A model generated the notes under the pieces. That model was not told where the DNA came from. It was given only the letters and a program-made list of their open reading frames with translations, and made no database searches. Below, in pieces: positions 1 through 64,000 of a stretch of 64,000 nucleotides of DNA. The translations under genes and the position numbers were made by a program. The DNA is from Clostridia bacterium (GTDB lineage: Bacteria > Bacillota > Clostridia > Christensenellales > Aristaeellaceae): positions 1 through 64,000 of the forward strand of contig JAFROK010000058.1 of assembly GCA_017429695.1 (NCBI GenBank), written 5' to 3'. Numbering within the stretch: position 1 is the first letter of the stretch; the number at the start of each line of letters is the position of its first letter.

Positions 1-294
1 CCCATACGGTTCAAAGATCTTTTTGATATGCTCCAGGTACTCCCATTCTTCAGGCATGTCAAAATCCATCATCAGGGTAAAAATCATCCCGTAATTCCCG
101 GATGCGGCAAAGTTCCTGAATATCAGGTCGCGCATTTCAGCAATCGTCTTTCCGTCATACCGGCCGAAGATCTCAATCACAGGCTCGATCGTCATATGAT
201 TATGGAAGAGCCTGAGATCTGTGATTTTCATCAGTTCCTGGCCGACCGTCATCTTGCCGACTGCTGCGTCCCCGATGATGAATACCAGTTTCAT
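1..294 (-). CDS. P-loop nucleotide kinase-like protein (3' end cut by window edge)
   Basis: The reading frame starts at an ATG on the minus strand at 294 and runs off the left edge, giving 98 visible residues. The N-terminus is a hydrophobic beta strand followed by a Walker A motif, GDAAVGKMT, at about residues 8-16, so it binds ATP or GTP. The motif at the extreme N-terminus is typical of small AAA/shikimate-kinase-like P-loop kinases, and a phosphotransfer role on a small molecule is an inference. A GGAGG sits about nine bases upstream of the ATG. The substrate cannot be told and the C-terminal lid region is outside the window. Confidence 0.75.
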   Translation of the reverse strand, partial: MKLVFIIGDAAVGKMTVGQELMKITDLRLFHNHMTIEPVIEIFGRYDGKTIAEMRDLIFRNFAASGNYGMIFTLMMDFDMPEEWEYLEHIKKIFEPYG

Positions 295-388
295 ATTCCG
301 TCCTCCATGCTCAAGGAAATATAAAGCGATGGTTATATCATTCGTCATGTAGTGAAGGATTCCTGTCAGCAGCATCCGCATAATAAAA

Positions 389-416
389 GCCTGCCGATCA
401 AACCGGATCAGCAGGC
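389..416 (-). terminator. Intrinsic terminator of the flavodoxin-like gene
   Basis: An 11-bp stem with one mismatch (GCCTGCCGATC / GATCAGCAGGC) and a 6-nt loop lies just past the stop of the gene at 435. Read on the minus strand it is followed by TTTTATTA, the expected U-rich tail. Confidence 0.7.
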
Positions 417-434
417 AAGCCGGGGCCAATATAT

Positions 435-1043
435 TCATTGCAGTATCTCCTGTTCCCAGGTAAGTTCGGCATCCACAAGGTGCAGATAACTGGATCCGTC
501 CTCCTCGTATATTTCAAGACGCCCGGTTACAGTTATATCCGTTCCTGCTTCGGGATAGTCATCCAGCCAGGCATGATCGCCGTTCCAGACAAACTCAATT
601 CCCTTGGCACAGCAGGCTGTAGCATCAGGAATAATACAGGTATGGTAAACAATCCCGTGCGCCTCTCCACCGCCTGTCAGTATGAGGACACCTTTCTTTG
701 CCTTCATTTCTTTGGAGGTTTTCAGGAAAAAATGATTGCTCCAGATAAAATTCAGCCTGCTGATGGCTGAAAAAAGAGGAGGCGTCACAAAAGACATATA
801 CAAGGGGGATGCGATAATGAGAACATCATAATCATCTTTCAGCAGCGTGTCCATTTTATCCCTGATGCAGCATCCTTCTTTTTCCCAGCAATATCTGCAG
901 TCATTACATGGCTGAATATTTTCTTCATAGGTGTTCAAAGTTGAAAACTCAGTATTTGGGGGGAATTTGCTTTTCACTCTTTCAAGAATATAGACCGTAT
1001 CACCATTTGGCCGAGGCGATCCGTTCAAAATCTGTACCTTCAT
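435..1043 (-). CDS. Flavodoxin/NADPH-dependent FMN reductase-like protein with foreign C-terminal half
   Basis: A 202-residue protein; the start at 1043 is chosen because AAAGGAG lies directly upstream, while the longer frame has no such site. Residues 1-125 look like an iron-sulfur flavoprotein of the flavodoxin fold: an FMN phosphate loop NGSPRP at 7-12, a cysteine cluster C46, C49, C52, C58, C59, and the strand LIIASPLYMS. From about residue 126 the sequence stops resembling a flavodoxin and becomes a short region with HTC, DATACC and alternating beta strands (TDITVTGRLEIY), like the C-terminus of small membrane or lipoproteins. The protein may be a fusion, a chimera from a deletion, or an assembly join. 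Flavin binding by the N-terminal half is likely; activity is doubtful because the second half of the fold is missing. Confidence 0.6.
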   Translation of the reverse strand: MKVQILNGSPRPNGDTVYILERVKSKFPPNTEFSTLNTYEENIQPCNDCRYCWEKEGCCIRDKMDTLLKDDYDVLIIASPLYMSFVTPPLFSAISRLNFIWSNHFFLKTSKEMKAKKGVLILTGGGEAHGIVYHTCIIPDATACCAKGIEFVWNGDHAWLDDYPEAGTDITVTGRLEIYEEDGSSYLHLVDAELTWEQEILQ

Positions 1044-1125
1044 GAAAACTCCTTTGCACGGCAAAATTCGTGATATAACATTCTGACTCCTCATATAAAT
1101 CCATTTGCAAAATCAAATGAATTGT

Positions 1126-1644
1126 TTATTCTTTTCGAAATGGATTGGGAATATGATCCGAGACAACCTTCGCAATATCATTCGCAAACGCGATGAATTC
1201 TTCCGCATTGAAGTCCGGCTGTGAGCAGCCGACCTCAAACTCTGTGTTGTCGTAGTAGGTATACCATCCTGTTTCAAAAAACCCGTTCCTGAGGTAAAAA
1301 CGCTTGACAGCGTTACAGACCTCTGCCGGAACCGGCGCCTCATATTCCACTACAACCTGCCTGCCCGGATTCTGCCTGATCAGTTCCCGGACGGCGCTGC
1401 CCCCGATTCCTTTCGAACGCAGATCCTTCCTGACAGCAAAATAAGCAAGGTAAACCAGGTTTCTATAATACCGGACGGCCATAAAGCCTGCCGGCTCATG
1501 ATGATAATCAATGCACCAGACTTTTGCGCCGGAAACAAGCATGTCGCTCAGTGAACAACGTTCAGCCTCCGGTATCGCTTCCTCATTGATTGCTTCCAGG
1601 ACCGGCAGCTCTGCAGAACGTTCTGTGATTTCTCTGATTTCCAC
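1126..1644 (-). CDS. GNAT-family N-acetyltransferase
   Basis: A 172-residue cytoplasmic enzyme expected to move an acetyl group from acetyl-CoA to an unidentified amine. The GNAT core is visible at about residues 55-110: a strand YLAYFAVRKDLR, then the acetyl-CoA pyrophosphate loop RSKGIGG and helix VRELI. The C-terminal part has the usual FYLRNGFFETGWY motif near residues 115-130. It starts at a GTG at 1644 with GGAGGG upstream. It stands alone between the flavodoxin-like gene and the MFS transporter. Length is normal for the family. Confidence 0.85.
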   Translation of the reverse strand: MEIREITERSAELPVLEAINEEAIPEAERCSLSDMLVSGAKVWCIDYHHEPAGFMAVRYYRNLVYLAYFAVRKDLRSKGIGGSAVRELIRQNPGRQVVVEYEAPVPAEVCNAVKRFYLRNGFFETGWYTYYDNTEFEVGCSQPDFNAEEFIAFANDIAKVVSDHIPNPFRKE

Positions 1645-1679
1645 TGTGCCCTCCAGAAACAGAAACTTTTGATTATTTT

Positions 1680-1709
1680 ATCATAGACCTGTAATTTCCA
1701 AAAGAACAA
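1680..1709 (-). promoter_or_regulatory. Possible sigma-70 promoter for the GNAT gene
   Basis: On the minus strand TTGTTC (1704-1709) and TATGAT (1680-1685) are separated by 18 bp and lie 36 bp upstream of the GTG start. The -35 box is only moderately close to consensus. Confidence 0.4.
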
Positions 1710-1794
1710 TCATCCTGGAGCGCCCGAAAGTCGGACCCTGCAGGAAAATCAGACGTTATGCAGATCGCAGGTCCTCCGGCGTATACCGGATCAC

Positions 1795-3096
1795 TTATAT
1801 TGATCTAACATGCCTGTTCGCCAGCATCAGGATTGCGGTTGCCGTGAAACCGGCTGCGCAGATGGCCAGCAGCACGGAACTGCCGAATGCCTGAAGCGCT
1901 GCACCCGCCAATACGGAGGCAATCGGGATCATTCCCTGTGAGCCGATACTCACGAGACTGCCCACTTTGCTGAGCTTGTTTCTTTCCACCCTGCTTTGTA
2001 TCGTTGTACTGAGCGGAATATTAATAAATGAGAGAAGAAATCCCACCGCAAGGCATCCGGCACAAAACAGCAATAAGAATCCGTTGATCGAGACGTCCTG
2101 ATCTGCAAGCCACCAGTATCCGGCTGCCAGTACAATCATAACACCAGCAAGCAGGCAGAGCCTTACAGCCACTTTATGTCCGCATTTTTCTTCCTGCTTC
2201 CTTGCGCTGAGGATCGCGGCGCCGATCAGGGAACTGGCGCCGATACAGACGCTGAACACAGACGACCACAATTCGGGTTTCAGGAGGCTGTCGAAAAGAT
2301 AATTCGGCGCATTCACCAGATCGGTCTTAATAAAATACGGAATGAAATTTCCTGTTACCGGTGTCATAAAGAAGTTAATAAACAGTGCAGAACCCATGAT
2401 GGCCAGAATTGCCTTCTGACCTTTCAGATACAGGAAGCCTTCCTTCATATCCGACACAGCGAGCCTGAGCGTAATGGGCTCCGGAGACGGCGTATGAGCA
2501 TAGCGGATCATCATTTCCGAAACGCCGGAGATGATAAAGCATACGCCGACACCCAGAAAGAGCAGATTCATCGGCAGCGTCGCATACAACAGGCCTGCCA
2601 GCACAACACCAAGGATTGTTTCCATGGAGCTCTTGATGGAAAAATAAGCATTCGCCTGCTGCAGCTGCTCCGGTTTTACGATGTTTGGCAGCATCGCTCC
2701 CGCAGCGGGAGTGAAGATGCCGCTGACGATATTTCCCAGTATTCCGAGTACAAACAGGATCACGATATGGGCATCCGGCGAAGGAAGGATCATCATCAAT
2801 ACGGTGGCCAGTATGATCATCCCGCCCTTGAAATAATCGCAGACATACATGATTCTGGCTTTGTTGACGCGATCCCCCAGGACACCGCCGACCGGCGTGA
2901 ACAGCAGCAGCGCCGCTCCGCACAGGGCAAGATAAACACCCTGCAGGAAGGCATTGTTACCGCTGATCTCCAGTATGTAGAAACCGACCGCGAAATTGTA
3001 CAGAAGCGCACCCAGTTCTGACACCAGCGCACCCAGAAAAACCAGGCGATAATTCCTGTTTGCAAATACGTTGACCGTTTTCGCTTCACTGTTCAT
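1795..3096 (-). CDS. MFS transporter
   Basis: A 433-residue integral membrane protein with about twelve hydrophobic segments, of the major facilitator superfamily. The loop between helices 2 and 3 has GGVLGDRVNKARIM, the usual MFS signature GxLxDRxxRRxxx. A long central loop near residues 195-220 divides the two six-helix halves. Proteins of this type in Bacillota are often drug or small-molecule exporters, but the substrate cannot be told. The first 11 bp overlap the end of the upstream XRE regulator gene, so the two are co-transcribed and translationally coupled; the regulator may control the exporter. Confidence 0.85.
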   Translation of the reverse strand: MNSEAKTVNVFANRNYRLVFLGALVSELGALLYNFAVGFYILEISGNNAFLQGVYLALCGAALLLFTPVGGVLGDRVNKARIMYVCDYFKGGMIILATVLMMILPSPDAHIVILFVLGILGNIVSGIFTPAAGAMLPNIVKPEQLQQANAYFSIKSSMETILGVVLAGLLYATLPMNLLFLGVGVCFIISGVSEMMIRYAHTPSPEPITLRLAVSDMKEGFLYLKGQKAILAIMGSALFINFFMTPVTGNFIPYFIKTDLVNAPNYLFDSLLKPELWSSVFSVCIGASSLIGAAILSARKQEEKCGHKVAVRLCLLAGVMIVLAAGYWWLADQDVSINGFLLLFCAGCLAVGFLLSFINIPLSTTIQSRVERNKLSKVGSLVSIGSQGMIPIASVLAGAALQAFGSSVLLAICAAGFTATAILMLANRHVRSI

Positions 3097-4162
3097 CGCG
3101 GATCATCTTCTTCCATGTTTGTAACAGCGCCTGATTTCCCAACAGGTTCAGCAATTTTTCAACGCTGTCCGCCGCTGTCGCCCCGAGTCCGTCGCACATA
3201 ATGACTTCATTGCGAAGCACAGGGAAACTGAGCGTCTCTATTCCGTAATCAGGCGCAGCGTCAAACTGACGGACGCCAGTGCAGACCTTGTTCAGGTATG
3301 CTGTCGCTTTTTCTGTATTTCCTTCCAGGGAATAAATATGCGCCATCATCGCATACATGTTGACCATGAGTTTATCCGCAAAATCTGTTTTTTCCCCTTC
3401 TTTCAGCGGACGCAGGAACTCAATGACCCCGGACATCAGTTTTCGCGCGGAAACATACTCTCCCCGCGAAGACAATACAATCACATGGCCCACAACCGAA
3501 TCGACCAGGCTGATCGTACTCTGCAGCATCGCCTTGACAAGGAACGGCTCTGCCTCATCCGGCTTTTTCAGATCCAATGCAAGCACAGTTCCGATCGTGT
3601 CGCTGTAAAGGCCTCCCGCATTGTTTCTTTTCAGCAGTTCGATGCTTTTTTCCCGCTCACCCAGGAGCATATATGCATCTGCTGTTTCACCAATGATTGT
3701 CTGCTCACTGATTTCCGGATCATGGTTCTGAGAAATCAGCCGCCTGGCCTGCTCATACAGTTCCAGCGCCCGTCTGGTCTCGGAATGGTCTTTGCTTCCC
3801 ACCCCGAAGAACGCATATACCCTGGCGCAGCCATGGACAACCTCAAAAGAATTCGGATATTTTTTGAGGACTTTTTCCGCTTCATCCAGCGCTTCGGGGT
3901 TTCTGACGCGGCAGTATTCCCTCATTCGCTGTATGACTGCAGCGATGTCGTTATCTTTTATCCTGTAGCCCAGAAGCGCATCCATTGAGGTGTCGAAAAA
4001 GTCGGCAATTTCAACCAGCATATTGAGTTCGGGGATGGATTGGCCCGATTCCCATTTATACACGGAACCCACGGTCACGCCCAGGGCTTCAGCCAGCTGG
4101 TCCTGGGTGAGTCTTCGTTCCTTCCGAAAAGCGCGGATATTCTCAGCAAGGGTCAATTTCAT
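3086..4162 (-). CDS. XRE-family transcriptional regulator with TPR-like C-terminus
   Basis: A 358-residue cytoplasmic regulator. Residues 1-62 form a Cro/C1 helix-turn-helix (LTQDQLAEALGVTVGSVYKW), and the remainder is all-helical with spaced Ala/Leu/Tyr patterns like tetratricopeptide repeats (for example ALELYEQARRLI and ADAYMLLGEREKSIELL). Such XRE-TPR proteins in Gram-positive bacteria often sense a peptide or partner protein through the TPR part; that role is inferred here. It is the first gene of a two-gene operon with the MFS transporter at 1795-3096 and has a good promoter just upstream. Confidence 0.85.
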   Translation of the reverse strand: MKLTLAENIRAFRKERRLTQDQLAEALGVTVGSVYKWESGQSIPELNMLVEIADFFDTSMDALLGYRIKDNDIAAVIQRMREYCRVRNPEALDEAEKVLKKYPNSFEVVHGCARVYAFFGVGSKDHSETRRALELYEQARRLISQNHDPEISEQTIIGETADAYMLLGEREKSIELLKRNNAGGLYSDTIGTVLALDLKKPDEAEPFLVKAMLQSTISLVDSVVGHVIVLSSRGEYVSARKLMSGVIEFLRPLKEGEKTDFADKLMVNMYAMMAHIYSLEGNTEKATAYLNKVCTGVRQFDAAPDYGIETLSFPVLRNEVIMCDGLGATAADSVEKLLNLLGNQALLQTWKKMIRDEQ

Positions 4163-4195
4163 TTTTCCTGACCTCCGGAATCTTGATTCAGCTTT

Positions 4196-4224
4196 ATTAT
4201 ATTCTGAAAAAGAAAGGAAGTGAA
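4196..4224 (-). promoter_or_regulatory. Promoter of the XRE-MFS operon
   Basis: On the minus strand TTCACT (4219-4224) and a perfect TATAAT (4196-4201) are 17 bp apart, 34 bp upstream of the ATG at 4162. The weak -35 fits a regulated promoter. Confidence 0.6.
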
Positions 4225-4334
4225 GACATTACCAATACTATTAGGAAAAAATTTTCACATGCTGTCAGTATGGAATTTGCTTGCGAAAACCGCTGTTCCG
4301 GCATCATTCACCGTGATTCAGTCATCATATCCAG

Positions 4335-5474
4335 TCAGTTCATTTCCACCAGAATGGCTTTCTCCGGTGAAAAGTAATCATCCAGATTGCTGCTTAATCC
4401 GGCAGCCATATATGCCTGTTCAAAAGGGATTTCCTCGATATTGCTCAGATACACGAAGCATGAATCCACCGCCGCATTAGGCATTCTTCCTTTGATTTCG
4501 AGCCGGTATTGATAGGAATAGCCATCGCACATCCAGGTTCCGTCGGCCATTTCCTGATATGTTTTCATGTTTCCTGCAACCGTTTTTTTAACGGTATTTT
4601 CTTCCGGAACGGTTGCCTCCCACAGCACCTCATGATAGTGGCAAAGGCATATGCCGTCTTCCCGGCAGGACATCGTGTTCAGGAAATCCACATCCCGCCC
4701 GATGGCCTCGCGCCGGGTGAAGGGGCTGCCATCCGGGTTCTTTTCCTCAGTTTCCACCAGAAGATAATCCGCTTCCGCCAGCGGAACAATCTGCTCCGGC
4801 ACCGTGCCGGGTGCATATGCTTCACTTTCCAGCAGTTCGTGGCCTGCGCTGAACTGCAGCAGACGGATCTCCATGGGTTCGCGAACCGCCTGGATCTGAA
4901 TGCTGACTGCCGTGGTATCGGTGATTTCACTGCCGTTTTCCGTGTGCCTCCGCTCATCCCGGAGCGTCTGTCCGACAGACGAGCCGGGGGGATCCATTGC
5001 CGCGCTGATCCCCATGAAGTCACCGGGAACCGCGAATACCTGTCCGGAATCAGTGCGAAACACAGGATTATAGAAAAAGAGTGTCTCATCCTGGCCGGGA
5101 ACAAATTTGATCGTCGCATCCATTGCGACGGAACTGCCGTCTTCACTCATATTGAAATCAACGGCGGATATCCCGTCATCTGCGTTTGAAATGATGCTGC
5201 CTTCTCCGTTATCCTCCGAAGCGATAAAACAGATCAGGCGAAGTCCGCTGACATTCCCGAATTGATATTCAGTTTCATCATCCGGCCCTTTCTGTACGCA
5301 GGAAGCCGGCAGGACGCCTGTTTCATCGGTATATTCCGCCAGGTCTTCCCGGGTAATCAGCAGGCCGATCAGCCGGGATCCTTCCGATGGATCGACAGGA
5401 ACAGTCTCCTCAGCCAGGGATACCGAAACAAGCAATATGGCAATCACGGACAATATAGCCGCCATTTTTTTCAC
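4335..5474 (-). CDS. Secreted protein of unknown function
   Basis: A 379-residue exported protein. A Lys-Lys N-terminus and a hydrophobic stretch (AAILSVIAILLVSVSLA) form a clear signal peptide cleaved near residue 21. No lipobox cysteine is present, so it is probably released or loosely held at the surface. The mature part is acidic and mostly beta-rich, with no motif I recognise. The start is a GTG at 5474, with AGAGGTG upstream. It is a single gene with no obvious functional link to its neighbours. Confidence 0.7.
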   Translation of the reverse strand: MKKMAAILSVIAILLVSVSLAEETVPVDPSEGSRLIGLLITREDLAEYTDETGVLPASCVQKGPDDETEYQFGNVSGLRLICFIASEDNGEGSIISNADDGISAVDFNMSEDGSSVAMDATIKFVPGQDETLFFYNPVFRTDSGQVFAVPGDFMGISAAMDPPGSSVGQTLRDERRHTENGSEITDTTAVSIQIQAVREPMEIRLLQFSAGHELLESEAYAPGTVPEQIVPLAEADYLLVETEEKNPDGSPFTRREAIGRDVDFLNTMSCREDGICLCHYHEVLWEATVPEENTVKKTVAGNMKTYQEMADGTWMCDGYSYQYRLEIKGRMPNAAVDSCFVYLSNIEEIPFEQAYMAAGLSSNLDDYFSPEKAILVEMN

Positions 5475-5598
5475 GGGTCTTCACCTCTTTTTTTGCCTTC
5501 TCAAACCGGAACATTCGCCAATACAACAATCCGTTTGATTGCTGTTGATATTTTCATCTTAATCACCTTCCTCCGCCACCTGTCCGTATGTATGTGCG

Positions 5599-5886
5599 CT
5601 ATTTTCTGGTCAGATTGGCATAAGGCTCGCCCATCAGGATATGGGCGTATCCGTCGCCTTCCGTTTCGCACAGGAATTCCACATCCACGCAGGACTGGAA
5701 AACCATCACGATATCGCTTCCGCCGAAAAGGGAATGCCCCATCGGGTCGCCTTTTTCAACCGTTGTTCCGACTGCCAGGTTCTCCTCCCAGTTGCAGGAG
5801 CAAATCTGGCACATACCGATGGGCAGTACCGCCACCAGGCCGTACTCCCCTGTGTCAATCATCACGCAATCCCTGGTTTCGATCAT
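5599..5886 (-). pseudogene. psd: Phosphatidylserine decarboxylase, C-terminal fragment
   Basis: Only about 95 residues remain of an enzyme usually 200-300 residues long. The fragment has the typical end of the family: a lipoyl-like beta fold (YGLVAVLPIGMCQICS), a VEKGDPMGH turn, and FGGSDIVMVF. The GGS triplet is where the pyruvoyl-dependent decarboxylases cut themselves to make the cofactor. The substrate-binding N-terminal domain is absent and an in-frame stop lies nine codons upstream of the first ATG, so the gene is a remnant and should not make phosphatidylethanolamine. What lies between it and the methyltransferase at 5937 is not coding. Confidence 0.7.
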
Positions 5887-5936
5887 CTGCCATCCGGGAA
5901 CATCGTCTGACCGTCAAAGCAGAAATCCACAATATG

Positions 5937-6527
5937 TTACTTCATAAGGCGGATAAGATGAGCATTCCCAATCTCAAACATCTTGTGGACTATTAATCCG
6001 GCTTGTTCTGCCAGCATCATCGTTCTTTCCGGTGTATCCGGATAAATCCGGATTTTTCTGTTGCCCATATTGATCCATTTGCTCTGGTTTTTGTCAAGTG
6101 ATATACAGAGAAGACCGTTTTTATTCAATAACAAGGCGGCTTTGGCGATCACCTGCTCCTTGTCTTCAAAATGCATCATCGTCAGTGAAGAATAGATCAC
6201 ATCAAACGTTTCTGTAAACGGATATACCATGAAATCATCGCAGATCAGTGTAATATTCGAATAAGCCCGCAGGTTTTCTCTTGCCCGTGCAATGGTCTTT
6301 GGCGATATGTCTATTCCAGTCAGATGTCTGCAGCGTCCGGCTGTTTTTGCCGCAAGTCTTCCTGTCCCCACGCCTATTTCAAGAACCGCTTTGGATTCAT
6401 CCAGTTCCATCATGTCCAGGAATGCTGGCCCATCCCATGATTCCATGTATTTCTGTAAAACCGGCGGATCATGAAACGGATCATTGTTCTCCTCAATGAG
6501 TAAATCATAATGGGTTTTTGTGTCCAT
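5937..6527 (-). CDS. Class I SAM-dependent methyltransferase
   Basis: A 196-residue cytoplasmic enzyme with a Rossmann methyltransferase core. Motif I is VLEIGVGTGRLA at about residues 49-60, the acidic end of strand 2 is GIDISPKTI, and post-motif II is FDVIYSSLTMMHF. It resembles UbiE/Methyltransf_11-type proteins acting on small molecules, but the acceptor cannot be told. GGAGCG sits ahead of the ATG at 6527. It lies just upstream of the decarboxylase remnant on the same strand, which gives no clue to function. Confidence 0.85.
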   Translation of the reverse strand: MDTKTHYDLLIEENNDPFHDPPVLQKYMESWDGPAFLDMMELDESKAVLEIGVGTGRLAAKTAGRCRHLTGIDISPKTIARARENLRAYSNITLICDDFMVYPFTETFDVIYSSLTMMHFEDKEQVIAKAALLLNKNGLLCISLDKNQSKWINMGNRKIRIYPDTPERTMMLAEQAGLIVHKMFEIGNAHLIRLMK

Positions 6528-6669
6528 ATATCATCGCTCCGTCATCCCGTTTTGTTCGGCCAGGCAAGCTTAATGATATCCCTTACGTTTCTGTAAACAG
6601 TTTTTCCAAATGGATCATAACATAGTTCAGAAGGAAAAGGAAGGGGAACAGCGCGTTTCAGATAATTGA

Positions 6670-6705
6670 AAAGGAGTGCCTTTCCTGGTTGAAAAGCACT
6701 CCTTT
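6670..6705 (-). terminator. Terminator of the sigma-factor operon
   Basis: A perfect 10-bp stem (AAAGGAGTGC / GCACTCCTTT) with a 16-nt loop lies 33 bp past the stop of the DUF4097 gene. The minus-strand tail is T-rich but interrupted, so termination may be partial. Confidence 0.6.
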
Positions 6706-6737
6706 GGGGGCGTCCTGAAGCAGCAATGTCAGAAATC

Positions 6738-7682
6738 TCAGTCTGCCTTTACCAGCAGGATGTCGCCGGATGTGGTCTTGATGGTGCAGTTCCTGCTTCC
6801 GTCGCCCACGGTGTAGATTTTCCCGTCCTTCGAGACACTGGCAAATCCGTTGTAATCAAAGTCGCCGCTGGTCATGCTGACTTCGCAGGTGAATCCGGGA
6901 TCCTCGGGCAGTGCGGCCTTCACGTTACCGGAAGTCACACCGATCTTCAGGTTCTCAAAGGCACCGAAGTTGACGTTGATCTTCCCGCTGGTGGCGCCGA
7001 TTTCCACGTCGCCGGGTTTGCCGGTAATCACCATGTCGCCGGAAGTCGCCTTGATAGCTGCCCGTTTCGCGTTCCCCAGGTCCACATTCAGGTTGCCGCT
7101 GGTCACGCCGATCTTTACATCTTCCGTTTCCCCGTTCAGGCGGATGGTCAGGTCGCCGCTGGTCGCATTGGTCGTCAGCTTCTTCGTGTTCAGGGTCACG
7201 TCGATATCACCGCTGGTCAGGGTCAGGTCCGTCTCGTCCGCGGTCAGTTCCGGAATCTTGACATCGCCGCTGGTCATGTGCATCTTCGCGGTCTTCAGCA
7301 CGGTGCCTTCAGGCAGGGAAATGATCAGTGTCTTTTTCAGGTTGTCAAACAGCCGGATCCTGCCGGATTTGGAATACTGAATCCGCAGCGTGCTGCCGTC
7401 CAGCCACCAGCGCATTTCATCGTCGCCTTCAATGGTGCGGTTGCCGGTTTCGGAAATGATAATCCCGCTTCCGCTGTGGTATTCCACCTTCACCTGGCCA
7501 TTCAGCCAGTTCACGTCCAGGCTGTCCACCACGCCGTTCACGGTGGTCCCGCCAGCCGTATACTGATCCGCGTTGGCATAGGTAAATCCGATATTATTCC
7601 CGAAAATCAGCACAGCGCCGACCCCCAGCGCAACCAGCAGTACAATCAGGGAAATGGTCAGGATCTTGGACTTTTTCATCAT
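6738..7682 (-). CDS. Membrane-anchored DUF4097-type protein
   Basis: A 314-residue protein with one N-terminal membrane segment (ILTISLIVLLVALGVGAVLIF) and a long extracytoplasmic part. From about residue 110 it contains a stack of short repeated beta turns, each with the phrase (A/V/M)TSGD or TSGNL spaced 15-20 residues apart, as in the DUF4097 putative adhesin family, which forms a right-handed beta solenoid. It is the last gene of a three-gene operon with the ECF sigma factor and anti-sigma factor, overlapping the latter by 4 bp. DUF4097 proteins are commonly found next to such sigma/anti-sigma pairs, and a role in envelope sensing or response is likely but not demonstrated. Confidence 0.85.
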   Translation of the reverse strand: MMKKSKILTISLIVLLVALGVGAVLIFGNNIGFTYANADQYTAGGTTVNGVVDSLDVNWLNGQVKVEYHSGSGIIISETGNRTIEGDDEMRWWLDGSTLRIQYSKSGRIRLFDNLKKTLIISLPEGTVLKTAKMHMTSGDVKIPELTADETDLTLTSGDIDVTLNTKKLTTNATSGDLTIRLNGETEDVKIGVTSGNLNVDLGNAKRAAIKATSGDMVITGKPGDVEIGATSGKINVNFGAFENLKIGVTSGNVKAALPEDPGFTCEVSMTSGDFDYNGFASVSKDGKIYTVGDGSRNCTIKTTSGDILLVKAD

Positions 7683-8416
7683 GCTTCTCCTCTTTTCGTC
7701 TTAATCGTATATCCCAGCAGGGCAGCCGCCCCGATACAGGCAACAGCCATCAGGATCGTCACAAACACACTCTTGCTGTGCAGGCTGATCATGTTCATCA
7801 TATTGGCAAACAGGATCATGTCCGCGCTCAGGACCAGAAGCGGCCGGTTGAAATCGCCGATCAGGTTCCGCACCGGCCGGGCCCTGACCACAAACGGCAG
7901 GAAAACCACACCCAGCCCGAACAGCATGCCGGAAGCCGCCGTAAAGAACCACCCGCCGCCGCTGTTGATGGCGCATACCGCCAGCAGCAGCACCAGGCTG
8001 GCGCAGAACGCGCAGAAGGTCCAGAACAGTTTATCCTCCGGCACCATCAGGGGAACCACCGTCAGCGAAGCGGCAACCGCCAGCCCGCCCAGCACGATAA
8101 AGAACCAGCCCAGGCCCGAGCCCGTGGCGATATTCACAATCAGGCACACCAGAATGGGAATCATGAAGATCCCGGCGATCACCGATCCGACCGCCGCGCT
8201 GCGGCGTTTGAACCGCTTCGCCTGGTACTCAATCACTTCGGTCTTTTCACTCTGCAGGTTACTTTCGATTTCATGGGAGCGGAGCTTTTCCAGTTCCGCG
8301 GTGCACTCCGGACATTCCGGAAGATGTTTTTCTATCAGTTCCCGGCTCGCGTCGCTGCAGACGTCGTCAGCATACAGCGGCAGCAGATCCCGGATCACAG
8401 CACATTCCTGATTCAT
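7679..8416 (-). CDS. Anti-sigma factor with zinc-finger (zf-HC2) domain
   Basis: A 245-residue membrane protein. Residues 1-45 form a zf-HC2 anti-sigma domain (CAVIRDLLPLYADD, then HLPECPEC), which holds zinc through His and Cys and binds the sigma factor. After a short linker come about five hydrophobic segments ending near residue 240. The gene overlaps the upstream sigma gene by 4 bp and the downstream DUF4097 gene by 4 bp, so all three are translationally coupled. It most likely keeps the sigma factor inactive at the membrane until an envelope signal arrives. Confidence 0.85.
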   Translation of the reverse strand: MNQECAVIRDLLPLYADDVCSDASRELIEKHLPECPECTAELEKLRSHEIESNLQSEKTEVIEYQAKRFKRRSAAVGSVIAGIFMIPILVCLIVNIATGSGLGWFFIVLGGLAVAASLTVVPLMVPEDKLFWTFCAFCASLVLLLAVCAINSGGGWFFTAASGMLFGLGVVFLPFVVRARPVRNLIGDFNRPLLVLSADMILFANMMNMISLHSKSVFVTILMAVACIGAAALLGYTIKTKRGEA

Positions 8417-8898
8417 CCTTCACTCATCCTTTCCTGTAATTTCAGCCGGGCCCGATGATATGTGACGCGCGCCCAGTTTTCCGTCTTTCCGAAGATGGTA
8501 CCGATCTGCTGGAAAGACAGTTCGCCGAAGACCCTCAGTTCGAAGATTTCCCGGTAGGGATCTTCCAGTCCGTGCAGTGCCACATGAATCCGGAAGGAGG
8601 AATCCTTGTTTTCGATATCCAGCTCGATGTTTTCGTCGGCCGCCGGCATTTCCTCCGGCATTTCCGTCATCCGGCCCTGCTTCCGTTTCTCATCCAGGAA
8701 GCGGTTTTTCGCGATCGCGCACAGCCAGGTCACTTCGTCGGCTTCCTTCCGGTAATCCGTCGATTTGTAGAAGGCCCGGAAGAATGTATCCTGGGTAATT
8801 TCCTCCGCGGAATGCCTGTCGCCGCACAGGGTCATCACATAGGAGAACACCCGCATGTAGTAGGCATCATAGAGTCTCTGGCAGGTTTCGCTGTCCAC
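8413..8898 (-). CDS. ECF-type RNA polymerase sigma factor
   Basis: A 161-residue sigma-70-family protein of the extracytoplasmic function group. Region 2 spans about residues 8-75 (YMRVFSYVMTLCGD, EITQDTFFRAF, TWLCAIAKNRFLDEKR) and region 4 about residues 105-158 (FELRVFGELSFQQIGTIFG, RVTYHRARLKLQERM). Regions 1 and 3 are absent, as expected. It heads the operon with the anti-sigma and DUF4097 genes and lies 37 bp downstream of an ECF-type promoter, so it probably activates its own transcription. Confidence 0.92.
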   Translation of the reverse strand: MDSETCQRLYDAYYMRVFSYVMTLCGDRHSAEEITQDTFFRAFYKSTDYRKEADEVTWLCAIAKNRFLDEKRKQGRMTEMPEEMPAADENIELDIENKDSSFRIHVALHGLEDPYREIFELRVFGELSFQQIGTIFGKTENWARVTYHRARLKLQERMSEG

Positions 8899-8934
8899 GC
8901 ATCATCACCTCCTTCCTTCCCGGTTTACATGGAT

Positions 8935-8962
8935 TAGACGCGTGAGTTTCCGTTTCGTTACA
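8935..8962 (-). promoter_or_regulatory. ECF-sigma promoter of the sigma operon (autoregulation)
   Basis: On the minus strand TGTAAC (8957-8962) and CGTCTA (8935-8940) are separated by 16 bp. An AAC-type -35 and a CGTC-type -10 at this spacing are the known signature of promoters used by ECF sigma factors in Bacillota, and the site lies just ahead of the sigma gene start at 8898. Confidence 0.7.
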
Positions 8963-9035
8963 AAAAAAATGAAAAAAATAAAAAAAGTTTTCCGCTTCCT
9001 ATTATACGCCCGCAGAGGAAAAAAACAATCAGTTA

Positions 9036-9044
9036 TGGTATAAT
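9036..9044 (+). promoter_or_regulatory. Extended -10 promoter of the MscS-type gene
   Basis: A perfect TATAAT (9039-9044) is preceded by TG one base upstream, making an extended -10 element 36 bp ahead of the ATG at 9080. No good -35 is visible, which an extended -10 can tolerate. Confidence 0.55.
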
Positions 9045-9079
9045 GCTTCCGTAATGACTGATGAAACGGAGGAACGGTC

Positions 9080-10021
9080 ATGCAAAATCTCCTGATTGCG
9101 GCTTCCCGCGCGACCCCGACGCCCCTTCCGGCAACGCCGACCCCGGCGCCCACCGGTCTCACCGAAGTCATGAAAGCGGAAGGCAAAGACGCTTTTGCCG
9201 CCGCCATTGATACGGCCAAAGCGGCCTGGAACAGCCTGCCCCATGTCGTTGTCCGCCTGATCCTGGCACTGGGCGTGCTGATCCTCGGCCTGATTATCCT
9301 GAAGATCGGCAAGTTAATCATCCGCAAAGTGGTCCGCCGCCGCAGCCTGAAAAACCCGGCCGCCGTGCATCGGGCGGACACACGGCGGTCGATTATCACC
9401 AGTATTTTCAATTATATCATGTTCTTCGTCATGGCCACCGTCATTCTCCGGCTCTTCGGCGTGGATGTCACATCCATCCTGGCGGCCGCCGGAGTGGTCG
9501 GTGTTGCCGTGGCCTTCGGCGCCCAGACGCTGGTCAAGGATATCCTGTCCGGCCTGTTCATCTGGGGCGAGGGCAGCATCGCTGTCGGGGATATCGTCAC
9601 CATCAACGACCTGAGCGGCACCGTGGAATCCATTTCCATCCGCACCACCACCATCCGCAATTACAACGGCAACCTCTGCACCATTCCCAACGGCGATATC
9701 CGGACCCTGACCAACATGAGCCGCTCCTTCAAGCGCGCCATCGTCAATGTCCCCTGCCCCTATGAGGAAAACCAGGAGCGCATCGTCGCCATGGTCCGGG
9801 AGGAAATGGCCATCGCCGCGGAAGAAATCGAGGGCATCAACACGGTCCCCGAGGTCATGAGCATCGTGTCCTTTGATACCCATGCCGTTATCCTCCAGAT
9901 TGCCGTCCCCTGCCCGATCGGCGAACACTGGCGCATCGAAAGGGACATCCGTACCCGCGTTAAAGCCCGCTTCGATTGCGAAGGCATCATCATGCCCCAC
10001 TACACGCTTCCGAAAGAATAA
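9080..10021 (+). CDS. mscS: MscS-type mechanosensitive ion channel
   Basis: A 313-residue membrane channel that would open under membrane tension to release solutes during osmotic downshock. After a Pro/Thr-rich N-terminus come three hydrophobic segments at about residues 57-80, 110-135 and 140-160. The pore-lining segment has the Gly/Ala-rich pattern VGVAVAFGAQTLVKD followed by ILSGLFI, typical of MscS TM3. The beta domain follows (GDIVTINDLSGTVESIS, then IPNGDI). A ribosome site GGAGG precedes the ATG. It is transcribed away from the sigma operon and faces the amino-acid transporter operon across a shared terminator. Length and layout are normal for the small-conductance family. Confidence 0.93.
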   Translation: MQNLLIAASRATPTPLPATPTPAPTGLTEVMKAEGKDAFAAAIDTAKAAWNSLPHVVVRLILALGVLILGLIILKIGKLIIRKVVRRRSLKNPAAVHRADTRRSIITSIFNYIMFFVMATVILRLFGVDVTSILAAAGVVGVAVAFGAQTLVKDILSGLFIWGEGSIAVGDIVTINDLSGTVESISIRTTTIRNYNGNLCTIPNGDIRTLTNMSRSFKRAIVNVPCPYEENQERIVAMVREEMAIAAEEIEGINTVPEVMSIVSFDTHAVILQIAVPCPIGEHWRIERDIRTRVKARFDCEGIIMPHYTLPKE

Positions 10022-10039
10022 TCCCCTACCATAAGCATT

Positions 10040-10070
10040 GGGGCTACCTTCCAAAAGGCAGCCCCGTTAT
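10040..10070. terminator. Bidirectional intrinsic terminator
   Basis: GGGGCT / AGCCCC enclose a second CCTT / AAGG stem with one mismatch between them; the plus-strand tail is GTTATTTT. It lies between the convergent channel gene and the ABC ATPase gene and can serve both. Confidence 0.7.
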
Positions 10071-10085
10071 TTTGCCATCCTGAAG

Positions 10086-10829
10086 TTACAGTACCTTATT
10101 CAGGAAATCCTTTGTCCGCTGTTCCTTCGGTGCCGAGAAAAGTTCATGCGGTTCCCCTTCTTCCACAATCTTCCCTTCATCAAAGAACAGCACCCGGTCG
10201 CCGACCTCCCGCGCGAATCCCATCTCGTGCGTCACACACACCATGGTCATACCGCTCTTCGCCAGCTCCTTCATCACGTCCAGCACTTCCCCGACCATTT
10301 CCGGATCCAGCGCCGACGTCGGCTCGTCAAACAGCATCACTTCCGGTTCCATGCACAGTGCCCTGACAATCGCAATCCGCTGCTTCTGCCCGCCGGACAG
10401 CTGGCTCGGATAAGCGCCAGCCCGGTCCGCCAGGCCGACCCGCTCCAGCAGTGCCATAGCTTTGTCCGTCGCGTCCTTTTCGCTGACCTTCTTCAGCTTC
10501 ATCGGTGCCAGCGTCATGTTCTTCAGCACCGTCATATGCGGAAACAGGTTGAAATGCTGGAACACCATGCCCATCTTCTGCCGGTGGATATTGATATCCA
10601 CACTGGGAGAGGTAATATCCACGCCTTCAAAGCAGATCGTTCCCTTTGTCGGCCGCTCCAGCAGGTTCAGGCAGCGCAGGAAGGTGGACTTTCCGCTGCC
10701 GGAAGGCCCGATGACCACCATCACCTCGCCCCGGTGCACATCCGCGTCCACGCCCTGCAGCGCTTTCAGTTTTCCTTCGTTGAAGTGCTTTTCCAGTCCC
10801 CGCACTTCAATCACGTTTTCAGTGGTCAC
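10086..10829 (-). CDS. Polar amino-acid ABC transporter ATP-binding protein
   Basis: A 247-residue ATPase of the GlnQ/HisP group that powers uptake from the cytoplasmic face. Walker A is GPSGSGKST at about residues 38-46, the Q-loop [13 protein letters not shown] near 88, the ABC signature LSGGQKQR near 142, Walker [12 protein letters not shown] near 165 and the switch His in [11 protein letters not shown] near 200. The [10 protein letters not shown] phrase is typical of amino-acid rather than sugar or peptide importers. It starts at a GTG with AAAGGAGG upstream and overlaps the end of the permease gene by 11 bp. Confidence 0.93.
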
Positions 10830-12312
10830 TGGAACGCAGCCTCCTTTCCAGCCTTCCGACCAGCCATGTAAAGAACATGACCACCACCAGGTAAATCAGG
10901 GCTACCGCCAGCAACGGCATAAACGGCGAATAGGTCAGGCCACGGATGGTTTCCCCGCCCTTGGTCAGGTCCATGACCGCCACATAGCCCGCAACGCTGG
11001 TTTCTTTCAGCAGCACGATAAACTCGTTGGCCAGGGCCGGCAGCACGCTCTTCAGCGCCTGCGGCACGATGATATGGCGCATGGTCTGCACATAGTTGAA
11101 TCCCAGGCTCCGTCCGGCTTCCAGCTGGCCCCGGTCCACCGCCATGATGCCGCCGCGGATAATTTCCGCCACATACGCGCCGGAGTTGATGCCGAATGCC
11201 AGCGAACCGATCAGGGTGCCGTTCTGGGCGCCGGCAAAGATCACATAGTAGATGATCATCAGCTGAACGACCACCGGCGTGCCCCGGATCACGGTCAGGT
11301 AGGTCTTGCAGATCCCGTTCACAATACCCAGCAGGCTCTTTCCCAGTCCGGGGCGCATATTCTCCGCGTTCTGGTCCCAGGTGGAACGCACCACCGCCAC
11401 CAACACGCCGATGGCAATACCCAGCAGCACGGCGAACAGCGTAATCTCCAGGGTTGTCACCAGGCCGTTGGTCAGGAATGTCCACCGGTTGTCGTCCAGG
11501 AAATTCTGCCGGAAGTCCTTCTCAATCGCCGCCATCTGCTTTTCAGGTGTGATCTGGGCGATCACGGATGCCAGCAGCGCGCTTCCCTTTTCTTCCCGGC
11601 TGAGCTCCTGTTCCGCATCCGCTTCAGTGACCTTCTCCAGGTCCGTCAGCATTTCCTGAAGCAGGCTTTCCTCTTCAGGCGCGAGGGTAATCCGGTCCGC
11701 CAGGCTTTCCAGCAGCGCCCTGGCCTGCTCATCTTTATCCGTCTGCGTCGTTTCCGGTTTGTCCCGCATGGTCACCGTCGCCGCAACGCTGTATCCGCTG
11801 TAGGGCGATTCCATAAAGAAACCGAGAATCAGGCTTTCCGTTTCCTCCCGCTTTCCCAGGTGTCCAGCTTTTCCACTGACGGATGTTTCCTCGGTTTCGG
11901 CAAATCCGGCCTGCCGGGCCGCCTCCTCCAGCGATCCTTTGATGGCATAAATCCGGATTTCCTCCCCGGGGTTATCCTTGCTGTAAAAAGCATAGAAATT
12001 CGTCAGCTCGTTCCCGTCCGGATCCGCTTCCGGAATGGCTTTCCCGTCGGCGTCCTTGATCCGCTTTCCGTCCGGACCCAGCTTATACTTCAGCTTATCC
12101 TTGTAACCCGGAATCGGATTGACTTCCGCCATCTTGACATAGCGGTTCTCGCCTTCCAGGTAGCCAACCAGCACCGTGGAAGGAAGCTTGCTCAGTTCTT
12201 CCTTTTTCAGCGTTTCCGCGTCACGCAGCGCAAAATGCGCATAGATTCCCCCGGCAATCAGGATCACCGCAATGATCACTCCCGCCAGGATCCATTTTTT
12301 CTTCTTGCTCAT
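10819..12312 (-). CDS. Amino-acid ABC transporter permease with large extracytoplasmic N-terminal domain
   Basis: A 497-residue protein, about twice the usual 215-250 residues of HisM/GlnP-type permeases. Residues 8-28 are a membrane helix, and residues 30-265 are hydrophilic and predicted outside the membrane, with long Glu/Lys/Ala-rich helices near 195-260. The permease domain fills the last 225 residues: a [17 protein letters not shown] helix, [15 protein letters not shown], and the EAA loop [16 protein letters not shown] that docks to the ATPase. The N-terminal part is not a recognisable solute-binding domain. A separate binding protein is encoded upstream at 12379-13119. The extension may help capture the binding protein or span the wall; that is conjecture. 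Confidence 0.88.
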
Positions 12313-12335
12313 ATACTTCTCACATAACGATAAAA

Positions 12336-12359
12336 TTCTGCCGCCTTTCGGCGGCAGAA
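12336..12359 (-). terminator. Intercistronic attenuating hairpin in the amino-acid transporter operon
   Basis: A perfect 10-bp stem TTCTGCCGCC / GGCGGCAGAA with a TTTC loop, followed on the minus strand by TTTTA, lies between the binding-protein and permease genes. It probably lets only part of transcription through, so that the binding protein is made in excess. Confidence 0.7.
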
Positions 12360-12378
12360 ATGAATACAGGATCAGGGA

Positions 12379-13119
12379 TTATTCTTCAGTCGGAATATAC
12401 TTGCTGATGATCTCCTGCAGTTTGCCTTCTTCTTCCAGCTCGATCAGCGCGTCGTCGATCTTCTCCAGCAGTTCCTTGTTGTCCAGTGCGATCGCGATCG
12501 CATAGTCTTCCACCGCGTATTCGGTCTCCAGGATCTTCAGGCCGGCATTCTTGGCCACGAAGCTCTTCGCGGGTTCATTGTCGATGATCACGCAGTCCAC
12601 ATTGCCGTTCACCAGCGCCAGCACGGCGTCGGGGCCGGTCTTGAACTTCTTCACCCGGTCAGCGCCGAAGTCGCCCGTGCAGTAGATGTCACCCGTGGTG
12701 CTCTGTTGTACGCCGACGATATAGGTGGCGCCTTCCGCTCCCAGGTCGTCCACGCTGGTGATCGGGGAACCTTCCTTCACGATAACCGCCTGGATGCCCT
12801 TGGCGTAGCTCTGGCTGAAGTTCACGTTCTGCAGGCGCTCAGGGGTCACGGTCATGCCGGCCATGCCCATCAGCACTTTACCGGTCGTCACAGCGGGGAT
12901 GATCGCGTCGAAGTCCATGTCGACGATTTCCAGGTCCATGCCCAGCTTCTCGGCGATGGCCGCAGCGATTTCCGCGTCGATGCCGACGATCACTTCGTTT
13001 TCATAATACTCATAGGGCGGGAAAGCCGCGTTGGTTCCCATGGTCAGCGTTTCCGCCATGGCTGCGAAAGCAGGAATCATCAGGCACATTGCCAGCAGTA
13101 CCGCAAACAGTTTCTTCAT
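12379..13119 (-). CDS. Polar amino-acid ABC transporter substrate-binding protein
   Basis: A 246-residue exported binding protein of family 3. A signal peptide (KKLFAVLLAMCLMIPAFAAMA) is followed by the typical start TLTMGTNAAFPPYEYYEN, then GIDAEIAAAIAEKLGMDLEI. The amino-acid-contacting segments GMAGMTVTPERLQNVNFS and VGVQQSTTGD are in the expected places. There is no lipobox, which is unusual for a Gram-positive binding protein and suggests it is held by other means, perhaps the permease extension. It is the first gene of the operon behind a strong promoter with ArgR-box-like sites, which hints at arginine or a related basic amino acid as substrate. Confidence 0.92.
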   Translation of the reverse strand: MKKLFAVLLAMCLMIPAFAAMAETLTMGTNAAFPPYEYYENEVIVGIDAEIAAAIAEKLGMDLEIVDMDFDAIIPAVTTGKVLMGMAGMTVTPERLQNVNFSQSYAKGIQAVIVKEGSPITSVDDLGAEGATYIVGVQQSTTGDIYCTGDFGADRVKKFKTGPDAVLALVNGNVDCVIIDNEPAKSFVAKNAGLKILETEYAVEDYAIAIALDNKELLEKIDDALIELEEEGKLQEIISKYIPTEE

Positions 13120-13171
13120 AAAAGATCCTCTCCTTCTTCATGCTCGTTCTGTCCCGAACGATGATGGGGAG

Positions 13172-13200
13172 AGTATATCATTCTCTCCCCATCCCGTCAA
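13172..13200 (-). promoter_or_regulatory. Strong promoter of the amino-acid transporter operon
   Basis: On the minus strand TTGACG (13195-13200) and TATACT (13172-13177) are exactly 17 bp apart, 53 bp upstream of the binding-protein ATG. Confidence 0.75.
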
Positions 13201-13266
13201 TACATATATTCATTAATTTCCAACTTTTTAATGCATATATTCATTTTTTATGCATTTTCAGTGAAT
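13200..13266 (-). promoter_or_regulatory. ArgR-box-like direct repeats upstream of the transporter promoter
   Basis: On the minus strand ATGAATATATGCAT (13231-13244) and ATGAATATATGTAT (13200-13213) lie 31 bp apart, about three helical turns, with the second touching the -35 box; a weaker related site is at 13250-13266. They resemble the Bacillota ARG box (ATGAATA followed by an AT-rich core and TKCA). Binding by ArgR is an inference. Confidence 0.45.
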
Positions 13267-13422
13267 AAAACAACAAAAATGCATCCAGGTTCCCCAACTC
13301 ACAACCGGCGGTTCTCAGATTTCAAACATACATCTTACTTTGCAACTGAGCGCCACTAACCACTGCGATCGCCGTTACCCATTCCTGCTGCGCTAACACT
13401 TGCAGCAATGGACGACTGCGCA

Positions 13423-13457
13423 TAACCACTAATCACTAACCACTAATCACTAATCAC
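13423..13457. repeat. Short tandem repeat, five 7-bp units TAAYCAC
   Basis: Five units alternate TAACCAC and TAATCAC without interruption. The last units overlap the 3' end of the SGNH hydrolase gene and supply its final codons and stop. Between this array and the transporter promoter (13267-13422) I see only scattered inverted repeats such as CTGCTGC / GCAGCA near 13390 and no gene. Confidence 0.85.
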
Positions 13458-14492
13458 TTTCTTCAGGAACTCCGCCAGCAACAGCCCCGCCTTCCGGTTC
13501 CACACCGCGTTCGGATGATACCTGGCCCCCATATCCTCCGGCCCGTAATCCGGCAGGGCAAACGTAAACACATCCGCCATCCCTTCATGCCGCACTTTCC
13601 CGACTGCCTCCTCCGCCAGTTCCGGATGGGAGGACGTTCCCGGCAGGATCCACACAATCTTCGCCTTGGGGTTGTTCTTCCGCACCTTCTCCAGCAGCGT
13701 CACGCACCCTGCCACCACCGTTTCCCGGTCCTGTTCAAAGCTTCCCTTCTGCTCCATGCCGCCGCAGTCGTTGGTCAGCAGGCGGATGCATACGATATCC
13801 GGCTGCCACGCGGAAAAATCATTTTCCAGCGTGCACCCGCGCTGCTCCGCCGCTTCGCCCCGCAGCACGCCGGCAATTTCCTCATAGTGATCGGTCATGT
13901 TGCCCGATGTTTTATGTTCCCAGTCCCAGCATACGCCCCATCCGCTCTGGCTCATCACCCGCCGCTCCGCGTTCAGCTCCCGGCAGGCCACATCGGAATA
14001 GTTCCCGGTAGCGGAAAACCAGATCGTGATCCATTCGTCGTTGCCCTTCGGCGCCAGCGATCCTTCGCCGCTGGTCAGGCTGTCCCCGATGAATTCGATT
14101 TTCAGGTCCCGGGGCTTCAGTTCTTCCGCCGTTCCGTCCATCCGCAGCGTCCGGATCAGCACCGTTGCCTCCGGCGAATCCGGCATGCACTGGGTTTCCT
14201 TCACCAGGCTGATCAGCCGGCTGTGTTCCGGGTCCATTCCCAGCACCAGCGGATAAAACCGCACCCCGGGTTCCACCGGAAACCGGGCCACCGGATATCC
14301 GTCCGCCAGCACCATCATCCACATAATCGGCTTCATGGCCGGCGCTTCCAATTCCGCCCACAGGTCGGATCCCTTAAACTGCAGCTCCACCCCGCTGCCT
14401 GTCCAGTCCAGTGCCAGCGGCCACCGGTTCCGGTCCATCCGTCCGATAATCCGCAGTTTCGGATTCTCCGGCTCAACGCGCATCAGCGTCAT
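13443..14492 (-). CDS. SGNH/GDSL esterase with N-terminal beta domain (CE2-like)
   Basis: A 349-residue enzyme with no signal peptide, so cytoplasmic. The first 130 residues are beta-rich and carry WTGSGVELQFKG, a carbohydrate-esterase 2-type jelly roll; the SGNH hydrolase follows with the nucleophile block FIGDSLTSGEG near residue 145, an LLTND block near 245 and the catalytic His in ARYHPNAVWN near 328. It probably removes acetyl groups from sugars. I start it at the ATG at 14492, eight bases after GGAG, rather than a GTG three codons earlier. It overlaps the upstream small membrane-protein gene by 20 bp. Its last four codons and stop are made of the 7-bp tandem repeat. Confidence 0.82.
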   Translation of the reverse strand: MTLMRVEPENPKLRIIGRMDRNRWPLALDWTGSGVELQFKGSDLWAELEAPAMKPIMWMMVLADGYPVARFPVEPGVRFYPLVLGMDPEHSRLISLVKETQCMPDSPEATVLIRTLRMDGTAEELKPRDLKIEFIGDSLTSGEGSLAPKGNDEWITIWFSATGNYSDVACRELNAERRVMSQSGWGVCWDWEHKTSGNMTDHYEEIAGVLRGEAAEQRGCTLENDFSAWQPDIVCIRLLTNDCGGMEQKGSFEQDRETVVAGCVTLLEKVRKNNPKAKIVWILPGTSSHPELAEEAVGKVRHEGMADVFTFALPDYGPEDMGARYHPNAVWNRKAGLLLAEFLKKVISD

Positions 14493-14781
14493 CCGATTCA
14501 CTCCTTTGTTTGTTTTTCCTGTTCGCCCGGACTATGCCGGCAATCACCACCGTCATCAGCAGCGTCACCAGTCCGTACAGGATCCAGCGCGCCAACTGTA
14601 TCGGCTCCTTTTTATCAAACACCATAAAGATAATATCGGCTGTCAGCAGGCACCATCCGCCCATTACCAGCACAGATCCCCAGGCTGCGATGCATTCTTT
14701 CCATGTCCGGGGTTGATCACTTTCCGCCTTCTTACAGGCAATCTCCGCAACCCCGAATATCAGTTCCAGCAAATCCGCCAT
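14473..14781 (-). CDS. Small two-helix membrane protein of unknown function
   Basis: A 102-residue protein starting at the ATG at 14781, eight bases after GAGGAGG. It has two hydrophobic segments, around residues 35-55 (AWGSVLVMGGWCLLTADIIF) and 65-85 (WILYGLVTLLMTVVIAGIV), and a charged C-terminus. I do not recognise a family. It overlaps the start of the esterase gene and is probably in the same transcript. Confidence 0.65.
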   Translation of the reverse strand: MADLLELIFGVAEIACKKAESDQPRTWKECIAAWGSVLVMGGWCLLTADIIFMVFDKKEPIQLARWILYGLVTLLMTVVIAGIVRANRKNKQRSESDDADAR

Positions 14782-15120
14782 TTTCTTTTCCTCCTCAACC
14801 AACAGCTTTCATTACGATAGACGCTTCCTCTTTCCAAATCGTTCCATCAGATCACTGTCAGCCGCGGATTATCCGCCAGGAGGGTTGCTGCCTTTTTTGT
14901 CAGAAGACCCCCGTCCGGCGGGAGCCTCAATCTTTCCGGTCAGCGCCATCATATCATAAGAAAGTCCTGCCAACAAGAGGACGAGCCGGCCTTTCCGGAA
15001 TAAAACCGGTCATGACAGGAATTTGCCTGCGGCGCATCGAATTTGTATATTTTAAGGAATACCGATTCATATAAAAATCACCCCGATCATATCATCAAAA
15101 AGCAAACGGAGGAAAAACCA
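14782..15120. other. Divergent intergenic region without a visible gene
   Basis: This 339-bp stretch separates the small membrane-protein gene (minus) from the acetyltransferase gene (plus). It must hold both promoters. Its right end is AT-rich (15045-15100), but I could not fix a convincing -35/-10 pair, and no conserved RNA element is obvious. Confidence 0.5.
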
Positions 15121-15762
15121 ATGACTGAACAGGAAAGAATGAAAGCCGGCTACATGTGGATGGATGACGCGGAAAACATGGCCATGCAGTCCCGGGCCCG
15201 GGAGCTTGTGGCGAAGTTCAACGCCCTTCCGCCCGAGGCCAACCGGGAACGCATGGAAATGAACCCGGACATGTTCGGCAGCTGCGGCAAAAACGTCTGG
15301 ATCGTCCCGCCGATGAAATTCACCATCGGAAAGCATATTTTCATCGGTGAAGGCTGCTATTTCAACCAGGGCATCACCATGATTGACGACTGGAAAATCG
15401 AAATCGGCGATCACTGCCTCTTCGGCCCGAACGTCACCCTCTGCACCACCGGCCATGCCATTTCACCGAGGCATCGTATGGACGGCATGTATTCCTTCCC
15501 AATCAAAATCGGCAACAACTGCTGGATCGGCGCGAACGTGGTCATCCTGCCGGATGTGACCATCGGCGACAACAGCGTCATCGGCGCCGGAAGCATTGTT
15601 ACGAAGGACATTCCCGCCAACGTCATCGCCTTCGGATCCCCCTGCCATGTCTACCGGGAAATCAATGAACGCGACGACGAATACTACTTCAAAAACCACC
15701 GTTTCGATGAACAGCCGATGCGGGAAGGCGAAAAGCCCGAGCTGGACTTCATGGACAAATGA
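15121..15762 (+). CDS. maa: Maltose/galactoside O-acetyltransferase-type enzyme
   Basis: A 213-residue cytoplasmic enzyme that would transfer acetyl from acetyl-CoA to a sugar hydroxyl. The N-terminal Maa domain (QERMKAGYMWMDDAENMAMQ) is followed by hexapeptide repeats of a left-handed beta helix (IGEGCYFNQGITMID, IGNNCWIGANVVILPDVTIG, IGAGSIVTKDIPANVIAFG). The expected catalytic His lies in CTTGHAI near residue 114. The ATG at 15121 is chosen for its GGAGG; the longer upstream frame is not conserved-looking. It stands alone. Length is normal; the true sugar acceptor cannot be told. Confidence 0.92.
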   Translation: MTEQERMKAGYMWMDDAENMAMQSRARELVAKFNALPPEANRERMEMNPDMFGSCGKNVWIVPPMKFTIGKHIFIGEGCYFNQGITMIDDWKIEIGDHCLFGPNVTLCTTGHAISPRHRMDGMYSFPIKIGNNCWIGANVVILPDVTIGDNSVIGAGSIVTKDIPANVIAFGSPCHVYREINERDDEYYFKNHRFDEQPMREGEKPELDFMDK

Positions 15763-15825
15763 TGCCTTTTCCCTGCCGTTCCTTCTGAAAACAGGCGCTT
15801 GACTTAGAGCCGGCTTCATACTTTA

Positions 15826-15852
15826 TGATGATGCCGCATTCATCATCATATG
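15826..15852. promoter_or_regulatory. Perfect inverted repeat upstream of larC
   Basis: TATGATGATG / CATCATCATA form a perfect 10-bp stem with a 7-nt spacer, 68 bp ahead of larC. The AT-rich symmetry suits an operator, and the first half overlaps a possible -10 (TATGAT) whose TTGACT -35 is 19 bp upstream. There is no U-tract, so it is not a terminator. Confidence 0.45.
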
Positions 15853-15919
15853 ATTTCTTATTGAATTGCATACTGTCCGGAATGCCGGACATCCATGACA
15901 GACAGGAGGAGCCGTCAGA

Positions 15920-17200
15920 ATGAAAACGCTGTATCTTGAACTGAATATGGGCGCCGCCGGAGATATGCTGACCGCGGCATTGCTGGAGCTGGCGGACGAC
16001 CGGCAGGCTTTTATCGACAAAATGAACAGCATCGGCCTCACCGGGGTCCGTGTTTCCGCGGAGCCTTCCGTCAAATGCGGAATCACCGGAACCTATATGC
16101 GGGTCACCGTCAACGGGGAGGAAGAGGAATCCGTCGATGCAAATCATTCCGGTCACAGCCATGAGCATCCCCACGTTCATGAGCATGAACACGAACATGA
16201 GCATACTCATCATCACGACCATGACCACGAACATGAACATGAACACGAGCATGAGCATCATCATTCCTCTGTCCGGGATATCGAGGACATCATCAACGGC
16301 CTGGATGTATCCGACAGGGTCCGGGAGGATGCCATCGCGGTCTACCGTATCATCGCGGACGCGGAAAGCCGGGTGCACGGCCGTCCCGTCACAGATATCC
16401 ATTTCCATGAAGTCGGAACCATGGACGCCATCGCCGATGTGGTCGGCGTATGCCTCCTGATGGAATCCCTGTCTCCCGATCAGGTCCTCGCCTCCCCGGT
16501 CCATACAGGCAGCGGGTTTGTCCGCTGTGCCCATGGAATCCTGCCGGTTCCTGCCCCGGCAACTGCCCTGATCCTCGAAGGCATCCCCACCTTCGGCGGC
16601 CAGGTGAAAGGCGAACTGTGCACACCGACAGGCGCTGCCCTGCTGAAGCACTTTGTCTCCGGATTCGGCAACCGTCCGGTCATGGCCACCGCGAAAATCG
16701 GCTACGGCATGGGGAAAAAGGACTTTGACCAGGCCAATTGCGTACGTGCGTTCCTGGGCGAAAGCGAAGGAAAACGCGAAACAGCCGTCAGGCTGGAGTG
16801 CAACCTGGACGACATGACCGGCGAGGAAATCGGTTTCGCCATGGAACAGCTCTTTGCCGCCGGTGCCCTGGATGTCTACACCCAGCCCATCGGCATGAAA
16901 AAAAGCCGTCCCGGCATCCTGCTGTCCGTCATCTGTCGTACGGAGGACGCGGACAGCCTGGCCGGCACCGTCATGAAATATACCACCACCCTGGGCATCC
17001 GCCGCCAGGACCTGACCCGTTATGTGCTGAACCGGAAAATCGAAACGGTCGATACGGTTTATGGCAAAGTGCGCGTTAAATATGCCTCCGGTATGGGAGT
17101 GGAAAAATCCAAGGCGGAATATGACGATATCTCCGCTCTCGCAAAGGAGCACAGCCTGTCCATGAATGATATCCGGGAAGCCGTCCGCAAGAGCCCGTAA
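15920..17200 (+). CDS. larC: Nickel insertion protein LarC (nickel-pincer cofactor biosynthesis)
   Basis: A 426-residue cytoplasmic protein matching the full LarC1-LarC2 form. In the known pathway LarC puts nickel into the pyridinium bis-thiocarboxylate cofactor used by lactate racemase and related enzymes, consuming CTP. The N-terminal signature is YLELNMGAAGDMLTAALLEL; FHEVGTMDAIADVVG, STPTGAALLK-like CTPTGAALLKHF and the C-terminal ECNLDDMTGEEIGFAMEQL are all in place. Residues 76-115 are a His/Glu-rich linker (about 18 His) that can store nickel. LarB, LarE and LarA are not in this window, so the partner genes must be elsewhere. Confidence 0.92.
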   Translation: MKTLYLELNMGAAGDMLTAALLELADDRQAFIDKMNSIGLTGVRVSAEPSVKCGITGTYMRVTVNGEEEESVDANHSGHSHEHPHVHEHEHEHEHTHHHDHDHEHEHEHEHEHHHSSVRDIEDIINGLDVSDRVREDAIAVYRIIADAESRVHGRPVTDIHFHEVGTMDAIADVVGVCLLMESLSPDQVLASPVHTGSGFVRCAHGILPVPAPATALILEGIPTFGGQVKGELCTPTGAALLKHFVSGFGNRPVMATAKIGYGMGKKDFDQANCVRAFLGESEGKRETAVRLECNLDDMTGEEIGFAMEQLFAAGALDVYTQPIGMKKSRPGILLSVICRTEDADSLAGTVMKYTTTLGIRRQDLTRYVLNRKIETVDTVYGKVRVKYASGMGVEKSKAEYDDISALAKEHSLSMNDIREAVRKSP

Positions 17201-17279
17201 TTATCCGCCAAGGTCCGAAACAGGGGACCTGAAACATGATGGACGATCATCTGATGCCCTATCCTGACAGGAGGAATCC

Positions 17280-18371
17280 ATGCCTTTTCAGATTATCCGG
17301 AACGATATCACCCGCGTGAAGGCGGACGCCATTGTCAATACCGCCAACCCCCGTCCGAAGGTCGGCTGGGGTACGGATACTGCCGTGTACAAAGCTGCCG
17401 GCGAAGAACAGCTCCTGGCGGAGCGCAGGAAAATCGGCGATATCGCGCCCGGAAACGCGGTCCATACGCCGGCCTTCCGCCTGGACGCAAAGTATATCAT
17501 CCACACCGTGGGCCCGGTCTGGGTGGACGGCGGCCACCAGGAAGCGGAAACCCTGCGTTCCTGCTATGAAAATTCCCTGGCCCTCGCGGACAGCCTGGAA
17601 TGCGAAAGCATCGCATTCCCGCTGATCTCCACCGGCTCCTACGGTTTTCCCCGGGAACTGGCGCTGAACACCGCCATGTCCGCCATCGGGAAATTCCTGC
17701 TGACCCACGATATGAACGTCACCCTGGTCGTTTTTGACCGGAAAAGCGTCACGGCCTCTGCCGAACTGATCGGCGAAGTCCGGGAATATATCAGCGAGCA
17801 TGGCGTTTCCGCCGCCCGCGAAGCGGAATACCCGGACGGAATAATATCCGCCAGCCGGCTCCGCAGGAACCGCGACCGGTTGATGGCGGACGCGGAACGT
17901 TTCAATTTGCTCGGAACCGTCAGTGAAAAAGCCTGTGAGTACATTCAGGAAGACAATGCGGCTCCTCCGGCAGCCATGGTCTGCAACGCTTCAGCCTTTG
18001 AGGATGATCTGGCCAAAGCGCTGGAAATCAGCGAGGACACCTTCCAGGAGCGCCTGTTCCGGCTCATCGACAACAGCGGCATGGACGATGTAACGGTTTA
18101 CAAGAAAGCCAACATCGACCGGAAGCTCTTTTCCGCAATCAAATGCAAAAAGGATTACCGGCCCACCAAGAAAACGGTGGTCGCCTTTGCCATCGCCCTG
18201 GAGCTGGATCTCCCCGCCATGATGGATCTGCTCCGCCGCGCCGGAATCGCATTCTCCCCCACCGATAAATTCGACCTCATCATCTCCTTCTTTGTGACCC
18301 ATGGCAACTATGATATGATGCAGATCAACTCCGTCCTGTTTGACTACGACCAACCCCTGCTCGGTGCGTAA
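17280..18371 (+). CDS. Macro-domain protein with C-terminal helical domain
   Basis: A 363-residue cytoplasmic protein. Residues 1-165 are a macro domain that would bind or hydrolyse ADP-ribose derivatives: NDITRVKADAIVNTANP near the start, a shortened GWGTDTAVYKAAG loop in place of the usual GVDGAIH loop, YIIHTVGP, and the phosphate loop LISTGSYGFPRELA near residue 120. Residues 245-363 form a second domain (ISEDTFQERLFRLID, VYKKANIDRKLFSAIKCKK, VAFAIALELDL, FDLIISFFVTHGNYDMMQ) that resembles an XRE-type helical bundle and recurs behind macro domains in other Clostridia. The next two genes encode a vWA protein and an ADP-ribosylglycohydrolase in the same direction, pointing to a joint role in ADP-ribose metabolism or signalling. 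Confidence 0.85.
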   Translation: MPFQIIRNDITRVKADAIVNTANPRPKVGWGTDTAVYKAAGEEQLLAERRKIGDIAPGNAVHTPAFRLDAKYIIHTVGPVWVDGGHQEAETLRSCYENSLALADSLECESIAFPLISTGSYGFPRELALNTAMSAIGKFLLTHDMNVTLVVFDRKSVTASAELIGEVREYISEHGVSAAREAEYPDGIISASRLRRNRDRLMADAERFNLLGTVSEKACEYIQEDNAAPPAAMVCNASAFEDDLAKALEISEDTFQERLFRLIDNSGMDDVTVYKKANIDRKLFSAIKCKKDYRPTKKTVVAFAIALELDLPAMMDLLRRAGIAFSPTDKFDLIISFFVTHGNYDMMQINSVLFDYDQPLLGA

Positions 18372-18463
18372 TCGTACTTTTCATTTGTCGTTTGCCAAAC
18401 GACCATCTCCGGATTCATTTCTGCTATCCTTGTCTCATCCAACAGAGAAGGAGGCGGATTCGA

Positions 18464-19108
18464 ATGAAAAAGAATCTGACGGAGATGGTTTTTATTCTGG
18501 ACCGGAGCGGATCCATGCACGGCCTGGAGGCGGACACGATCGGCGGCTTCAACAGCATGATCGACAAGCAGAAACAGGTGGAAGGCGATGCCCTGGTCTC
18601 TGCGGTGCTCTTCAGCGATGAAAGCGCCGTCATTTACGACCGGGTGGATATCCGGAAGATCGAACCCATGACCGCCACCCAGTATTCGGTCAGCGGATGC
18701 ACCGCCCTGATCGACGCCATCGGCGGTGCGATCCACCACATGGGCAATGTGCACAAGTATGCCCGGGAAGAGGACGTTCCGGAGCACACGATCTTCATTA
18801 TCACCACCGACGGCCTGGAAAACGCCAGCCACCGCTACACCCTTTCAGAAGTCCGCAAAATGGTGGAGCGCCAGGAAAATCGCTACGGCTGGGAGTTCCT
18901 GTTCCTCGGCGCCAATATGGACGCCATCCAGGCGGCTTCCGGGCTGGGCATCCGTCCGGAGCGGTCTGTGAGATACCGCAGCGACAAAATCGGCACTGCC
19001 CTGAACTATACTGTCATGGAAGAGGCGGTCCGCTCGCTCCGCTGCAGCGGTTCGGTCCCGGACACCTGGAAGGACCGCATTGACGAAGACTACAGGGCGC
19101 GGAAATAA
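18464..19108 (+). CDS. von Willebrand factor A-domain protein
   Basis: A 214-residue single-domain vWA protein without signal peptide. The metal-ion-dependent adhesion site is complete: DRSGSM near residue 12 (DxSxS), the Thr in GCTALIDAIGG near 80, and the Asp of TTDGLENAS near 115. The central GGAIHHMGNVHKYAREED phrase is characteristic of a Bacillota vWA group found near macro-domain genes. It starts at the ATG at 18464 after GAAGGAGG, 92 bp downstream of the macro gene, and is followed after 46 bp by the ADP-ribosylglycohydrolase. It probably binds a protein partner through a Mg ion; the partner is unknown. Confidence 0.85.
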   Translation: MKKNLTEMVFILDRSGSMHGLEADTIGGFNSMIDKQKQVEGDALVSAVLFSDESAVIYDRVDIRKIEPMTATQYSVSGCTALIDAIGGAIHHMGNVHKYAREEDVPEHTIFIITTDGLENASHRYTLSEVRKMVERQENRYGWEFLFLGANMDAIQAASGLGIRPERSVRYRSDKIGTALNYTVMEEAVRSLRCSGSVPDTWKDRIDEDYRARK

Positions 19109-19154
19109 TCCGCGCCCCGGATACCACAAAAATCAGAAAAAGGAGGAATGCGCC

Positions 19155-19949
19155 ATGTACGGAGCCATTCTCGGAGATATGATCGGATCCCCGTATGAGT
19201 TCGACCGGGGAAAGAAAACCAAGGATTTTCCGCTCTTTTCCGCAAAATCTGAATTTACGGACGATTCCGTGATGACGATTGCGGTCGCGGAAGCATTCAT
19301 GGACACCATGAGGCAGGACGATGAAACCATCCGCAGGGCCATGGTGGATTCCATGCAGAAATGGGGCCGCAGGTATCCCGATGCCGGATACGGCGGAATG
19401 TTCTACGGATGGCTGCATAAAAAATATCCGCAGCCTTACGGAAGTTACGGCAACGGTTCCGCGATGCGGGTGTCCTCCGCCGGCTGGCTGTTTGACACCC
19501 TGGAAGAAACCCGGCATATGGCCCGCCTGTCCGCCGGCGTCACCCATGACCATCCGGAAGGCCTGAAAGGAGCCGAGGCAACCGCCTCCGCCATTTACAT
19601 GGCCCGCACCGGAAAATCAAAGGATGAAATCCGGGAAACCATCATCCGGGAATTCGAATATGATCTTTCCCGCACCTGCGACGAAATCCGGCCCGGATAT
19701 CACCATGTGGAAACCTGTCAGCAGACCGTTCCGGAAGCCATTACCGCGTTCCTGGAAGGCACGGATTTCGAAGACGTCATCCGGACGGCGGTATCCCTGG
19801 GCGGCGACTGCGATACCCTGACCTGCATTGCCGGCAGCATTGCGGAGGCCTTCTACGGCGTACCGCCCGAGCTGAAAAGCACCTGCGAAGCCATGCTGCC
19901 GGAGGATATGCGCAAGGTACTTCTGCAGTTCAGCGACATTCGCGGATAA
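19155..19949 (+). CDS. ADP-ribosylglycohydrolase family protein
   Basis: A 264-residue all-helical enzyme of the DraG/ARH family that removes ADP-ribose from modified targets using two Mg ions. The N-terminal metal motif is FTDDSVMTIAVAEAF (Asp-Asp-Ser where Thr is more usual), GNGSAMRV follows near residue 105, and the C-terminal motif is GGDCDTLTCIAGSIAEAFYG (GGDxDT). The ATG at 19155 has AGGAGGAATG ahead of it. It closes the macro / vWA cassette. The stop is only 3 bp from the end of the convergent gene at 19953. Confidence 0.9.
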   Translation: MYGAILGDMIGSPYEFDRGKKTKDFPLFSAKSEFTDDSVMTIAVAEAFMDTMRQDDETIRRAMVDSMQKWGRRYPDAGYGGMFYGWLHKKYPQPYGSYGNGSAMRVSSAGWLFDTLEETRHMARLSAGVTHDHPEGLKGAEATASAIYMARTGKSKDEIRETIIREFEYDLSRTCDEIRPGYHHVETCQQTVPEAITAFLEGTDFEDVIRTAVSLGGDCDTLTCIAGSIAEAFYGVPPELKSTCEAMLPEDMRKVLLQFSDIRG

Positions 19950-19952
19950 TGG

Positions 19953-20546
19953 TCAAATATTCTGTAGCGCCATAATGCCCATACAGATCAGGAATGTGCC
20001 GGCCAGCATGGCTGCAAAGGCTGCCGGCCACTTTCCTGATTTGTTGAAACCATAAAAATCGTCCCAGCGATTTCCTTCCGGAGCATACAGAATCTTATAC
20101 AGATACAGCGGCCCATAGAGCACAACAGGCAGCAGGCCGGTCAGAGCGAGGCTGAAACGCATGCCCCGCTTTTCAAATACGCAGAATGAAAGCAATGCAA
20201 GCAGCGGCGTCAGCAAATGCATGAAGAAGTCAGGGCCCTTCAGCAGCTCTTTGTAGCTGTAGGCCGGTCCGAGGAAAAGGAGGACGGTCATCATGGTAAC
20301 CGACACAGCTGAAGTCCCGATATACTTCAGGATCCAGACCCATTCCGGAATGCCGCCGGCCAGCTGGCTGACGGCTGTCAGCAGGGCAGCGAAGGCACAC
20401 AGGACATTGCTCTGGCAGGTGAAGAAACGGAAGGTTTTCCTGACTTTTTCCCTGTCCCACCTGCCATCCTTTCGGAGGAACCGAACCAGCAGGACCAGCG
20501 TGATGATGAATATAGCAATGTTGATGACGATGGATGCGACAGTCAT
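19953..20546 (-). CDS. Six-helix membrane protein of the Pr6Pr type
   Basis: A 197-residue membrane protein with about six hydrophobic segments. The phrases FFTCQSNVLCAFAAL in helix 2 and FFMHLLTPLLALLSFCVFE in helix 4 match the Pr6Pr/FAR-17a-like family of six-helix proteins in Bacillota, whose function is not settled. It is a single gene, convergent with the ADP-ribosylglycohydrolase gene. Its start lies at the edge of the scarred stretch at 20590-20950. Confidence 0.7.
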   Translation of the reverse strand: MTVASIVINIAIFIITLVLLVRFLRKDGRWDREKVRKTFRFFTCQSNVLCAFAALLTAVSQLAGGIPEWVWILKYIGTSAVSVTMMTVLLFLGPAYSYKELLKGPDFFMHLLTPLLALLSFCVFEKRGMRFSLALTGLLPVVLYGPLYLYKILYAPEGNRWDDFYGFNKSGKWPAAFAAMLAGTFLICMGIMALQNI

Positions 20547-20634
20547 TCAGCAGCCTCCTCAGACCAGCCGTTTTCGTTTCGCGTTCGTTTATTGACAAGG
20601 CACACCGCCGGATGAGCCAGCGCCGTCCGGCACC

Positions 20635-20787
20635 TCAGTTTCCTCTTCCACGGTCTGCCATCCGGATCAGCGGACGGCCGGCACAGTAGTTTTCAAAATC
20701 TTCCAGGAAGAGGTCCACAATCCTGTCCAGCGTATGCGGCAGGGTTGTATCTCCCGCGACATGCGGGGTAATGATCAGCCGCGGGAA
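20635..20787 (-). pseudogene. D-2-hydroxyacid dehydrogenase, C-terminal 50 residues only
   Basis: Fifty codons ending in a stop at 20635 read FPRLIITPHVAGDTTLPHT and then DRIVDLFLEDFENYCAGRPL. This is the standard end of D-isomer-specific 2-hydroxyacid dehydrogenases, including the catalytic His of ITPHVAG. The remaining roughly 260 residues (NAD-binding domain and substrate domain) are missing. The fragment starts exactly where the permease fragment at 20782-20947 ends, in another frame, so the two were joined by a deletion. Confidence 0.7.
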
Positions 20788-20947
20788 CAATGCCGGATCC
20801 GCCGAAGATATACTTCAGCCACTGGGGCATAAAGTTCTGCACGGCCGCAGTTGATCCGATGCCGTAACCCAGTCCCAGGGGAATCGCCTGCCTGAGCGGA
20901 ATTCTTCCGTCCAGGTCATAAGGGGAAGTATACTTTGGAACTGACAT
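20782..20947 (-). pseudogene. Uracil/xanthine permease remnant with internal deletion
   Basis: A good ribosome site (GGAGGTGT) leads to an ATG at 20947 and the typical N-terminus MSVPKYTSPYDLDGRIPL and QAIPLGL of uracil permeases. Directly after that the frame jumps to C-terminal permease sequence (GYGIGSTAAVQNFMPQW, IFGGSGIVPAA), so about 350 residues have been lost. At about 20785 it runs out of frame into the dehydrogenase remnant. No function is expected. Between 20948 and 21157 I see no gene beyond the upstream region of the next one. Confidence 0.65.
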
Positions 20948-21157
20948 AAATACACCTCCATCCTTGGTTTTTGAGAACATGAATCGTCATACTGTCCGTT
21001 ATTTTTCTTTATCATAAGGGAAAGCGCCCTTCCGGTCAACAGAAAATCATCTGTGAAGCAGAACAATTCCGCTCATCAAACATCCATCTTTGCAGGGGTT
21101 GCCATCATATCCGGCGAAAAATAAAAAGGCAAAAACAAACCCGGAAAGGATTGAACC

Positions 21158-21802
21158 ATGAGCAACCGGAAATCAGGTAACCTCCCCCGGAGAATCATCA
21201 TGGCCCTGGTCGGCATGACCGTCGCCGGTATCAGCGTCGGAATTTTCAAGCGTGCCTTCTTCGGCGTCGATCCTTTCCAGTGCTTCTGCAACGGAATTGC
21301 CAATGTAATTCCGCTTTCCTTCGGAACCCTGTATATGCTGATCAACGCCGTCCTGCTGGTCATCGATTATTTCCTGGACCGGCACTATATCGGAATCTCC
21401 ACATTCATCAACATGTTTCTTGTCGGCTATGTGGTCGAATTTTCTGAAAGCCTGCTGGCCCGCCTGTTCGGAGATATGGAACTGCCGGGCCGGATTCTTT
21501 TCCTGGCCGTCGGCATTATCACCACCTGTATTGCTGCCGCCCTGTATTACGATGCCGATCTCGGCGTATCCCCCTATGATGCCATTCCGCTGCATATTGC
21601 GGACAAAAAGCCGAAGCTGGCCGGAAAAACGGTTCCTTTCAAGGTAATCCGGATTATCAGCGATCTGATCTGTGTCCTGATCGGCTTCCTGCTGGGTGTT
21701 CTTCCCGGCATCGGCACTCTGATCACCGCCCTTTTTATGGGCCCGCTGATTACCTTCTTCCGGAAAACCATCTCCGGACCTCTGCTCAAATCAGGAAACT
21801 GA
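21158..21802 (+). CDS. YitT/YczE-type membrane protein
   Basis: A 214-residue protein with about five hydrophobic segments. The early phrase VGMTVAGISVGIFKRAFFGVDPFQ and the later YYDADLGVSPYDAIPLHI are the internally repeated GxG(I/V)xPxD-type signature of the YczE/YyaS/YitT family. The family is widespread in Bacillota without a proven transport substrate. GGAAAGGATTGAACC precedes the ATG. It is a single gene, convergent with the mannanase gene. Confidence 0.8.
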   Translation: MSNRKSGNLPRRIIMALVGMTVAGISVGIFKRAFFGVDPFQCFCNGIANVIPLSFGTLYMLINAVLLVIDYFLDRHYIGISTFINMFLVGYVVEFSESLLARLFGDMELPGRILFLAVGIITTCIAAALYYDADLGVSPYDAIPLHIADKKPKLAGKTVPFKVIRIISDLICVLIGFLLGVLPGIGTLITALFMGPLITFFRKTISGPLLKSGN

Positions 21803-21840
21803 AGCACTTTCCGTTTCCCGGATATGCCGGTGATTTTCCA

Positions 21841-23328
21841 TCATTCCCCGGGTGTCAGAACAAGGGATTTCAGGCGGACCCATCCCCAGAAAGCCCGGAC
21901 GGCTATTTCATGGTCACCTGCGTCCAGGTGAACCGTTCCGAAGCCGCAGTCTTCCTCCTGCTCTCCCTGAACAATGATGATGCCGATATCTTCCCCGTCC
22001 AGCACCAGGTAGTTTTCTTTATATCCGCCGATTCCGGCCTGCAGCACAGAAAGCCGGTAATCCCCGCTCTCCGGAACCCGGATCCGAAGGGTTACGGTGT
22101 CGCTTTCCTCATTTCCGCGGATTTCCACGGCATCGGGCGCTTTCACCGCGTTTCCGGCCACCTCCCCGTCTGTCCATGCATAGGTCAGTGTACCGTCTGC
22201 GGATACTTCAGCCTCCGCCGCGCTTCCTCCCGCGGAAGTTTCTTCCTGAATCTCCCGCCCGAACAGCGGAACATCCTTCCGGGTGATTGTGATATCTTCG
22301 CTGTAGAATTTCTTCAGCGTTTCCGCGTCTGTATACTCACCGCTGTAGGCATGATCCTCTCCCAGGACAAATTCATAACACCAGGTGCCCCATGCGCTCC
22401 ACATCGCGCCGTCATTCCGGCATTTGACCGGGGAAGGCACGCATCCGCATTCGGAAAGCATAATCAGCTTATGGGCGTCCGTATAGCTCCTGCAGCGGGC
22501 AAACGCGGTTTTCTGGGAATCATACACATGCTTTCCGGGATAGATATCCTCCCCGATGATATCCACCACGTCGTCCCCCGGATACCACGCCTTGCTTTGC
22601 CCGTTCCACACCCAGATCAGGTTGTTCAGCCCATGAACATTGGTAAACCGGTCATACATCAGGCGGTAAAGTGCCAGATACGCATCCTTTCCGGAAGCGC
22701 CCCACCAGAACCAGCCTCCGCTGGCTTCATGCAACGGCCGCCACAGAACCGGCACCCCCGCGTCCCGCAGCCGGGCCAGCTGAACCGCGATCGCGTCCAT
22801 ATCCCGAATCAGCAGGTCATATCCCGCCGGGTCTTCTCCACTGAGCGCCTTGCCCAGATTGAAGGTCGTGTTCTGTGTATAAAACCCGCCCCACCAGTTA
22901 TTGCCCGTTGTGTCCAGGTATTCCTCAGGCGCATTCCAGTGCCAGCAGAAGGTTACAATGTACCCCTTTTTCCAGTATTCGATGGCCTGTTCCGTGGAAG
23001 TCGGCCAGGAGCCCAGCGAAACGGACGACGGGCTGTAGTTCAGGAAATCCATCCCCACCATGGCAGGATACAGGCCGTCTGTCACGGAGGCGATCGCCTC
23101 CAGTTCCGCGCCGTACTGATATTCGTCCAGGTACTGTCCGGAGATCATCCGGGATCCGTATTCGGCGCACATCCAGTCCATCAGGACCTGCGCTTCCGGC
23201 GAAGGATCCGGGTTGCACAGAACCGGACTCACATCATAAGGATCATCTGTTTGGCCTTCAGCATATCCCGCAGTCCATAAAACGCAAAGCAAGCAAAGAA
23301 TCAGAATCCGGGATGCAAATCGTTTCAT
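21841..23328 (-). CDS. Secreted GH26 beta-mannanase with C-terminal carbohydrate-binding-like domain
   Basis: A 495-residue exported enzyme expected to cut beta-1,4-mannan in plant hemicellulose. A signal peptide (RILILCLLCVLWTAGYA) is followed by the GH26 (beta/alpha)8 barrel at about residues 35-335: SGQYLDEYQYG, CWHWNAPEEY, the acid/base Glu in WRPLHEASGGWFWWG near 198, IGEDIYPG and the nucleophile Glu in MLSECGCVPS near 295. Residues 370-495 form a beta sandwich (VTLRIRVPESGDYRLSV, HLDAGDHEIAVRAFWGW) like CBM35-type modules. It lies 83 bp downstream of the large LRR protein gene on the same strand and may share its transcript. Confidence 0.9.
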   Translation of the reverse strand: MKRFASRILILCLLCVLWTAGYAEGQTDDPYDVSPVLCNPDPSPEAQVLMDWMCAEYGSRMISGQYLDEYQYGAELEAIASVTDGLYPAMVGMDFLNYSPSSVSLGSWPTSTEQAIEYWKKGYIVTFCWHWNAPEEYLDTTGNNWWGGFYTQNTTFNLGKALSGEDPAGYDLLIRDMDAIAVQLARLRDAGVPVLWRPLHEASGGWFWWGASGKDAYLALYRLMYDRFTNVHGLNNLIWVWNGQSKAWYPGDDVVDIIGEDIYPGKHVYDSQKTAFARCRSYTDAHKLIMLSECGCVPSPVKCRNDGAMWSAWGTWCYEFVLGEDHAYSGEYTDAETLKKFYSEDITITRKDVPLFGREIQEETSAGGSAAEAEVSADGTLTYAWTDGEVAGNAVKAPDAVEIRGNEESDTVTLRIRVPESGDYRLSVLQAGIGGYKENYLVLDGEDIGIIIVQGEQEEDCGFGTVHLDAGDHEIAVRAFWGWVRLKSLVLTPGE

Positions 23329-23411
23329 CCGTCTGTTCTCCCTTCATATATCGTCTTTGAATCGGTCCGTTGCAATTTCCGTTGCGCAGGCGCCTGTTTC
23401 GCTTTTTAATC

Positions 23412-26246
23412 TCAGGGAATTACGGGCAGAACATTTGTCTCAGAATTGTCCGGTATGATGGGCAGAACATTCGTTTCAGAATCATCCGGTATGATGGGCA
23501 GAACATTCGCATTATTCTCCTGCTCTGCACTGTTTCCGGCAGGCAGCGCCGGTTCTTCGCCGGAATCGGACGGATTGCCCTGGTTCATGGTTTCAGGCAG
23601 GTCAACATATTCCAGCATGATATACCCTTTCAGGTCACCGTAGGCGGCCTGAGCCCATTTGGCTTCTTCGCCCAATGCATTGCTGCCAATGGCTGTCACC
23701 TGCACTTCTGCGCCGGAAGGAATCTGCGCCAGTGCATTGTAAGTGGTGCCGGCCATTTCCCGCAGATTCACTTTACGATTGGCAATGCCAATCTGATTCA
23801 TTTTTTCCCCGATCCGGTAAAACGGATAATAATGAACGGCAATCTGATGTTCTCCGCAGTACTGATCCGCGTAGGATCCGTAAAAAACATAGGCCGTCAG
23901 GTTCGGGCATTCATCCAGCGCATTTTCTCCGATCCGGGTCACGCTTTCCGGGAAATACAGTCTGTCCAGGCCCCCGAAGGCATAGAAAGCTTCCTCTTCT
24001 ATGGTCGTCACCGTATCGGGAATATGGATTGTGGAAATCCGGCTGCAGCCGTAAAAGGCAGCTTCCCCGATGATCTCCGTCCCCTCCGGAATGGTATAAG
24101 AAGTATATCCGACCCCGCCCGGGCAGCAGATCAGTCGATGTTCATTTTTATCAAAAACCATGCCGTCCACAATTTCATAATTCGGGTTTTCGGGTGAAAT
24201 TTCAATATCCGCCAGTTTTTCGCAATAGATAAACGGATTCGCTCCCAGCTTCACAATGCTGTCCGGAATGGTCACGGACTCCAGCGCTGTACATCCGAAA
24301 AAGGCCGAATCGCCGATTGCAGTCACCGATGATGGAATGGTCACTGATTTCAGGTCATACAGCATGGCGAATGCCACTTCCCCGACCGCTGTCACCGGAA
24401 TCCCGTCCAGCGTGTCCGGGAGGATGACTTCTGCTTCATTTCCGTTGTAATCGGTAATACAGGCCGTTCCGTCCTCCTGCAGCGTGTACTGGTAATCCCC
24501 GCACCAGGCACCCTGCGGCAGTTCCGGCAAAGGATCCGTATCCGGCTCTCCTTCGTCCGTATTCCCGACTGCACCTTCATCCTTGTTTTCGCCTGTGCTG
24601 CCACTGTCAGCTTCACCTTCTGTTCCGGGTTTCGTCCATTCGCCATCCGTACAGATGATATGCAGTTCATTCAGGGTTTTAAAAATCCAGCTTGAATAAT
24701 CCGTCCATGAGTTGTCATCCAGCGCCTGCCATTCCGCTTTCGTTCCGGCATAGTGAACAACACATCCCTCTGCGACGGGAAAAGCGGTTGGGTATCCATC
24801 GTTGTCCATCACAATCAGGGAATGCGGCAGGGACAGATCGGTCAGATTGCGGGCGCCAATGGTGCCCATACGCAGTACGCCTTCGGGTATTACCAGCTTT
24901 TCAAGCACCCGGTTGGTTTCGCTGTAATAATCCATGTCTACATAGACAACCGGCTTCCCGTGAATCTCTGAAGGTACTGTCACGCTGCTTTCGGTCCCGA
25001 TGTAGTCATTCACTGCGACGCAGTTCTCATATTCGGTAAATTCCCAATCTTCTTCCTTTTGCAGATCCGGTTCCCGGGTGGGATACAGCAGGATTTCTGC
25101 TTCTTCCATAAAGCGGGCATCACGAGGCAGGCGGTACATCGTCCGGTTCTTGTAAAAATAGATATAGTTTTTACCGAAAGTCAATGCTTCTGCCTCCCGG
25201 GCATCCCCGGTGATCAGCCGGGCATCATCGTCCTCCCCGATCGTTTTGGCGTAAAGGCCGTCCTCTTTGAAATAATAGAACTTTCCGTCCGCGATATTCA
25301 TGATTGCTCCATAATCGCCCCACAAATCGCTGTAGGTAGGGAACGGAATCTGATCGATCCGCTTATTCTCTGCGATATCCAGGAAATGAATGGTGTCATC
25401 TTTGAAAATGACCGCCATGTTGTCCTGTATAAAAATATAATCCCCGTGTCCCAGAGCCAACTCTTCGGAACAGGTAATCACCAGTTCCCGTTCTCCGCCG
25501 TTTACCGGCATACGATATATACAGTAACTTCCCCGTTCATACGGATTCTCCGCCATGGGATTAATATCCGGATAATAGACATAACCATCCTGAATATCGT
25601 AGAACTCAAACGGCGAGAAAAGGAAATCCCGGACATAAGCATCATCCACGCCTTCAATGCCGTCAATGTCATAATTAGAATACTGAATCTGTGTCTCCCA
25701 TTGTCTGGTTTCAGTTGTTGCCAGGTCAAGCGCCATCATTTTTCCGGTCCTGTTCCGGAAATAAATACAGTTTTCATTCGGATAGAAGGGTGGTTCACCA
25801 TTTGATCGTGTATTCATGCTTCCGATGGTGGTGGTTTCCCCGGAATCCAGATCCACGCGGGCCAGTATATCATCAATCTGATGCGGTTCGGTTGGCCAGT
25901 CGCGGACAAAGTAGAGTTGATTCCCAGCCGGTATCATGTATCTTCCCGAATTCAGTCCAAGGCCCCCAATATATGCTGCAGGAACAGACGCTAGCAGTTC
26001 CTTCTCTGCCCCCGGCACATCCGCAATCCGGTAAAACTCAACTGAGTCCGGCAGGCCTGTTTCCCTGCCGTCGTTCAGGAACCTGCCGGTCCATTCTGTG
26101 CTTGCAAAATACATATACCCGTCCTGGTAGGTATACAGCCCGCCGGAACTGAAAAGATTGCTGTTGTCCGCCCATGCGGCACTGATGAGTATCACAGCCA
26201 GGCATAGAGCAAAGCATAATGCATACCGGATTTTGATGTTTTTCAT
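23412..26246 (-). CDS. Large secreted leucine-rich-repeat surface protein with SH3-like domain
   Basis: A 944-residue exported protein. I start at 26246, eight bases after GGAGG, where a signal peptide begins (KIRYALCFALCLAVILISAAWA); the longer upstream frame lacks one. Residues 25-410 hold repeated YIYFYKN/NCIYFRNR-type strands resembling the DUF5050 beta-propeller. Two blocks of BspA-like LRR_5 repeats follow (TVPSEIHGKPVVYVD; SVTIPSSVTAIGDSAFFGC), separated by an acidic Ser/Thr/Pro linker. Near residue 855 comes an SH3-like domain (KVNLREMAGTTYNALA), then a C-terminal tail of NVLPIIPD repeats. No LPXTG signal is seen. A role in adhesion or substrate binding is usual for BspA-type proteins. 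Confidence 0.85.
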   Translation of the reverse strand: MKNIKIRYALCFALCLAVILISAAWADNSNLFSSGGLYTYQDGYMYFASTEWTGRFLNDGRETGLPDSVEFYRIADVPGAEKELLASVPAAYIGGLGLNSGRYMIPAGNQLYFVRDWPTEPHQIDDILARVDLDSGETTTIGSMNTRSNGEPPFYPNENCIYFRNRTGKMMALDLATTETRQWETQIQYSNYDIDGIEGVDDAYVRDFLFSPFEFYDIQDGYVYYPDINPMAENPYERGSYCIYRMPVNGGERELVITCSEELALGHGDYIFIQDNMAVIFKDDTIHFLDIAENKRIDQIPFPTYSDLWGDYGAIMNIADGKFYYFKEDGLYAKTIGEDDDARLITGDAREAEALTFGKNYIYFYKNRTMYRLPRDARFMEEAEILLYPTREPDLQKEEDWEFTEYENCVAVNDYIGTESSVTVPSEIHGKPVVYVDMDYYSETNRVLEKLVIPEGVLRMGTIGARNLTDLSLPHSLIVMDNDGYPTAFPVAEGCVVHYAGTKAEWQALDDNSWTDYSSWIFKTLNELHIICTDGEWTKPGTEGEADSGSTGENKDEGAVGNTDEGEPDTDPLPELPQGAWCGDYQYTLQEDGTACITDYNGNEAEVILPDTLDGIPVTAVGEVAFAMLYDLKSVTIPSSVTAIGDSAFFGCTALESVTIPDSIVKLGANPFIYCEKLADIEISPENPNYEIVDGMVFDKNEHRLICCPGGVGYTSYTIPEGTEIIGEAAFYGCSRISTIHIPDTVTTIEEEAFYAFGGLDRLYFPESVTRIGENALDECPNLTAYVFYGSYADQYCGEHQIAVHYYPFYRIGEKMNQIGIANRKVNLREMAGTTYNALAQIPSGAEVQVTAIGSNALGEEAKWAQAAYGDLKGYIMLEYVDLPETMNQGNPSDSGEEPALPAGNSAEQENNANVLPIIPDDSETNVLPIIPDNSETNVLPVIP
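23424..23514 (-). repeat. 36-bp tandem repeat at the 3' end of the LRR gene
   Basis: Units at 23424-23459 and 23460-23495 plus a partial third unit differ at a few bases. Each unit encodes NVLPIIPDxSET, and the last unit ends the protein at NVLPVIP. Confidence 0.9.
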
Positions 26247-26491
26247 GGAGAAATCCTCCTTTTCAGCGGCGGAACACACATCCCATGTGTCCTCTCCGTC
26301 GCATCTTTTCTCATCTTGCGGACATTTTACCATGAACGCATGGGGATCGTCCATATGAAATTAGGACAACAGCGGCAACCGGGCCATGGGTCGTGTACGA
26401 TCGGTTGCTTGCAGGAAAGCGATTGATTCATCCGGCATTCTGTATGTGACTGTCCCTTTTGCTTTTTGAAGTGTTTCTTTCCTTCTTTTCC

Positions 26492-26519
26492 TTGCATTTC
26501 GCCGGTTTTTTGCTATAAT
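26492..26519 (+). promoter_or_regulatory. Promoter of the Ig-like / ABC transporter operon
   Basis: TTGCAT (26492-26497) and a perfect TATAAT (26514-26519) are 16 bp apart. They precede a leader of about 180 nt before the ATG at 26703. The 456-bp divergent gap 26247-26702 otherwise shows only AT-rich sequence. Confidence 0.65.
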
Positions 26520-26702
26520 ACAGTTGCATTGTAGCTGAACATACAGTTACCTCAAAAACGATCTTCTTTTGTCTTTGAAGTAAGAAGTATAATCAGCACA
26601 TTGTACCGGAAATCCGAATGTAAAACTGTTTCCGGGTCAGTACGACCTGCAGCGTCTGCAGGGGAATGCCCGGATGATATTTTCGACAGGAGATGGCAGG
26701 AA

Positions 26703-28097
26703 ATGGCAGGAACCAGGCATATGGCGCGTGCGCTTTGTGTGCTGCTTCTTGCTGCGCTATTTACTTTGATTTCTCCTGCTGATGGAGTTGTTTACGCGGA
26801 GGAACCGGCTGTTTCTCCGGCGGATGTTTCTGATCCTGCCTCCGGGATACTGTCCCTGGATTATACGGAGCTGACGCTGAGCAAGGGGAAAGCACGGAAG
26901 ATTTCAGCCTATGTTTCCGGTCTGCCGGAAGGGGTAAAGACCGAGCGGAACTATGAATGGACTTCTTCCGATCCCGATGTGGCTGTTTATCTGCGGGGGG
27001 ATATCAAGGCGCTCAGCGGCGGACAGGCGGATATTACCTGTTCCGTTTCGCTGTCGGACGGATCGGTGCTGTCGGCGGTATGCCGGGTAACGGTCCATGT
27101 GCCGGTTGCCTCGGTGAAGTTTGTTTCCGGCGACCTGAGCGTTATGGAAGGCGACTCCTTTGTGCCGGATGTACAGGTGCTGCCGGAGGATGCAAGCAAT
27201 CCGGCTGTTGTATTCTCCAGTTCGGATGAGCAGGTTGTGGCTTTGCAGGAGGACGGTTCATTGTTCGCCGCTGCTATCGGCCGGGCCGTAATTACAGTCC
27301 GGTCGGCGGACAATCCGGAGAAGCGGGCCCAAACCAAGGTCACCGTAACGCGGCGCATCGGCAAATGCGACCGGGTATTGACGTTCCAGGGCATTCCCTG
27401 GGAAAGCAGCAATGAAACCTGTTTTTCGATGCTGAAGGAATCCGGGTTTATCAGCGAAAACGTACAACCCCACAGCAGCTTCAGCACTTCCGGCTGGCAC
27501 TGGCCTGAAAATGACCTGTTTTTCAGCCAGATCAGTACCTGGCGGACCCTGCCCGTTGTATTTTCCGACCGGAGAATTGGCGCGGAACGGTCAACGCTGA
27601 ACCCGCTGAAAACCGTCGGGGGATACCTGCCGCAGACCTCCACACTGGTTTACCTGAACGGGATCGGGGCGGACGGGAAAGTGGATCCGGAAATCACCCG
27701 GCTCATCGGGGTATATTTCAGCTTTGATAACCGGCATGAGAAAGGCACAGAAGTTTTTACCGGGCTGCTGGAGCGGCTGGAAAAAGAATACGGCGAATTT
27801 ACCCGCTATGCATCCCGGTACCTGGCCCGGTATTATCCGGATCTGTATGCGTCGGTCAGTGCCCAGCTTGCCGAGGCGCAGGAATATGATATCCAGCTAC
27901 CCGGCAGCAGCCAGTACCTCGGAGAAGGCGTTGTATGCACCATGTACGGCCGGAACAATACCGGCATTATGCTGAGCATGGATACCAGCGGAACGGTGAC
28001 CCTGTTCTACGGACGGACGGACGCGGAAACCATGATCCGCGATGTGGCGGATATCCTGGATAACGAAACGGTGGAACTGGAAGACGCCGGCGTATAA
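26703..28097 (+). CDS. Exported Ig-like (BIG2) domain protein
   Basis: A 464-residue exported protein. The ATG at 26703 follows AGGAG by ten bases and leads into a signal peptide (ARALCVLLLAALFTLISPA). Two bacterial Ig-like domains of the BIG2 type follow: LSLDYTELTLSKGKARKISA with WTSSDPDVAVY near residue 100, and VKFVSGDLSVMEGDSF with FSSSDEQVVALQEDGSLFA near 190. Residues 220-464 form a domain I do not recognise (TFQGIPWESSNETCFSML; GRNNTGIMLSMDTSG). It is the first gene of a four-gene operon ending in a MacB-type ABC transporter, which may export or be regulated through it. Confidence 0.8.
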   Translation: MAGTRHMARALCVLLLAALFTLISPADGVVYAEEPAVSPADVSDPASGILSLDYTELTLSKGKARKISAYVSGLPEGVKTERNYEWTSSDPDVAVYLRGDIKALSGGQADITCSVSLSDGSVLSAVCRVTVHVPVASVKFVSGDLSVMEGDSFVPDVQVLPEDASNPAVVFSSSDEQVVALQEDGSLFAAAIGRAVITVRSADNPEKRAQTKVTVTRRIGKCDRVLTFQGIPWESSNETCFSMLKESGFISENVQPHSSFSTSGWHWPENDLFFSQISTWRTLPVVFSDRRIGAERSTLNPLKTVGGYLPQTSTLVYLNGIGADGKVDPEITRLIGVYFSFDNRHEKGTEVFTGLLERLEKEYGEFTRYASRYLARYYPDLYASVSAQLAEAQEYDIQLPGSSQYLGEGVVCTMYGRNNTGIMLSMDTSGTVTLFYGRTDAETMIRDVADILDNETVELEDAGV

Positions 28098-28131
28098 AAT
28101 AACGAACAATTTGGAACGGAGGAATCCCGGT

Positions 28132-29277
28132 ATGAAAAAAGCAATGTGTATCCTTCTGGCAGTCCTGATGGTGCTCTCCTGCCTCCCCGTGCTGGTTGAA
28201 GGGCAGAATACGGGCGAAGAAGAAAGCGCTTTCCTGCAGGTTCCTGGCACGGAACCGGTACCTGTTTATGAAAAAACAACAGACACGGAAAAATCCGGTT
28301 TCCTGGAACCCGGCCAGCTTTGCGGCCTCCTGCAGGAGGTGACGGAGTCAGGCACAAACTGGTACCTGGTCATTTATATGGACAGGGCCGTGAAAGAAGA
28401 AAAGAAAGCCGCCATCGGATATGTGAAAGCGGACCAGCTGAAGCGGCTCACCCAGGCGGAGTTCCAGACCCTCATTGCGGATTCGGATACCCTTAACGAA
28501 GTGCTGAGCCTGCTGGAGGCATCGGAAGAATATCTCAGTGGCTCCGCGGATGAAACTTCGCAGTCCTCTGCCGCCGGCCAGGGCGGAAGCAGCGAAAAAA
28601 ATGCGCTCCCGGCTACCATTGAGGAATTCCGGGATTTCTACAAAAACACCATGAACACCCTGAAGGATGTTTTCAGCAAGGATCTGACCGCGGGCCTGGA
28701 CAATGCCATGGACCAGGTGAAAGACCTGGGCAAAAAGGCAGTGGACGCCGGAGCGGACATTATTGAATCCGTAGCCGACGGAGCCGCCAAATTCGCCAAT
28801 GAAGTGAAGGACAACGTGATTCCGGAGATTTCCGACGCGCTGAGCGACGGCTTTGAAAAAGCGAAGGATTTCGTGGAAGAAGCGCTGCCGGAAGCAAAAG
28901 AAAAAGTCACCGATGCCGTGGATAGCATGAAGGATGCACTTCCCGAAGACTTGAATGATGCGTTGAAAGACATCCGGGATAATATTGGCTCCATGCGGGA
29001 CAGCCTGAAGGACGCGATTCCGGATCTGAAGGAAAAAGCCATTGATCTTTATGATCAATTCAGCGATAATACCGGAGACCGCATTATCAACGCCTCCGAA
29101 ACGCTTGAAGGCTTGATTGAGAAGGTTTCTTCGATGAGTCTCGTCTTTGACGCGCTTCCGACTGTTGTAAGCACCATCGGGGAGACCGTCAAGGAAGATG
29201 GCATTATTGAAGGCGCAAATCAGGCAATCAGTACCGTAAATGCCATCATCAACCTGATTAATATAATGAATGACTAA
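28132..29277 (+). CDS. Exported SH3-like protein with long amphipathic helical region
   Basis: A 381-residue protein starting at the ATG at 28132 after GGAGG. A signal peptide (KKAMCILLAVLMVLSCLP) is followed by an SH3-like region at about residues 27-105 (EPVPVYEKTTDTEKSGFLE; WYLVIYM). From about residue 160 the protein is a run of amphipathic helices with an 11-residue-like rhythm (AMDQVKDLGKKAVDAGAD; FEKAKDFVEEALPEAKEKV), like apolipoprotein or LEA proteins. No family is certain. It lies 34 bp after the Ig-like gene and overlaps the ATPase gene by 8 bp, so it is translationally coupled to the transporter. Confidence 0.7.
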   Translation: MKKAMCILLAVLMVLSCLPVLVEGQNTGEEESAFLQVPGTEPVPVYEKTTDTEKSGFLEPGQLCGLLQEVTESGTNWYLVIYMDRAVKEEKKAAIGYVKADQLKRLTQAEFQTLIADSDTLNEVLSLLEASEEYLSGSADETSQSSAAGQGGSSEKNALPATIEEFRDFYKNTMNTLKDVFSKDLTAGLDNAMDQVKDLGKKAVDAGADIIESVADGAAKFANEVKDNVIPEISDALSDGFEKAKDFVEEALPEAKEKVTDAVDSMKDALPEDLNDALKDIRDNIGSMRDSLKDAIPDLKEKAIDLYDQFSDNTGDRIINASETLEGLIEKVSSMSLVFDALPTVVSTIGETVKEDGIIEGANQAISTVNAIINLINIMND

Positions 29278-30010
29278 TATGGGAGGAAGAGCGGCAATCC
29301 GTGAAAACAGAATAGCCCTTTCCGCACGGAATCTGGTCAAAGCATACGGCTCTGACCAGAACAGGACCGTTGCGCTCAATGACGTCAGCCTGGACATCCG
29401 CACCGGAGAACTGCTGGTCATTCTCGGTTCCAGTGGCAGCGGAAAATCCACCCTGCTGAACATGTTGGGCGGCATGGACCAGCCGGACAGCGGATCCGTA
29501 TATCTCGGCGGCGTTGCCGTTTCCGGCATGAGCGACCGGGAGCTGACCCGCTACAGGCGGGACCACGTCGGTTTTGTGTTCCAGAATTTCAACCTGATTG
29601 CCGAGCTGACCGCCCTGGAAAACATCAGCCTCACTGCCGATACCCGGAATGATCCGGATATCGCGGAGCATATGCTGGAACTTGTTGGTCTCAGTGAAAA
29701 GCGGAATAATTATCCCGCCCAGTTATCCGGCGGACAGCAGCAGCGCGTTTCCATTGCCCGGGCGCTTGCCAAAAACCCCGCCCTGCTTTTGTGCGACGAA
29801 CCGACCGGCGCGCTGGATTCCGAAACCGGGCGGCAGATCCTGATCCAGCTGGAAGACCTGGTACGTTCCTGGGGCAAAACAGTGGTCATCGTAACCCATA
29901 CAAAGGAAATGAGCCGCATGGCGGACCGGATTGTTGTCCTCCGGAACGGGAGCATTATCCGGGATGAAATGAACGGGCAGGTTATACCGGCCCGGGAAAT
30001 TGAATGGTAG
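29270..30010 (+). CDS. MacB/LolD-type ABC transporter ATP-binding protein
   Basis: A 246-residue ATPase. Walker A is GSSGSGKST near residue 55, the family phrase LNMLGGMDQPDSG follows, Q-loop VFQNFNLIAELTALEN near 103, signature LSGGQQQRVSIARAL near 150 and Walker B LLLCDEPTGALDS near 172. The RYRRDHVGFVFQNFNL phrase is typical of ATPases paired with FtsX-type permeases, which move peptides, lipoproteins or cell-wall regulators rather than small nutrients. The start could be the ATG at 29270 or 29279; neither has a clear ribosome site, consistent with coupling to the overlapping upstream gene. Confidence 0.92.
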   Translation: MTNMGGRAAIRENRIALSARNLVKAYGSDQNRTVALNDVSLDIRTGELLVILGSSGSGKSTLLNMLGGMDQPDSGSVYLGGVAVSGMSDRELTRYRRDHVGFVFQNFNLIAELTALENISLTADTRNDPDIAEHMLELVGLSEKRNNYPAQLSGGQQQRVSIARALAKNPALLLCDEPTGALDSETGRQILIQLEDLVRSWGKTVVIVTHTKEMSRMADRIVVLRNGSIIRDEMNGQVIPAREIEW

Positions 30011-30014
30011 CAAC

Positions 30015-33000
30015 ATGAAGGGATCGCTGCTGCGCGGATTTTTTATCCGCTTCAGGAAAATGCTCATCGCGATGTTCCTGATCGTTGTGTTCTGTTCAGG
30101 TGTCGTTGTCGGCTTTTTTAACACTCAGGCATCCCTGAATTATACCGTCAATCGGTATATATCGGATTTTAACGTCCCGGATGCTGTCATTTCAACAAAC
30201 ATCACAGAAAGTAACGCGGAGGAAACCCTCCTGGCCATTCCGGGCATTGCCGGCGTTGAGAGCCGCCTGACCGGAATGGTACAGTTTTACGCCTCCTCAG
30301 GCCGTCTCCTGACCGCATATGTCGCCACGCTGGATCAGGAAGCTGTTCAGAAGCTGTACAGCTGGGTGCAGCTGGATACCCCGACGGATGATTATGTACT
30401 GATCGACCAGTATTTCGCACAGCAGAACCATATTTCCATCGGGGATGAAATTCTTGTCACGTCAGAGGAGGAACAAAGGCCTTTCTTGGTGGCCGCGATC
30501 ATCTCCGCACCGGAAACGCTCTTCGGCAACAAGATTGACGGGCTCAGCCGGAACTATTCGGATATCGGGTTTATGTATGCGCCGGTATCCATCCTGGCCA
30601 GGGAAACAGAAAAAGAATTTTCCCGGATGATGGCAGAGTGGGAAGAGCGTCATCAGGAATTCCTGCAGGTGAAGCAGGAAGCGGATGATGCCTGGGCGCA
30701 GGGAGAACAGGAACTGGCCGGCGCGCAGCAGGAGCTGGAAAGCCGTCAGGCGGAGTTTGAGCAGGCTCAGCAGGAACTGCGCGGGCAAATCAGAACCCTG
30801 ACGGATGCCAGGGTACAACTGATGCTGGGCCGGATGGAACTGGATGAGGCCGGAGATGTCGCGGCTGAGCATAAAACAAAGCTGGAAGAAGCGCTGGCCA
30901 AATCATATGGGCAGATGCTGGAGCTGGAGGACCGTCAGGCGGATACGGAAGAAATCCGGAACAGCCTCAACTCCCTCCTGGTCCGCCTGGAGGATGCCCG
31001 GGGCCGCCTCACCGCCGCGCGGAACCGCCTTACTCAAAGTGCCGGAACCTTGCGGGTTACCCTCACTGCGCTGCAGGAAGCCAAAAGCGTCTGGGACGGA
31101 ATCCACGATTTCAGCGGCGAAACATATCTGCCGGAGATCGTCCAGAACCAGGCGGATATGACCGTTTCTGAAATCGAAGATAAACTGAAGGATCGAGGCA
31201 TCACCCCTGAATCACTGGACGAGGCGATTTCGGAGGTCAATTTCGGCACCGCTCAGCTGAAGCAGGGACAGCAGCGGATCCAGGACGGCATCGGGCAAAT
31301 CAGCCAGGTTTACCTGCCGGAGGTCCGTGCCGGCCTGGAAGAAGCGGAACAGGGGCTCGAGCTGATTGCCCTGACCCGGGAAAGCCTGAAAACCGGAATT
31401 GCCACCATGGAGGATGCGCTTCAATCGATTGCTGATTTTGAAGCGCAGGAACCGGAAAACCGGAAAATACTGGAGGAAAAGCTGCAGGAAGTCGAGGATG
31501 GGCTGAATGCCATCTATGCCGGCCTCAGCGAGGGCGAAACAGCATTGGCGGAAGGCCGGGAACAGCTGGACAGCAAAAAGGAGGAGGCGCTCAAAGCCCG
31601 GCAGGAATCCGAGGCGGCCCTGTCTGAAGGCGAAGAAAGCCTGAATGAGGCCCTGGAGGAGCTCAATGCCTGGGAGGGATATACGCCCCTGCGCAATGAG
31701 TTCCGGATTACCTTTGAGCCGGATGTAGCTGACCGGCAGGCTGTGCTGGATGCCGCTGCCGCCGCGCTGGGAGATGTGGTAACAGACAGCGAGCTGTATG
31801 AAAACAGCCAGCTTTTCCGTAAGTTCAGGGATATTTTGTCACCATGGGACACGATGACTGTTTTTATCCCGCTGGTCATCCTGGTGCTTGTCATGATGGT
31901 GATTTTCCTGTTCTCCTCCATGATTGTCCGGCAAAGCCGGCGGGAAATCGGCGTCCTGCGGGCGTTGGGATTCAGTCTCCGGCAGGTCCGGGGCCTGTTC
32001 TGCATGGCTTCATTCCTGATGATGATTCCGGCGCTTGCTGCTGGTATCGCCCTCAGTATGCCGATAAAAAGCATCGTCGACAACGCCTGGATGAACGCTT
32101 ATCATCTGCCCTTCCATCAATCTTTCTTTGATGTCGGAAAGGCTGTGCTCGCTTCCCTTGGGATGGTCGTCGCCTCGCAGGCTGCCATCCTGCTCAGCAC
32201 GATCCCGGTCAGCCGGATCCAGCCCGTGGAGATCATCAGCCGGCAGGCCAATATTCGCCGGCCGGTATCCGAAAAGTGGACCCGTATCCTCCGCCGGACA
32301 AAACCGATGCTCAAAATGAGCCTGCTGAGCCTGATGCGGAACAGGCTGCAGTTCTTTGCTTCCGCGGTCTGCGTAACCGCGTCGGTTGCTATTCTTTTCT
32401 TCTCCATGTCATTTATCGTTTCCAAAGACGATATTATCGAGGAGATGTTTGTGCGCCGGATTCATTATGACTGCCAGGTGTATTTTTCCGCCAAACCCAC
32501 GCCGGAACAGGAGGAAGGCATCCGCACGCAGTCCTGGATTGCCCAGGTGGATTCCGTCCGCACTTATTCCGCAGAAGCAGTATCCGGACACGATTCCGTG
32601 CCGGTCACCGTAATGGCACTGAAAGAAGAGGCTTCGCTGCTGTCTGTCCCGGATGAGCATGGGCGCATCATGGACCTGCCACATGAAGGGATTGTCCTGG
32701 CCATCGATGATGCCAGAAAGCTGGGTGTGCAGAAAGGGGATACGGTGACGATAGCCGGTGTTTCGCTGACAGTTGCGGGCATTTCCCGCCAGTCCGGCAA
32801 TGTCTATTCCTACTGTTCCCTCACCCAGGCCGAAGCACTGGGTGAACCGGATCAGTATATGTGGCTGGTCAGACTGAACGGGGATAACGACCAGGAACTG
32901 ATCGGCTGGCTGAAGGACAGCGAGAACTATATCATGACGGTAATCACGCAAATCCTGTCCGACGGCATCAACGAACTGCACGCTCCCTATGACCTGATCG

Positions 33001-33389
33001 GCTGGCTCATTGCCGGTTTCGCGGTTGTGCTGGGACTGTTCATTATTGTCAATACAAACCAGACCAACCTGCAGAACCACAAAAAGGAACTCAGCATCCT
33101 CCGGGCCATCGGTTTCCAGCGCAGGGAAATTTCCCTGCACTGGTTCTCCCATGCGGTGCTCTACTTCCTGATCTCCCTGGCCCTGGGACTTCCGCTGGGA
33201 TATGAGCTCAGCGTCATCACGCTGAAAAAAGTCGGCGCGGCTTCCCATCAGTTTTTCTATGTTTCATCGCCGTACCAGTATGTGATGACCATCGGAATCC
33301 TGTTCCTGTTCCTGCTGCTGGCCCATCTGTTATCCATGCATTCCCTGAAAAAATGGAACCTGGTGGAAAGCGTCCGGGATAAGGAATAA
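30015..33389 (+). CDS. FtsX-type ABC transporter permease with long extracytoplasmic coiled coil
   Basis: A 1124-residue membrane protein starting at the ATG four bases after the ATPase stop. One membrane helix lies near residues 15-35, then a MacB-type extracytoplasmic domain. Residues about 200-550 are a Glu/Gln/Ala-rich coiled coil (GEQELAGAQQELESRQ; LEEAEQGLELIALTRESL). The first FtsX core follows near 605-740 (RQSRREIGVLRALGFSLRQV), and a second helix and domain near 765-990 lead to the last FtsX core (NHKKELSILRAIGFQRREI). The two FtsX cores each carry the ATPase-coupling helix. The coiled coil probably reaches the wall, as in other Gram-positive YhgE-like or FtsX relatives. The exported proteins encoded upstream are candidate partners. 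Confidence 0.9.
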   Translation: MKGSLLRGFFIRFRKMLIAMFLIVVFCSGVVVGFFNTQASLNYTVNRYISDFNVPDAVISTNITESNAEETLLAIPGIAGVESRLTGMVQFYASSGRLLTAYVATLDQEAVQKLYSWVQLDTPTDDYVLIDQYFAQQNHISIGDEILVTSEEEQRPFLVAAIISAPETLFGNKIDGLSRNYSDIGFMYAPVSILARETEKEFSRMMAEWEERHQEFLQVKQEADDAWAQGEQELAGAQQELESRQAEFEQAQQELRGQIRTLTDARVQLMLGRMELDEAGDVAAEHKTKLEEALAKSYGQMLELEDRQADTEEIRNSLNSLLVRLEDARGRLTAARNRLTQSAGTLRVTLTALQEAKSVWDGIHDFSGETYLPEIVQNQADMTVSEIEDKLKDRGITPESLDEAISEVNFGTAQLKQGQQRIQDGIGQISQVYLPEVRAGLEEAEQGLELIALTRESLKTGIATMEDALQSIADFEAQEPENRKILEEKLQEVEDGLNAIYAGLSEGETALAEGREQLDSKKEEALKARQESEAALSEGEESLNEALEELNAWEGYTPLRNEFRITFEPDVADRQAVLDAAAAALGDVVTDSELYENSQLFRKFRDILSPWDTMTVFIPLVILVLVMMVIFLFSSMIVRQSRREIGVLRALGFSLRQVRGLFCMASFLMMIPALAAGIALSMPIKSIVDNAWMNAYHLPFHQSFFDVGKAVLASLGMVVASQAAILLSTIPVSRIQPVEIISRQANIRRPVSEKWTRILRRTKPMLKMSLLSLMRNRLQFFASAVCVTASVAILFFSMSFIVSKDDIIEEMFVRRIHYDCQVYFSAKPTPEQEEGIRTQSWIAQVDSVRTYSAEAVSGHDSVPVTVMALKEEASLLSVPDEHGRIMDLPHEGIVLAIDDARKLGVQKGDTVTIAGVSLTVAGISRQSGNVYSYCSLTQAEALGEPDQYMWLVRLNGDNDQELIGWLKDSENYIMTVITQILSDGINELHAPYDLIGWLIAGFAVVLGLFIIVNTNQTNLQNHKKELSILRAIGFQRREISLHWFSHAVLYFLISLALGLPLGYELSVITLKKVGAASHQFFYVSSPYQYVMTIGILFLFLLLAHLLSMHSLKKWNLVESVRDKE

Positions 33390-33397
33390 ACCCGGGA

Positions 33398-33426
33398 TTG
33401 ACGAAGCGGCTGTATGCGCATATAAT
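33398..33426 (+). promoter_or_regulatory. Promoter of the FMN riboswitch-ribU transcript
   Basis: TTGACG (33398-33403) and a perfect TATAAT (33421-33426) are 17 bp apart. Transcription would start about 20 bases ahead of the riboswitch. Confidence 0.85.
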
Positions 33427-33453
33427 ATGTCCGTACATTGCGTACCACTTAAA

Positions 33454-33569
33454 GCTTCTTCGGGGACGGGTGCAATTCCCTACCGGCGGTACAGCCCGCG
33501 AACTGAGCCCTGCTCAGCCGACCCGGTCAGATTCCGGGGCCGACAGTATAGTCTGGATGAGAGAAGAAA
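33454..33569 (+). promoter_or_regulatory. FMN riboswitch (RFN element)
   Basis: The conserved RFN blocks are all present in order: TTCTTCGGGGACGGGTG, AATTCCCTACCGGCGGT, GCCCGCGA, a variable stem with CTGAGC / GCTCAG, CGGTCAGATTCCGGGGCCGA, and CAGTATAGTCTGGATGA, closing with GAGAAGAA that pairs with the opening TTCTTC. It binds FMN and switches off the downstream riboflavin transporter gene when flavin is plentiful. Confidence 0.95.
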
Positions 33570-33603
33570 CGGATATGTGCCCGGCGTTTTCGTGCCGGCC
33601 TTC

Positions 33604-33635
33604 CGCCCCTCAGAGCGAAGCTGCTTTGAGGGGCG
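33604..33635 (+). promoter_or_regulatory. Expression-platform hairpin between riboswitch and ribU
   Basis: CGCCCCTCA and TGAGGGGCG form a perfect 9-bp stem, extended inside by AGC / GCT. It is followed by CGCGCATTTATG, not a U-tract, and ends only 15 bases before the GGAGGG of ribU. Control may therefore act on translation or through Rho rather than intrinsic termination. Confidence 0.55.
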
Positions 33636-33662
33636 CGCGCATTTATGAAGGAGGGTATCCCT

Positions 33663-34265
33663 ATGACACAAAAAAAAGTCCAAAACTACTTCTCCGTCGG
33701 CAACCTCACCCGGATCGCCATCCTGGCCGCCCTGGCCTCGATCCTGTTCCTGGTTGAGATCCCGGTGGTCGCCTTCTACAAGCTGGACCTGAGCAACCTG
33801 CCGGTCCTGCTGGGCACCTTCTCGATGGGCGTGATTCCCGGGCTGGTCATTCTCCTGCTCAAGAGCCTCATCGGCCTGCTGCATTCCTCCAGCGTCGGCG
33901 TCGGAGAACTGGCGGACTTTATCATGGGCGCCGCGCTGATCATTCCCGCCGGCCTCATCTACCACCGGAACAAGACCCGGAAAAACGCGGTTATCGGTAT
34001 GGCCGCCGGAACAGTCTGCATGGTCGTCATCGGCATCCTGACCAACAAGTTCATCCTGCTCCCGTTCTATATTCAGTTCTATCCGTTCGTGCAGAGCATG
34101 GATGACATCCTGAAAATGGCCAAAGTCGGCGGCATCGATACCGAAGCCAAACTGCTGCTGCTGATCACCGGCCCCTTCAACCTGCTCAAAGGCGTCGTCC
34201 TGAGCCTGGTAACCGCCCTGATCTATAAACCGCTCAGCCCGATCCTGCACTCAAAGCTCCGCTGA
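33663..34265 (+). CDS. ribU: Riboflavin ECF transporter, substrate-specificity component
   Basis: A 200-residue membrane protein with about six hydrophobic segments. It captures riboflavin outside and works with a shared energising module (EcfA, EcfA', EcfT) that is not in this window. The family phrase ALASILFLVEIPVVAFYKLDLSNLP is close to the N-terminus, with GVIPGLVILLLKSLIGLLHSS following. The position directly behind an FMN riboswitch settles the substrate. The ATG at 33663 is chosen for its GGAGGG seven bases upstream. Confidence 0.93.
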   Translation: MTQKKVQNYFSVGNLTRIAILAALASILFLVEIPVVAFYKLDLSNLPVLLGTFSMGVIPGLVILLLKSLIGLLHSSSVGVGELADFIMGAALIIPAGLIYHRNKTRKNAVIGMAAGTVCMVVIGILTNKFILLPFYIQFYPFVQSMDDILKMAKVGGIDTEAKLLLLITGPFNLLKGVVLSLVTALIYKPLSPILHSKLR

Positions 34266-34313
34266 TTCCCCCCATCACATTCTGTAATTCTGCTGAAAGG
34301 AAAGACGACTTCT

Positions 34314-36053
34314 ATGCCCATGGATGGAGTAACGGTCGGCTTTGCCGCCCGGGAACTGGATCGGTTGCTGCAGGGCGGCCGGGTGGACAAAATCACCCAG
34401 CCGGAACATGATACCGTGGTCCTGGTCATCCGCGCCGACGGTGAAAACCGCCGGCTGCTGCTGTGCGCCTCTCCGAACAATGCCCGCTGCCACCTGACGA
34501 ACGAATCCTACTCCAATCCGCTGGAGCCACCGTCCCTGTGCATGCTCATGCGCAAACAGATTGCCGGCGCCCGGGTCACCGCCGTCCGCCAGGTGGAGGG
34601 CGACCGCATTATCCATGTGGATCTGGATGCCGTCAACGAGATGGGCGACCATGTGCTCCGCCGCATCGTGCTGGAAATCATGGGTCGCCATTCCAACCTG
34701 ATGCTGCTGGATGAGAACGGCCGCATCCTGGAAGCCGCCCGCCACGTAAGTCCGGATATGAGCCGGGTGCGCCAGGTGCAGCCCGGCATGGCTTACATGC
34801 CCCCGCCTGCCCAAGGCAAACTGAATCCGGAAACCCTGACCGTGGACAGCCTGCTGCAACGCCTGCAGGGCATGGAATCCGGCCGGTTTTCCCGGGCCGT
34901 AGCGGACCAGGTCACCGGCCTCAGCCGCCCCGTGGCGGAAGAACTGGCGTGCCGGGTACTGGCTCCCGGCGAGGAATGGCCGGAAAACCTCCCGGATGCA
35001 TGCGCGCGCCTGGCAGATCTCCTGCGCCGCCTGCCGGACATGGCGGATCCCCGCCTGCTGACGGATGAAAGCGGCAACGCGCTGGACGTGTTTGCCTTCC
35101 CTTACCTGAGCCGCGACCTGCGGTTCCAGAAGCCCTTCCCGACCCTGAGTGCCGCGCTGGACACATTCTTCAGCAGCCGGGATGCCCGGGACCGGCTGAA
35201 TCAGCGCAGCGCCTCCATGCTGCGGATGCTGAAGGGGCAGATTGAACGCTGTGAAAAGAAACTGGCCATGCAGGAGGAAGAACTGGCCTCCGCGGAGCGC
35301 ATGGACGAATACCGGCGCATGGGCGAAGCGCTCAACGCCAATCTGTACCAGCTGAAAAAAGGTATGACGGAAGCCGTCCTGCCCGACTGGTCCGATCCAA
35401 ACGGCGGAACAATCACCGTGCCGCTGGATCAGCGGCTCACGCCCGGACAGAACGCCCAGAAATATTTCAAAAAATACCAGAAAGCCCGCTCCGCCCGGGA
35501 AACCGCCGCGGTACAGCGTGATAAAACCCTGGAGGAACTGGATTACCTGGAAGGAATGCTGCTGGACCTGGATAAATGCGCCGGGGAAAGCGACCTGGAG
35601 GACATCCGGCAGGAACTGGTCCGCACCGGCTATATGAAACGGATCACAAACCGCCGCCAGCAGCGCCAGCTGCCGAAGAGCGAGCCTTCCCGCTTCGTTT
35701 CATCCGACGGAATCACCATTCTCGTCGGCAAGAACGCCGCCCAGAACGACCGGGTCACCCTTTCTGCAAAGCCGGATGAAATGTGGCTCCACGCCAAGGA
35801 TATGCCTGGCAGCCATGTCATCATCCAGGCGGAAGGCGATATCCCGCAGGAAACCATGAAGCAGGCGGCGCTCCTCGCCGCGTGGTTCAGCAAGGGCCAG
35901 CACAGCTCCATGGTGCCCATTGACTACACCCGCCGCCGGTATGTAAAGAAACCTTCCGGCGCTGCGCCCGGCAAAGTCATCTATACCCACCATAAAACCG
36001 CGTATATCACCCCGGACGAAGCGGAAGTCCGCCGCATCACCGGAACCCCATAA
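34314..36053 (+). CDS. rqcH: NFACT-family ribosome quality-control protein RqcH
   Basis: A 579-residue cytoplasmic protein. In Bacillota, RqcH binds stalled 50S subunits with peptidyl-tRNA and directs addition of C-terminal Ala tails that mark the peptide for decay; older annotation calls it fibronectin-binding protein. The NFACT-N domain begins DGVTVGFAARELDRLLQGGR, with the LEIMGRHSNLMLLD phrase near residue 125. A coiled coil covers about 285-440, and the NFACT-R domain has FVSSDGITILVGKNAAQND and DEMWLHAKDMPGSHVII, ending with PIDYTRRRYVKKPSGAAPG. Length is normal. It follows ribU after 48 bp and may be read from the same transcript. Confidence 0.93.
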   Translation: MPMDGVTVGFAARELDRLLQGGRVDKITQPEHDTVVLVIRADGENRRLLLCASPNNARCHLTNESYSNPLEPPSLCMLMRKQIAGARVTAVRQVEGDRIIHVDLDAVNEMGDHVLRRIVLEIMGRHSNLMLLDENGRILEAARHVSPDMSRVRQVQPGMAYMPPPAQGKLNPETLTVDSLLQRLQGMESGRFSRAVADQVTGLSRPVAEELACRVLAPGEEWPENLPDACARLADLLRRLPDMADPRLLTDESGNALDVFAFPYLSRDLRFQKPFPTLSAALDTFFSSRDARDRLNQRSASMLRMLKGQIERCEKKLAMQEEELASAERMDEYRRMGEALNANLYQLKKGMTEAVLPDWSDPNGGTITVPLDQRLTPGQNAQKYFKKYQKARSARETAAVQRDKTLEELDYLEGMLLDLDKCAGESDLEDIRQELVRTGYMKRITNRRQQRQLPKSEPSRFVSSDGITILVGKNAAQNDRVTLSAKPDEMWLHAKDMPGSHVIIQAEGDIPQETMKQAALLAAWFSKGQHSSMVPIDYTRRRYVKKPSGAAPGKVIYTHHKTAYITPDEAEVRRITGTP

Positions 36054-36071
36054 CCACATGACCTTGTACAG

Positions 36072-36098
36072 GGCCGGAGTCAGATTCTCCGGCCTTTT
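36072..36098 (+). terminator. Terminator of the ribU-rqcH transcript
   Basis: A perfect 8-bp stem GGCCGGAG / CTCCGGCC with a 7-nt loop followed by TTTTCC lies 18 bp past the rqcH stop. Confidence 0.85.
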
Positions 36099-36114
36099 CC
36101 TGTCCCCCTGGCTC

Positions 36115-36135
36115 TAATCACTAACCACTAATCAC
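36115..36135. repeat. Second locus of the 7-bp repeat, three TAAYCAC units
   Basis: TAATCAC, TAACCAC, TAATCAC in tandem, the same unit family as at 13423-13457, here just past the rqcH terminator. Confidence 0.8.
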
Positions 36136-36184
36136 TGACATTGCATTCTTTCCGTCTTTTCCCGCAAACCCCTGTCTTTCTCTG

Positions 36185-36213
36185 TTGACCGGACCGGGCA
36201 AAGAACCTATAAT
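36185..36213 (+). promoter_or_regulatory. Promoter of the 2-oxoacid oxidoreductase operon
   Basis: TTGACC (36185-36190) and TATAAT (36208-36213) are 17 bp apart, 35 bp ahead of the TTG start at 36248. Confidence 0.85.
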
Positions 36214-36247
36214 GGTCGTTAGCAATTATGTAAGGAGGCGGAACACC

Positions 36248-36451
36248 TTGGCCAAACTGACCATTGACCGCGAAACCTGCAAGGGCTGCGGCCTGTGTGC
36301 CGACGCCTGCCCGAAGCACCTGCTTGCCCTGAGCAAGGAAATCAATGCCAAAGGCTATCACCCCATCGGCATTGAAGAGCAGGACAAATGCATCGGCTGC
36401 GCGTTCTGCGCCCGTATGTGTCCGGATGCTGTCATTAAAGTAGAAAAATAA
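36248..36451 (+). CDS. 2-oxoacid:ferredoxin oxidoreductase, delta (ferredoxin-like) subunit
   Basis: A 67-residue protein with two 4Fe-4S clusters: CKGCGLCADACP near residue 10 and CIGCAFCARMCP near 47. It carries electrons from the catalytic core to free ferredoxin. I start at the TTG at 36248, nine bases after AGGAGG; an ATG further upstream would overlap the promoter region and lacks a ribosome site. It is the first of four genes in the order delta, alpha, beta, gamma. Confidence 0.88.
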   Translation: MAKLTIDRETCKGCGLCADACPKHLLALSKEINAKGYHPIGIEEQDKCIGCAFCARMCPDAVIKVEK

Positions 36452-36466
36452 GGAGGAAGCGTATCC

Positions 36467-37543
36467 ATGGGTCAGAAAATGCTCATGAAGGGAAACGAGG
36501 CCATCGCTGAAGCCGCCATCCAGGCCGGATGCCGCTTCTTCTTCGGCTACCCGATTACCCCCCAGAACCAGATTCCCGAATACATGTCCAAGCGGCTGCC
36601 GAAAATCGAGGGCGGCTGTTTCCTGCAGGCGGAGAGCGAAGTTGCCGCCATTAACATGGTCTACGGTGCAGCCGGTGCCGGCGCCCGGGTCATGACCTCT
36701 TCTTCCAGTCCGGGAATTTCCCTGAAGCAGGAAGGCATCAGCTATATCGTCGGCGCCGAACTGCCCTGCGTCATCGTCAATATGGTGCGCGGCGGCCCCG
36801 GCCTCGGTTCCATCCAGCCCGCCCAGAGCGACTATTACCAGTCCACCCGCGGCGGCGGCCATGGCGACTACCGGATGCTCGTGCTGGCTCCCTCCTCCGT
36901 GCAGGAAGCGGTCGAGCTGACGCAGGAAGCCTTCGACCTGGCGGACAAGTACCGCAATCCCGTGCTGGTCATGGGCGACGGACTCATCGGCCAGATGATG
37001 GAACCGGTGGAAATGCCGGAACATAAGGAGAGAACCGACCTGCCTCCCAAGACCTGGGCAGCCACCGGTTGGAAACCCGGCTGCGGCAGGGACCGGGCGG
37101 TCATCAACTCCCTGTATATCGATCCCGCCGTACTGGAAAAGCACGTCAATAAGCTCTACGAAAAGTATGCCGTCATGGAGCAGACCGAATGCCGCTGGCA
37201 GGAGGAAATGACGGATGACGCGGACTATGTGATCGTCGCCTATGGCACCACTGCCCGCATCGCCCGCAGCGCCATGCGCAAGCTTCGCGCCGAAGGCATC
37301 AAGGCCGGCCTGATCCGGCCTATCACCCTGTGGCCCTTCCCGGCCGCCCCGATCGCGAAAGCCGCGGAACACGCGAAAGCTTTCCTGACCGTGGAAATGA
37401 GCATGGGCCAGATGGTGGATGACGTCAAACTGGCTGTCGAAGGCAAAAAGCCGGTTCACTTCTTCGGACGCACCGGCGGCATCGTGCCCACCGTGCGCGA
37501 GATCGTTACCCAGGTTGAAACGCTGGCAAAGGAGGGGAAATAA
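36467..37543 (+). CDS. 2-oxoacid:ferredoxin oxidoreductase, alpha subunit (VorB/KorA type)
   Basis: A 358-residue cytoplasmic subunit of the enzyme that oxidatively decarboxylates a 2-oxoacid to its acyl-CoA while reducing ferredoxin. The N-terminus [20 protein letters not shown] and [12 protein letters not shown] is the pyrimidine-binding domain; [16 protein letters not shown] and [19 protein letters not shown] follow. These phrases fit best the branched-chain (3-methyl-2-oxobutanoate) or 2-oxoglutarate group; the two are hard to separate by eye. Ribosome site AGGAGG; 15 bp after the delta gene. Confidence 0.9.
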
Positions 37544-37545
37544 GC

Positions 37546-38283
<738 letters not shown>

Positions 38284-38286
38284 TCC

Positions 38287-38823
38287 ATGGAAGCTCAATT
38301 TCTGATTGCCGGTTTCGGCGGCCAGGGCGTACTGCTCATCGGGCAGCTGCTGGCCAAGGCAGCCATGCATGAGGGGATGAACGTCTCCTGGATGCCTTCC
38401 TACGGTCCGGAAATGCGCGGTGGCGAAGCGAACTGCGCTGTGGTTATTTCCGATGAGCCCATCGGCTCTCCCCTGGTTACGGAGATCCCGATCGCCGTCA
38501 TCATGAACAAGCCCAGCATGATCAAATTCACCCCCGCCATGGAAAAGGGCGGTATCATGCTGTACAACTCCTCCCTGATCGATATCACCCCGGACCGGGA
38601 CGATATCACCGCAATCCCGGTGGACTGCAACGGCATTGCCGAAGCGTTGGGAAACGCCCGCACGGCCAATATGGTCATGCTTGGCGCGATCATCGCCAAG
38701 ACCGGCGTGATCTCCATTGATTCCGCCATGGAGGCCCTGAAGGTCACCTTCGGGCCCAAGAAGGAGCACCTGCTCCCCATCAACCGCCAGGCGATGGAAA
38801 AAGGCGCAGAGGCGGTCAAATAA
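38287..38823 (+). CDS. 2-oxoacid:ferredoxin oxidoreductase, gamma subunit
   Basis: A 178-residue subunit of the POR gamma family. Its Rossmann-like N-terminus FLIAGFGGQGVLLIGQLLAK is the family signature and binds coenzyme A in characterised relatives; SWMPSYGPEMRGGEANCAV follows near residue 37. It is the last gene of the operon and is followed by a strong terminator. With the other three subunits it completes the heterotetramer. Confidence 0.92.
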   Translation: MEAQFLIAGFGGQGVLLIGQLLAKAAMHEGMNVSWMPSYGPEMRGGEANCAVVISDEPIGSPLVTEIPIAVIMNKPSMIKFTPAMEKGGIMLYNSSLIDITPDRDDITAIPVDCNGIAEALGNARTANMVMLGAIIAKTGVISIDSAMEALKVTFGPKKEHLLPINRQAMEKGAEAVK

Positions 38824-38842
38824 CTCTTCCCGGTATTCACAG

Positions 38843-38872
38843 GCTGCGGGCAGATATTGCTCGCAGCTTTTT
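38843..38872 (+). terminator. Terminator of the oxidoreductase operon
   Basis: GCTGCG / CGCAGC with an inner GCA / TGC stem, followed by TTTTTC, 20 bp past the gamma gene stop. Confidence 0.85.
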
Positions 38873-38897
38873 CATATAAACAGAACAACATAAAAAC

Positions 38898-38926
38898 TTG
38901 AATTCATATGTGCTCCTGTTTAAAAT
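38898..38926 (+). promoter_or_regulatory. Promoter of the NhaC-type antiporter gene
   Basis: TTGAAT (38898-38903) and TAAAAT (38921-38926) are 17 bp apart, 39 bp ahead of the GTG start. Confidence 0.7.
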
Positions 38927-38964
38927 AGCGCTGGTTTGAACAATGCATAAAGGAGGGTTTATCT

Positions 38965-40686
38965 GTGAGAAAACGTATGCGCCGGGGATTCATCTGCTGC
39001 CTGCTGATGATGCTCCTGGCAGTGGCCGTTATGCCGATCCTGGCGGAGCAAACCACCGAAACCGCGGTGACCGAATCCGTCGCGGTGGAAACGGCCGAAT
39101 CCGCCGAAGCGGAACCTGCCGCTGAAGAAGCGGAAGCTGAAGAGGAAGCGGCGGAAGAAACAAAGGAAGACCTTCAGGCCGGTTCCTTTGTCAACACCTT
39201 CTGGTCCCTTGTGCCGCCGATCATCGCGATCATCCTGGCGCTCCTGACCAAGGAAGTCTATTCTTCCCTGTTCTTCGGTATTCTTTCCGGCAGCCTGCTG
39301 TATACCAATTTCCATCTGGAAAACACCATGAAGCGCGTCTTCACCTACGGTTTTGTGGATTCCGTCGCGGAAGCCGGCCATATCGGTATCCTGGTGTTTC
39401 TGGTGCTTCTGGGCATGATCGTCGTCCTGATGAACAGCGCAGGCGGCAGCGCCGCTTTCGGACGCTGGGCCCAGAAGCATATCCATACCCGGGTCGGCGC
39501 GCAGCTGGCCACCATCCTGCTGGGTATCCTGATCTTCATCGACGACTATTTCAACTGCCTCACCGTCGGCAGCGTCATGCGTCCTGTAACAGATAAACAT
39601 AAAGTATCCAGGGCCAAGCTGGCTTATCTGATTGACGCCACCGCCGCGCCGGTCTGCATCATCGCCCCCATCAGTTCCTGGGCCGCGGCGGTTGCCGCTT
39701 TCGCCGGCGAATCCGGCGGCCTTACCCTGTTTATCAACGCAATTCCCTTCAATTTCTATGCCCTGCTGACCATCGTCATGATGGTCGGCATGGTCATGAT
39801 GAAAGTGGAATATGGCCCCATGGCTGCCTTTGAGAGAACCGCGGTTCAGACCGGTGATCTTTTCTCCGGCAAGAATCCGTATGTCACAGACGACGAAGAA
39901 GCCGATAACGAAAAGGGTAAAGTCATGTACCTGCTGCTGCCTGTGATCGTGCTGGTCATTTTCTGCGCGCTCGGCATGCTGTATACCGGCGGATTCTTCT
40001 CCGGCGTCGATTTCATTACCGCCTTCTCCGAGTCGGACGCTTCAGTCGGGCTGATGCTGGGCTCATTCTTCGCGATTGTGTTCACCGTCATCTATTACCT
40101 GGCTTCCGGTGCCATGAAGTTCAAGGATATGATGGAAAGCCTGCCCAACGGCTTCAAGGCCATGGTGCCCGCCATCCTGATCCTGATCTTTGCCTGGACG
40201 CTGAACGGTGTCACTTCGGACCTCGGCGCCAAGGCCTATGTGGCAGATGTGGTCAGCAGCGGAGCCGGCGGCCTTGATCGCTTCCTCCCGGCCATCATCT
40301 TCCTTGTTGCCTGCCTGCTGGCTTTTGCCACCGGCACCAGCTGGGGAACCTTCAGTATGCTGATTCCGATCGTGCTGAATGTATTCCCGGCGGGCAATGC
40401 CCTGTCAATCGTCAGCATCGCGGCCTGCCTGGCCGGCGCGGTCTGCGGCGACCACTGCTCCCCCATTTCGGATACGACGATTATGTCCTCCGCCGGCGCG
40501 CAGTGTGACCACCTGGACCATGTCCGCACCCAGCTGCCCTATGCTGTTACCTGTGCCGGCGTTTCCTTCCTGACCTATATCATCGCCGGTTTCATCCCCA
40601 ATGCCTGGGTCGCGCTTCCCGCCGGCATCGTCCTGATGCTCGCATCCCTGTTCGTGATCCGCCTGAAAGCAAAGCCAAACGCATAA
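38965..40686 (+). CDS. nhaC: NhaC-family Na+/H+ antiporter with acidic N-terminal extension
   Basis: A 573-residue membrane protein with about eleven to thirteen hydrophobic segments. It begins with a signal-like helix (FICCLLMMLLAVAVMPILA) and an extracytoplasmic Glu/Ala/Thr-rich stretch of about 45 residues before the transporter core at about 75. The core has IFIDDYFNCLTVGSVMRPVTD, APVCIIAPISSWAAA, ATGTSWGTFSMLIPI and GDHCSPISDTTIMSSAGA, all typical of NhaC/TetM-like antiporters, including the Asp residues that carry ions. It starts at a GTG eight bases after AGGAGGG. It would tune the Na+ gradient that the Rnf complex may build. Confidence 0.9.
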   Translation: MRKRMRRGFICCLLMMLLAVAVMPILAEQTTETAVTESVAVETAESAEAEPAAEEAEAEEEAAEETKEDLQAGSFVNTFWSLVPPIIAIILALLTKEVYSSLFFGILSGSLLYTNFHLENTMKRVFTYGFVDSVAEAGHIGILVFLVLLGMIVVLMNSAGGSAAFGRWAQKHIHTRVGAQLATILLGILIFIDDYFNCLTVGSVMRPVTDKHKVSRAKLAYLIDATAAPVCIIAPISSWAAAVAAFAGESGGLTLFINAIPFNFYALLTIVMMVGMVMMKVEYGPMAAFERTAVQTGDLFSGKNPYVTDDEEADNEKGKVMYLLLPVIVLVIFCALGMLYTGGFFSGVDFITAFSESDASVGLMLGSFFAIVFTVIYYLASGAMKFKDMMESLPNGFKAMVPAILILIFAWTLNGVTSDLGAKAYVADVVSSGAGGLDRFLPAIIFLVACLLAFATGTSWGTFSMLIPIVLNVFPAGNALSIVSIAACLAGAVCGDHCSPISDTTIMSSAGAQCDHLDHVRTQLPYAVTCAGVSFLTYIIAGFIPNAWVALPAGIVLMLASLFVIRLKAKPNA

Positions 40687-40702
40687 TCATTCCCACAAAA
40701 AG

Positions 40703-40733
40703 AACCGCGAGCCTCTGCCCGCGGTTTTTTTTT
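40703..40733 (+). terminator. Strong intrinsic terminator after the antiporter gene
   Basis: AACCGCG / CGCGGTT stem, 10-nt loop, followed by a run of nine T. Confidence 0.92.
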
Positions 40734-40740
40734 CATGTTT

Positions 40741-40832
40741 CCCTGGAGGCAATCGTAAAGCCCCTGGTATTCAATCACTTAATAAGCATACTGCCCGAAG
40801 GGGTCCAGGGGGCGATCGGAAAGCCCCCTGGT
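40741..40832. repeat. Duplicated hairpin element between convergent genes
   Basis: Two related copies, one at about 40742-40772 (CTGGAGGCAATCGTAAAGCC then CCTGG) and one at 40805-40833 (perfect CCAGGGGGC / GCCCCCTGG stem with loop GATCGGAAA), share the core GGCxATCGxAAAGCCCC and the tail CTGGTAT. The second ends just before the stop codon of the convergent hydrolase gene. Confidence 0.7.
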
Positions 40833-40833
40833 A

Positions 40834-42051
40834 TCACTTCACTGCCACAGCAGTAATCGTAAACTTCTTATTCTTATCCGTCACCCGGATTTCCACCGTA
40901 TGTTCCGCAGCCTCCGCTTCATCCAGCGGCAGCACAATCTCGCTCTGATTCCACTTCCCGGGGCCGCCCTTCAGGGTCATCACGACTTTTCCGTCTACCA
41001 GGATCTCCGCCTCGCCGAAGGAGCCCTCTGCGGAAGCCTTCCATGCAATCAGGCACTTGGAGAATGTTCCCGTAATGGTCATCGGCTCTTCCGAATTGCC
41101 GGCTTCATGGAAATAGTTCTTGCCGCATACCCAGCCCACCGGCTTGTTCTTGTAAGTACCGATATCCGTGGAATCAAATCCCCCGCGGTTGATCGTTACC
41201 CCTTCCGGTTCCGTATCGGCATAAAGGGTTTTCAGGCCCATGAAATCCGTTCCATAGGCCGGATCCACATCCAGGTTCACATCCGCCGCGTCCGTTTCCT
41301 TTGCCGCCGCGTCGGCAATTGCCTGCATCAGGCAGTCGCACATAATCCGGTGGCCCGTGGAATTCGGGTGATACTCGTCAAAGAAGAAATCCTTTTTCGT
41401 AATTTCCTTTTCCACGTGGGGATAGATTCCGTCCGGAATAGAAACCATCATCAGGTCGTACACATCACCGATCTTCCGCAGTTCTTCCTGGATGTTCCAT
41501 CCGTCGTCCCGCATGGAAAACAGGATGATCACGGCCGGCTCATTCGGCTGCTGCAGCACTTCCTTCACCATAGATTCGAAGCACCGGTGTCCGCTGGGTT
41601 CTCCCCAGTCGTTCACCGCGAATTCGATCACCACTAGGTCCGGATATCCGTCAGGATCCGTTTCCGGCACCCGGTCAATGATATCCCGTTTGAACCGCAT
41701 CAGGCCGAAGGTGGAAGGTGTTCCGCCGACGCCGGCGTTCACCAGCGACACGTTGCTGCCGTTATCCACGCCGTAGGTATTTCCGAAGCGCACGGCAAAC
41801 CGCCGGGCCCAGCATTCGTCATAATTGGACGCGCCGGCGCCTTCCGTGATGGATCCGCCCATCGTGCCGATGGTGATCTGCTCCCCGGCCTGTGCCTTTT
41901 CAATCACCTTCTTCAGCCGCACGTTGTTGCCGATCCGCATCTCCGCTGCCTTCAGCGCTTCCGGATACCAGTCCTGTTCAAAAAACTCACCCATTGCCGT
42001 CCCTCCCACAATCATCATGCATACCAGCAGGAATGCCGCAAACCGTTTCAT
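40834..42051 (-). CDS. Secreted SGNH/GDSL hydrolase with C-terminal binding domain
   Basis: A 405-residue exported enzyme. A signal peptide (RFAAFLLVCMMIVGGTAMG) precedes the SGNH fold: block I GTMGGSITEGAGASN near residue 65, block III VVIEFAVNDWGE near 145 and the catalytic Asp/His in FDEYHPNSTGHRI near 225. The last 110 residues are beta-rich (GTFSKCLIAWKASAEGSF; VEIRVTDKNKKFTITAV) and look like an extra carbohydrate-binding module. It probably de-esterifies plant cell-wall sugars outside the cell. Ribosome site AGGAGG. It lies past the terminator of the rnf operon and has its own start region. Confidence 0.85.
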   Translation of the reverse strand: MKRFAAFLLVCMMIVGGTAMGEFFEQDWYPEALKAAEMRIGNNVRLKKVIEKAQAGEQITIGTMGGSITEGAGASNYDECWARRFAVRFGNTYGVDNGSNVSLVNAGVGGTPSTFGLMRFKRDIIDRVPETDPDGYPDLVVIEFAVNDWGEPSGHRCFESMVKEVLQQPNEPAVIILFSMRDDGWNIQEELRKIGDVYDLMMVSIPDGIYPHVEKEITKKDFFFDEYHPNSTGHRIMCDCLMQAIADAAAKETDAADVNLDVDPAYGTDFMGLKTLYADTEPEGVTINRGGFDSTDIGTYKNKPVGWVCGKNYFHEAGNSEEPMTITGTFSKCLIAWKASAEGSFGEAEILVDGKVVMTLKGGPGKWNQSEIVLPLDEAEAAEHTVEIRVTDKNKKFTITAVAVK

Positions 42052-42148
42052 TGTCCATCCTCCTGTTACCGATAGTAATCATATTTGCCGGACGCTATTT
42101 TACCATGCCGTCCGAAACAAAACAACCCGCCTGGAACTGATGCGTTTG

Positions 42149-42178
42149 AAAAAGGAGTCCCCGCATTGCAGAGACTCC
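42149..42178 (-). terminator. Terminator of the rnf operon
   Basis: On the minus strand GGAGTC / GACTCC with a 13-nt loop is followed by TTTTTC, about 70 bp beyond the stop of the FAD protein gene. Confidence 0.7.
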
Positions 42179-42248
42179 CTTTCTGTCTGAAAAAAATTCA
42201 GTTGATTTTTACCAGGATTTTGTTTACTGCTACTGCAACCGCAGCGGA

Positions 42249-44015
42249 TTATTTTGCTACGCCGCCCAGTTCGCTGATCGCAGTTTCCGCCGCAATCCGG
42301 CCGAAGATTACGATATCCGCCACCGCGTTGCCGCCCAGACGGTTGCCGCCGTGCACACCGCCGGTGACTTCGCCCGCTGCATACAGTCCGGGAATGGCGT
42401 TTCCTTCGGTATTGATCACATGGGCCGATGTATCAATCTTCACGCCGCCCATGGTATGATGGATACCGGGAGCAATCTTGATGGCGTAGTACGGCGGGGT
42501 CGTCAGGTCCGCATCCATACCCGTGGTACGGCCGAATTCCGGATCATTCTGGTTCTTGACGCACTCATTCCAGTCCGCCAGGGTCTTTGCCAGCGTCGCC
42601 GGATCGATATTCAGCTGTTCCGCCAGTCCTTCAATGGTGTCCGCCTGAACCGTGATACCGGTCTTGACGTACTTCTCAATCGCCTTCAGGTGATCCCGCA
42701 GGTTCTGGTCAAAGATGATATAGGCATAGCAGCCTTCCTGTTCCAGTTCTGCCGCGGATACCGCGTCGCGGGTCAGCAGTTCATTGGTGAAGCGCACGCC
42801 GCTCTGGTTCACCAGGATCGCGCCGTCACCGCGGACAGATTCGGTAATCAGCATGGAAGTCGTCTGTTCCACTGTGGGATGCAGCTGGATCTGCTCAATA
42901 TCCACCAGCGCCGCGCCCAGCGCCTGGGCCATTACGATACCGTCTCCTGTTGCGCCGGGAGCGTTCGTAGTCACAGTGCCCTTCAGGTCCGGCCGGTACT
43001 GGGTGTACATTTCCTCGTTGGCGCCAAATCCGCCAGTCGTCAGAATGACCGCTTTGCAGTTGAATGTATAGTTGGCATCCGGGCCTTCCGCCTTCACGCC
43101 GCAGATCTTCCCGTCCGCGTCTGTCAGCAGTTCCGTCGCTTTGGTTTCATACATGATTTCCACGCCCAGTTCATTCAGCTTGGAGCTGAATTTTTCCACC
43201 AGGTATTCGCCCACGCCGGAACCGTCCGCCGGGGCATGGATCCGGTTCACGGAAGCGCCGCCGGAGAAGGAGATCTTCGGCAGGTCCGCACCGATGGAAT
43301 CCAGCCAGTCAATCGCGCCGGCGGATTCGCTGGCCATGACCCGCACCAGTTCCGGATCATTCAGGTCGTGGCCGCCCTTGATGGTGTCCGCAACAAACAG
43401 ATCGACGGAGTCCTCGATCCCCTGTTCCTTCTGGTAATGGGTTTCTGCAGCATTCATACCGCCGGTGGCCTTGGTGGTATTGCCGCCTGCGTAGGGCATT
43501 TTCTCCAGCAGCACGAAGTCCTTCCCCGCCTGCTTCAGCATGATCGAAGCAGCCATGCCGGCACCACCGGCGCCGATTACCACGATCTCGGTATCAATGG
43601 TTTTGTCTTCCTTTTCGCCCTTATCCCCGGTATCCCGGCGATTCGCGTCCAGCACGGCAATGTCTGCGCCAGCCGCCTGCAGTGCTTCCGTCGCTGCCGC
43701 TTTGATGGCAGTGCTGGATACGGTGGCGCCGCTGATCGCGTCCACATTCGGCGTCTGCGCAGCCATGATGGCGGCGGACAGCTTCCCGGCAGCCATGCCA
43801 CCCAGTGCTTCCGTTTCTCCGTTGGCGTCAATCAGCACACCGGTAATCTCATTCTCATCCACAGTAACCCATACTTTGATCGTGCTCAGCAAACCCTGGG
43901 CCTCCGCCTCATAGGTGCCGGGGGTAAATGTCGCTGCCGGTACAGCCTCCGCCAGTGCGGAAACAGCAAACAGCATCATCACCAGGGTCATCAGCAGGCA
44001 AAATAGTTTTTTCAT
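42249..44015 (-). CDS. Exported FMN/FAD reductase of the flavocytochrome c / fumarate reductase type
   Basis: A 588-residue exported protein. A signal peptide (CLLMTLVMMLFAVSALA) is followed by an FMN_bind domain at about residues 32-115 with the flavinylation motif SGATVS at 95-100. The FAD domain begins VIGAGGAGMAASIML at about 146, with HAPADGSGVGEYLV, QLHPTVEQT, SVRGDGAILVNQSGVRFTNE and the C-terminal GLYAAGEVTGGVHGGNRLGG. Relatives reduce fumarate, urocanate or other enoates outside the cytoplasm, receiving electrons through the covalent FMN. No haem motif is present. It lies 43 bp after the FMN-repeat gene and closes the rnf operon, so Rnf-linked flavins are the likely electron source. 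Confidence 0.9.
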   Translation of the reverse strand: MKKLFCLLMTLVMMLFAVSALAEAVPAATFTPGTYEAEAQGLLSTIKVWVTVDENEITGVLIDANGETEALGGMAAGKLSAAIMAAQTPNVDAISGATVSSTAIKAAATEALQAAGADIAVLDANRRDTGDKGEKEDKTIDTEIVVIGAGGAGMAASIMLKQAGKDFVLLEKMPYAGGNTTKATGGMNAAETHYQKEQGIEDSVDLFVADTIKGGHDLNDPELVRVMASESAGAIDWLDSIGADLPKISFSGGASVNRIHAPADGSGVGEYLVEKFSSKLNELGVEIMYETKATELLTDADGKICGVKAEGPDANYTFNCKAVILTTGGFGANEEMYTQYRPDLKGTVTTNAPGATGDGIVMAQALGAALVDIEQIQLHPTVEQTTSMLITESVRGDGAILVNQSGVRFTNELLTRDAVSAAELEQEGCYAYIIFDQNLRDHLKAIEKYVKTGITVQADTIEGLAEQLNIDPATLAKTLADWNECVKNQNDPEFGRTTGMDADLTTPPYYAIKIAPGIHHTMGGVKIDTSAHVINTEGNAIPGLYAAGEVTGGVHGGNRLGGNAVADIVIFGRIAAETAISELGGVAK

Positions 44016-44058
44016 GGTACCCCTCCTTCAATTATTTTGTCGCGTTCCTTGAGTATGC

Positions 44059-46395
44059 TTACTTGATTTTTTCCAATACTTCATTCACCGCGTCCACGAC
44101 TTCTTTGGAAGAAAGTTTCAGTGTGGCACCGGTGATAGCATCCGTTTCGGCTGTTCCGTTTTCGACAATAGCTTTTGCCCACTCCGTTTTGATTTCATCC
44201 GTCAGGAAATCACTGTTTTCGCTTTTTCCCTCTGATGTAATGCGGCAGCCTGTAATTTTTCCATCCTTGGTATCGATATAAACCCGGATGATGCTATAGT
44301 CGGTTTCTTTCTTCACCATGAAGCTGCCATACAGTCCCTGAACGGATTCCGCCGGTTCCTCAGCTTTCGGTTCCTCTTTGGGTTCTTCCTGCGGCCCTTC
44401 CGCTGGCGCGGGCGTGCTGGCCTTCGCCAGGATCTCGTTCACCGCCTCGGTCACCGCCGCCGCGGAGAGTTTCTTGGTCGCGCCGGTAATCACATCCGTC
44501 TCGGCCGTTCCGCTCTCCACGATTGCTTTGGCCCATTCATCCTTGATCTCGTTCGTCAGGAAATCGTTGCCTTCGCTCTTGCCTTCAGAGGTAATCTTAC
44601 AGCTCGTAATCTTACCGTCTTTGGTATCCGCGTATACCCGGATAATGCTGAAGTCCGTTTCTTTTTCCACCATGAAACTGCCATACAGTCCCTGGACAGA
44701 TTCCGCCGGTTCCTCAGCCTTCGGCTCCTCTTTGGGCTCTTCCTTCGGCTCTTCCTGCGGTTCTTCCTTCGTCGCTTCTGTCGTCGCAGGCGCGCCGGCC
44801 TTCGCCAGGATCTCGTTCACCGCGTCGGTCACCGCCGCCGCTGAGAATTTCTTGGTCGCGCTCGTAATGACGTCCGTTTCGGCCGTTCCGCTCTCCACGA
44901 TCGCCTTGGCCCATTCGTCCTTGATCTCGTCCGTCAGGAAATCGCTGCCTTCGCTCTTACCTTCGGAGGTAATCTTACAGTTCGTAATCTTGCCGTCTTT
45001 GGTATCCGCGTATACCCGGATAATGCTGAAGTCCGTTTCCTTTTCCACCATGAAGCTGCCATACAGTCCCTGGGCGGATTCCGCCGGTTCCTCAGCCTTC
45101 GGTTCCTCTTTAGGCTCTTCCGTCGGTTCTTCCTGCGTTTCGTCCTTCGGCGCTTCTGTCGTCGCGGGCGTGCCGGCCTTCGCCAGGATCTCGTTCACCG
45201 CGTCTGTCACTGCCGCCGCGGAGAGTTTCTTGGTCGCACTCGTGATGACGTCCGTTTCGGCCGTCCCGCTTTCCACGATCGCCTTGGCCCATTCGTCTTT
45301 GATTTCGTCCGTCAGGAAATCGCTGCCTTCGCTCTTACCTTCGGAGGTAATTTTGCATTTCGTAATCTTACCGTCTTTGGTATCCGCGTATACCCGGATA
45401 ATGCTGAAGTCCGTTTCTTTTTCCACCATGAAACTGCCGTACAGTCCCTGGGCGGATTCCTCCGGTTCTTCTGTCTTCGGAGCTTCGGCATGCGTATCCT
45501 GAGTGTCCCCTGCGGGTTCCTGGTCCTTTTCCAGCGGAATGATCTGAATGTTGTCAATTTTGCCGCTCTTTGCATAAACGATCACATCCGAAAGGCCCAG
45601 CTGGGTTTCCTGCCGGGTGATATACCCGCCGTAGAGAACCTTGGCTGCCGCTTTCTTTTCTTCTTCAGCGGGTTTGCTGATCTGGCCCTGGATATCCTTG
45701 ACCGCGTCAATGACCGCTTTCGATGAGAAAGCCAGCGTTGCGCCGGTAATGACATCCGTTTCAGCCGTTCCGTTTTCAACAATCGCCTTCGCCCATTCGC
45801 TCCGGATCTCGTCCGTCAGGAAGTCTTTGCTGTCGGGTTTGTCTTCCGATTCAATCAGGCAGTCCGTGATCTTTCCGTCTGCCGCGTCGGCATACACCCG
45901 GATGATGCTGAAGTTGGTTTCCTGTTCAGACTTGTACGCATATTCTTCGGGCGCTTTGGCCGCTTCCGCTGTTTCAGATGCTGCGGGTTCTTCCGTTTTC
46001 TTTTCTGTCACACCGTACAGCGAATTCAGGCCTCTCAGCACTGCCTCTGAGGTAACCGTCGCGCCGGAAATAGCCTCGATGTCGTCCGTGCCGTAGGCAA
46101 AGGGACCTTCCTTGTCCAGGAACTGGCCGATAAATTCGTCTTCGGAGGCTTTCTTTCCAAGGCCTTCCGTTTCATTCGGCGTGTCAATGACGATCTTCCG
46201 GATGATATTGCCTTCCCTGGAAACATGGAGCGTTACGTCGCCGCCAAAACCCTTCTCGGTCACGTCCGTCGTTTCCGTCCGGTTAAAGGTCAGGTTTTTC
46301 CCGCCGATAACGCCCGCAACCAGCAGCACGATGGCAATCACAACCAATGCACAGATGATGAGCCGGAGCCATTGCTTTTTCTCAAAGTAATCCAT
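44059..46395 (-). CDS. Membrane-anchored protein with tandem FMN_bind-like domains
   Basis: A 778-residue protein anchored by one N-terminal helix (RLIICALVVIAIVLLVAGVI), with the rest outside. Unit 1 (about residues 48-128) is a normal RnfG-like FMN_bind domain with motif SGATVT at 110-115. Unit 2 (152-240) has TGATLAFSS; a truncated unit lies at 254-290. Then come four near-identical units at 317-442, 443-568, 569-686 and 687-778, each GLYGSFMVxKETDxSIIRVY ... GTAETDxIT(S/G)AT, joined by Glu/Pro/Lys-rich linkers. The later units lack Ser/Thr at the position normally flavinylated, so only unit 1 is surely modified by ApbE. It lies 13 bp after rnfB. A multi-flavin or spacer role between Rnf and the exported reductase is inferred. 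Confidence 0.85.
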   Translation of the reverse strand: MDYFEKKQWLRLIICALVVIAIVLLVAGVIGGKNLTFNRTETTDVTEKGFGGDVTLHVSREGNIIRKIVIDTPNETEGLGKKASEDEFIGQFLDKEGPFAYGTDDIEAISGATVTSEAVLRGLNSLYGVTEKKTEEPAASETAEAAKAPEEYAYKSEQETNFSIIRVYADAADGKITDCLIESEDKPDSKDFLTDEIRSEWAKAIVENGTAETDVITGATLAFSSKAVIDAVKDIQGQISKPAEEEKKAAAKVLYGGYITRQETQLGLSDVIVYAKSGKIDNIQIIPLEKDQEPAGDTQDTHAEAPKTEEPEESAQGLYGSFMVEKETDFSIIRVYADTKDGKITKCKITSEGKSEGSDFLTDEIKDEWAKAIVESGTAETDVITSATKKLSAAAVTDAVNEILAKAGTPATTEAPKDETQEEPTEEPKEEPKAEEPAESAQGLYGSFMVEKETDFSIIRVYADTKDGKITNCKITSEGKSEGSDFLTDEIKDEWAKAIVESGTAETDVITSATKKFSAAAVTDAVNEILAKAGAPATTEATKEEPQEEPKEEPKEEPKAEEPAESVQGLYGSFMVEKETDFSIIRVYADTKDGKITSCKITSEGKSEGNDFLTNEIKDEWAKAIVESGTAETDVITGATKKLSAAAVTEAVNEILAKASTPAPAEGPQEEPKEEPKAEEPAESVQGLYGSFMVKKETDYSIIRVYIDTKDGKITGCRITSEGKSENSDFLTDEIKTEWAKAIVENGTAETDAITGATLKLSSKEVVDAVNEVLEKIK
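44062..45447 (-). repeat. Tandem DNA repeat inside the FMN_bind-like gene, about 378 bp units
   Basis: Units at 45070-45447 and 44692-45069 are each 378 bp, 44338-44691 is 354 bp with a shorter linker, and 44062-44337 is the final 276-bp unit without linker. The first three are nearly identical at DNA level, pointing to recent expansion by recombination. Confidence 0.9.
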
Positions 46396-46408
46396 CGTCC
46401 GCCCCTCC

Positions 46409-47203
46409 TTAAACTGCCTTCGTGGTGATAACCTTCACCGGGCATTTCGCGGCGCACTTGCCGCACAGGGTACACTTCTCCGGGTTCACCCGGGCCAGCG
46501 TACTGTCAAATTCAATCGCTTCAGATTCGCACTGTTTTGCGCACAGGCCGCAGCCGATGCAGCCGGCTGTGCAGACTTTCTTGACCAGCGGTCCCTTGTC
46601 CCGGTTCGAGCACTGCACCCGGATGATCCGGCTTTCCGGAATCAGGGAGATCAGTCCCCTGGGGCAGGCCTTGACGCACAGCCCGCAGCTGACACAGCGG
46701 TTCCGGTTGACCACCGCCACGCCGTTCTTCACGGAGATCGCCTGCTGGGGGCACACCTCCGCACAGGACCCGAATCCGAGGCAGCCGTAGTTGCAGTCGG
46801 TCACGTTGATGCCGCTGAGCACCGCCGCGCGGCAGTCCTTTTCGCCGATATAGTTGCCCTGGTTTTTCGTCACGTCACAGGTGCCCTTACAGGCTACAAA
46901 TGCAACCTTCCGTTCCAGCGCATCCGCCCGGGTACCCATGATATCGCCGATGGCCTCCGCCGAAGCGGCGCCGCCCACCGGGCAGGCATTCACCGGCGCT
47001 TCGCCTTTGGCGATCGCCGCGGCCAGCGCGTCGCATCCGGCGTATCCGCAGGCGCCGCAGTTGTTGCCCGGCAGTTTTTCGCGCACGGCCACTTCCCGCT
47101 CGTCAATTTTCACAGCGAACTTCTTGCTGGTGTATACCAGGCCGATACTTACGATGATGCCAATCGCAATGAAGACCAGCGTCGTTACCAGAATAATATC
47201 CAT
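46409..47203 (-). CDS. rnfB: Rnf complex subunit B (iron-sulfur, ferredoxin-accepting)
   Basis: A 264-residue subunit that accepts electrons from reduced ferredoxin on the cytoplasmic face. It has an N-terminal membrane helix (TTLVFIAIGIIVSIGLVYT), the four-Cys domain NNCGACGYAGCDALAAAI near residues 47-65 with a later NACPVGG, and ferredoxin-type clusters including CVSCGLCVKACP, CIGCGLCAKQC and CTLCGKCAAKCP towards the C-terminus. The cluster-rich C-terminus is typical of Clostridial RnfB. It is 16 bp downstream of rnfA, ribosome site GGGAGG. Confidence 0.95.
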   Translation of the reverse strand: MDIILVTTLVFIAIGIIVSIGLVYTSKKFAVKIDEREVAVREKLPGNNCGACGYAGCDALAAAIAKGEAPVNACPVGGAASAEAIGDIMGTRADALERKVAFVACKGTCDVTKNQGNYIGEKDCRAAVLSGINVTDCNYGCLGFGSCAEVCPQQAISVKNGVAVVNRNRCVSCGLCVKACPRGLISLIPESRIIRVQCSNRDKGPLVKKVCTAGCIGCGLCAKQCESEAIEFDSTLARVNPEKCTLCGKCAAKCPVKVITTKAV

Positions 47204-47219
47204 TTCACGGCGCCTCCCT

Positions 47220-47798
47220 TCACTTCAGCCCGCCGAAGCCCATAAACGCAATGGACATCAGCGCGGCCGCAATCATCACGATCGGAGCGCCCCGCAGGGG
47301 CTTGGGAAGATCTTTTTCATTGATCCGGGAACGAATTCCCGCCAGCAGGATGATGGCGATGGTATAGCCGACCGCCGTGCCGAAACCGCTGGCCACACTC
47401 TGGATGAAGTTGTATCCGTCCTCCACGTTGTTCAGCGCCACGCCGAGCACCGCGCAGTTGGTGGTAATCAGGGGCAGGTAGATACCCAGCGCCTGGTATA
47501 CCGCGGGAGAATTCTTCTTCAGGAACATTTCAACGATCTGCACCAGCGCGGCGATCACCAGGATGAAAACGATGGTTTTCATGAAATCCATGCCCAGCGG
47601 TTTCAGCACCAGGTCATACAGCAGGCTGGCCACCGCGGAAGCGATGGTGATAACGAAGATGACCGCGCAACCAAGGCTGGCGGACGCCTTCATCTGTTTG
47701 GAGACGCCCAGGAAGGAGCAGATGCCCAGGAACTGGTTCAGCACCACGTTGCTGATCAGGGCGCTGCCCACAATGATCATGATCAGGCTCGTATTCAC
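47220..47798 (-). CDS. rnfA: Rnf complex subunit A
   Basis: A 192-residue membrane subunit with six helices, homologous to NqrE and RnfE. Family phrases are VLNQFLGICSFLGVSKQMKASASLG near the N-terminus and LPLITTNCAVLGVALNN near residue 110, which contains the conserved Cys thought to hold an iron-sulfur centre together with RnfE. It starts at a GTG whose TGA overlap with the end of rnfE gives a 4-bp coupling. Confidence 0.95.
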   Translation of the reverse strand: MNTSLIMIIVGSALISNVVLNQFLGICSFLGVSKQMKASASLGCAVIFVITIASAVASLLYDLVLKPLGMDFMKTIVFILVIAALVQIVEMFLKKNSPAVYQALGIYLPLITTNCAVLGVALNNVEDGYNFIQSVASGFGTAVGYTIAIILLAGIRSRINEKDLPKPLRGAPIVMIAAALMSIAFMGFGGLK

Positions 47799-48526
47799 TT
47801 CGCCTCGCCTCCTTTCTCAGGGGCTGCGGCTTTCTCTGCCGGTTTCTCCGTCTGCTGTTCCTCCGTCCTGTTCTCACAGGCCGTGGCACACAGCGCGCAG
47901 TTGCCGTCGCATCCGCTTTCTACCAGCTGGCGCTGGCGGGTCTTGATGCCGATAGCGTTCATCACCGCAATGATCAGCGCAAAGACCAGGAAGGCGCCGG
48001 GCGCTTTGCCGAAAATGGCAATGCTCCAGCTTTCCGGCAGGATCCTTAATCCGAAGATGGTTCCCGCGCCGAGGAGTTCCCGGATGGAGGCCGCCAGCGT
48101 CAGGGCGATCGTGAAGCCGAGGCCCATGCCGATGCCGTCCATCACGGCCAGGCCGGGCGTATGCTTGTTGGCATATGCTTCCGCCCGTCCCAGGATAATG
48201 CAGTTCACAACGATCAGGGGAATATACACGCCCAGCGATTCGGATACGCCCGGGGCATATGCCTTGATCAGCAGTTCCGTCACCGTCACCAGGCTGGCCA
48301 CGATCACGATGTATGCGGGCAGGCGAACCTGGTCCGGAATCGCTTTCCGCAGCAGGCTGATGATCAGGTTGCTGAACACCAGTACCGCCAGCGTGCTCAG
48401 GCCCATGCCGATACCGTTCATCGCTTCGGTGGAAACCGCCAGCGCCGGGCACATGCCCAGCATCAGCACCAGCACCGGGTTTTCTTTAACCAGTCCGTTC
48501 CAGAGGCGTTCCAAGTATTTCTTCAT
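47795..48526 (-). CDS. rnfE: Rnf complex subunit E with Cys-rich tail
   Basis: A 243-residue membrane subunit with six helices. The start NGLVKENPVLVLMLGMCPALAVS and the later YIPLIVVNCIILGRAEAYA are the RnfE/NqrD signatures. After the last helix the protein has a cytoplasmic or peripheral tail with CDGNCALCATAC near residue 208 followed by a Glu/Lys/Ala-rich end; four closely spaced Cys suggest a metal or cluster site. It lies 1 bp after the rnfDG stop. Confidence 0.95.
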   Translation of the reverse strand: MKKYLERLWNGLVKENPVLVLMLGMCPALAVSTEAMNGIGMGLSTLAVLVFSNLIISLLRKAIPDQVRLPAYIVIVASLVTVTELLIKAYAPGVSESLGVYIPLIVVNCIILGRAEAYANKHTPGLAVMDGIGMGLGFTIALTLAASIRELLGAGTIFGLRILPESWSIAIFGKAPGAFLVFALIIAVMNAIGIKTRQRQLVESGCDGNCALCATACENRTEEQQTEKPAEKAAAPEKGGEAK

Positions 48527-48527
48527 C

Positions 48528-50048
48528 TCAGTTGCCTCCCTTCATTACGGAGTCGAAGAACTTCAGTCCGGCATTGACGCCGTTGACAACCGCTGTGGAG
48601 GTCACCGTTGCGCCGGAAATTGCGCTGATATCCTCGCCCAGCTTCAGGGTGCCGCCCTTGCCGTTAAACTGATCCTTGAATCCGTCTTCATCCGCCTTCA
48701 TGCCCAGGCCCTTGGTTTCATTCAGCTCGGTAAAGGCGATCTTCTGGATCTTTCCGTCCGCCGTCAGGCCCAGCGTCATGACCAGTTTTCCGCCGAAGCC
48801 CTTGGTCTGGATGCTCATGGCATATCCGGTAACCTCGCCGGCAGCGGATTTGCCAACATAGAATTCGTTGATTCTCGGGGAAGCCTTTTCGCTCTGTGCG
48901 GCGATCATATCCTCCGCGGCCTGCACGGTTTCGAATTCCTCGGTTCCCGGGCAGACTTCCATATAGGCTTCCGTCTTCTTCTGCAGTTCGTTCTTTTCAA
49001 TGGTCGGTTTGGTCATCTTGTATACGCCGCTCAGGGCCACAGCAGCAATCGCCGCGATAATGCCCAGGGCGATCACCGGCTTCGGAATCCGGAAGGGCTC
49101 TTTCTTGACCGGGCGGGTCCTGCCGATCTTCCGATAGGCCAGCGGCTTCTGGACGATGTAGGTATCGATCAGGGGCGTGCATACGTTGCCGATGACGATG
49201 GCGTAGCTGAAGGAGTCCGCCGTATCGCCGTACAGGCGGAAGATGCCGCCCAGCACACCGATCAGGCAGCCGTAGATGAACTGGCCCAGCCGGCTCACAG
49301 GACTGGTCACATAGTCCGTCGCCATGAAGAAGGCGCCCATCACCACGCCGCCGCCGCACAGGTGCGCCAGCAGGAAGTTGATATCAAACCCGTGTCCGCC
49401 GAACAGGGCGATAAACAGGGTGAACCCGCCCAGCACGGAAAAGCAGATCTGGCCGTGGATAATATCCATGCTCCACAGGATCAGGCCGCCGATCAGCAGT
49501 GCCAGCACAGAGCTGCCGATCACGCCGTCCGCGGTGCCCAGGAACATCTTCGTGATATCCACCGTTTCATAGGCCCGCAGGGCGCCCATCGGCGTCGCAC
49601 CGGAAACTGTGTCCAGGATCGGCTTGATGCTCATGGCCTCCGCGAAGGAGATCAGCAGGAAGCAGCGGCCGGCCAGCGCCGGGTTGATGAAGTTCTTGCC
49701 AAGGCCGCCGAAGCAGCACTTGACAATCGCAATGGCAAATACGGAACCGAGCACCGGCAGGTAGAGCGGCGTCCTCGGTCCGAGGGAAAGGCCCAGCAGG
49801 AGGCCGGTCACGGCCGCGCTGCCGTCCCAGATCGTGCTGGGTTTGCGGACGATCTTGCAGAACACCCATTCCGTCAGCACCGCGGAAGCGACTGCCAGCG
49901 CCACGATGGCGGCAGCCTGCCACCCGTAGGAGATGATACCGACGATCGTCGCGGGCATCAGGCTCAGCAGCACCACCCGCATGATATACGGTGTCGTCCA
50001 TTTGTCCCTTACATGGGGCGAGGAGGAGATATTCAGCACTTCGCTCAT
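48528..50048 (-). CDS. rnfDG: Fused Rnf complex subunits D and G
   Basis: A 506-residue protein that joins two subunits usually made separately. Residues 1-315 are RnfD, with about nine helices and the covalent-FMN motif TVSGATPMGALRAYE near residue 155. A linker of about 25 basic residues (RTRPVKKEPFRIPKP) leads into RnfG at about 340-506: one membrane helix (VIALGIIAAIAAVALSGVY), the phrase GFGGKLVMTLGLTADGKI, NETKGLGMKADEDGFKDQF, and the second FMN motif ISGATVTSTAVVNGVN near 480. Both FMN sites look intact, requiring ApbE, which is not in this window. It overlaps rnfC by 4 bp. Confidence 0.93.
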   Translation of the reverse strand: MSEVLNISSSPHVRDKWTTPYIMRVVLLSLMPATIVGIISYGWQAAAIVALAVASAVLTEWVFCKIVRKPSTIWDGSAAVTGLLLGLSLGPRTPLYLPVLGSVFAIAIVKCCFGGLGKNFINPALAGRCFLLISFAEAMSIKPILDTVSGATPMGALRAYETVDITKMFLGTADGVIGSSVLALLIGGLILWSMDIIHGQICFSVLGGFTLFIALFGGHGFDINFLLAHLCGGGVVMGAFFMATDYVTSPVSRLGQFIYGCLIGVLGGIFRLYGDTADSFSYAIVIGNVCTPLIDTYIVQKPLAYRKIGRTRPVKKEPFRIPKPVIALGIIAAIAAVALSGVYKMTKPTIEKNELQKKTEAYMEVCPGTEEFETVQAAEDMIAAQSEKASPRINEFYVGKSAAGEVTGYAMSIQTKGFGGKLVMTLGLTADGKIQKIAFTELNETKGLGMKADEDGFKDQFNGKGGTLKLGEDISAISGATVTSTAVVNGVNAGLKFFDSVMKGGN

Positions 50049-51394
50049 TTCTTTCCGCCCCCTTCCTGCTTTTTCTTGGCTGTAATTTCAGCCTTGGCCT
50101 GTTTGAACGCCTGCATCAGCGGCCGCTTAGCCGGGCAGGCAAATGTGCAGCTGCCGCACTGGATGCATTCCAGCCCGAACAGCTTTTTCTCATAGCGTTC
50201 CAGATCCCCCATGAAGGCAGCGTCCGCCATCAGCTGGGGCATCAGGCCTACCGGGCAAACCGTGGTGCAGCGGCCGCAGTGCAGGCACGCGGTCATCAGC
50301 TTGTCCGCCTCTTCCACCGGGTCTTCCGCCAGCAGTGTCAGCGCGTTATTCTGCTTCTGGACCGGCACGTCCAGGCTGCCCATCGCGACGCCCATCATCG
50401 GGCCGCCGCAAAGCGCCTTCACGGCTTTCACGCCTTCCTTCACGCCGCCGCATTCCGCCAGCAGTTCCGCATAGTTGGTGCCGACCCGGACAAAGAAGTT
50501 GGCCGGCTCCTTCACCGCTTCCCCGCTCAGGGTGAAGCACTGACTGAACAGCGGTTCACGGTACAGCACCGCCCGCTGGATCGCGTACAGCGTTCCCACG
50601 TTCTGCACGATGCATCCCGCATCCGCCGGCAGCTGGGTAATCGGGAAATCGATTCCCGTCACCGCCTGGATCAGGCTGCGCTCACCGCCCTGCGGATACT
50701 TGGTGATCATGGCCTGCACCTTCATCCGGGGCTTGTTGGAAACGGCGATTTCCATCGCATGAATCGCTTCGGGCTTGTTGTCCTCGATGCAGATCACGCC
50801 CTCCGCGTTCGGAAACAGGCGCAGCACCAGTTCCAGGCCTTCCACGATTTCGTTGGAATGCGTCCGCATCAGCTGGTCGTTGCAGGTGATGTACGGCTCA
50901 CATTCCGCGCCGTTGGCGATAATGTAGTTGATTGCCTCCGGATTTTTCGGTTTTAGCTTGACATGGGTCGGGAATCCCGCGCCGCCCAGGCCGACAATGC
51001 CGGCATCCTGAACCCGCTGATGGATCTCGTCATCCGACAGCTTCGCCTCGTTGTCCTTCTCGCTGAAATCAGCAATCTGGGTAAACTGGCCGTCGTTGTC
51101 GATTACGATGCAGTCCGCCATGCCGCCACCCAGCACCCGGCGCTTTTCAATGTTCTTTACCGCGCCGGAGCAGCTTGCGTAGATATGGGCAGACACGAAC
51201 CCGTCCGCTTCAGCGATCTTCTGGCCGACGAGCACCTGGTCCCCTTTCTGAACGATTGGCTTCGCCGGTTTCCCGATGTGCTGCTGAAGCGGGAAAACCA
51301 TTTCTCCCTTCGGATTGAACAGGCGCAGCCGCGCTTCCCGGCTCAGCTCTTTACGCTCATCCGGGTGTACGCCGCCGCGAAAAGTATTTCTCAC
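50045..51394 (-). CDS. rnfC: Rnf complex subunit C (NADH/FMN/iron-sulfur)
   Basis: A 449-residue peripheral cytoplasmic subunit that exchanges electrons with NAD. The N-terminus GGVHPDERKELSRE is typical of RnfC; the FMN/NADH site is GIVGLGGAGFPTHVKL near residue 137 with ANGAECEPYITCNDQLM following, and two 4Fe-4S motifs are CLHCGRCTTVCPVGLMP near 372 and CIQCGSCTFACPAKRP near 412. It starts at a GTG with AAAGGGG upstream and is the first gene of the operon C-DG-E-A-B. Confidence 0.95.
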   Translation of the reverse strand: MRNTFRGGVHPDERKELSREARLRLFNPKGEMVFPLQQHIGKPAKPIVQKGDQVLVGQKIAEADGFVSAHIYASCSGAVKNIEKRRVLGGGMADCIVIDNDGQFTQIADFSEKDNEAKLSDDEIHQRVQDAGIVGLGGAGFPTHVKLKPKNPEAINYIIANGAECEPYITCNDQLMRTHSNEIVEGLELVLRLFPNAEGVICIEDNKPEAIHAMEIAVSNKPRMKVQAMITKYPQGGERSLIQAVTGIDFPITQLPADAGCIVQNVGTLYAIQRAVLYREPLFSQCFTLSGEAVKEPANFFVRVGTNYAELLAECGGVKEGVKAVKALCGGPMMGVAMGSLDVPVQKQNNALTLLAEDPVEEADKLMTACLHCGRCTTVCPVGLMPQLMADAAFMGDLERYEKKLFGLECIQCGSCTFACPAKRPLMQAFKQAKAEITAKKKQEGGGKK

Positions 51395-51462
51395 TGCGCC
51401 CCGACCCCTTTCTGTTTTTCATGCGGAATATGTTTTTTATCCGCGCTTTTTTCCTATTTATT

Positions 51463-51491
51463 ATTGTACCAGAGCCCACGCTGAAAGTAAA
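51463..51491 (-). promoter_or_regulatory. Promoter of the rnf operon
   Basis: On the minus strand TTTACT (51486-51491) and TACAAT (51463-51468) are 17 bp apart with a TG just before the -10. The site lies about 70 bp ahead of rnfC. Confidence 0.7.
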
Positions 51492-51507
51492 CAAAAAAAA
51501 CAGGCTT

Positions 51508-51948
51508 TTATCTGCCTGTTTCTGAAGCTTTCAGCGCGCTGATAATCTGCCGCTGAATTGGCACCTGACGGCGTTTGGGATAAGTTTTCTCAAACCATTC
51601 CAGAATTTCTTCCCGGTCGCTTTTGCTTATCCGGGAGATCAGCGGAATTGTATGCCGCTGGGTCGCAAGCACTGCCCACCGGGCTGCTTCAGGCCATTTC
51701 CGGTCTTTTTCCGCCTGCAGCACCGCTTTCACCAGTTCACCGATCACCGCCGGATCCGTCTCATTTTCCGCTATTTCAGCGGTCATGGCCGCCACCTGTT
51801 CGTCCATGACCACATGGCACGGATCATCTCCCGGCCCCGGCCCTATTCCCAAAATGCCGCTTCCCGGCTTCCGGTGCTTGTCCGCCTCCGCCAAAGCCTC
51901 AATATAGGTATTGATAATCTCCTGATATTTTACAACATATTCACTCAT
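51508..51948 (-). CDS. Hypothetical cytoplasmic protein
   Basis: A 146-residue helical protein that I do not recognise. The start MSEYVVKYQEIINTYIEA at 51948 is chosen because the longer frame upstream is made of translated tandem repeat. Visible phrases are AVLQAEKDRKWPEAARWAVLA and a basic end (YPKRRQVPIQRQIISALKAS). No membrane helix or signal peptide. It lies between the sensor-cyclase gene and the rnf operon on the same strand, but the rnf operon has its own promoter. Confidence 0.6.
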   Translation of the reverse strand: MSEYVVKYQEIINTYIEALAEADKHRKPGSGILGIGPGPGDDPCHVVMDEQVAAMTAEIAENETDPAVIGELVKAVLQAEKDRKWPEAARWAVLATQRHTIPLISRISKSDREEILEWFEKTYPKRRQVPIQRQIISALKASETGR

Positions 51949-51962
51949 ATCTGATTTCCAAC

Positions 51963-52018
51963 ACTCCTGACTCCTGATACCTAACTCCTGATACCTGAAA
52001 CCTGACACCTGACACCTG
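51963..52018. repeat. Tandem array of eight 7-bp units of the type AYWCCTG
   Basis: Units read ACTCCTG, ACTCCTG, ATACCTA, ACTCCTG, ATACCTG, AAACCTG, ACACCTG, ACACCTG without interruption. The array fills the gap between the stop of the GGDEF gene and the start of the hypothetical gene. On the minus strand its first units carry CAGGAGT, close to a ribosome site. Confidence 0.9.
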
Positions 52019-52019
52019 C

Positions 52020-53915
52020 TTACCGTCCTGCTTTCCGCTCCGTCTTGATCTCGTACATCAGCTTGTCCGCTTCCTTGATACACTGATCCATTGATTTTTT
52101 GTCCTTTTTCGTCGCCCGGACGGTGCCGATGGAAAAACCAAGGGTGAACGGCATACCGGATTCTTCATTATATTCTTCCGCTTCTGCCAGAATCCGGTCT
52201 GCCAGGTCCTCTTCATCGATTTCCGCAATCACGACAAACTCATCGCCGCCATACCGCATGATGAAATCCTCCGGACCGCAGCATTCCGTCAGGATCGCCG
52301 CCGACGCCTTCAGCGCTTCGTCACCCAGGTTGTGGCCGTACTGATCGTTGATTGTCTTCATATCGTCCATATCGGTAAACAGTACCTGCACGCCGCCGTC
52401 CCGCTCCAACAGCCAGTTGAAAACCTCCTGTCCGAAGCGGTTCAGGCCGAAGCGGTTGTAAAGGCCTGTCAGGCTGTCATGCACATACAGTTCGTCCAGC
52501 GTTTCGTTGAACTGGCGTAGCAGTTCCTTTTTCCGCACGTTTTCAATTGCAATTTCCAGGAAGTTGAATATGCTTTCATGCAGATTCAGCTTCGCCGCGT
52601 CGCTGATGCCGTCCAGCGCGATATACCCGATGGAGTATGTATTGTAATGAAGCGGATAGAATATCAGGAACCTTTCATTCCGCATCATTTCCTTCGGCAG
52701 CAGGTTTTTCGTCGGAAAGCGGACAAAGTCCGTTCCTTTATCCGCCGGATTGCCGGTCTTGCGCCGGATCGCCAGCACCATTTCCTCTCCGAAGTTTTCT
52801 GAATCCTGCAGCCACTCGCTCTTTTCGAAATTGTCAAAATAATAGTCGTTGATGCACAGGAAAATATCCTGGCAGCCGAAAATCTGCCGGTTCTGGCTCA
52901 CCGTCTCCGCCAGGTCCACCAGGTTGTTGGCTTCGAAAAGGTCTTCCGCCATCCGGTCCTGTAAGTTATAAAACGTCTTCAGGAAACGGGACTGCTGGAA
53001 GAACTGTTCCCGGACCTCTCGGATCTTGGCTTCTTCACGGCAACCGCAGGATTCCGAGCAGATTACCGCGTGCTCAAAGGGAATATCCGCGTTAAAGTCT
53101 TCACCGTTGATTTTCCGGAGCAACAGGTCCATGGCATCGTAATTCAGCTTCCAGTTATTTCCCCATGCGGTGGAAAGCCGTGGGCTGGAAAGCTGTGCGC
53201 TGGACAGGTTATCAAACCCGGTGATAATGACATCATGCGGAATCCGGACGCCGCCAGCCCGGAGCGTTTCCATGAGTCCCAGTGCCATATCGTCATTTGC
53301 GCAGATAAAGGCATCCGGCAGTTCCCGTTCCTCCGCCAGCCATTTCCGGGCCACATTCTCGCCGTCACCCGGCCGCCAGGTGCATTCGATAATTTCAATA
53401 TCCTTTTCCGAAACACCGTTTTCCCGGCAGGCGTCCAGGAATCCGTCCAGCCGCTGCTGGGCTTCCGGACAGTCGTTATGCAGGTTTCCGGTCAGGTATA
53501 CATATTTCTTCGCGTGATGCGCCTTGATCACATGCTCAGCCATATCGTGCTGCGCTGCATGGTTGTCGATGTGAATCAGCGTGCATCCGTCCATCGGGCA
53601 GCCGATGCTGACAGCCGGCACGCCGCTCGCCTCGATTTTCCGGCCCAGTTCTTCCCGCACGCGCTGAAGTACAATCTGGTTGCCCTGCACCAGCAGTCCG
53701 TCAAACTGTGTCAGGTCCGGCAGGTTGAAAATCGCATATTCGCTTTTGTCCTTGGCATTGTCCAGGTCCTTGCCGAAGCAGTCAAAAATGGAGAGCCGGA
53801 CATTCGGATGGTCATCCACAAACTGTTTCAACCCATGCAAAGTACTTTCGACCAGTTCGTAATTCCAGTCGACCGTAAAAAAGGCAATGCGGTATGAACG
53901 GTTCTGGGATGCCAT
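52020..53915 (-). CDS. Diguanylate cyclase with cytoplasmic LacI-type sugar-binding sensor domain
   Basis: A 631-residue soluble protein. Residues 1-290 form a periplasmic-binding-protein-like fold as in LacI regulators (YRIAFFTVDWNYELVEST; DAFICANDDMALGLME; VIITGFDNLSSAQL) but without the DNA-binding headpiece. The middle (about 300-465) looks like a GAF-type helical/beta linker with IEIAIENVRKKELLRQFNE. The C-terminal GGDEF domain has HDSLTGLYNRFGLNR, TDMDDMKTINDQYGHNLGD and the active motif MRYGGDEFVVIAE; it should make cyclic di-GMP. It is transcribed away from a sugar ABC transporter whose binding protein has a related fold, so it may report the same sugar. Start at 53915 after GAGGGG. 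Confidence 0.9.
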   Translation of the reverse strand: MASQNRSYRIAFFTVDWNYELVESTLHGLKQFVDDHPNVRLSIFDCFGKDLDNAKDKSEYAIFNLPDLTQFDGLLVQGNQIVLQRVREELGRKIEASGVPAVSIGCPMDGCTLIHIDNHAAQHDMAEHVIKAHHAKKYVYLTGNLHNDCPEAQQRLDGFLDACRENGVSEKDIEIIECTWRPGDGENVARKWLAEERELPDAFICANDDMALGLMETLRAGGVRIPHDVIITGFDNLSSAQLSSPRLSTAWGNNWKLNYDAMDLLLRKINGEDFNADIPFEHAVICSESCGCREEAKIREVREQFFQQSRFLKTFYNLQDRMAEDLFEANNLVDLAETVSQNRQIFGCQDIFLCINDYYFDNFEKSEWLQDSENFGEEMVLAIRRKTGNPADKGTDFVRFPTKNLLPKEMMRNERFLIFYPLHYNTYSIGYIALDGISDAAKLNLHESIFNFLEIAIENVRKKELLRQFNETLDELYVHDSLTGLYNRFGLNRFGQEVFNWLLERDGGVQVLFTDMDDMKTINDQYGHNLGDEALKASAAILTECCGPEDFIMRYGGDEFVVIAEIDEEDLADRILAEAEEYNEESGMPFTLGFSIGTVRATKKDKKSMDQCIKEADKLMYEIKTERKAGR

Positions 53916-54013
53916 AGAAGCCCCTCTCTCATGGAACAGGATATATCCGGCCAATCTTTCAATATTCTATGTCATGCACGGCAAAAAGTCAACCGTTCAG
54001 AAATCTTTGATTT

Positions 54014-54025
54014 GCAAACGTTTGC
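54014..54025. promoter_or_regulatory. LacI-family operator-like palindrome
   Basis: GCAAACGTTTGC is a perfect 12-bp palindrome with the central CG typical of LacI/GalR operators. It lies between the divergent sensor-cyclase and binding-protein genes, 48 bp upstream of the transporter -35 box. Confidence 0.65.
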
Positions 54026-54072
54026 GGGTTCATAATCAAAAAAAATTACTGCAAAAATCAGAAAAAAATGTA

Positions 54073-54101
54073 TTTACAACCTCATGTTGAGTGTGTAAAA
54101 T
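54073..54101 (+). promoter_or_regulatory. Promoter of the sugar ABC transporter operon
   Basis: TTTACA (54073-54078) and TAAAAT (54096-54101) are 17 bp apart, 59 bp ahead of the ATG at 54161. Confidence 0.8.
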
Positions 54102-54160
54102 ATGGTCAGTAAAATTCCGGATGAGATATCCGGGAAAATTAAAAAAGGAGTGAAGACCCT

Positions 54161-55216
54161 ATGAAGAAACTGTTGGCTCTGGTACTGGCCCTGACGCTCT
54201 GCCTCGGCATCGCTTCCGCGTTTGCTGCTGACAAAGTCGGCGTCTCCATGCCCACGCAGGATCTGCAGCGCTGGGTGCAGGACGGCGAGAACATGCAGAA
54301 AGAACTCGAAGCAAACGAGTACGAAGTTATGCTGACCTACTCCGCGAACAACGTCGCGACCCAGGTTGCTGACCTCGAGAACATGATCACCAATGGCTGC
54401 AAAGTGCTGGTTGTTGCCTCCATCGACGGCGGCGCGCTGGGCGATGTTCTGGCCAAGGCGAAGGAAGCCGGCATCATGGTTATCGCGTATGACCGTCTGC
54501 TGATGGGCACCGACGCTGTTGACTACTATGCCACCTTCGACAACTACAAGGTCGGCACCATCCAGGCGAACTTCATCAAGGAAAAGTTCGATCTGGACGC
54601 TGATGATGGCAAAACCTACCGCATGGAAGTGTTCGCCGGCTCTCCCGACGACAACAACGCTCTGTACTTCTATAACGGTGCTATGGATGCTCTGAAGCCC
54701 TACATCGAGTCCGGCAAGCTGGTCGTTCCGTCCGGCGAAACCGAATTCAACACCTGCGCCATCCTGGGCTGGGGCACCGATGATGCTCAGGCTCGTATGG
54801 ACAACCTGCTGGCCAAGGCCTACACCGACGGCTCCTTCCCGGATCTGGTTCTGAGCCCGAACGACTCCCTGGCCATGGGTATCGCGAACTCCCTGGAAGC
54901 CGCTGGCTGCCCGCTGGACAGCTTCCCGGTCATCACCGGTCAGGACTGCGACAAGGCGAACATGAAGAACATCATCGCCGGCAAGCAGAGCATGTCCGTG
55001 TTCAAAGACACCCGCACCCTGGCTGCCCAGGTTGTGGAAATGGTTAACTACTACCTGCTGGGCGAAGAAGTGCCGGTCAACGACACCACCACCTATGACA
55101 ACGGTGTGAAGGTTGTTCCGTCCTTCCTGTGCGACCCGGTATTCGCCGACATCAACAACTACACCGAGCTGCTGATCGACTCCGGCTACTACACCCCCGA
55201 AGATCTGGGCCTGTAA
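54161..55216 (+). CDS. Sugar ABC transporter substrate-binding protein (ChvE-like)
   Basis: A 351-residue exported binding protein of the RbsB/ChvE group. A signal peptide (KKLLALVLALTLCLGIASAFA) is followed by DKVGVSMPTQDLQRWVQDGEN, the standard start of ChvE-type multiple-monosaccharide binding proteins. Further sugar-contact phrases are IAYDRLLMGTDAVDYYATFDN, EVFAGSPDDNNALYFYNGAM and VITGQDCDKANMKNII. No lipobox. AAGGAGTG precedes the ATG. It is the first gene of a three-gene importer operon; a hairpin after it should keep its level above that of the other two subunits. Confidence 0.92.
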   Translation: MKKLLALVLALTLCLGIASAFAADKVGVSMPTQDLQRWVQDGENMQKELEANEYEVMLTYSANNVATQVADLENMITNGCKVLVVASIDGGALGDVLAKAKEAGIMVIAYDRLLMGTDAVDYYATFDNYKVGTIQANFIKEKFDLDADDGKTYRMEVFAGSPDDNNALYFYNGAMDALKPYIESGKLVVPSGETEFNTCAILGWGTDDAQARMDNLLAKAYTDGSFPDLVLSPNDSLAMGIANSLEAAGCPLDSFPVITGQDCDKANMKNIIAGKQSMSVFKDTRTLAAQVVEMVNYYLLGEEVPVNDTTTYDNGVKVVPSFLCDPVFADINNYTELLIDSGYYTPEDLGL

Positions 55217-55293
55217 TTCAGTTTGAAATCATGAAAGTCTGGCCTTGAACCGTCAGGCCTTCAGAACATGAGACGGCAACAGTTCCGTTTCAG

Positions 55294-55325
55294 CGAAAGG
55301 GCGGTTGTTCGCAGCCGCCCTTTCG
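55294..55325 (+). terminator. Intercistronic attenuator after the binding-protein gene
   Basis: A perfect 11-bp stem CGAAAGGGCGG / CCGCCCTTTCG with a 10-nt loop is followed by TCCTGTTTTTAG. It likely ends most transcripts after the first gene. Confidence 0.7.
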
Positions 55326-55369
55326 TCCTGTTTTTAGCTGTTATATCTATGAAAGAAGGGAATGATCCA

Positions 55370-56929
55370 ATGAACCTTCTGGAAATGCACAGTATCACCA
55401 AAACATTTCCCGGTGTCAAGGCACTGGATAACGTCAACCTGAAGGTGGAAGAAGGCGAAATCCATGCGCTGGTCGGGGAAAACGGCGCCGGTAAATCGAC
55501 GCTGATGAAGGTGCTCAGCGGTATCCACCCTTACGGCACCTATGAAGGCGACATTCTGTACGATGGCAAGGAGTGCCAGTTCCAGACGATCCGTGATTCG
55601 GAAAGCCTGGGCATCGTTATCATCCACCAGGAACTGGCGCTGGTTCCCTATCTGACCATTGCTGAAAACATGTTCCTCGGCAACGAGCAGAAAAAAGCCA
55701 AGGGAATTATCGACTGGGATGCCACCTTTGCGAACGCTGAAAAATACATGCGCATGGTGGGCCTGGAAGACTCCCCCCGTGAGCTGATTAAAAATATCGG
55801 TACCGGCAAACAGCAGATGGTCGAAATCGCAAAGGCCCTGGCCAAGAACGTGCGACTGCTGATCCTGGACGAGCCCACTTCCTCCCTGACGGAATCGGAC
55901 TCCCAGAAACTGCTGGATCTGCTGCTGGATTTCAAGAAGACTCGCGGCATTACTTCCATTATTATTTCCCATAAGCTGAATGAAATTGCCTACGTTGCCG
56001 ATCATATCACCGTTATCCGGGACGGCAAGACGATTGAAACACTGGATAAGAATACCGACGACTTCTCCGAAGCCCGGATCATCAAGGGCATGGTCGGCCG
56101 TGAAATGACCAACCGTTTCCCGAAACGTGAGAATGTGAAGATCGGCGAAAAATCCCTGGAGATCAAAAACTGGACCGTTCATCATCCGCTGTATCCGGAG
56201 CGCAAGGTGGTCGACAATGTTTCCATCAACCTGCGCAGGGGCGAAGTGGTCGGCATCGCCGGCCTGATCGGCGCCGGACGGACGGAGCTGTGCCAGAGCG
56301 TGTTCGGCAAGGCATACGGCACCCAGATTTCAGGCCACCTGTATAAAGACGGAAAGGAAATCGTGCTGAACACCGTTTCCGAAGCTGTTGACGCGGGCCT
56401 GGCCTATGTGACGGAAGACCGGAAGGGCGACGGCCTGGTGCTGTCCAATTCCATCAAGCATAACATCACCCTTTCCCGCCTCGGTTTCGTTGCCAACCAC
56501 GGCATTCTGGACGCGGATAAGGAGAAAGCCAAAGCGGAAGAATACCGCACGAAGCTGAACATCAAAACACCTTCCGTAGAGCAGTATGTCAACAACCTCT
56601 CCGGTGGTAACCAGCAGAAGGTGCTGGTAGCCAAATGGATGTACGCCGAACCGGAAATCATGATGCTGGACGAACCGACCCGCGGTATCGACGTCGGCGC
56701 CAAGTATGAGATCTACTGCATCATCAACGACATGGCTGCCGAAGGCAAATCCGTCCTGATGGTTTCCTCGGAACTGCCGGAACTCCTGGGCATGTGCGAC
56801 CGGATTTACGTCATGTGCGAAGGCAAGATCGTCGGTGAACTGCCCGTGGCGGAAGCCAACCAGGAAGTCATCATGCACCTGATCATGGAAGCCAGCAAGT
56901 CCAACATCGGCGCGGAAGCCGCATCTTAA
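55370..56929 (+). CDS. Sugar ABC transporter ATP-binding protein (tandem ATPase)
   Basis: A 519-residue ATPase with two fused nucleotide-binding domains, as in MglA, RbsA and GguA. First domain: [19 protein letters not shown], Walker [10 protein letters not shown] near residue 40, [17 protein letters not shown] in place of the signature, Walker [14 protein letters not shown]. Second domain: [16 protein letters not shown] (degenerate Walker A), signature [15 protein letters not shown] and Walker [21 protein letters not shown]. The [11 protein letters not shown] phrase is also typical. The ATG at 55370 is used; the frame upstream overlaps the hairpin. 27 bp separate it from the permease gene. 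Confidence 0.93.
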
Positions 56930-56956
56930 TCAGCCTGCGAAAGAAGGAGAATCGTT

Positions 56957-59329
56957 ATGAAAAACTTGAAGTCCCCCAAAATCATCATCCTGCTCGTTCT
57001 GGTAGTTGCGCTGGTGGTTCTCGGTATCTGGGGCGTTACGCTCAAATCCGGCAGTTCCGGCAGTCAGCCCAGCCAGGAAGAGCAGAGTCAGGCGATCGCG
57101 GGGAAAATTGCCACTGCCAGGGAATACATGGCGATAGCTGAAAGCGCGGTTGCGAATCTGGACACTTACCAGGAACAGATTCAAAAAAATTATGACACGC
57201 TCTCCAATACCTCTATTGAAGATCTGGTCGTTGCCATGAGCGCCTCGGCGGCAGAAACCGAAAGCGAAAGCGACGGTGAAGCCGAAACTTCCGAAGAGGA
57301 AGGGAGCGCCGCAGAAGCTGAAGAAAGCAAGTCAAGCGAAACGCTGGAAATGAACGAAGAGGTGCTGAACAAACTGGACAAGGCCCTCGAAGCGCTGGAA
57401 AACTCATTCGATACCAGTGCTGTTTCCACGCAGCAGACAACGCTCGTCTCCATTTTCCAGAATGATGCGGAAGGCGAACGCCTGATTGAGCCTTACCTGT
57501 CCGTCACCGATTCCGTTATTTCAAAGAATAATTCTTTCATTCAGTCCGCCCAGAAAGCGCTGAAGGAAATCAAGCTCGCACGGAAACGGATTCAGAACAA
57601 GGACAAGGATCCGGCCGATGTGGCAGAAGAATATCGCGATGAAATTCTGAACGCCATTGACAAGGAAATGAAAACTCTGACAGCCAATGTGGAAGATGCT
57701 AAAAATGAGTTTTCATCCAAAATGTCCGACCGCATGGAAAAGCTCGCTGCTGAAACGGAGCTTTCCAACATCACCAAACACCTGAACCTGCTGAGAAGAA
57801 GCCTGAAGAAAATCACCAAGGTCGATAAATACGAAGCCTATGCGGTCAGAAGTTATGAAACGCTCCTGAAAACCGCTTCAGACAACTACACGGAAATGAT
57901 CCACGATTATTTCCCCGGCCTTGATCTGGGCGAACAGTTCTCCCAGGCCCTTGATACCCAGATTGAAACCGCTACGGTAGTCAAGGAAGCGACCTTCAAG
58001 GATTTCATCTCTGAAAACTGGGACCGCCTGCTCTGGCTGGCCGGCATTCTCTTGCTGGTCGCGGCGTTGGCATTCCTGAAGTCCGGCAAGCCGGAAACCC
58101 ACAAACTGATTGTTGACAGTTCCAAGAAGAACATGATGCTCGTGGCCCTGGTCATGATCATCGTCATCTTCTTCGTCCTCACCAACTACACGCTGTTGAC
58201 GCCGACAAACGTCTCCAACATCATCAACCAGAATGCCTACATCATCATCCTGGCCTGCGGTATGTTGCTGTGTATTATCTGCTCGGCCAACATCGACTTG
58301 TCCGTCGGCCGTGTTATGGGCTTCATCGGCGCCTGCGCTGCCAAGTTCATGATTGAAAACAATATGCCGGTATATCTGGCCGTCCCGATCTGCCTGCTGA
58401 TCGGTGTTGTCATCGGTGCCTGGCAGGGCTTCTGGATTGCCTATATGAAGATCCCGGCCTTCGTCGTGACCCTGGCCGGCCAGCTGACCTTCTACGGCCT
58501 GACCATGATGATCCTGCAGGGCCTGACCATCAACAACTTCCCGGATTCCTTCAAAAACATGTTCAGTTCCTATGTGCCGGATTACTTCGGCATGGCAGGG
58601 TTTAACCTCACCACGATGCTGATCGGCGTTGCGGTAGTCATCGTCTTCATCCTGATCCAGATCACCGGCCGTGCCAACCGGGTCAAGAAGGGATATCCGG
58701 TTGACTCCGTAAAGGCGATGTGGATCAAGACTGGTATCATCTCCATCGTGCTGCTGTGGCTGTTCTACTCCATGGCTGCTGCGCAGGGTCTGCCCACCGT
58801 GCTGTTCACCGTCGCGATCGTCCTGTTGCTCTACCTGTTCATCACCAGCCGGACCGTAATCGGCCGTCATCTGTACGCCATGGGCGGCAACGTCAACGCG
58901 GCGCGCCTCTCCGGTGTTAAGACCCAGAAGATGCTCTTCCTGGCTTACGTCAACATGGGCTTCCTGGCCGCTCTGGCCGGCCTGGCCTATGCGGCCCGCC
59001 TGAACGCGGCTTCCCCGCAGGCAGGCCAGGGCGACGAACTGTACGCCATCGCGTCCTGCTACATCGGCGGTGCTTCCGCTTACGGCGGAATCGGTACGGT
59101 CGGCGGTGCGCTGATCGGTGCCATGAGCATGGGCGTTATCAAGAACGGTATGTCCATCATGTCCCTGGGCCAGGATATCCAGCAGATCGTGCTGGGCATG
59201 GTCCTGCTGAGCGCGGTTGTGATCGATATCGTATCCAAGTCCAGCGGTTCCTCTTCCCTGCCCCTCATCGGTAAGCTGCATGCCCGGAAAGAAAAGAAAG
59301 CCGAAGCTGTGGCAGCTTCCAAACCATAA
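56957..59329 (+). CDS. Sugar ABC transporter permease with large extracytoplasmic N-terminal helical domain
   Basis: A 790-residue protein, about twice the size of ordinary MglC/GguB permeases (320-400). Residues 7-27 are a membrane helix; residues about 30-350 are hydrophilic, rich in Glu, Ser and Ala, and mostly helical (KLDKALEALENSFDTS; LARKRIQNKDKDPADVAEEY). A second helix near 355-370 leads into the permease core with about ten helices, including ACGMLLCIICSANIDLSVG, FIGACAAKFMIE, YMKIPAFVVTLAGQLTFYG, MGGNVNAARLSGV and SCYIGGASAYGGIGTVGGAL. The core is complete. The extension is not a known binding domain; docking of the binding protein or wall contact is a guess. It ends the operon. 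Confidence 0.9.
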   Translation: MKNLKSPKIIILLVLVVALVVLGIWGVTLKSGSSGSQPSQEEQSQAIAGKIATAREYMAIAESAVANLDTYQEQIQKNYDTLSNTSIEDLVVAMSASAAETESESDGEAETSEEEGSAAEAEESKSSETLEMNEEVLNKLDKALEALENSFDTSAVSTQQTTLVSIFQNDAEGERLIEPYLSVTDSVISKNNSFIQSAQKALKEIKLARKRIQNKDKDPADVAEEYRDEILNAIDKEMKTLTANVEDAKNEFSSKMSDRMEKLAAETELSNITKHLNLLRRSLKKITKVDKYEAYAVRSYETLLKTASDNYTEMIHDYFPGLDLGEQFSQALDTQIETATVVKEATFKDFISENWDRLLWLAGILLLVAALAFLKSGKPETHKLIVDSSKKNMMLVALVMIIVIFFVLTNYTLLTPTNVSNIINQNAYIIILACGMLLCIICSANIDLSVGRVMGFIGACAAKFMIENNMPVYLAVPICLLIGVVIGAWQGFWIAYMKIPAFVVTLAGQLTFYGLTMMILQGLTINNFPDSFKNMFSSYVPDYFGMAGFNLTTMLIGVAVVIVFILIQITGRANRVKKGYPVDSVKAMWIKTGIISIVLLWLFYSMAAAQGLPTVLFTVAIVLLLYLFITSRTVIGRHLYAMGGNVNAARLSGVKTQKMLFLAYVNMGFLAALAGLAYAARLNAASPQAGQGDELYAIASCYIGGASAYGGIGTVGGALIGAMSMGVIKNGMSIMSLGQDIQQIVLGMVLLSAVVIDIVSKSSGSSSLPLIGKLHARKEKKAEAVAASKP

Positions 59330-59340
59330 CCCCGGTTAAT

Positions 59341-59512
59341 CGAGTAGGAGGGAGTGATTAACTCCCGTCCTCTCACCGCACCGTACGTACCGTTCGGTAT
59401 ACGGCGCGTCCAATGCAATCAGGTTGAATAGACTCGTAGGCAAGGGAGAGATCAAAGAATCCTGCGCTTGCGAGTCTTTCGTTTGTAATGGCTCTTTTCA
59501 CGGCTCCGAAAT
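59341..59512 (-). mobile_element. 5'-truncated group II intron: tail of the maturase plus domains V and VI
   Basis: On the minus strand codons ending in a stop at 59373-59375 read AVKRAITNERLASAGFF and DLSLAYESIQPD, the usual end of group II intron reverse transcriptase/maturases. It is followed by a domain V-like hairpin (GCGCCGTATACC ... GGTACGTACGGTGCGG), then GTGAGAGGACGGGAGT and the domain VI hairpin GGGAGT / ACTCCC, and finally CTCCTACTCGAT. The catalytic reverse transcriptase and domains I-IV are missing. The left part of the element runs straight into the broken AbiEii gene at about 59512. Confidence 0.75.
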
Positions 59513-59893
59513 CTACCGTAAACCAATATGCTCCCGCGTATTTCCTTTTACAAAAGCGGATTGAATATTCGATTCAACCGTCTTTTTCCGTGTTTCTGCC
59601 TTAAAATGAAAACCGTAGGAGGCCAGCTCTTTTTCCAAAATCGGTAAATAAGCATCCAATCGAAAATCCGGATCAGGCGCAACCAAGGAAAAATCCAAAT
59701 CCTCTGAAAACCGATCCAATCCATGGAAAATGCGCAGCGCAGTACCTCCATAGAAAGCAGCGGAGTGGAAAAAGTCCGCCCGGGACAGGCCGCACAGCAT
59801 GATTTCCTGGACAACCTCTTTGATACTGTTTTTCTTGCCAGAAAGCGTTGCGGATTCGTGCTGATTAAGCATTTGCTCAATGATGCTGTTCAT
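59513..59893 (-). pseudogene. abiEii: AbiEii-type toxin (nucleotidyltransferase), truncated
   Basis: A 126-residue remnant of the toxin of the type IV AbiE system, whose proteins are normally over 200 residues. The nucleotidyltransferase site is visible: FYGGTALRIFHGLDRFSEDLDFS near residue 48, with Gly-Gly-Thr and DLDFS metal-binding Asp. The frame then stops at GNTREHIGLR, where group II intron sequence begins. The C-terminal substrate-binding half is missing, so GTP-dependent toxicity is not expected. The start overlaps the antitoxin gene by 17 bp, the usual AbiE arrangement. Confidence 0.8.
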
Positions 59894-60479
59894 GCCGTTT
59901 CATCTCCTTTACCATCGATATGAGCAAACGGTGGTTGGTCGTATGATACAAGCCTGCAAGCTCTATCATATCATCCCAGTTTGTGTCCCGAAAAGCATTT
60001 TCATCAATCCGCAGATCATCAAACAACAGCTGGCGCAGTTCTGTTCTGCTGCCGCAGGGAGAACGGGTATAGAGCAAATCACAGATTGCCTTTTCCGGGG
60101 AAGCAAGAATAAAACCATATCCGTTTTCCTCGTGCAACGTTGTCCCGTATGGAAATGCAGTGATAGGAACATCCCGATAAAGAAAGGTGCCAAAGGCCGT
60201 GTCATAATGCTTTTTCCTGCCCTTGCCGCAAGTAGCCGATGTGAATGTATATACAGCCTCCGGGATCATATCATGCCATGAAAGGGCAAACTCAAAGGAT
60301 AGATAGGACGGGCCGTAGATCACACCGGACAAATAATGGCCGGGGATCGTACTGTCTGTTTCATACAATCCCTTAATGATCGGCACAAGCTGTCCATTTT
60401 GCGCCATACGCCTGATCTTGGCAGCAGGATTAGCGTAATCAGCCAATTCCTGTAAGAGCATCGCAGTAGTTTTAACCAT
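59877..60479 (-). CDS. abiEi: AbiEi-type antitoxin / transcriptional regulator
   Basis: A 200-residue protein of the AbiEi antitoxin group. Residues 1-55 are the winged helix-turn-helix (AMLLQELADYANPAAKIRRM, then GQLVPIIKGLYE), which represses its own promoter in characterised systems. The rest has YGPSYLSFEFALSWHDMIPEAVYTFTSA and GFILASPEKAICDLLY, typical of the family. I start at the ATG at 60479 after GGTGGTG; the longer frame has no ribosome site. It looks intact while the partner toxin is broken, so it may survive as a plain regulator or by chance. Confidence 0.82.
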   Translation of the reverse strand: MVKTTAMLLQELADYANPAAKIRRMAQNGQLVPIIKGLYETDSTIPGHYLSGVIYGPSYLSFEFALSWHDMIPEAVYTFTSATCGKGRKKHYDTAFGTFLYRDVPITAFPYGTTLHEENGYGFILASPEKAICDLLYTRSPCGSRTELRQLLFDDLRIDENAFRDTNWDDMIELAGLYHTTNHRLLISMVKEMKRHEQHH

Positions 60480-60632
60480 ATTTTCACCACCAACTGCAAT
60501 TATACTGCATTTTCTGGAGAAAATCAACGCAACTATCATGATATCTAAAGTTTTAATAAGAAAACGCAATTCTTGATTCGTAAAAACAAGCCAACCCGCC
60601 TTACCATCATCAGGATCCGAACAAGAACCGTC

Positions 60633-60704
60633 CGTTCGAGTGTTCGAGTGTTCGAGTGTTCGAGTGTTTTAGTGTTTTAGGGTTTTAGTGTTTTAGTGTT
60701 TTGC
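60633..60704. repeat. Tandem array of nine 8-bp units TGTTCGAG / TGTTTTAG
   Basis: Four TGTTCGAG-type units are followed by five TGTTTTAG-type units, including one GGTTTTAG and an incomplete last one, with no interruption. It lies in the 327-bp gap 60480-60806, which holds no gene. Confidence 0.9.
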
Positions 60705-60806
60705 TTTTCCGGTGTAATCTTCTGCGCCGTAAAAGTTCCCTCTCCACACGTTTCCGTCATCATAACAATATCAGAAAAAGCGCATCTCATCAAGTCTCAT
60801 TATGTT

Positions 60807-61238
60807 TCAAAATGTTTCAAAGTGTGACAACTTTTCCTGCACCGCCTCCAGTGCCCTTACGTGGATCCTGTACACCGTACATCGGGAATAATTCAGTTCA
60901 ATACGAATCTCATCCCATGTTTCAAAGAGCAGGTACCGCTTTTCCAGGATCAGCCGGCATGCCGCGTCTTCCACCATGTCAATCGTCCGACTGATCTTCA
61001 GTTTGCAGTCTACCATCTCGTCAATCTTTCTATCCAGTTCCTTTTCCGCTTCGATGATTTTCATAACCGTTTCTTCCATCACGTCTGTATTCCAGGTCCG
61101 TTTCACAACCGGATGGTCAGATGATACAAAACTAGCTTTGCAGCTTGCCAGGGCTTTCAACTTTTCAATCTGCATAAGCTTGCTCTGAATCAGCTGATCC
61201 AGCAGATAAGCCTGGGAAAGATATTCATATGCCGTCAT
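60807..61238 (-). CDS. DUF1492-type phage protein (sigma-factor-like helix-turn-helix)
   Basis: A 143-residue helical protein typical of Clostridial prophages and integrative elements. The N-terminus AYEYLSQAYLLDQLIQSKL is the family signature, and the C-terminus (LLFETWDEIRIELNYSRCTV and YRIHVRALEAVQ) is a sigma-70 region 4-like helix-turn-helix, as in ArpU-type late-gene regulators. AGGAGG precedes the ATG at 61238. It is the only phage-type gene here that looks complete. Confidence 0.75.
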   Translation of the reverse strand: MTAYEYLSQAYLLDQLIQSKLMQIEKLKALASCKASFVSSDHPVVKRTWNTDVMEETVMKIIEAEKELDRKIDEMVDCKLKISRTIDMVEDAACRLILEKRYLLFETWDEIRIELNYSRCTVYRIHVRALEAVQEKLSHFETF

Positions 61239-61297
61239 TTTTCTGCCTCCTGTCATCACCAGAATCAGTTCCGGGTCGTTCGTTCATATAGGTTGTC

Positions 61298-61560
61298 TTG
61301 TCTACAGGCTGTCTACCGGGCTTGTCTAGCACTGAACCCCTTGAAATCAAAAGGGTACGCCGTTTTCGTAGACAACTAGGCAGGGAAAATCCCTTATGCG
61401 CAAAATACGTGTGTTTATGTGTATGACCGATTTCATAAATGATAGAAATTCGATCTATATAGTAATTCTTGTCTAGTTGTCTAAGAGGATCATGAAGCCG
61501 TTGTAATTACTGGCTTAACTCACTAGACAACCTCATAGACAAGAGCAGACAGGTAGACAA
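61298..61560. repeat. Cluster of TTGTCTA / TAGACAA heptamers in both orientations
   Basis: The 7-mer occurs at 61298-61304, 61322-61328, 61369-61375, 61469-61475, 61477-61483, 61524-61530, 61536-61542 and 61554-61560, and a TGTCTA lacking the first T lies near 61310. The first group and the last group are mainly in opposite orientations. The stretch 61239-61506 holds no gene. Confidence 0.7.
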
Positions 61561-61836
61561 GTACAGTCTGTTTCTTGGATATAGACCCACTGCTGACCCA
61601 AAAAAGCGAAACGAATGGAAATCCGAAGCCTTCTGCCAGGTCCATGCCAGTACCACGATGTCAAAGATATTGTAGGAGGGATTCTGAAAACGATTATCTT
61701 CCTTGTTGTTGCCGAAATATTCGATCCGGAATTTTATGGTCCGCAGGCGGTTTTTCAGGTCATCAAAGGAAATTTGTTTGTTGATCCACTTTCTCGCCTG
61801 TCGGCTTGCGCCATAGGCAATGTTCAGTTTGCGCAT
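61507..61836 (-). pseudogene. Phage primase/VapE-type N-terminal fragment
   Basis: About 109 codons from the ATG at 61836. The first 35 residues, RKLNIAYGASRQARKWINKQ and ISFDDLKNRL, match the start of primase-like virulence-associated E proteins of Bacillota prophages. After that the similarity is lost and the remaining sequence looks like a random join; a full-length protein would have several hundred more residues. It lies just upstream of the DUF1492 gene on the same strand, the usual order in such elements. Confidence 0.5.
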
Positions 61837-62309
61837 TGTCTTCACATCCTTTCACTATATACGTTCAGATGAAGTGGGTTTTGAAAGGCCTATACAAAAA
61901 ATGAACAATTTTAAACCGAAGCTATTTTGAATAAGGGTTATTGTTTCACTTCCTTTCGTACCCTTTCACTTATCTCTGTACGCAAAACGGGAAAATTTTA
62001 TAATCCAAATCAAAACCCCCTTTCATGTTCCTCTACTTTCCTAAGTAGAGTTAGGGGCCATTTTTTCGAAAATTTTTGAAAAAATTTTCCGAACCCGTTT
62101 TCCGGGTCCGGATTTTTGCGTAAGGTTGTACGTTGGAATGTAAACTCCCGACTGGTACTCAGTTATCTTCGACTCACGAAAGATGTAAAGCGGGAGAGGT
62201 TTCATCTCGTTTAAAAGTGAGTCATATGGTTGTTCCATTTGCAAAAAAACATGCGACAGCAGCGTTTGTAAAATTTACAGAAACATGACGGAACATTCCG
62301 GCAAAATCA
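61837..62309. other. AT-rich non-coding stretch with a hairpin and a doubtful small ORF
   Basis: A perfect 8-bp stem CTCTACTT / AAGTAGAG (62031-62050) stands beside a 67-codon minus-strand frame (62041-62244) containing LYIFRESKITEYQSGVYIP and a basic end. The frame lacks a ribosome site; similar small frames occur beside decayed phage genes, so it may be a leftover. Otherwise nothing recognisable. Confidence 0.35.
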
Positions 62310-62338
62310 TTGACGGAAACCGAAAAAAACGATATGAT
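62310..62338 (+). promoter_or_regulatory. Promoter of the second LRR protein gene
   Basis: TTGACG (62310-62315) and TATGAT (62333-62338) are 17 bp apart, 33 bp ahead of the ATG at 62371. Confidence 0.8.
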
Positions 62339-62346
62339 GATATATA

Positions 62347-62358
62347 GCATAATTATGC
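62347..62358. promoter_or_regulatory. Palindrome at the transcription start of the LRR gene
   Basis: GCATAATTATGC is a perfect 12-bp palindrome located just after the expected +1, between promoter and ribosome site, where a repressor would block transcription. Confidence 0.45.
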
Positions 62359-62370
62359 GAGGTGAACAGA

Positions 62371-63804
62371 ATGAAAAGGCTCCGGGCTCTTCTGATGGTT
62401 TGTATACTGTGTCTGGTGTCCGTCTGCCTGTATGGTTCCGCTGCCGCAGTCCCTACGGAACCGCTGGTATCCGGTGATTATCAGTATGCGTTCCGGGATG
62501 ACGGAACGGTGATCATCACCCGCTATATCGGTTCTGCCGGTGATGTGGCCATTCCTTCCGAACTGAAAGGAACCCCGGTCACAGCCATCGGCCCGAATGC
62601 CTTCGATAATTGTTCCACCCTGTTCTTTGCCGAAATACCGGAAGGCATCACCAGCATCGGGGACTATGCTTTCCGTTTCTGCAAAAGCCTGGAGGAAATC
62701 AACCTGCCGGACAGCCTGCAGGAGCTGGGCAAAAATCCCTTTATCGGCTGCGAAGCCCTGGAAATCATCGAAATTTCCCCGGATCATCCGGTGGTTTACA
62801 AAGACGACCACGTACTCTTCAGCCGGCCGGACCAGCGCCTGGTTTCCTATTCTCCCCTGCGGGACAGGGGGCCTTATGAAGTGCCGGACGGAACAACCAT
62901 CATTGGCGCCAACGCGTTCTATCAGTGCAAGAACCTCACGGAGCTGAAGCTTCCGGACACCATCACCTCCATCGGCCAGAAAGCGTTCATGTTCTGTGAT
63001 AACCTCAAGAGCATCAACCTTCCGGAAAGCATCTCCTATGTCGGCGCCGGCGCTTTCATTCACTGCATCGGCCTGCATTCCCTTGTTTTCCCGGATACGA
63101 TCACAGCCATCGGCGACAACGCCTTTGAAGACTGCACCAATCTGAAAGAAGTCGTCCTTCCGCAGGATACCGTTTCCATCGGCGACAAGGCGTTCTACAA
63201 ATGCTCCAGCCTGCAGACCCTGGAACTGCCGGAAGGCATCACCGCCATCGGCAAAAACACCTTCGCCCTCTGCAAAGACCTGGTTTCCATTATTCTGCCG
63301 GACGGCGTCACCTATATCGGCAACGGTGCTTTCCTGGACTGCGAAAAGTTGGAAGAAATCGAAATCCCGATGACCGTCAACTACATCGGCAGCTATGCCT
63401 TCTCCGGATGCTCCAAACTGAAGGAAATCGATCTGCCAAACACCTGCTTCTACATCGGTCCGTATGCATTCAGCAAATGCTCTTCCCTCGAAGAGTTCCG
63501 GATTCCCATGATCCTGAACGCCATCAGCGAGCATGCGTTCGAAGGCTGCGCCGGCCTGACGGAGCTCACCATCACGCCCCGGGTTGCTTTCATCGGCGAT
63601 TATGCTTTCGCCGCCTGTGTCGGCCTGACGGTAATTTCCATTCCGGAAACTGTCACCTCTGTCGGCGACAATGCGTTTGGCTACTGCAGCCAGCTGCAGA
63701 CCGTTGAACTGCCGGAAGAACTGGAGTATGTAAACCCCACCGCCTTTGAAAACTGCCCGAACCTGATCGATCCGCCGGACCTGTCCCGGTACGAAGCACA
63801 GTAA
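62371..63804 (+). CDS. Secreted BspA-like leucine-rich-repeat protein
   Basis: A 477-residue exported protein. A signal peptide (RALLMVCILCLVSVCLYGSA) is followed, after a short YQYAFRDDGTVIITRYIG domain, by about fifteen LRR_5 units of 23 residues with the pattern AFxxCxxLxxIxLPxxxTxIG, running to the C-terminus. There is no anchor motif. Proteins of this type in gut bacteria and Treponema act as surface adhesins; the ligand is unknown. The start at 62371 follows GAGGTG. It shares its short N-terminal YQY...DGT domain with the 944-residue LRR protein at 23412-26246. Confidence 0.9.
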   Translation: MKRLRALLMVCILCLVSVCLYGSAAAVPTEPLVSGDYQYAFRDDGTVIITRYIGSAGDVAIPSELKGTPVTAIGPNAFDNCSTLFFAEIPEGITSIGDYAFRFCKSLEEINLPDSLQELGKNPFIGCEALEIIEISPDHPVVYKDDHVLFSRPDQRLVSYSPLRDRGPYEVPDGTTIIGANAFYQCKNLTELKLPDTITSIGQKAFMFCDNLKSINLPESISYVGAGAFIHCIGLHSLVFPDTITAIGDNAFEDCTNLKEVVLPQDTVSIGDKAFYKCSSLQTLELPEGITAIGKNTFALCKDLVSIILPDGVTYIGNGAFLDCEKLEEIEIPMTVNYIGSYAFSGCSKLKEIDLPNTCFYIGPYAFSKCSSLEEFRIPMILNAISEHAFEGCAGLTELTITPRVAFIGDYAFAACVGLTVISIPETVTSVGDNAFGYCSQLQTVELPEELEYVNPTAFENCPNLIDPPDLSRYEAQ

Positions 63805-63822
63805 CGAAGCACAGATTAATTC

Positions 63823-63846
63823 AGCGCCTGCCCTCCGGCAGGCGCT
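63823..63846. terminator. Bidirectional terminator between convergent genes
   Basis: A perfect 10-bp stem AGCGCCTGCC / GGCAGGCGCT with a CTCC loop, followed on the plus strand by GCTCTATTATATT. Confidence 0.75.
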
Positions 63847-63858
63847 GCTCTATTATAT

Positions 63859-64000
63859 TCACCTCATCCATTCCAGGATATCCGCCATCACCTGATCCCG
63901 GTTCAGCTCATTCAACACCTCGTGCCTGCACTCCGGATACAGCTTCAGGGTGACCTTTGTATGCCCGGTTGCCTTCAGCTTCTCCGCAACGGTGCGTACA
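63859..64000 (-). CDS. Alpha/beta hydrolase, C-terminal 46 residues (cut by window edge)
   Basis: The minus-strand frame enters from the right edge and ends in a TGA at 63859. The visible part reads VRTVAEKLKATGHTKVTL, then LYPECRHEVLNEL and ADILEWM. The His of CRHEVLNE is the expected catalytic His of the lysophospholipase / monoacylglycerol lipase group (Hydrolase_4). The nucleophile and acid residues lie outside the window. Confidence 0.75.
   Translation of the reverse strand, partial: VRTVAEKLKATGHTKVTLKLYPECRHEVLNELNRDQVMADILEWMR

Follow-up and report, generated by a model that had tools for sequence, protein, structure and literature searches.

The Rnf complex is normally read as a closed loop between ferredoxin and NAD. 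An rnf operon that runs on into two further flavoproteins, one apparently membrane anchored and the other apparently exported, raises the question of whether such a complex can also pass electrons outward and, if so, to what acceptor. We analyzed such an operon in a 64,000-nucleotide stretch of DNA from a Clostridia bacterium (the window; Table 1) and consider it reasonably probable that it uses Rnf as an outward electron exit and that it derives, with the heme enzyme gone, from a module in which Rnf is coupled to NrfA, the ammonia-forming heme nitrite reductase. The operon had been noticed in a preliminary description of the window, and that observation is confirmed here; the interpretation then offered is, taken as a whole, partly supported.

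Table 1. Features of the extended rnf operon in the window
Feature	Coordinates	Strand	Evidence or remark
Candidate sigma-70-like promoter	51463..51491	-	TTTACT-N17-TACAAT, TG ahead of second hexamer; consensus only
rnfC	50045..51394	-	TIGR01945, 491 bits
rnfD-rnfG fusion	48528..50048	-	SGAT at 149 (RnfD part) and at 478 (RnfG part)
rnfE	47795..48526	-	Family match
rnfA	47220..47798	-	Family match
rnfB, iron-sulfur subunit	46409..47203	-	Family match
Multi-FMN protein, 778 aa	44059..46395	-	FMN_bind PF04205, 110 bits
378-bp tandem array, 2.9 copies	44381..45480	.	Encodes repeats of the multi-FMN protein
FMN_bind + FAD_binding_2 reductase, flavocytochrome c/fumarate reductase family	42249..44015	-	Profile matches, residues
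Possible 16-codon remnant, FMN-domain C-terminal helix	42201..42248	-	Directly after reductase stop codon
Intrinsic terminator, hairpin and T run	42149..42183	-	Folding, -23.5 kcal/mol

All seven genes lie on one strand in the order rnfC, rnfD-G fusion, rnfE, rnfA, rnfB, multi-FMN protein, and reductase, and their coordinates give a spacing that ranges from 4-bp overlaps up to 43 bp. Coordinates, strand, order, and family matches thus bear out the seven-gene operon with gaps of 43 bp or less. Rnf subunits C, D, G, E, A, and B are all present and intact, and what had been written as "DG" is a single 506-aa protein (RnfD, TIGR01946, 231 bits, plus FMN_bind), a fusion that the preliminary description did not spell out. 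Five of the subunits (RnfC, D, E, A, and B) score above their TIGR cut-offs; the RnfG part, at 86.9 bits, falls short of the 102 set for TIGR01947. Flavinylation motifs are found in both the RnfD and RnfG parts. The claim of one promoter and one terminator stands in that a candidate of each was found, the hairpin being absent from the sites listed by the terminator scanner. A scan of 40.6 to 54.2 kb returned 11 promoter-like sites versus 6.9 (sd 2.2) in shuffled sequence and 15 terminator-like sites versus 14.9, counts that leave a single promoter and a single terminator plausible rather than demonstrated. The seven genes would on this layout be cotranscribed.

The protein encoded after rnfB begins with what by eye is a membrane helix and further comprises a single FMN_bind domain of the RnfG-like type, five short repeats, and a half domain at about residues 250 to 290 (also by eye) that the preliminary description lacked. 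The presence of repeated FMN_bind-like domains is corroborated by the PF04205 match and by six flavinylation-type motifs (SGAT at 110, TGAT at 217, TSAT at 385, TSAT at 511, TGAT at 637, and TGAT at 755), four of which fit D-x-x-[S/T]-G-A-[S/T] while two read TSAT. A G-to-A change in the motif of a Klebsiella enzyme is reported to have left about 50% flavinylation (PMC12052999); the TSAT motifs represent a different change, from G to S. By its best PDB match (RnfG, 7zc6_G), the protein is a relative of RnfG, and the membrane helix would place it outside the cytosol. Three of the repeats correspond to the 378-bp tandem array, which extends to 3.6 copies over 44139-45480, a copy number that may be wrong if the assembly derives from short reads. 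Both this protein and the reductase may be covalently flavinylated, and apbE is encoded in the same genome (G000:C6:3239-4060, 288 bits). Once the multi-FMN protein is set aside, the possible remnant after the reductase gene ranks first among the 2216 six-frame segments of the window, and its weak domain E values (0.023 using a single-sequence profile, 0.29 using one built from 13 sequences) lead us to keep it as a hint only.

The last gene encodes a 588-aa protein with a signal-peptide-like N terminus (by eye), an FMN_bind domain (SGAT at 95), and an FAD_binding_2 domain (292 bits), and it passes two NCBIfam flavocytochrome c cut-offs. Residues H379, E392, R395, R416, H520, and R559 match Fcc3 in alignment; their roles are in part described in PMC10882135. 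Through the same alignment, positions Tyr373, Ala387, and Asp388 of the urocanate reductase UrdA correspond to H379, E392, and S393, so that the UrdA residue set is missing from the window reductase. Because the catalytic residues kept are those of fumarate reductases and not those of urocanate reductase, the acceptor is probably fumarate-like; the earlier assignment to a fumarate/urocanate type holds in its first half, and urocanate as the acceptor is judged unlikely.

The seven-gene order was searched for in other genomes and found in the nearest genome identified, G233 (locus L124), where the reductase is extended by NrfA and followed by resB-ccsA. Relative to G233, dN/dS is 0.11 to 0.19 for the rnf genes, 0.11 for the reductase, and 0.28 for the multi-FMN protein, the highest of the seven, given a rough alignment of the repeats. 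The window locus itself has no NrfA, ResB, or CcsA; these also lack a match in its genome, which is 88% complete, so that their absence elsewhere in it is not proof. A cytochrome in the window was considered and rejected, since the window open reading frames (ORFs) picked by script hold no CxxCH and nothing in the genome matches the families of NrfA, ResB, or cytochrome c assembly.

The relatives show what usually occupies this position. Among 80 named loci with fused Rnf, 68 have enough DNA 3' of rnfB, and NrfA follows rnfB in 58 of these, 57 of them together with ResB and/or CcsA. The ORF richest in heme motifs at the locus carries exactly four CxxCH and one CxxCK in 56 of these 58. NrfA with resB/ccsA is thus the commonest partner 3' of rnfB. 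The remaining 10 resolvable loci lack NrfA there, 8 of them lacking FMN domains there as well, and FMN matches lie upstream of rnfC at L226 and L231. (ORFs of relatives were picked with a score for codon usage that had been trained on 15 genes of the window, and names such as Lachnospiraceae or Spirochaetales on these loci are depositors' metagenome labels.) Within the family (n = 150), NrfA occurs in 19 of the 22 genomes in which fused RnfD-G is matched with E no higher than 1e-120, versus 13 of 128 others (Fisher p = 7e-13, uncorrected for kinship); this set overlaps with the named one, as in G228/L186. The NrfA proteins of those 13 are 41 to 50% identical to the Rnf-type query with no rnf on the stretches fetched, and a tree that includes 12 of them groups these in a clade apart. 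The NrfH/NapC donor family is found in 0 of 150 family genomes, with an E. coli positive control detected. An Rnf-type NrfA was also sought at E 1e-80 across 398 genomes of the phylum, with no match; that set contains no known positive, so this null shows little.

The C-DG-E-A-B order with fused RnfD-G is common to the window and its relatives, part of which also have an FMN-domain protein after rnfB; in the family draw, such proteins occur 3' of rnfB in two genera, g1 and g106. These occurrences, the RnfG-like multi-FMN protein, the gene order of G233, and apbE uphold the proposal that Rnf is extended to the outside by the flavin domains of the last two proteins. Multi-FMN domains follow rnfB in 12 named loci, 10 of which also have NrfA, and the two are in one protein wherever ORFs were read (L125, L126, L128-L132, L158, L162, and L218). 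An FAD reductase is joined to NrfA in two proteins, at L124 (974 aa) and L205 (973 aa). NrfA is missing yet FMN domains are kept in the window, L157, and L160. In a tree of 85 of 95 loci (10 were left out for missing subunits), the window and L124 split from all other rows with support of 100/100, which, with NrfA missing in the window and in L157/L160, implies at least two losses by parsimony. Given the NrfA fusion and resB-ccsA of G233 and their absence from the window, the window operon reads as a heme-free derivative of an Rnf-NrfA module, its lineage having probably lost NrfA, ResB, and CcsA rather than never having had them.

We propose the following route, in which both the direction of the electrons and the acceptor are predictions from sequence. 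RnfB/RnfC would take up electrons from ferredoxin or NADH and hand them on to the RnfD/G flavins at the outer face, where part of them would leave instead of going back to NAD. The departing electrons would pass along the FMN domains that the anchored protein carries and then reach the FMN domain and FAD in the secreted reductase; that enzyme would reduce an unsaturated dicarboxylate-like acceptor, most likely fumarate. The parent module would be rnfC-DG-E-A-B-(FMN)NrfA-resB-ccsA, as found in many rumen and gut Clostridia, where the same exit would supply nitrite ammonification; the window lineage would have lost NrfA, ResB, and CcsA and kept the FMN domains and the reductase.

That the reductase is Rnf's end enzyme is favored by its adjoining position in the window and in G233; the commonest enzyme after rnfB elsewhere is NrfA. 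Close copies of the reductase (69 to 86% identical, near full-length) occur in 11 other family genomes, in 7 of which RnfD-G goes unmatched at E 1e-60 or, in G258, is matched in its RnfD part only. In G097 and G274, of the same genus, 28 to 29 kb separate the reductase gene from that for FMN-NrfA. As a member of the Rnf neighborhood the reductase is variable; as a conserved Rnf partner it was rejected, the linkage occurring in some genus members only. Another donor, such as a different membrane flavoprotein or a soluble reductant, could feed it, its place downstream of rnf being local and without functional meaning, and a second FMN-motif protein (32% identical to the reductase over 421 aa) lies near apbE at G000:C6 5550-8042. 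We regard this as unlikely: the reductase gene shares the strand of rnf across a 43-bp gap in which the scan listed no terminator-like site, it adjoins in G233 and lies one gene further in L160, and the reductase-NrfA fusion of G233 sits in the same gene row.

Somewhat harder to credit is a chain that truly ends at the multi-FMN protein, whose electrons would go to iron, to quinone-like shuttles, or to a different soluble acceptor, in the manner proposed for flavin-based extracellular electron transfer, with the reductase secondary. Variation in the number of FMN domains favors this reading, as does retention of the protein where NrfA is missing and, in L157, where no reductase match occurs in the 6.6 kb that follow; against this, the enzyme NrfA comes after it or is fused to it in 10 of the 12 named loci noted above. 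That the outward branch is a relic of NrfA loss, with the multi-FMN protein decaying and Rnf acting as an ordinary ferredoxin:NAD pump, is improbable, for although the two TSAT motifs, the half domain, the possible remnant helix, and the highest dN/dS of the seven genes would fit decay, the 778-aa frame is intact, that ratio is far below 1 even on its rough repeat alignment, the repeats were amplified and not lost, and the reductase is under strong constraint.

That a heme nitrite reductase takes this place in most of the related operons examined suggests that Rnf is able to feed exchangeable external respiratory enzymes. A wider picture, to which we give an even chance, is that Rnf in rumen and gut Clostridia is a respiratory exit with interchangeable end enzymes, in which RnfG-like domains are wired through FMN domains to NrfA (nitrite ammonification driven by Rnf, with no NrfH and perhaps no quinone), to FAD reductases, or to a single chain that has both, the window having dropped the heme enzyme and kept the all-flavin branch. 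If this is true, the conserved Rnf-NrfA operon and the variant that relies on flavins alone would turn Rnf into a direct electron source for external respiration in anaerobes that possibly have no quinones, and the exchange of heme and flavin modules would provide a natural experiment on the evolution of electron wires. Nitrite and fumarate are rivals of methanogenesis for reductant in the rumen, which makes it of practical interest to know which organisms ammonify nitrite and what donor serves them.

Flavin-based electron transfer in Listeria employs PplA, and its electrons enter via Ndh2/EetAB, whereas in the window they would enter via Rnf, with possible ion pumping. The two are alike in pairing a multi-FMN carrier with an exported FMN/FAD fumarate reductase, the Listeria FrdA being flavinylated (eLife 2021, PMC8238504). 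The same study (Meheust et al., eLife 2021, PMC8238504) described multi-flavinylated RnfG clusters, proposed for them a second electron path to external acceptors, and reported a Christensenellales subset of Rnf clusters with a multi-heme domain. The idea that such clusters feed external acceptors is therefore already published, and the window likewise combines an Rnf cluster and a multi-FMN protein. That paper contains the word NrfA 0 times, and we saw no mention of resB/ccsA, of an FAD reductase in an Rnf operon, or of heme-domain loss in the portions of its main text consulted. An operon link between Rnf and NrfA appears in none of the literature matches listed, judged by titles and abstract openings in a search that covered mainly open-access articles; the papers in which both words occur include PMC6479175, PMC12918512, and PMC10434189. 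In Methanosarcina acetivorans, the multiheme cytochrome gene mmcA is reported to be cotranscribed with the Rnf genes, and MmcA is likewise proposed to carry Rnf electrons outward (Holmes et al. 2019, PMC6703419), but this organism is an archaeon and its seven-heme cytochrome, itself proposed as the terminal AQDS reductase, is neither NrfA nor a flavoenzyme (PMC6703419). A review of nitrite ammonification (PMC12285233) names NrfH and NrfABCD systems and contains "Rnf" 0 times. Like NrfHA and NrfABCD, the relatives of the window have NrfA with CxxCK and four CxxCH and System II maturation genes; unlike in NrfHA systems, the NrfH family is absent from all 150 family genomes, and the window is without NrfA itself. 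With flavocytochrome c3 fumarate reductase (PDB 1d4c, 1qjd), the window reductase has the catalytic domain and active-site residues in common, and it carries an FMN_bind domain where flavocytochrome c3 has its heme domain.

Among the 150 genomes of the family draw, NrfA, the ammonia-forming heme nitrite reductase, is far more frequent where the fused RnfD-G protein is present. In all, 22 genomes have an RnfD-G match (E ≤ 1e-120) and 32 have NrfA (PF02335); NrfA is present in 19 of the 22 RnfD-G genomes versus 13 of the 128 others (Fisher p 7e-13, kinship ignored). G181, G240, and the window genome have RnfD-G but gave no NrfA match. By coordinates, NrfA lies downstream of rnf on the same contig in 15 of the 19 genomes with both. 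It lies upstream on the same contig in G213; in G207 the NrfA contig opens with rnfA-rnfB (L251), and G165 and G167 have contig breaks. An RnfD-G alignment supplied a second set of loci that overlaps the first (e.g., G228/L186, G250/L192, G240/L212, and G260/L173, whose contigs agree in length). Six of these 80 loci, the best among at least 597, lack rnfB and six have <3 kb beyond it, leaving 68 usable. NrfA follows rnfB in 58 of the 68. ResB and/or CcsA accompany it in 57 of the 58, and in 56 the most heme-rich open reading frame holds exactly four CxxCH motifs and one CxxCK. For locus L133, the PDB relatives are the NrfA structures 3ubr and 1gu6. A downstream FMN match stands near NrfA in 11 of the 58 loci; by gene layout, 10 of them are multi-FMN loci, and in L214 the match is the FMN domain of a reductase. 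At three loci, Tat translocase genes were also observed beside rnf, together with FMN_bind/FAD reductases whose N-termini look Tat-like by eye (table).

The 13 unlinked NrfA genes (L237 to L249) had no rnf in the stretches covered around them; resB adjoins all 13 and ccsA 12, the L246 stretch stopping before any ccsA, and on one side of L242 the stretch extends just 2.5 kb. A tree was built from 47 NrfA domains: 35 linked, hand-picked and including the contig-broken L250 and L252, and 12 unlinked, with L238 omitted for want of a picked open reading frame. The unlinked domains form a single clade, and the linked domains cluster together in 34 of 35 cases; L253, from G213 with its different gene order, falls with the unlinked group under midpoint rooting. 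The unlinked NrfA is a second, diverged type. The NrfH/NapC family had no match in any of the 150 family genomes, so NrfA in this family would require another donor.

In the window, the seven genes lie on the minus strand at 42.2 to 51.4 kb in the order first claimed, and Pfam and NCBIfam assign them as rnfC, fused rnfD-G, rnfE, rnfA, rnfB, a 778-aa FMN_bind protein (the multi-FMN protein), and a 588-aa FMN_bind/FAD_binding_2 protein (the reductase). Spacing agrees with the claimed limit, from 43-bp gaps down to 4-bp overlaps. The single promoter and terminator of the preliminary description held in part: both sites bracket the set, but the terminator consensus scan of the region is at shuffle level and the promoter scan <2 sd above shuffles, which leaves a single transcript plausible. 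By eye, the multi-FMN protein opens with a membrane helix; a single RnfG-like domain comes next, with RnfG as its best PDB match, and then five shorter repeats with a half domain between the first two (by eye); its motifs read SGAT, TGAT, TSAT, TSAT, TGAT, and TGAT. A 378-bp tandem array covers three repeats, and because two adjoining copies are 93% identical in DNA, the copy number is uncertain. A published glycine-to-alanine change in the motif gave ~50% flavinylation (PMC12052999), so the TSAT sites may carry flavin in part. The RnfD consensus (12 sequences, window included) reads S-S-A-T at its flavinylation site. Elsewhere in the window genome, a stretch of G000:C6 (L029:2428-8042) carries apbE, with a small membrane-protein-like gene upstream; ~1.4 kb further lies the gene of a second exported-looking protein (830 aa, two FMN motifs), which over 421 aa shares 32% identity with the window reductase. 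Near the operon we also noted 2-oxoacid:ferredoxin oxidoreductase genes (36467-38823), a possible source of reduced ferredoxin, with genes sharing their N-termini near rnf in L124, L126, L128, L157, and L160. A periplasmic-binding-like and GGDEF protein (52020-53954) is encoded upstream of rnfC, and genes with similar N-termini occur upstream in L124, L125, L160, and L162.

The nearest genome found, G233 (locus L124), reads rnfC-DG-E-A-B, multi-FMN (heme-free, four motifs), reductase-NrfA fusion, resB, ccsA. The seven-gene order recurs there in similar form, except that a single 974-aa frame joins the reductase (86% identical to the window's) to NrfA; most of the other relatives examined have NrfA. 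Window 44331-42280 aligns with L124 8995-6950 and window 42052-40836 with L124 3850-2631; ~230 bp in the window corresponds to 3.1 kb of L124 with NrfA, resB, and ccsA. ResB, cytochrome c assembly, and NrfA families had zero matches in the window genome (88% complete). Versus G233, dN/dS is 0.11 for the reductase, 0.11 to 0.19 for the rnf genes, and 0.28 for the multi-FMN protein, whose repeat alignment is rough. NrfA is likewise missing, and FMN domains are retained, in L157 and L160, which are close to the window by Rnf phylogeny; in L160 the reductase stands a gene further downstream. In a tree of five concatenated Rnf proteins (16 loci), the window and L124 split from the rest (100/100), and L157 and L160 group with L158 and L162 (91/82; inner order unresolved). 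Given this separation, parsimony suggests that NrfA was lost at least twice. L205, of a lineage different from that of L124, carries another FMN-FAD-NrfA fusion; both fusions would put two terminal reductases in one chain. A GDSL/SGNH hydrolase gene (40834-42051) adjoins the window operon, at 73% DNA identity to its G233 counterpart, and also stands beside the operon in L157 and L160 (by eye).

Residues 139-579 of the reductase align with flavocytochrome c3 fumarate reductase (Fcc3; 1d4c) at 441 bits and more poorly with urocanate reductase (UrdA; 6t85) at 324 bits. H379, E392, R395, and R416 occupy the positions of Fcc3 His365, Glu378, Arg381, and Arg402 (numbering from PMC10882135). Where UrdA has Tyr373, Ala387, and Asp388, the window reductase has His379, Glu392, and Ser393. 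H520 and R559 align with two further Fcc3 positions, which we take to be His504 and Arg544. Because the Fcc3-type residues are present and the UrdA residues are not, a fumarate-like acceptor is more likely than urocanate; of the claimed fumarate/urocanate type, the active-site residues favor the former.

Rnf would send a share of its electrons outward via FMN domains to an external reductase, which would be NrfA in most relatives examined and a fumarate-type flavoenzyme in the window. This is the best reading, and its outward route through the window proteins is the one suggested in the preliminary description; we infer direction, flavinylation, and acceptor alike. Counting against it, the reductase is often independent of Rnf: fused RnfD-G is missing from 7 of the 11 further family genomes in which a close copy occurs (G236 fragment excluded).

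Coordinates of operon-bracketing sites and reductase features
Feature	Location	Remark
Hairpin + T run	window 42149-42183	Downstream bracket of the seven genes; by folding, unlisted by terminator scanner
Promoter-like site	window 51491	Upstream bracket of the seven genes; consensus scan
FMN_bind + FAD_binding_2 + NrfA single protein	L205:13703-16624	Directly after rnfB
FMN_bind + FAD_binding_2 + NrfA single protein	L124:5764-8688	One gene after rnfB
Tat-like reductase locus	L138:11910-16431	TatC by Pfam; CcsA gene also present
Tat-like reductase locus	L214:13669-17138	TatC by eye; NrfA next
Tat-like reductase locus	L226:2098-8542	TatC by eye; six-motif FMN protein upstream of rnfC

No Rnf-NrfA operon was found among the listed literature matches to both names, at the level of titles and abstract openings; NrfA occurs 0 times as a word in PMC11334425, and Rnf 0 times in a 2025 NrfA review (PMC12285233). 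PMC8238504 (eLife 2021) reported multi-flavinylated Rnf clusters, a Christensenellales subset of them bearing a multi-heme domain, and proposed a bifurcated electron path; its 2024 follow-up (PMC11334425) gave a beads-on-a-string model of multi-FMN proteins; PMC10339131 purified such proteins and solved structures of two single domains; and PMC6703419 describes Rnf-linked multiheme conduits in Methanosarcina.
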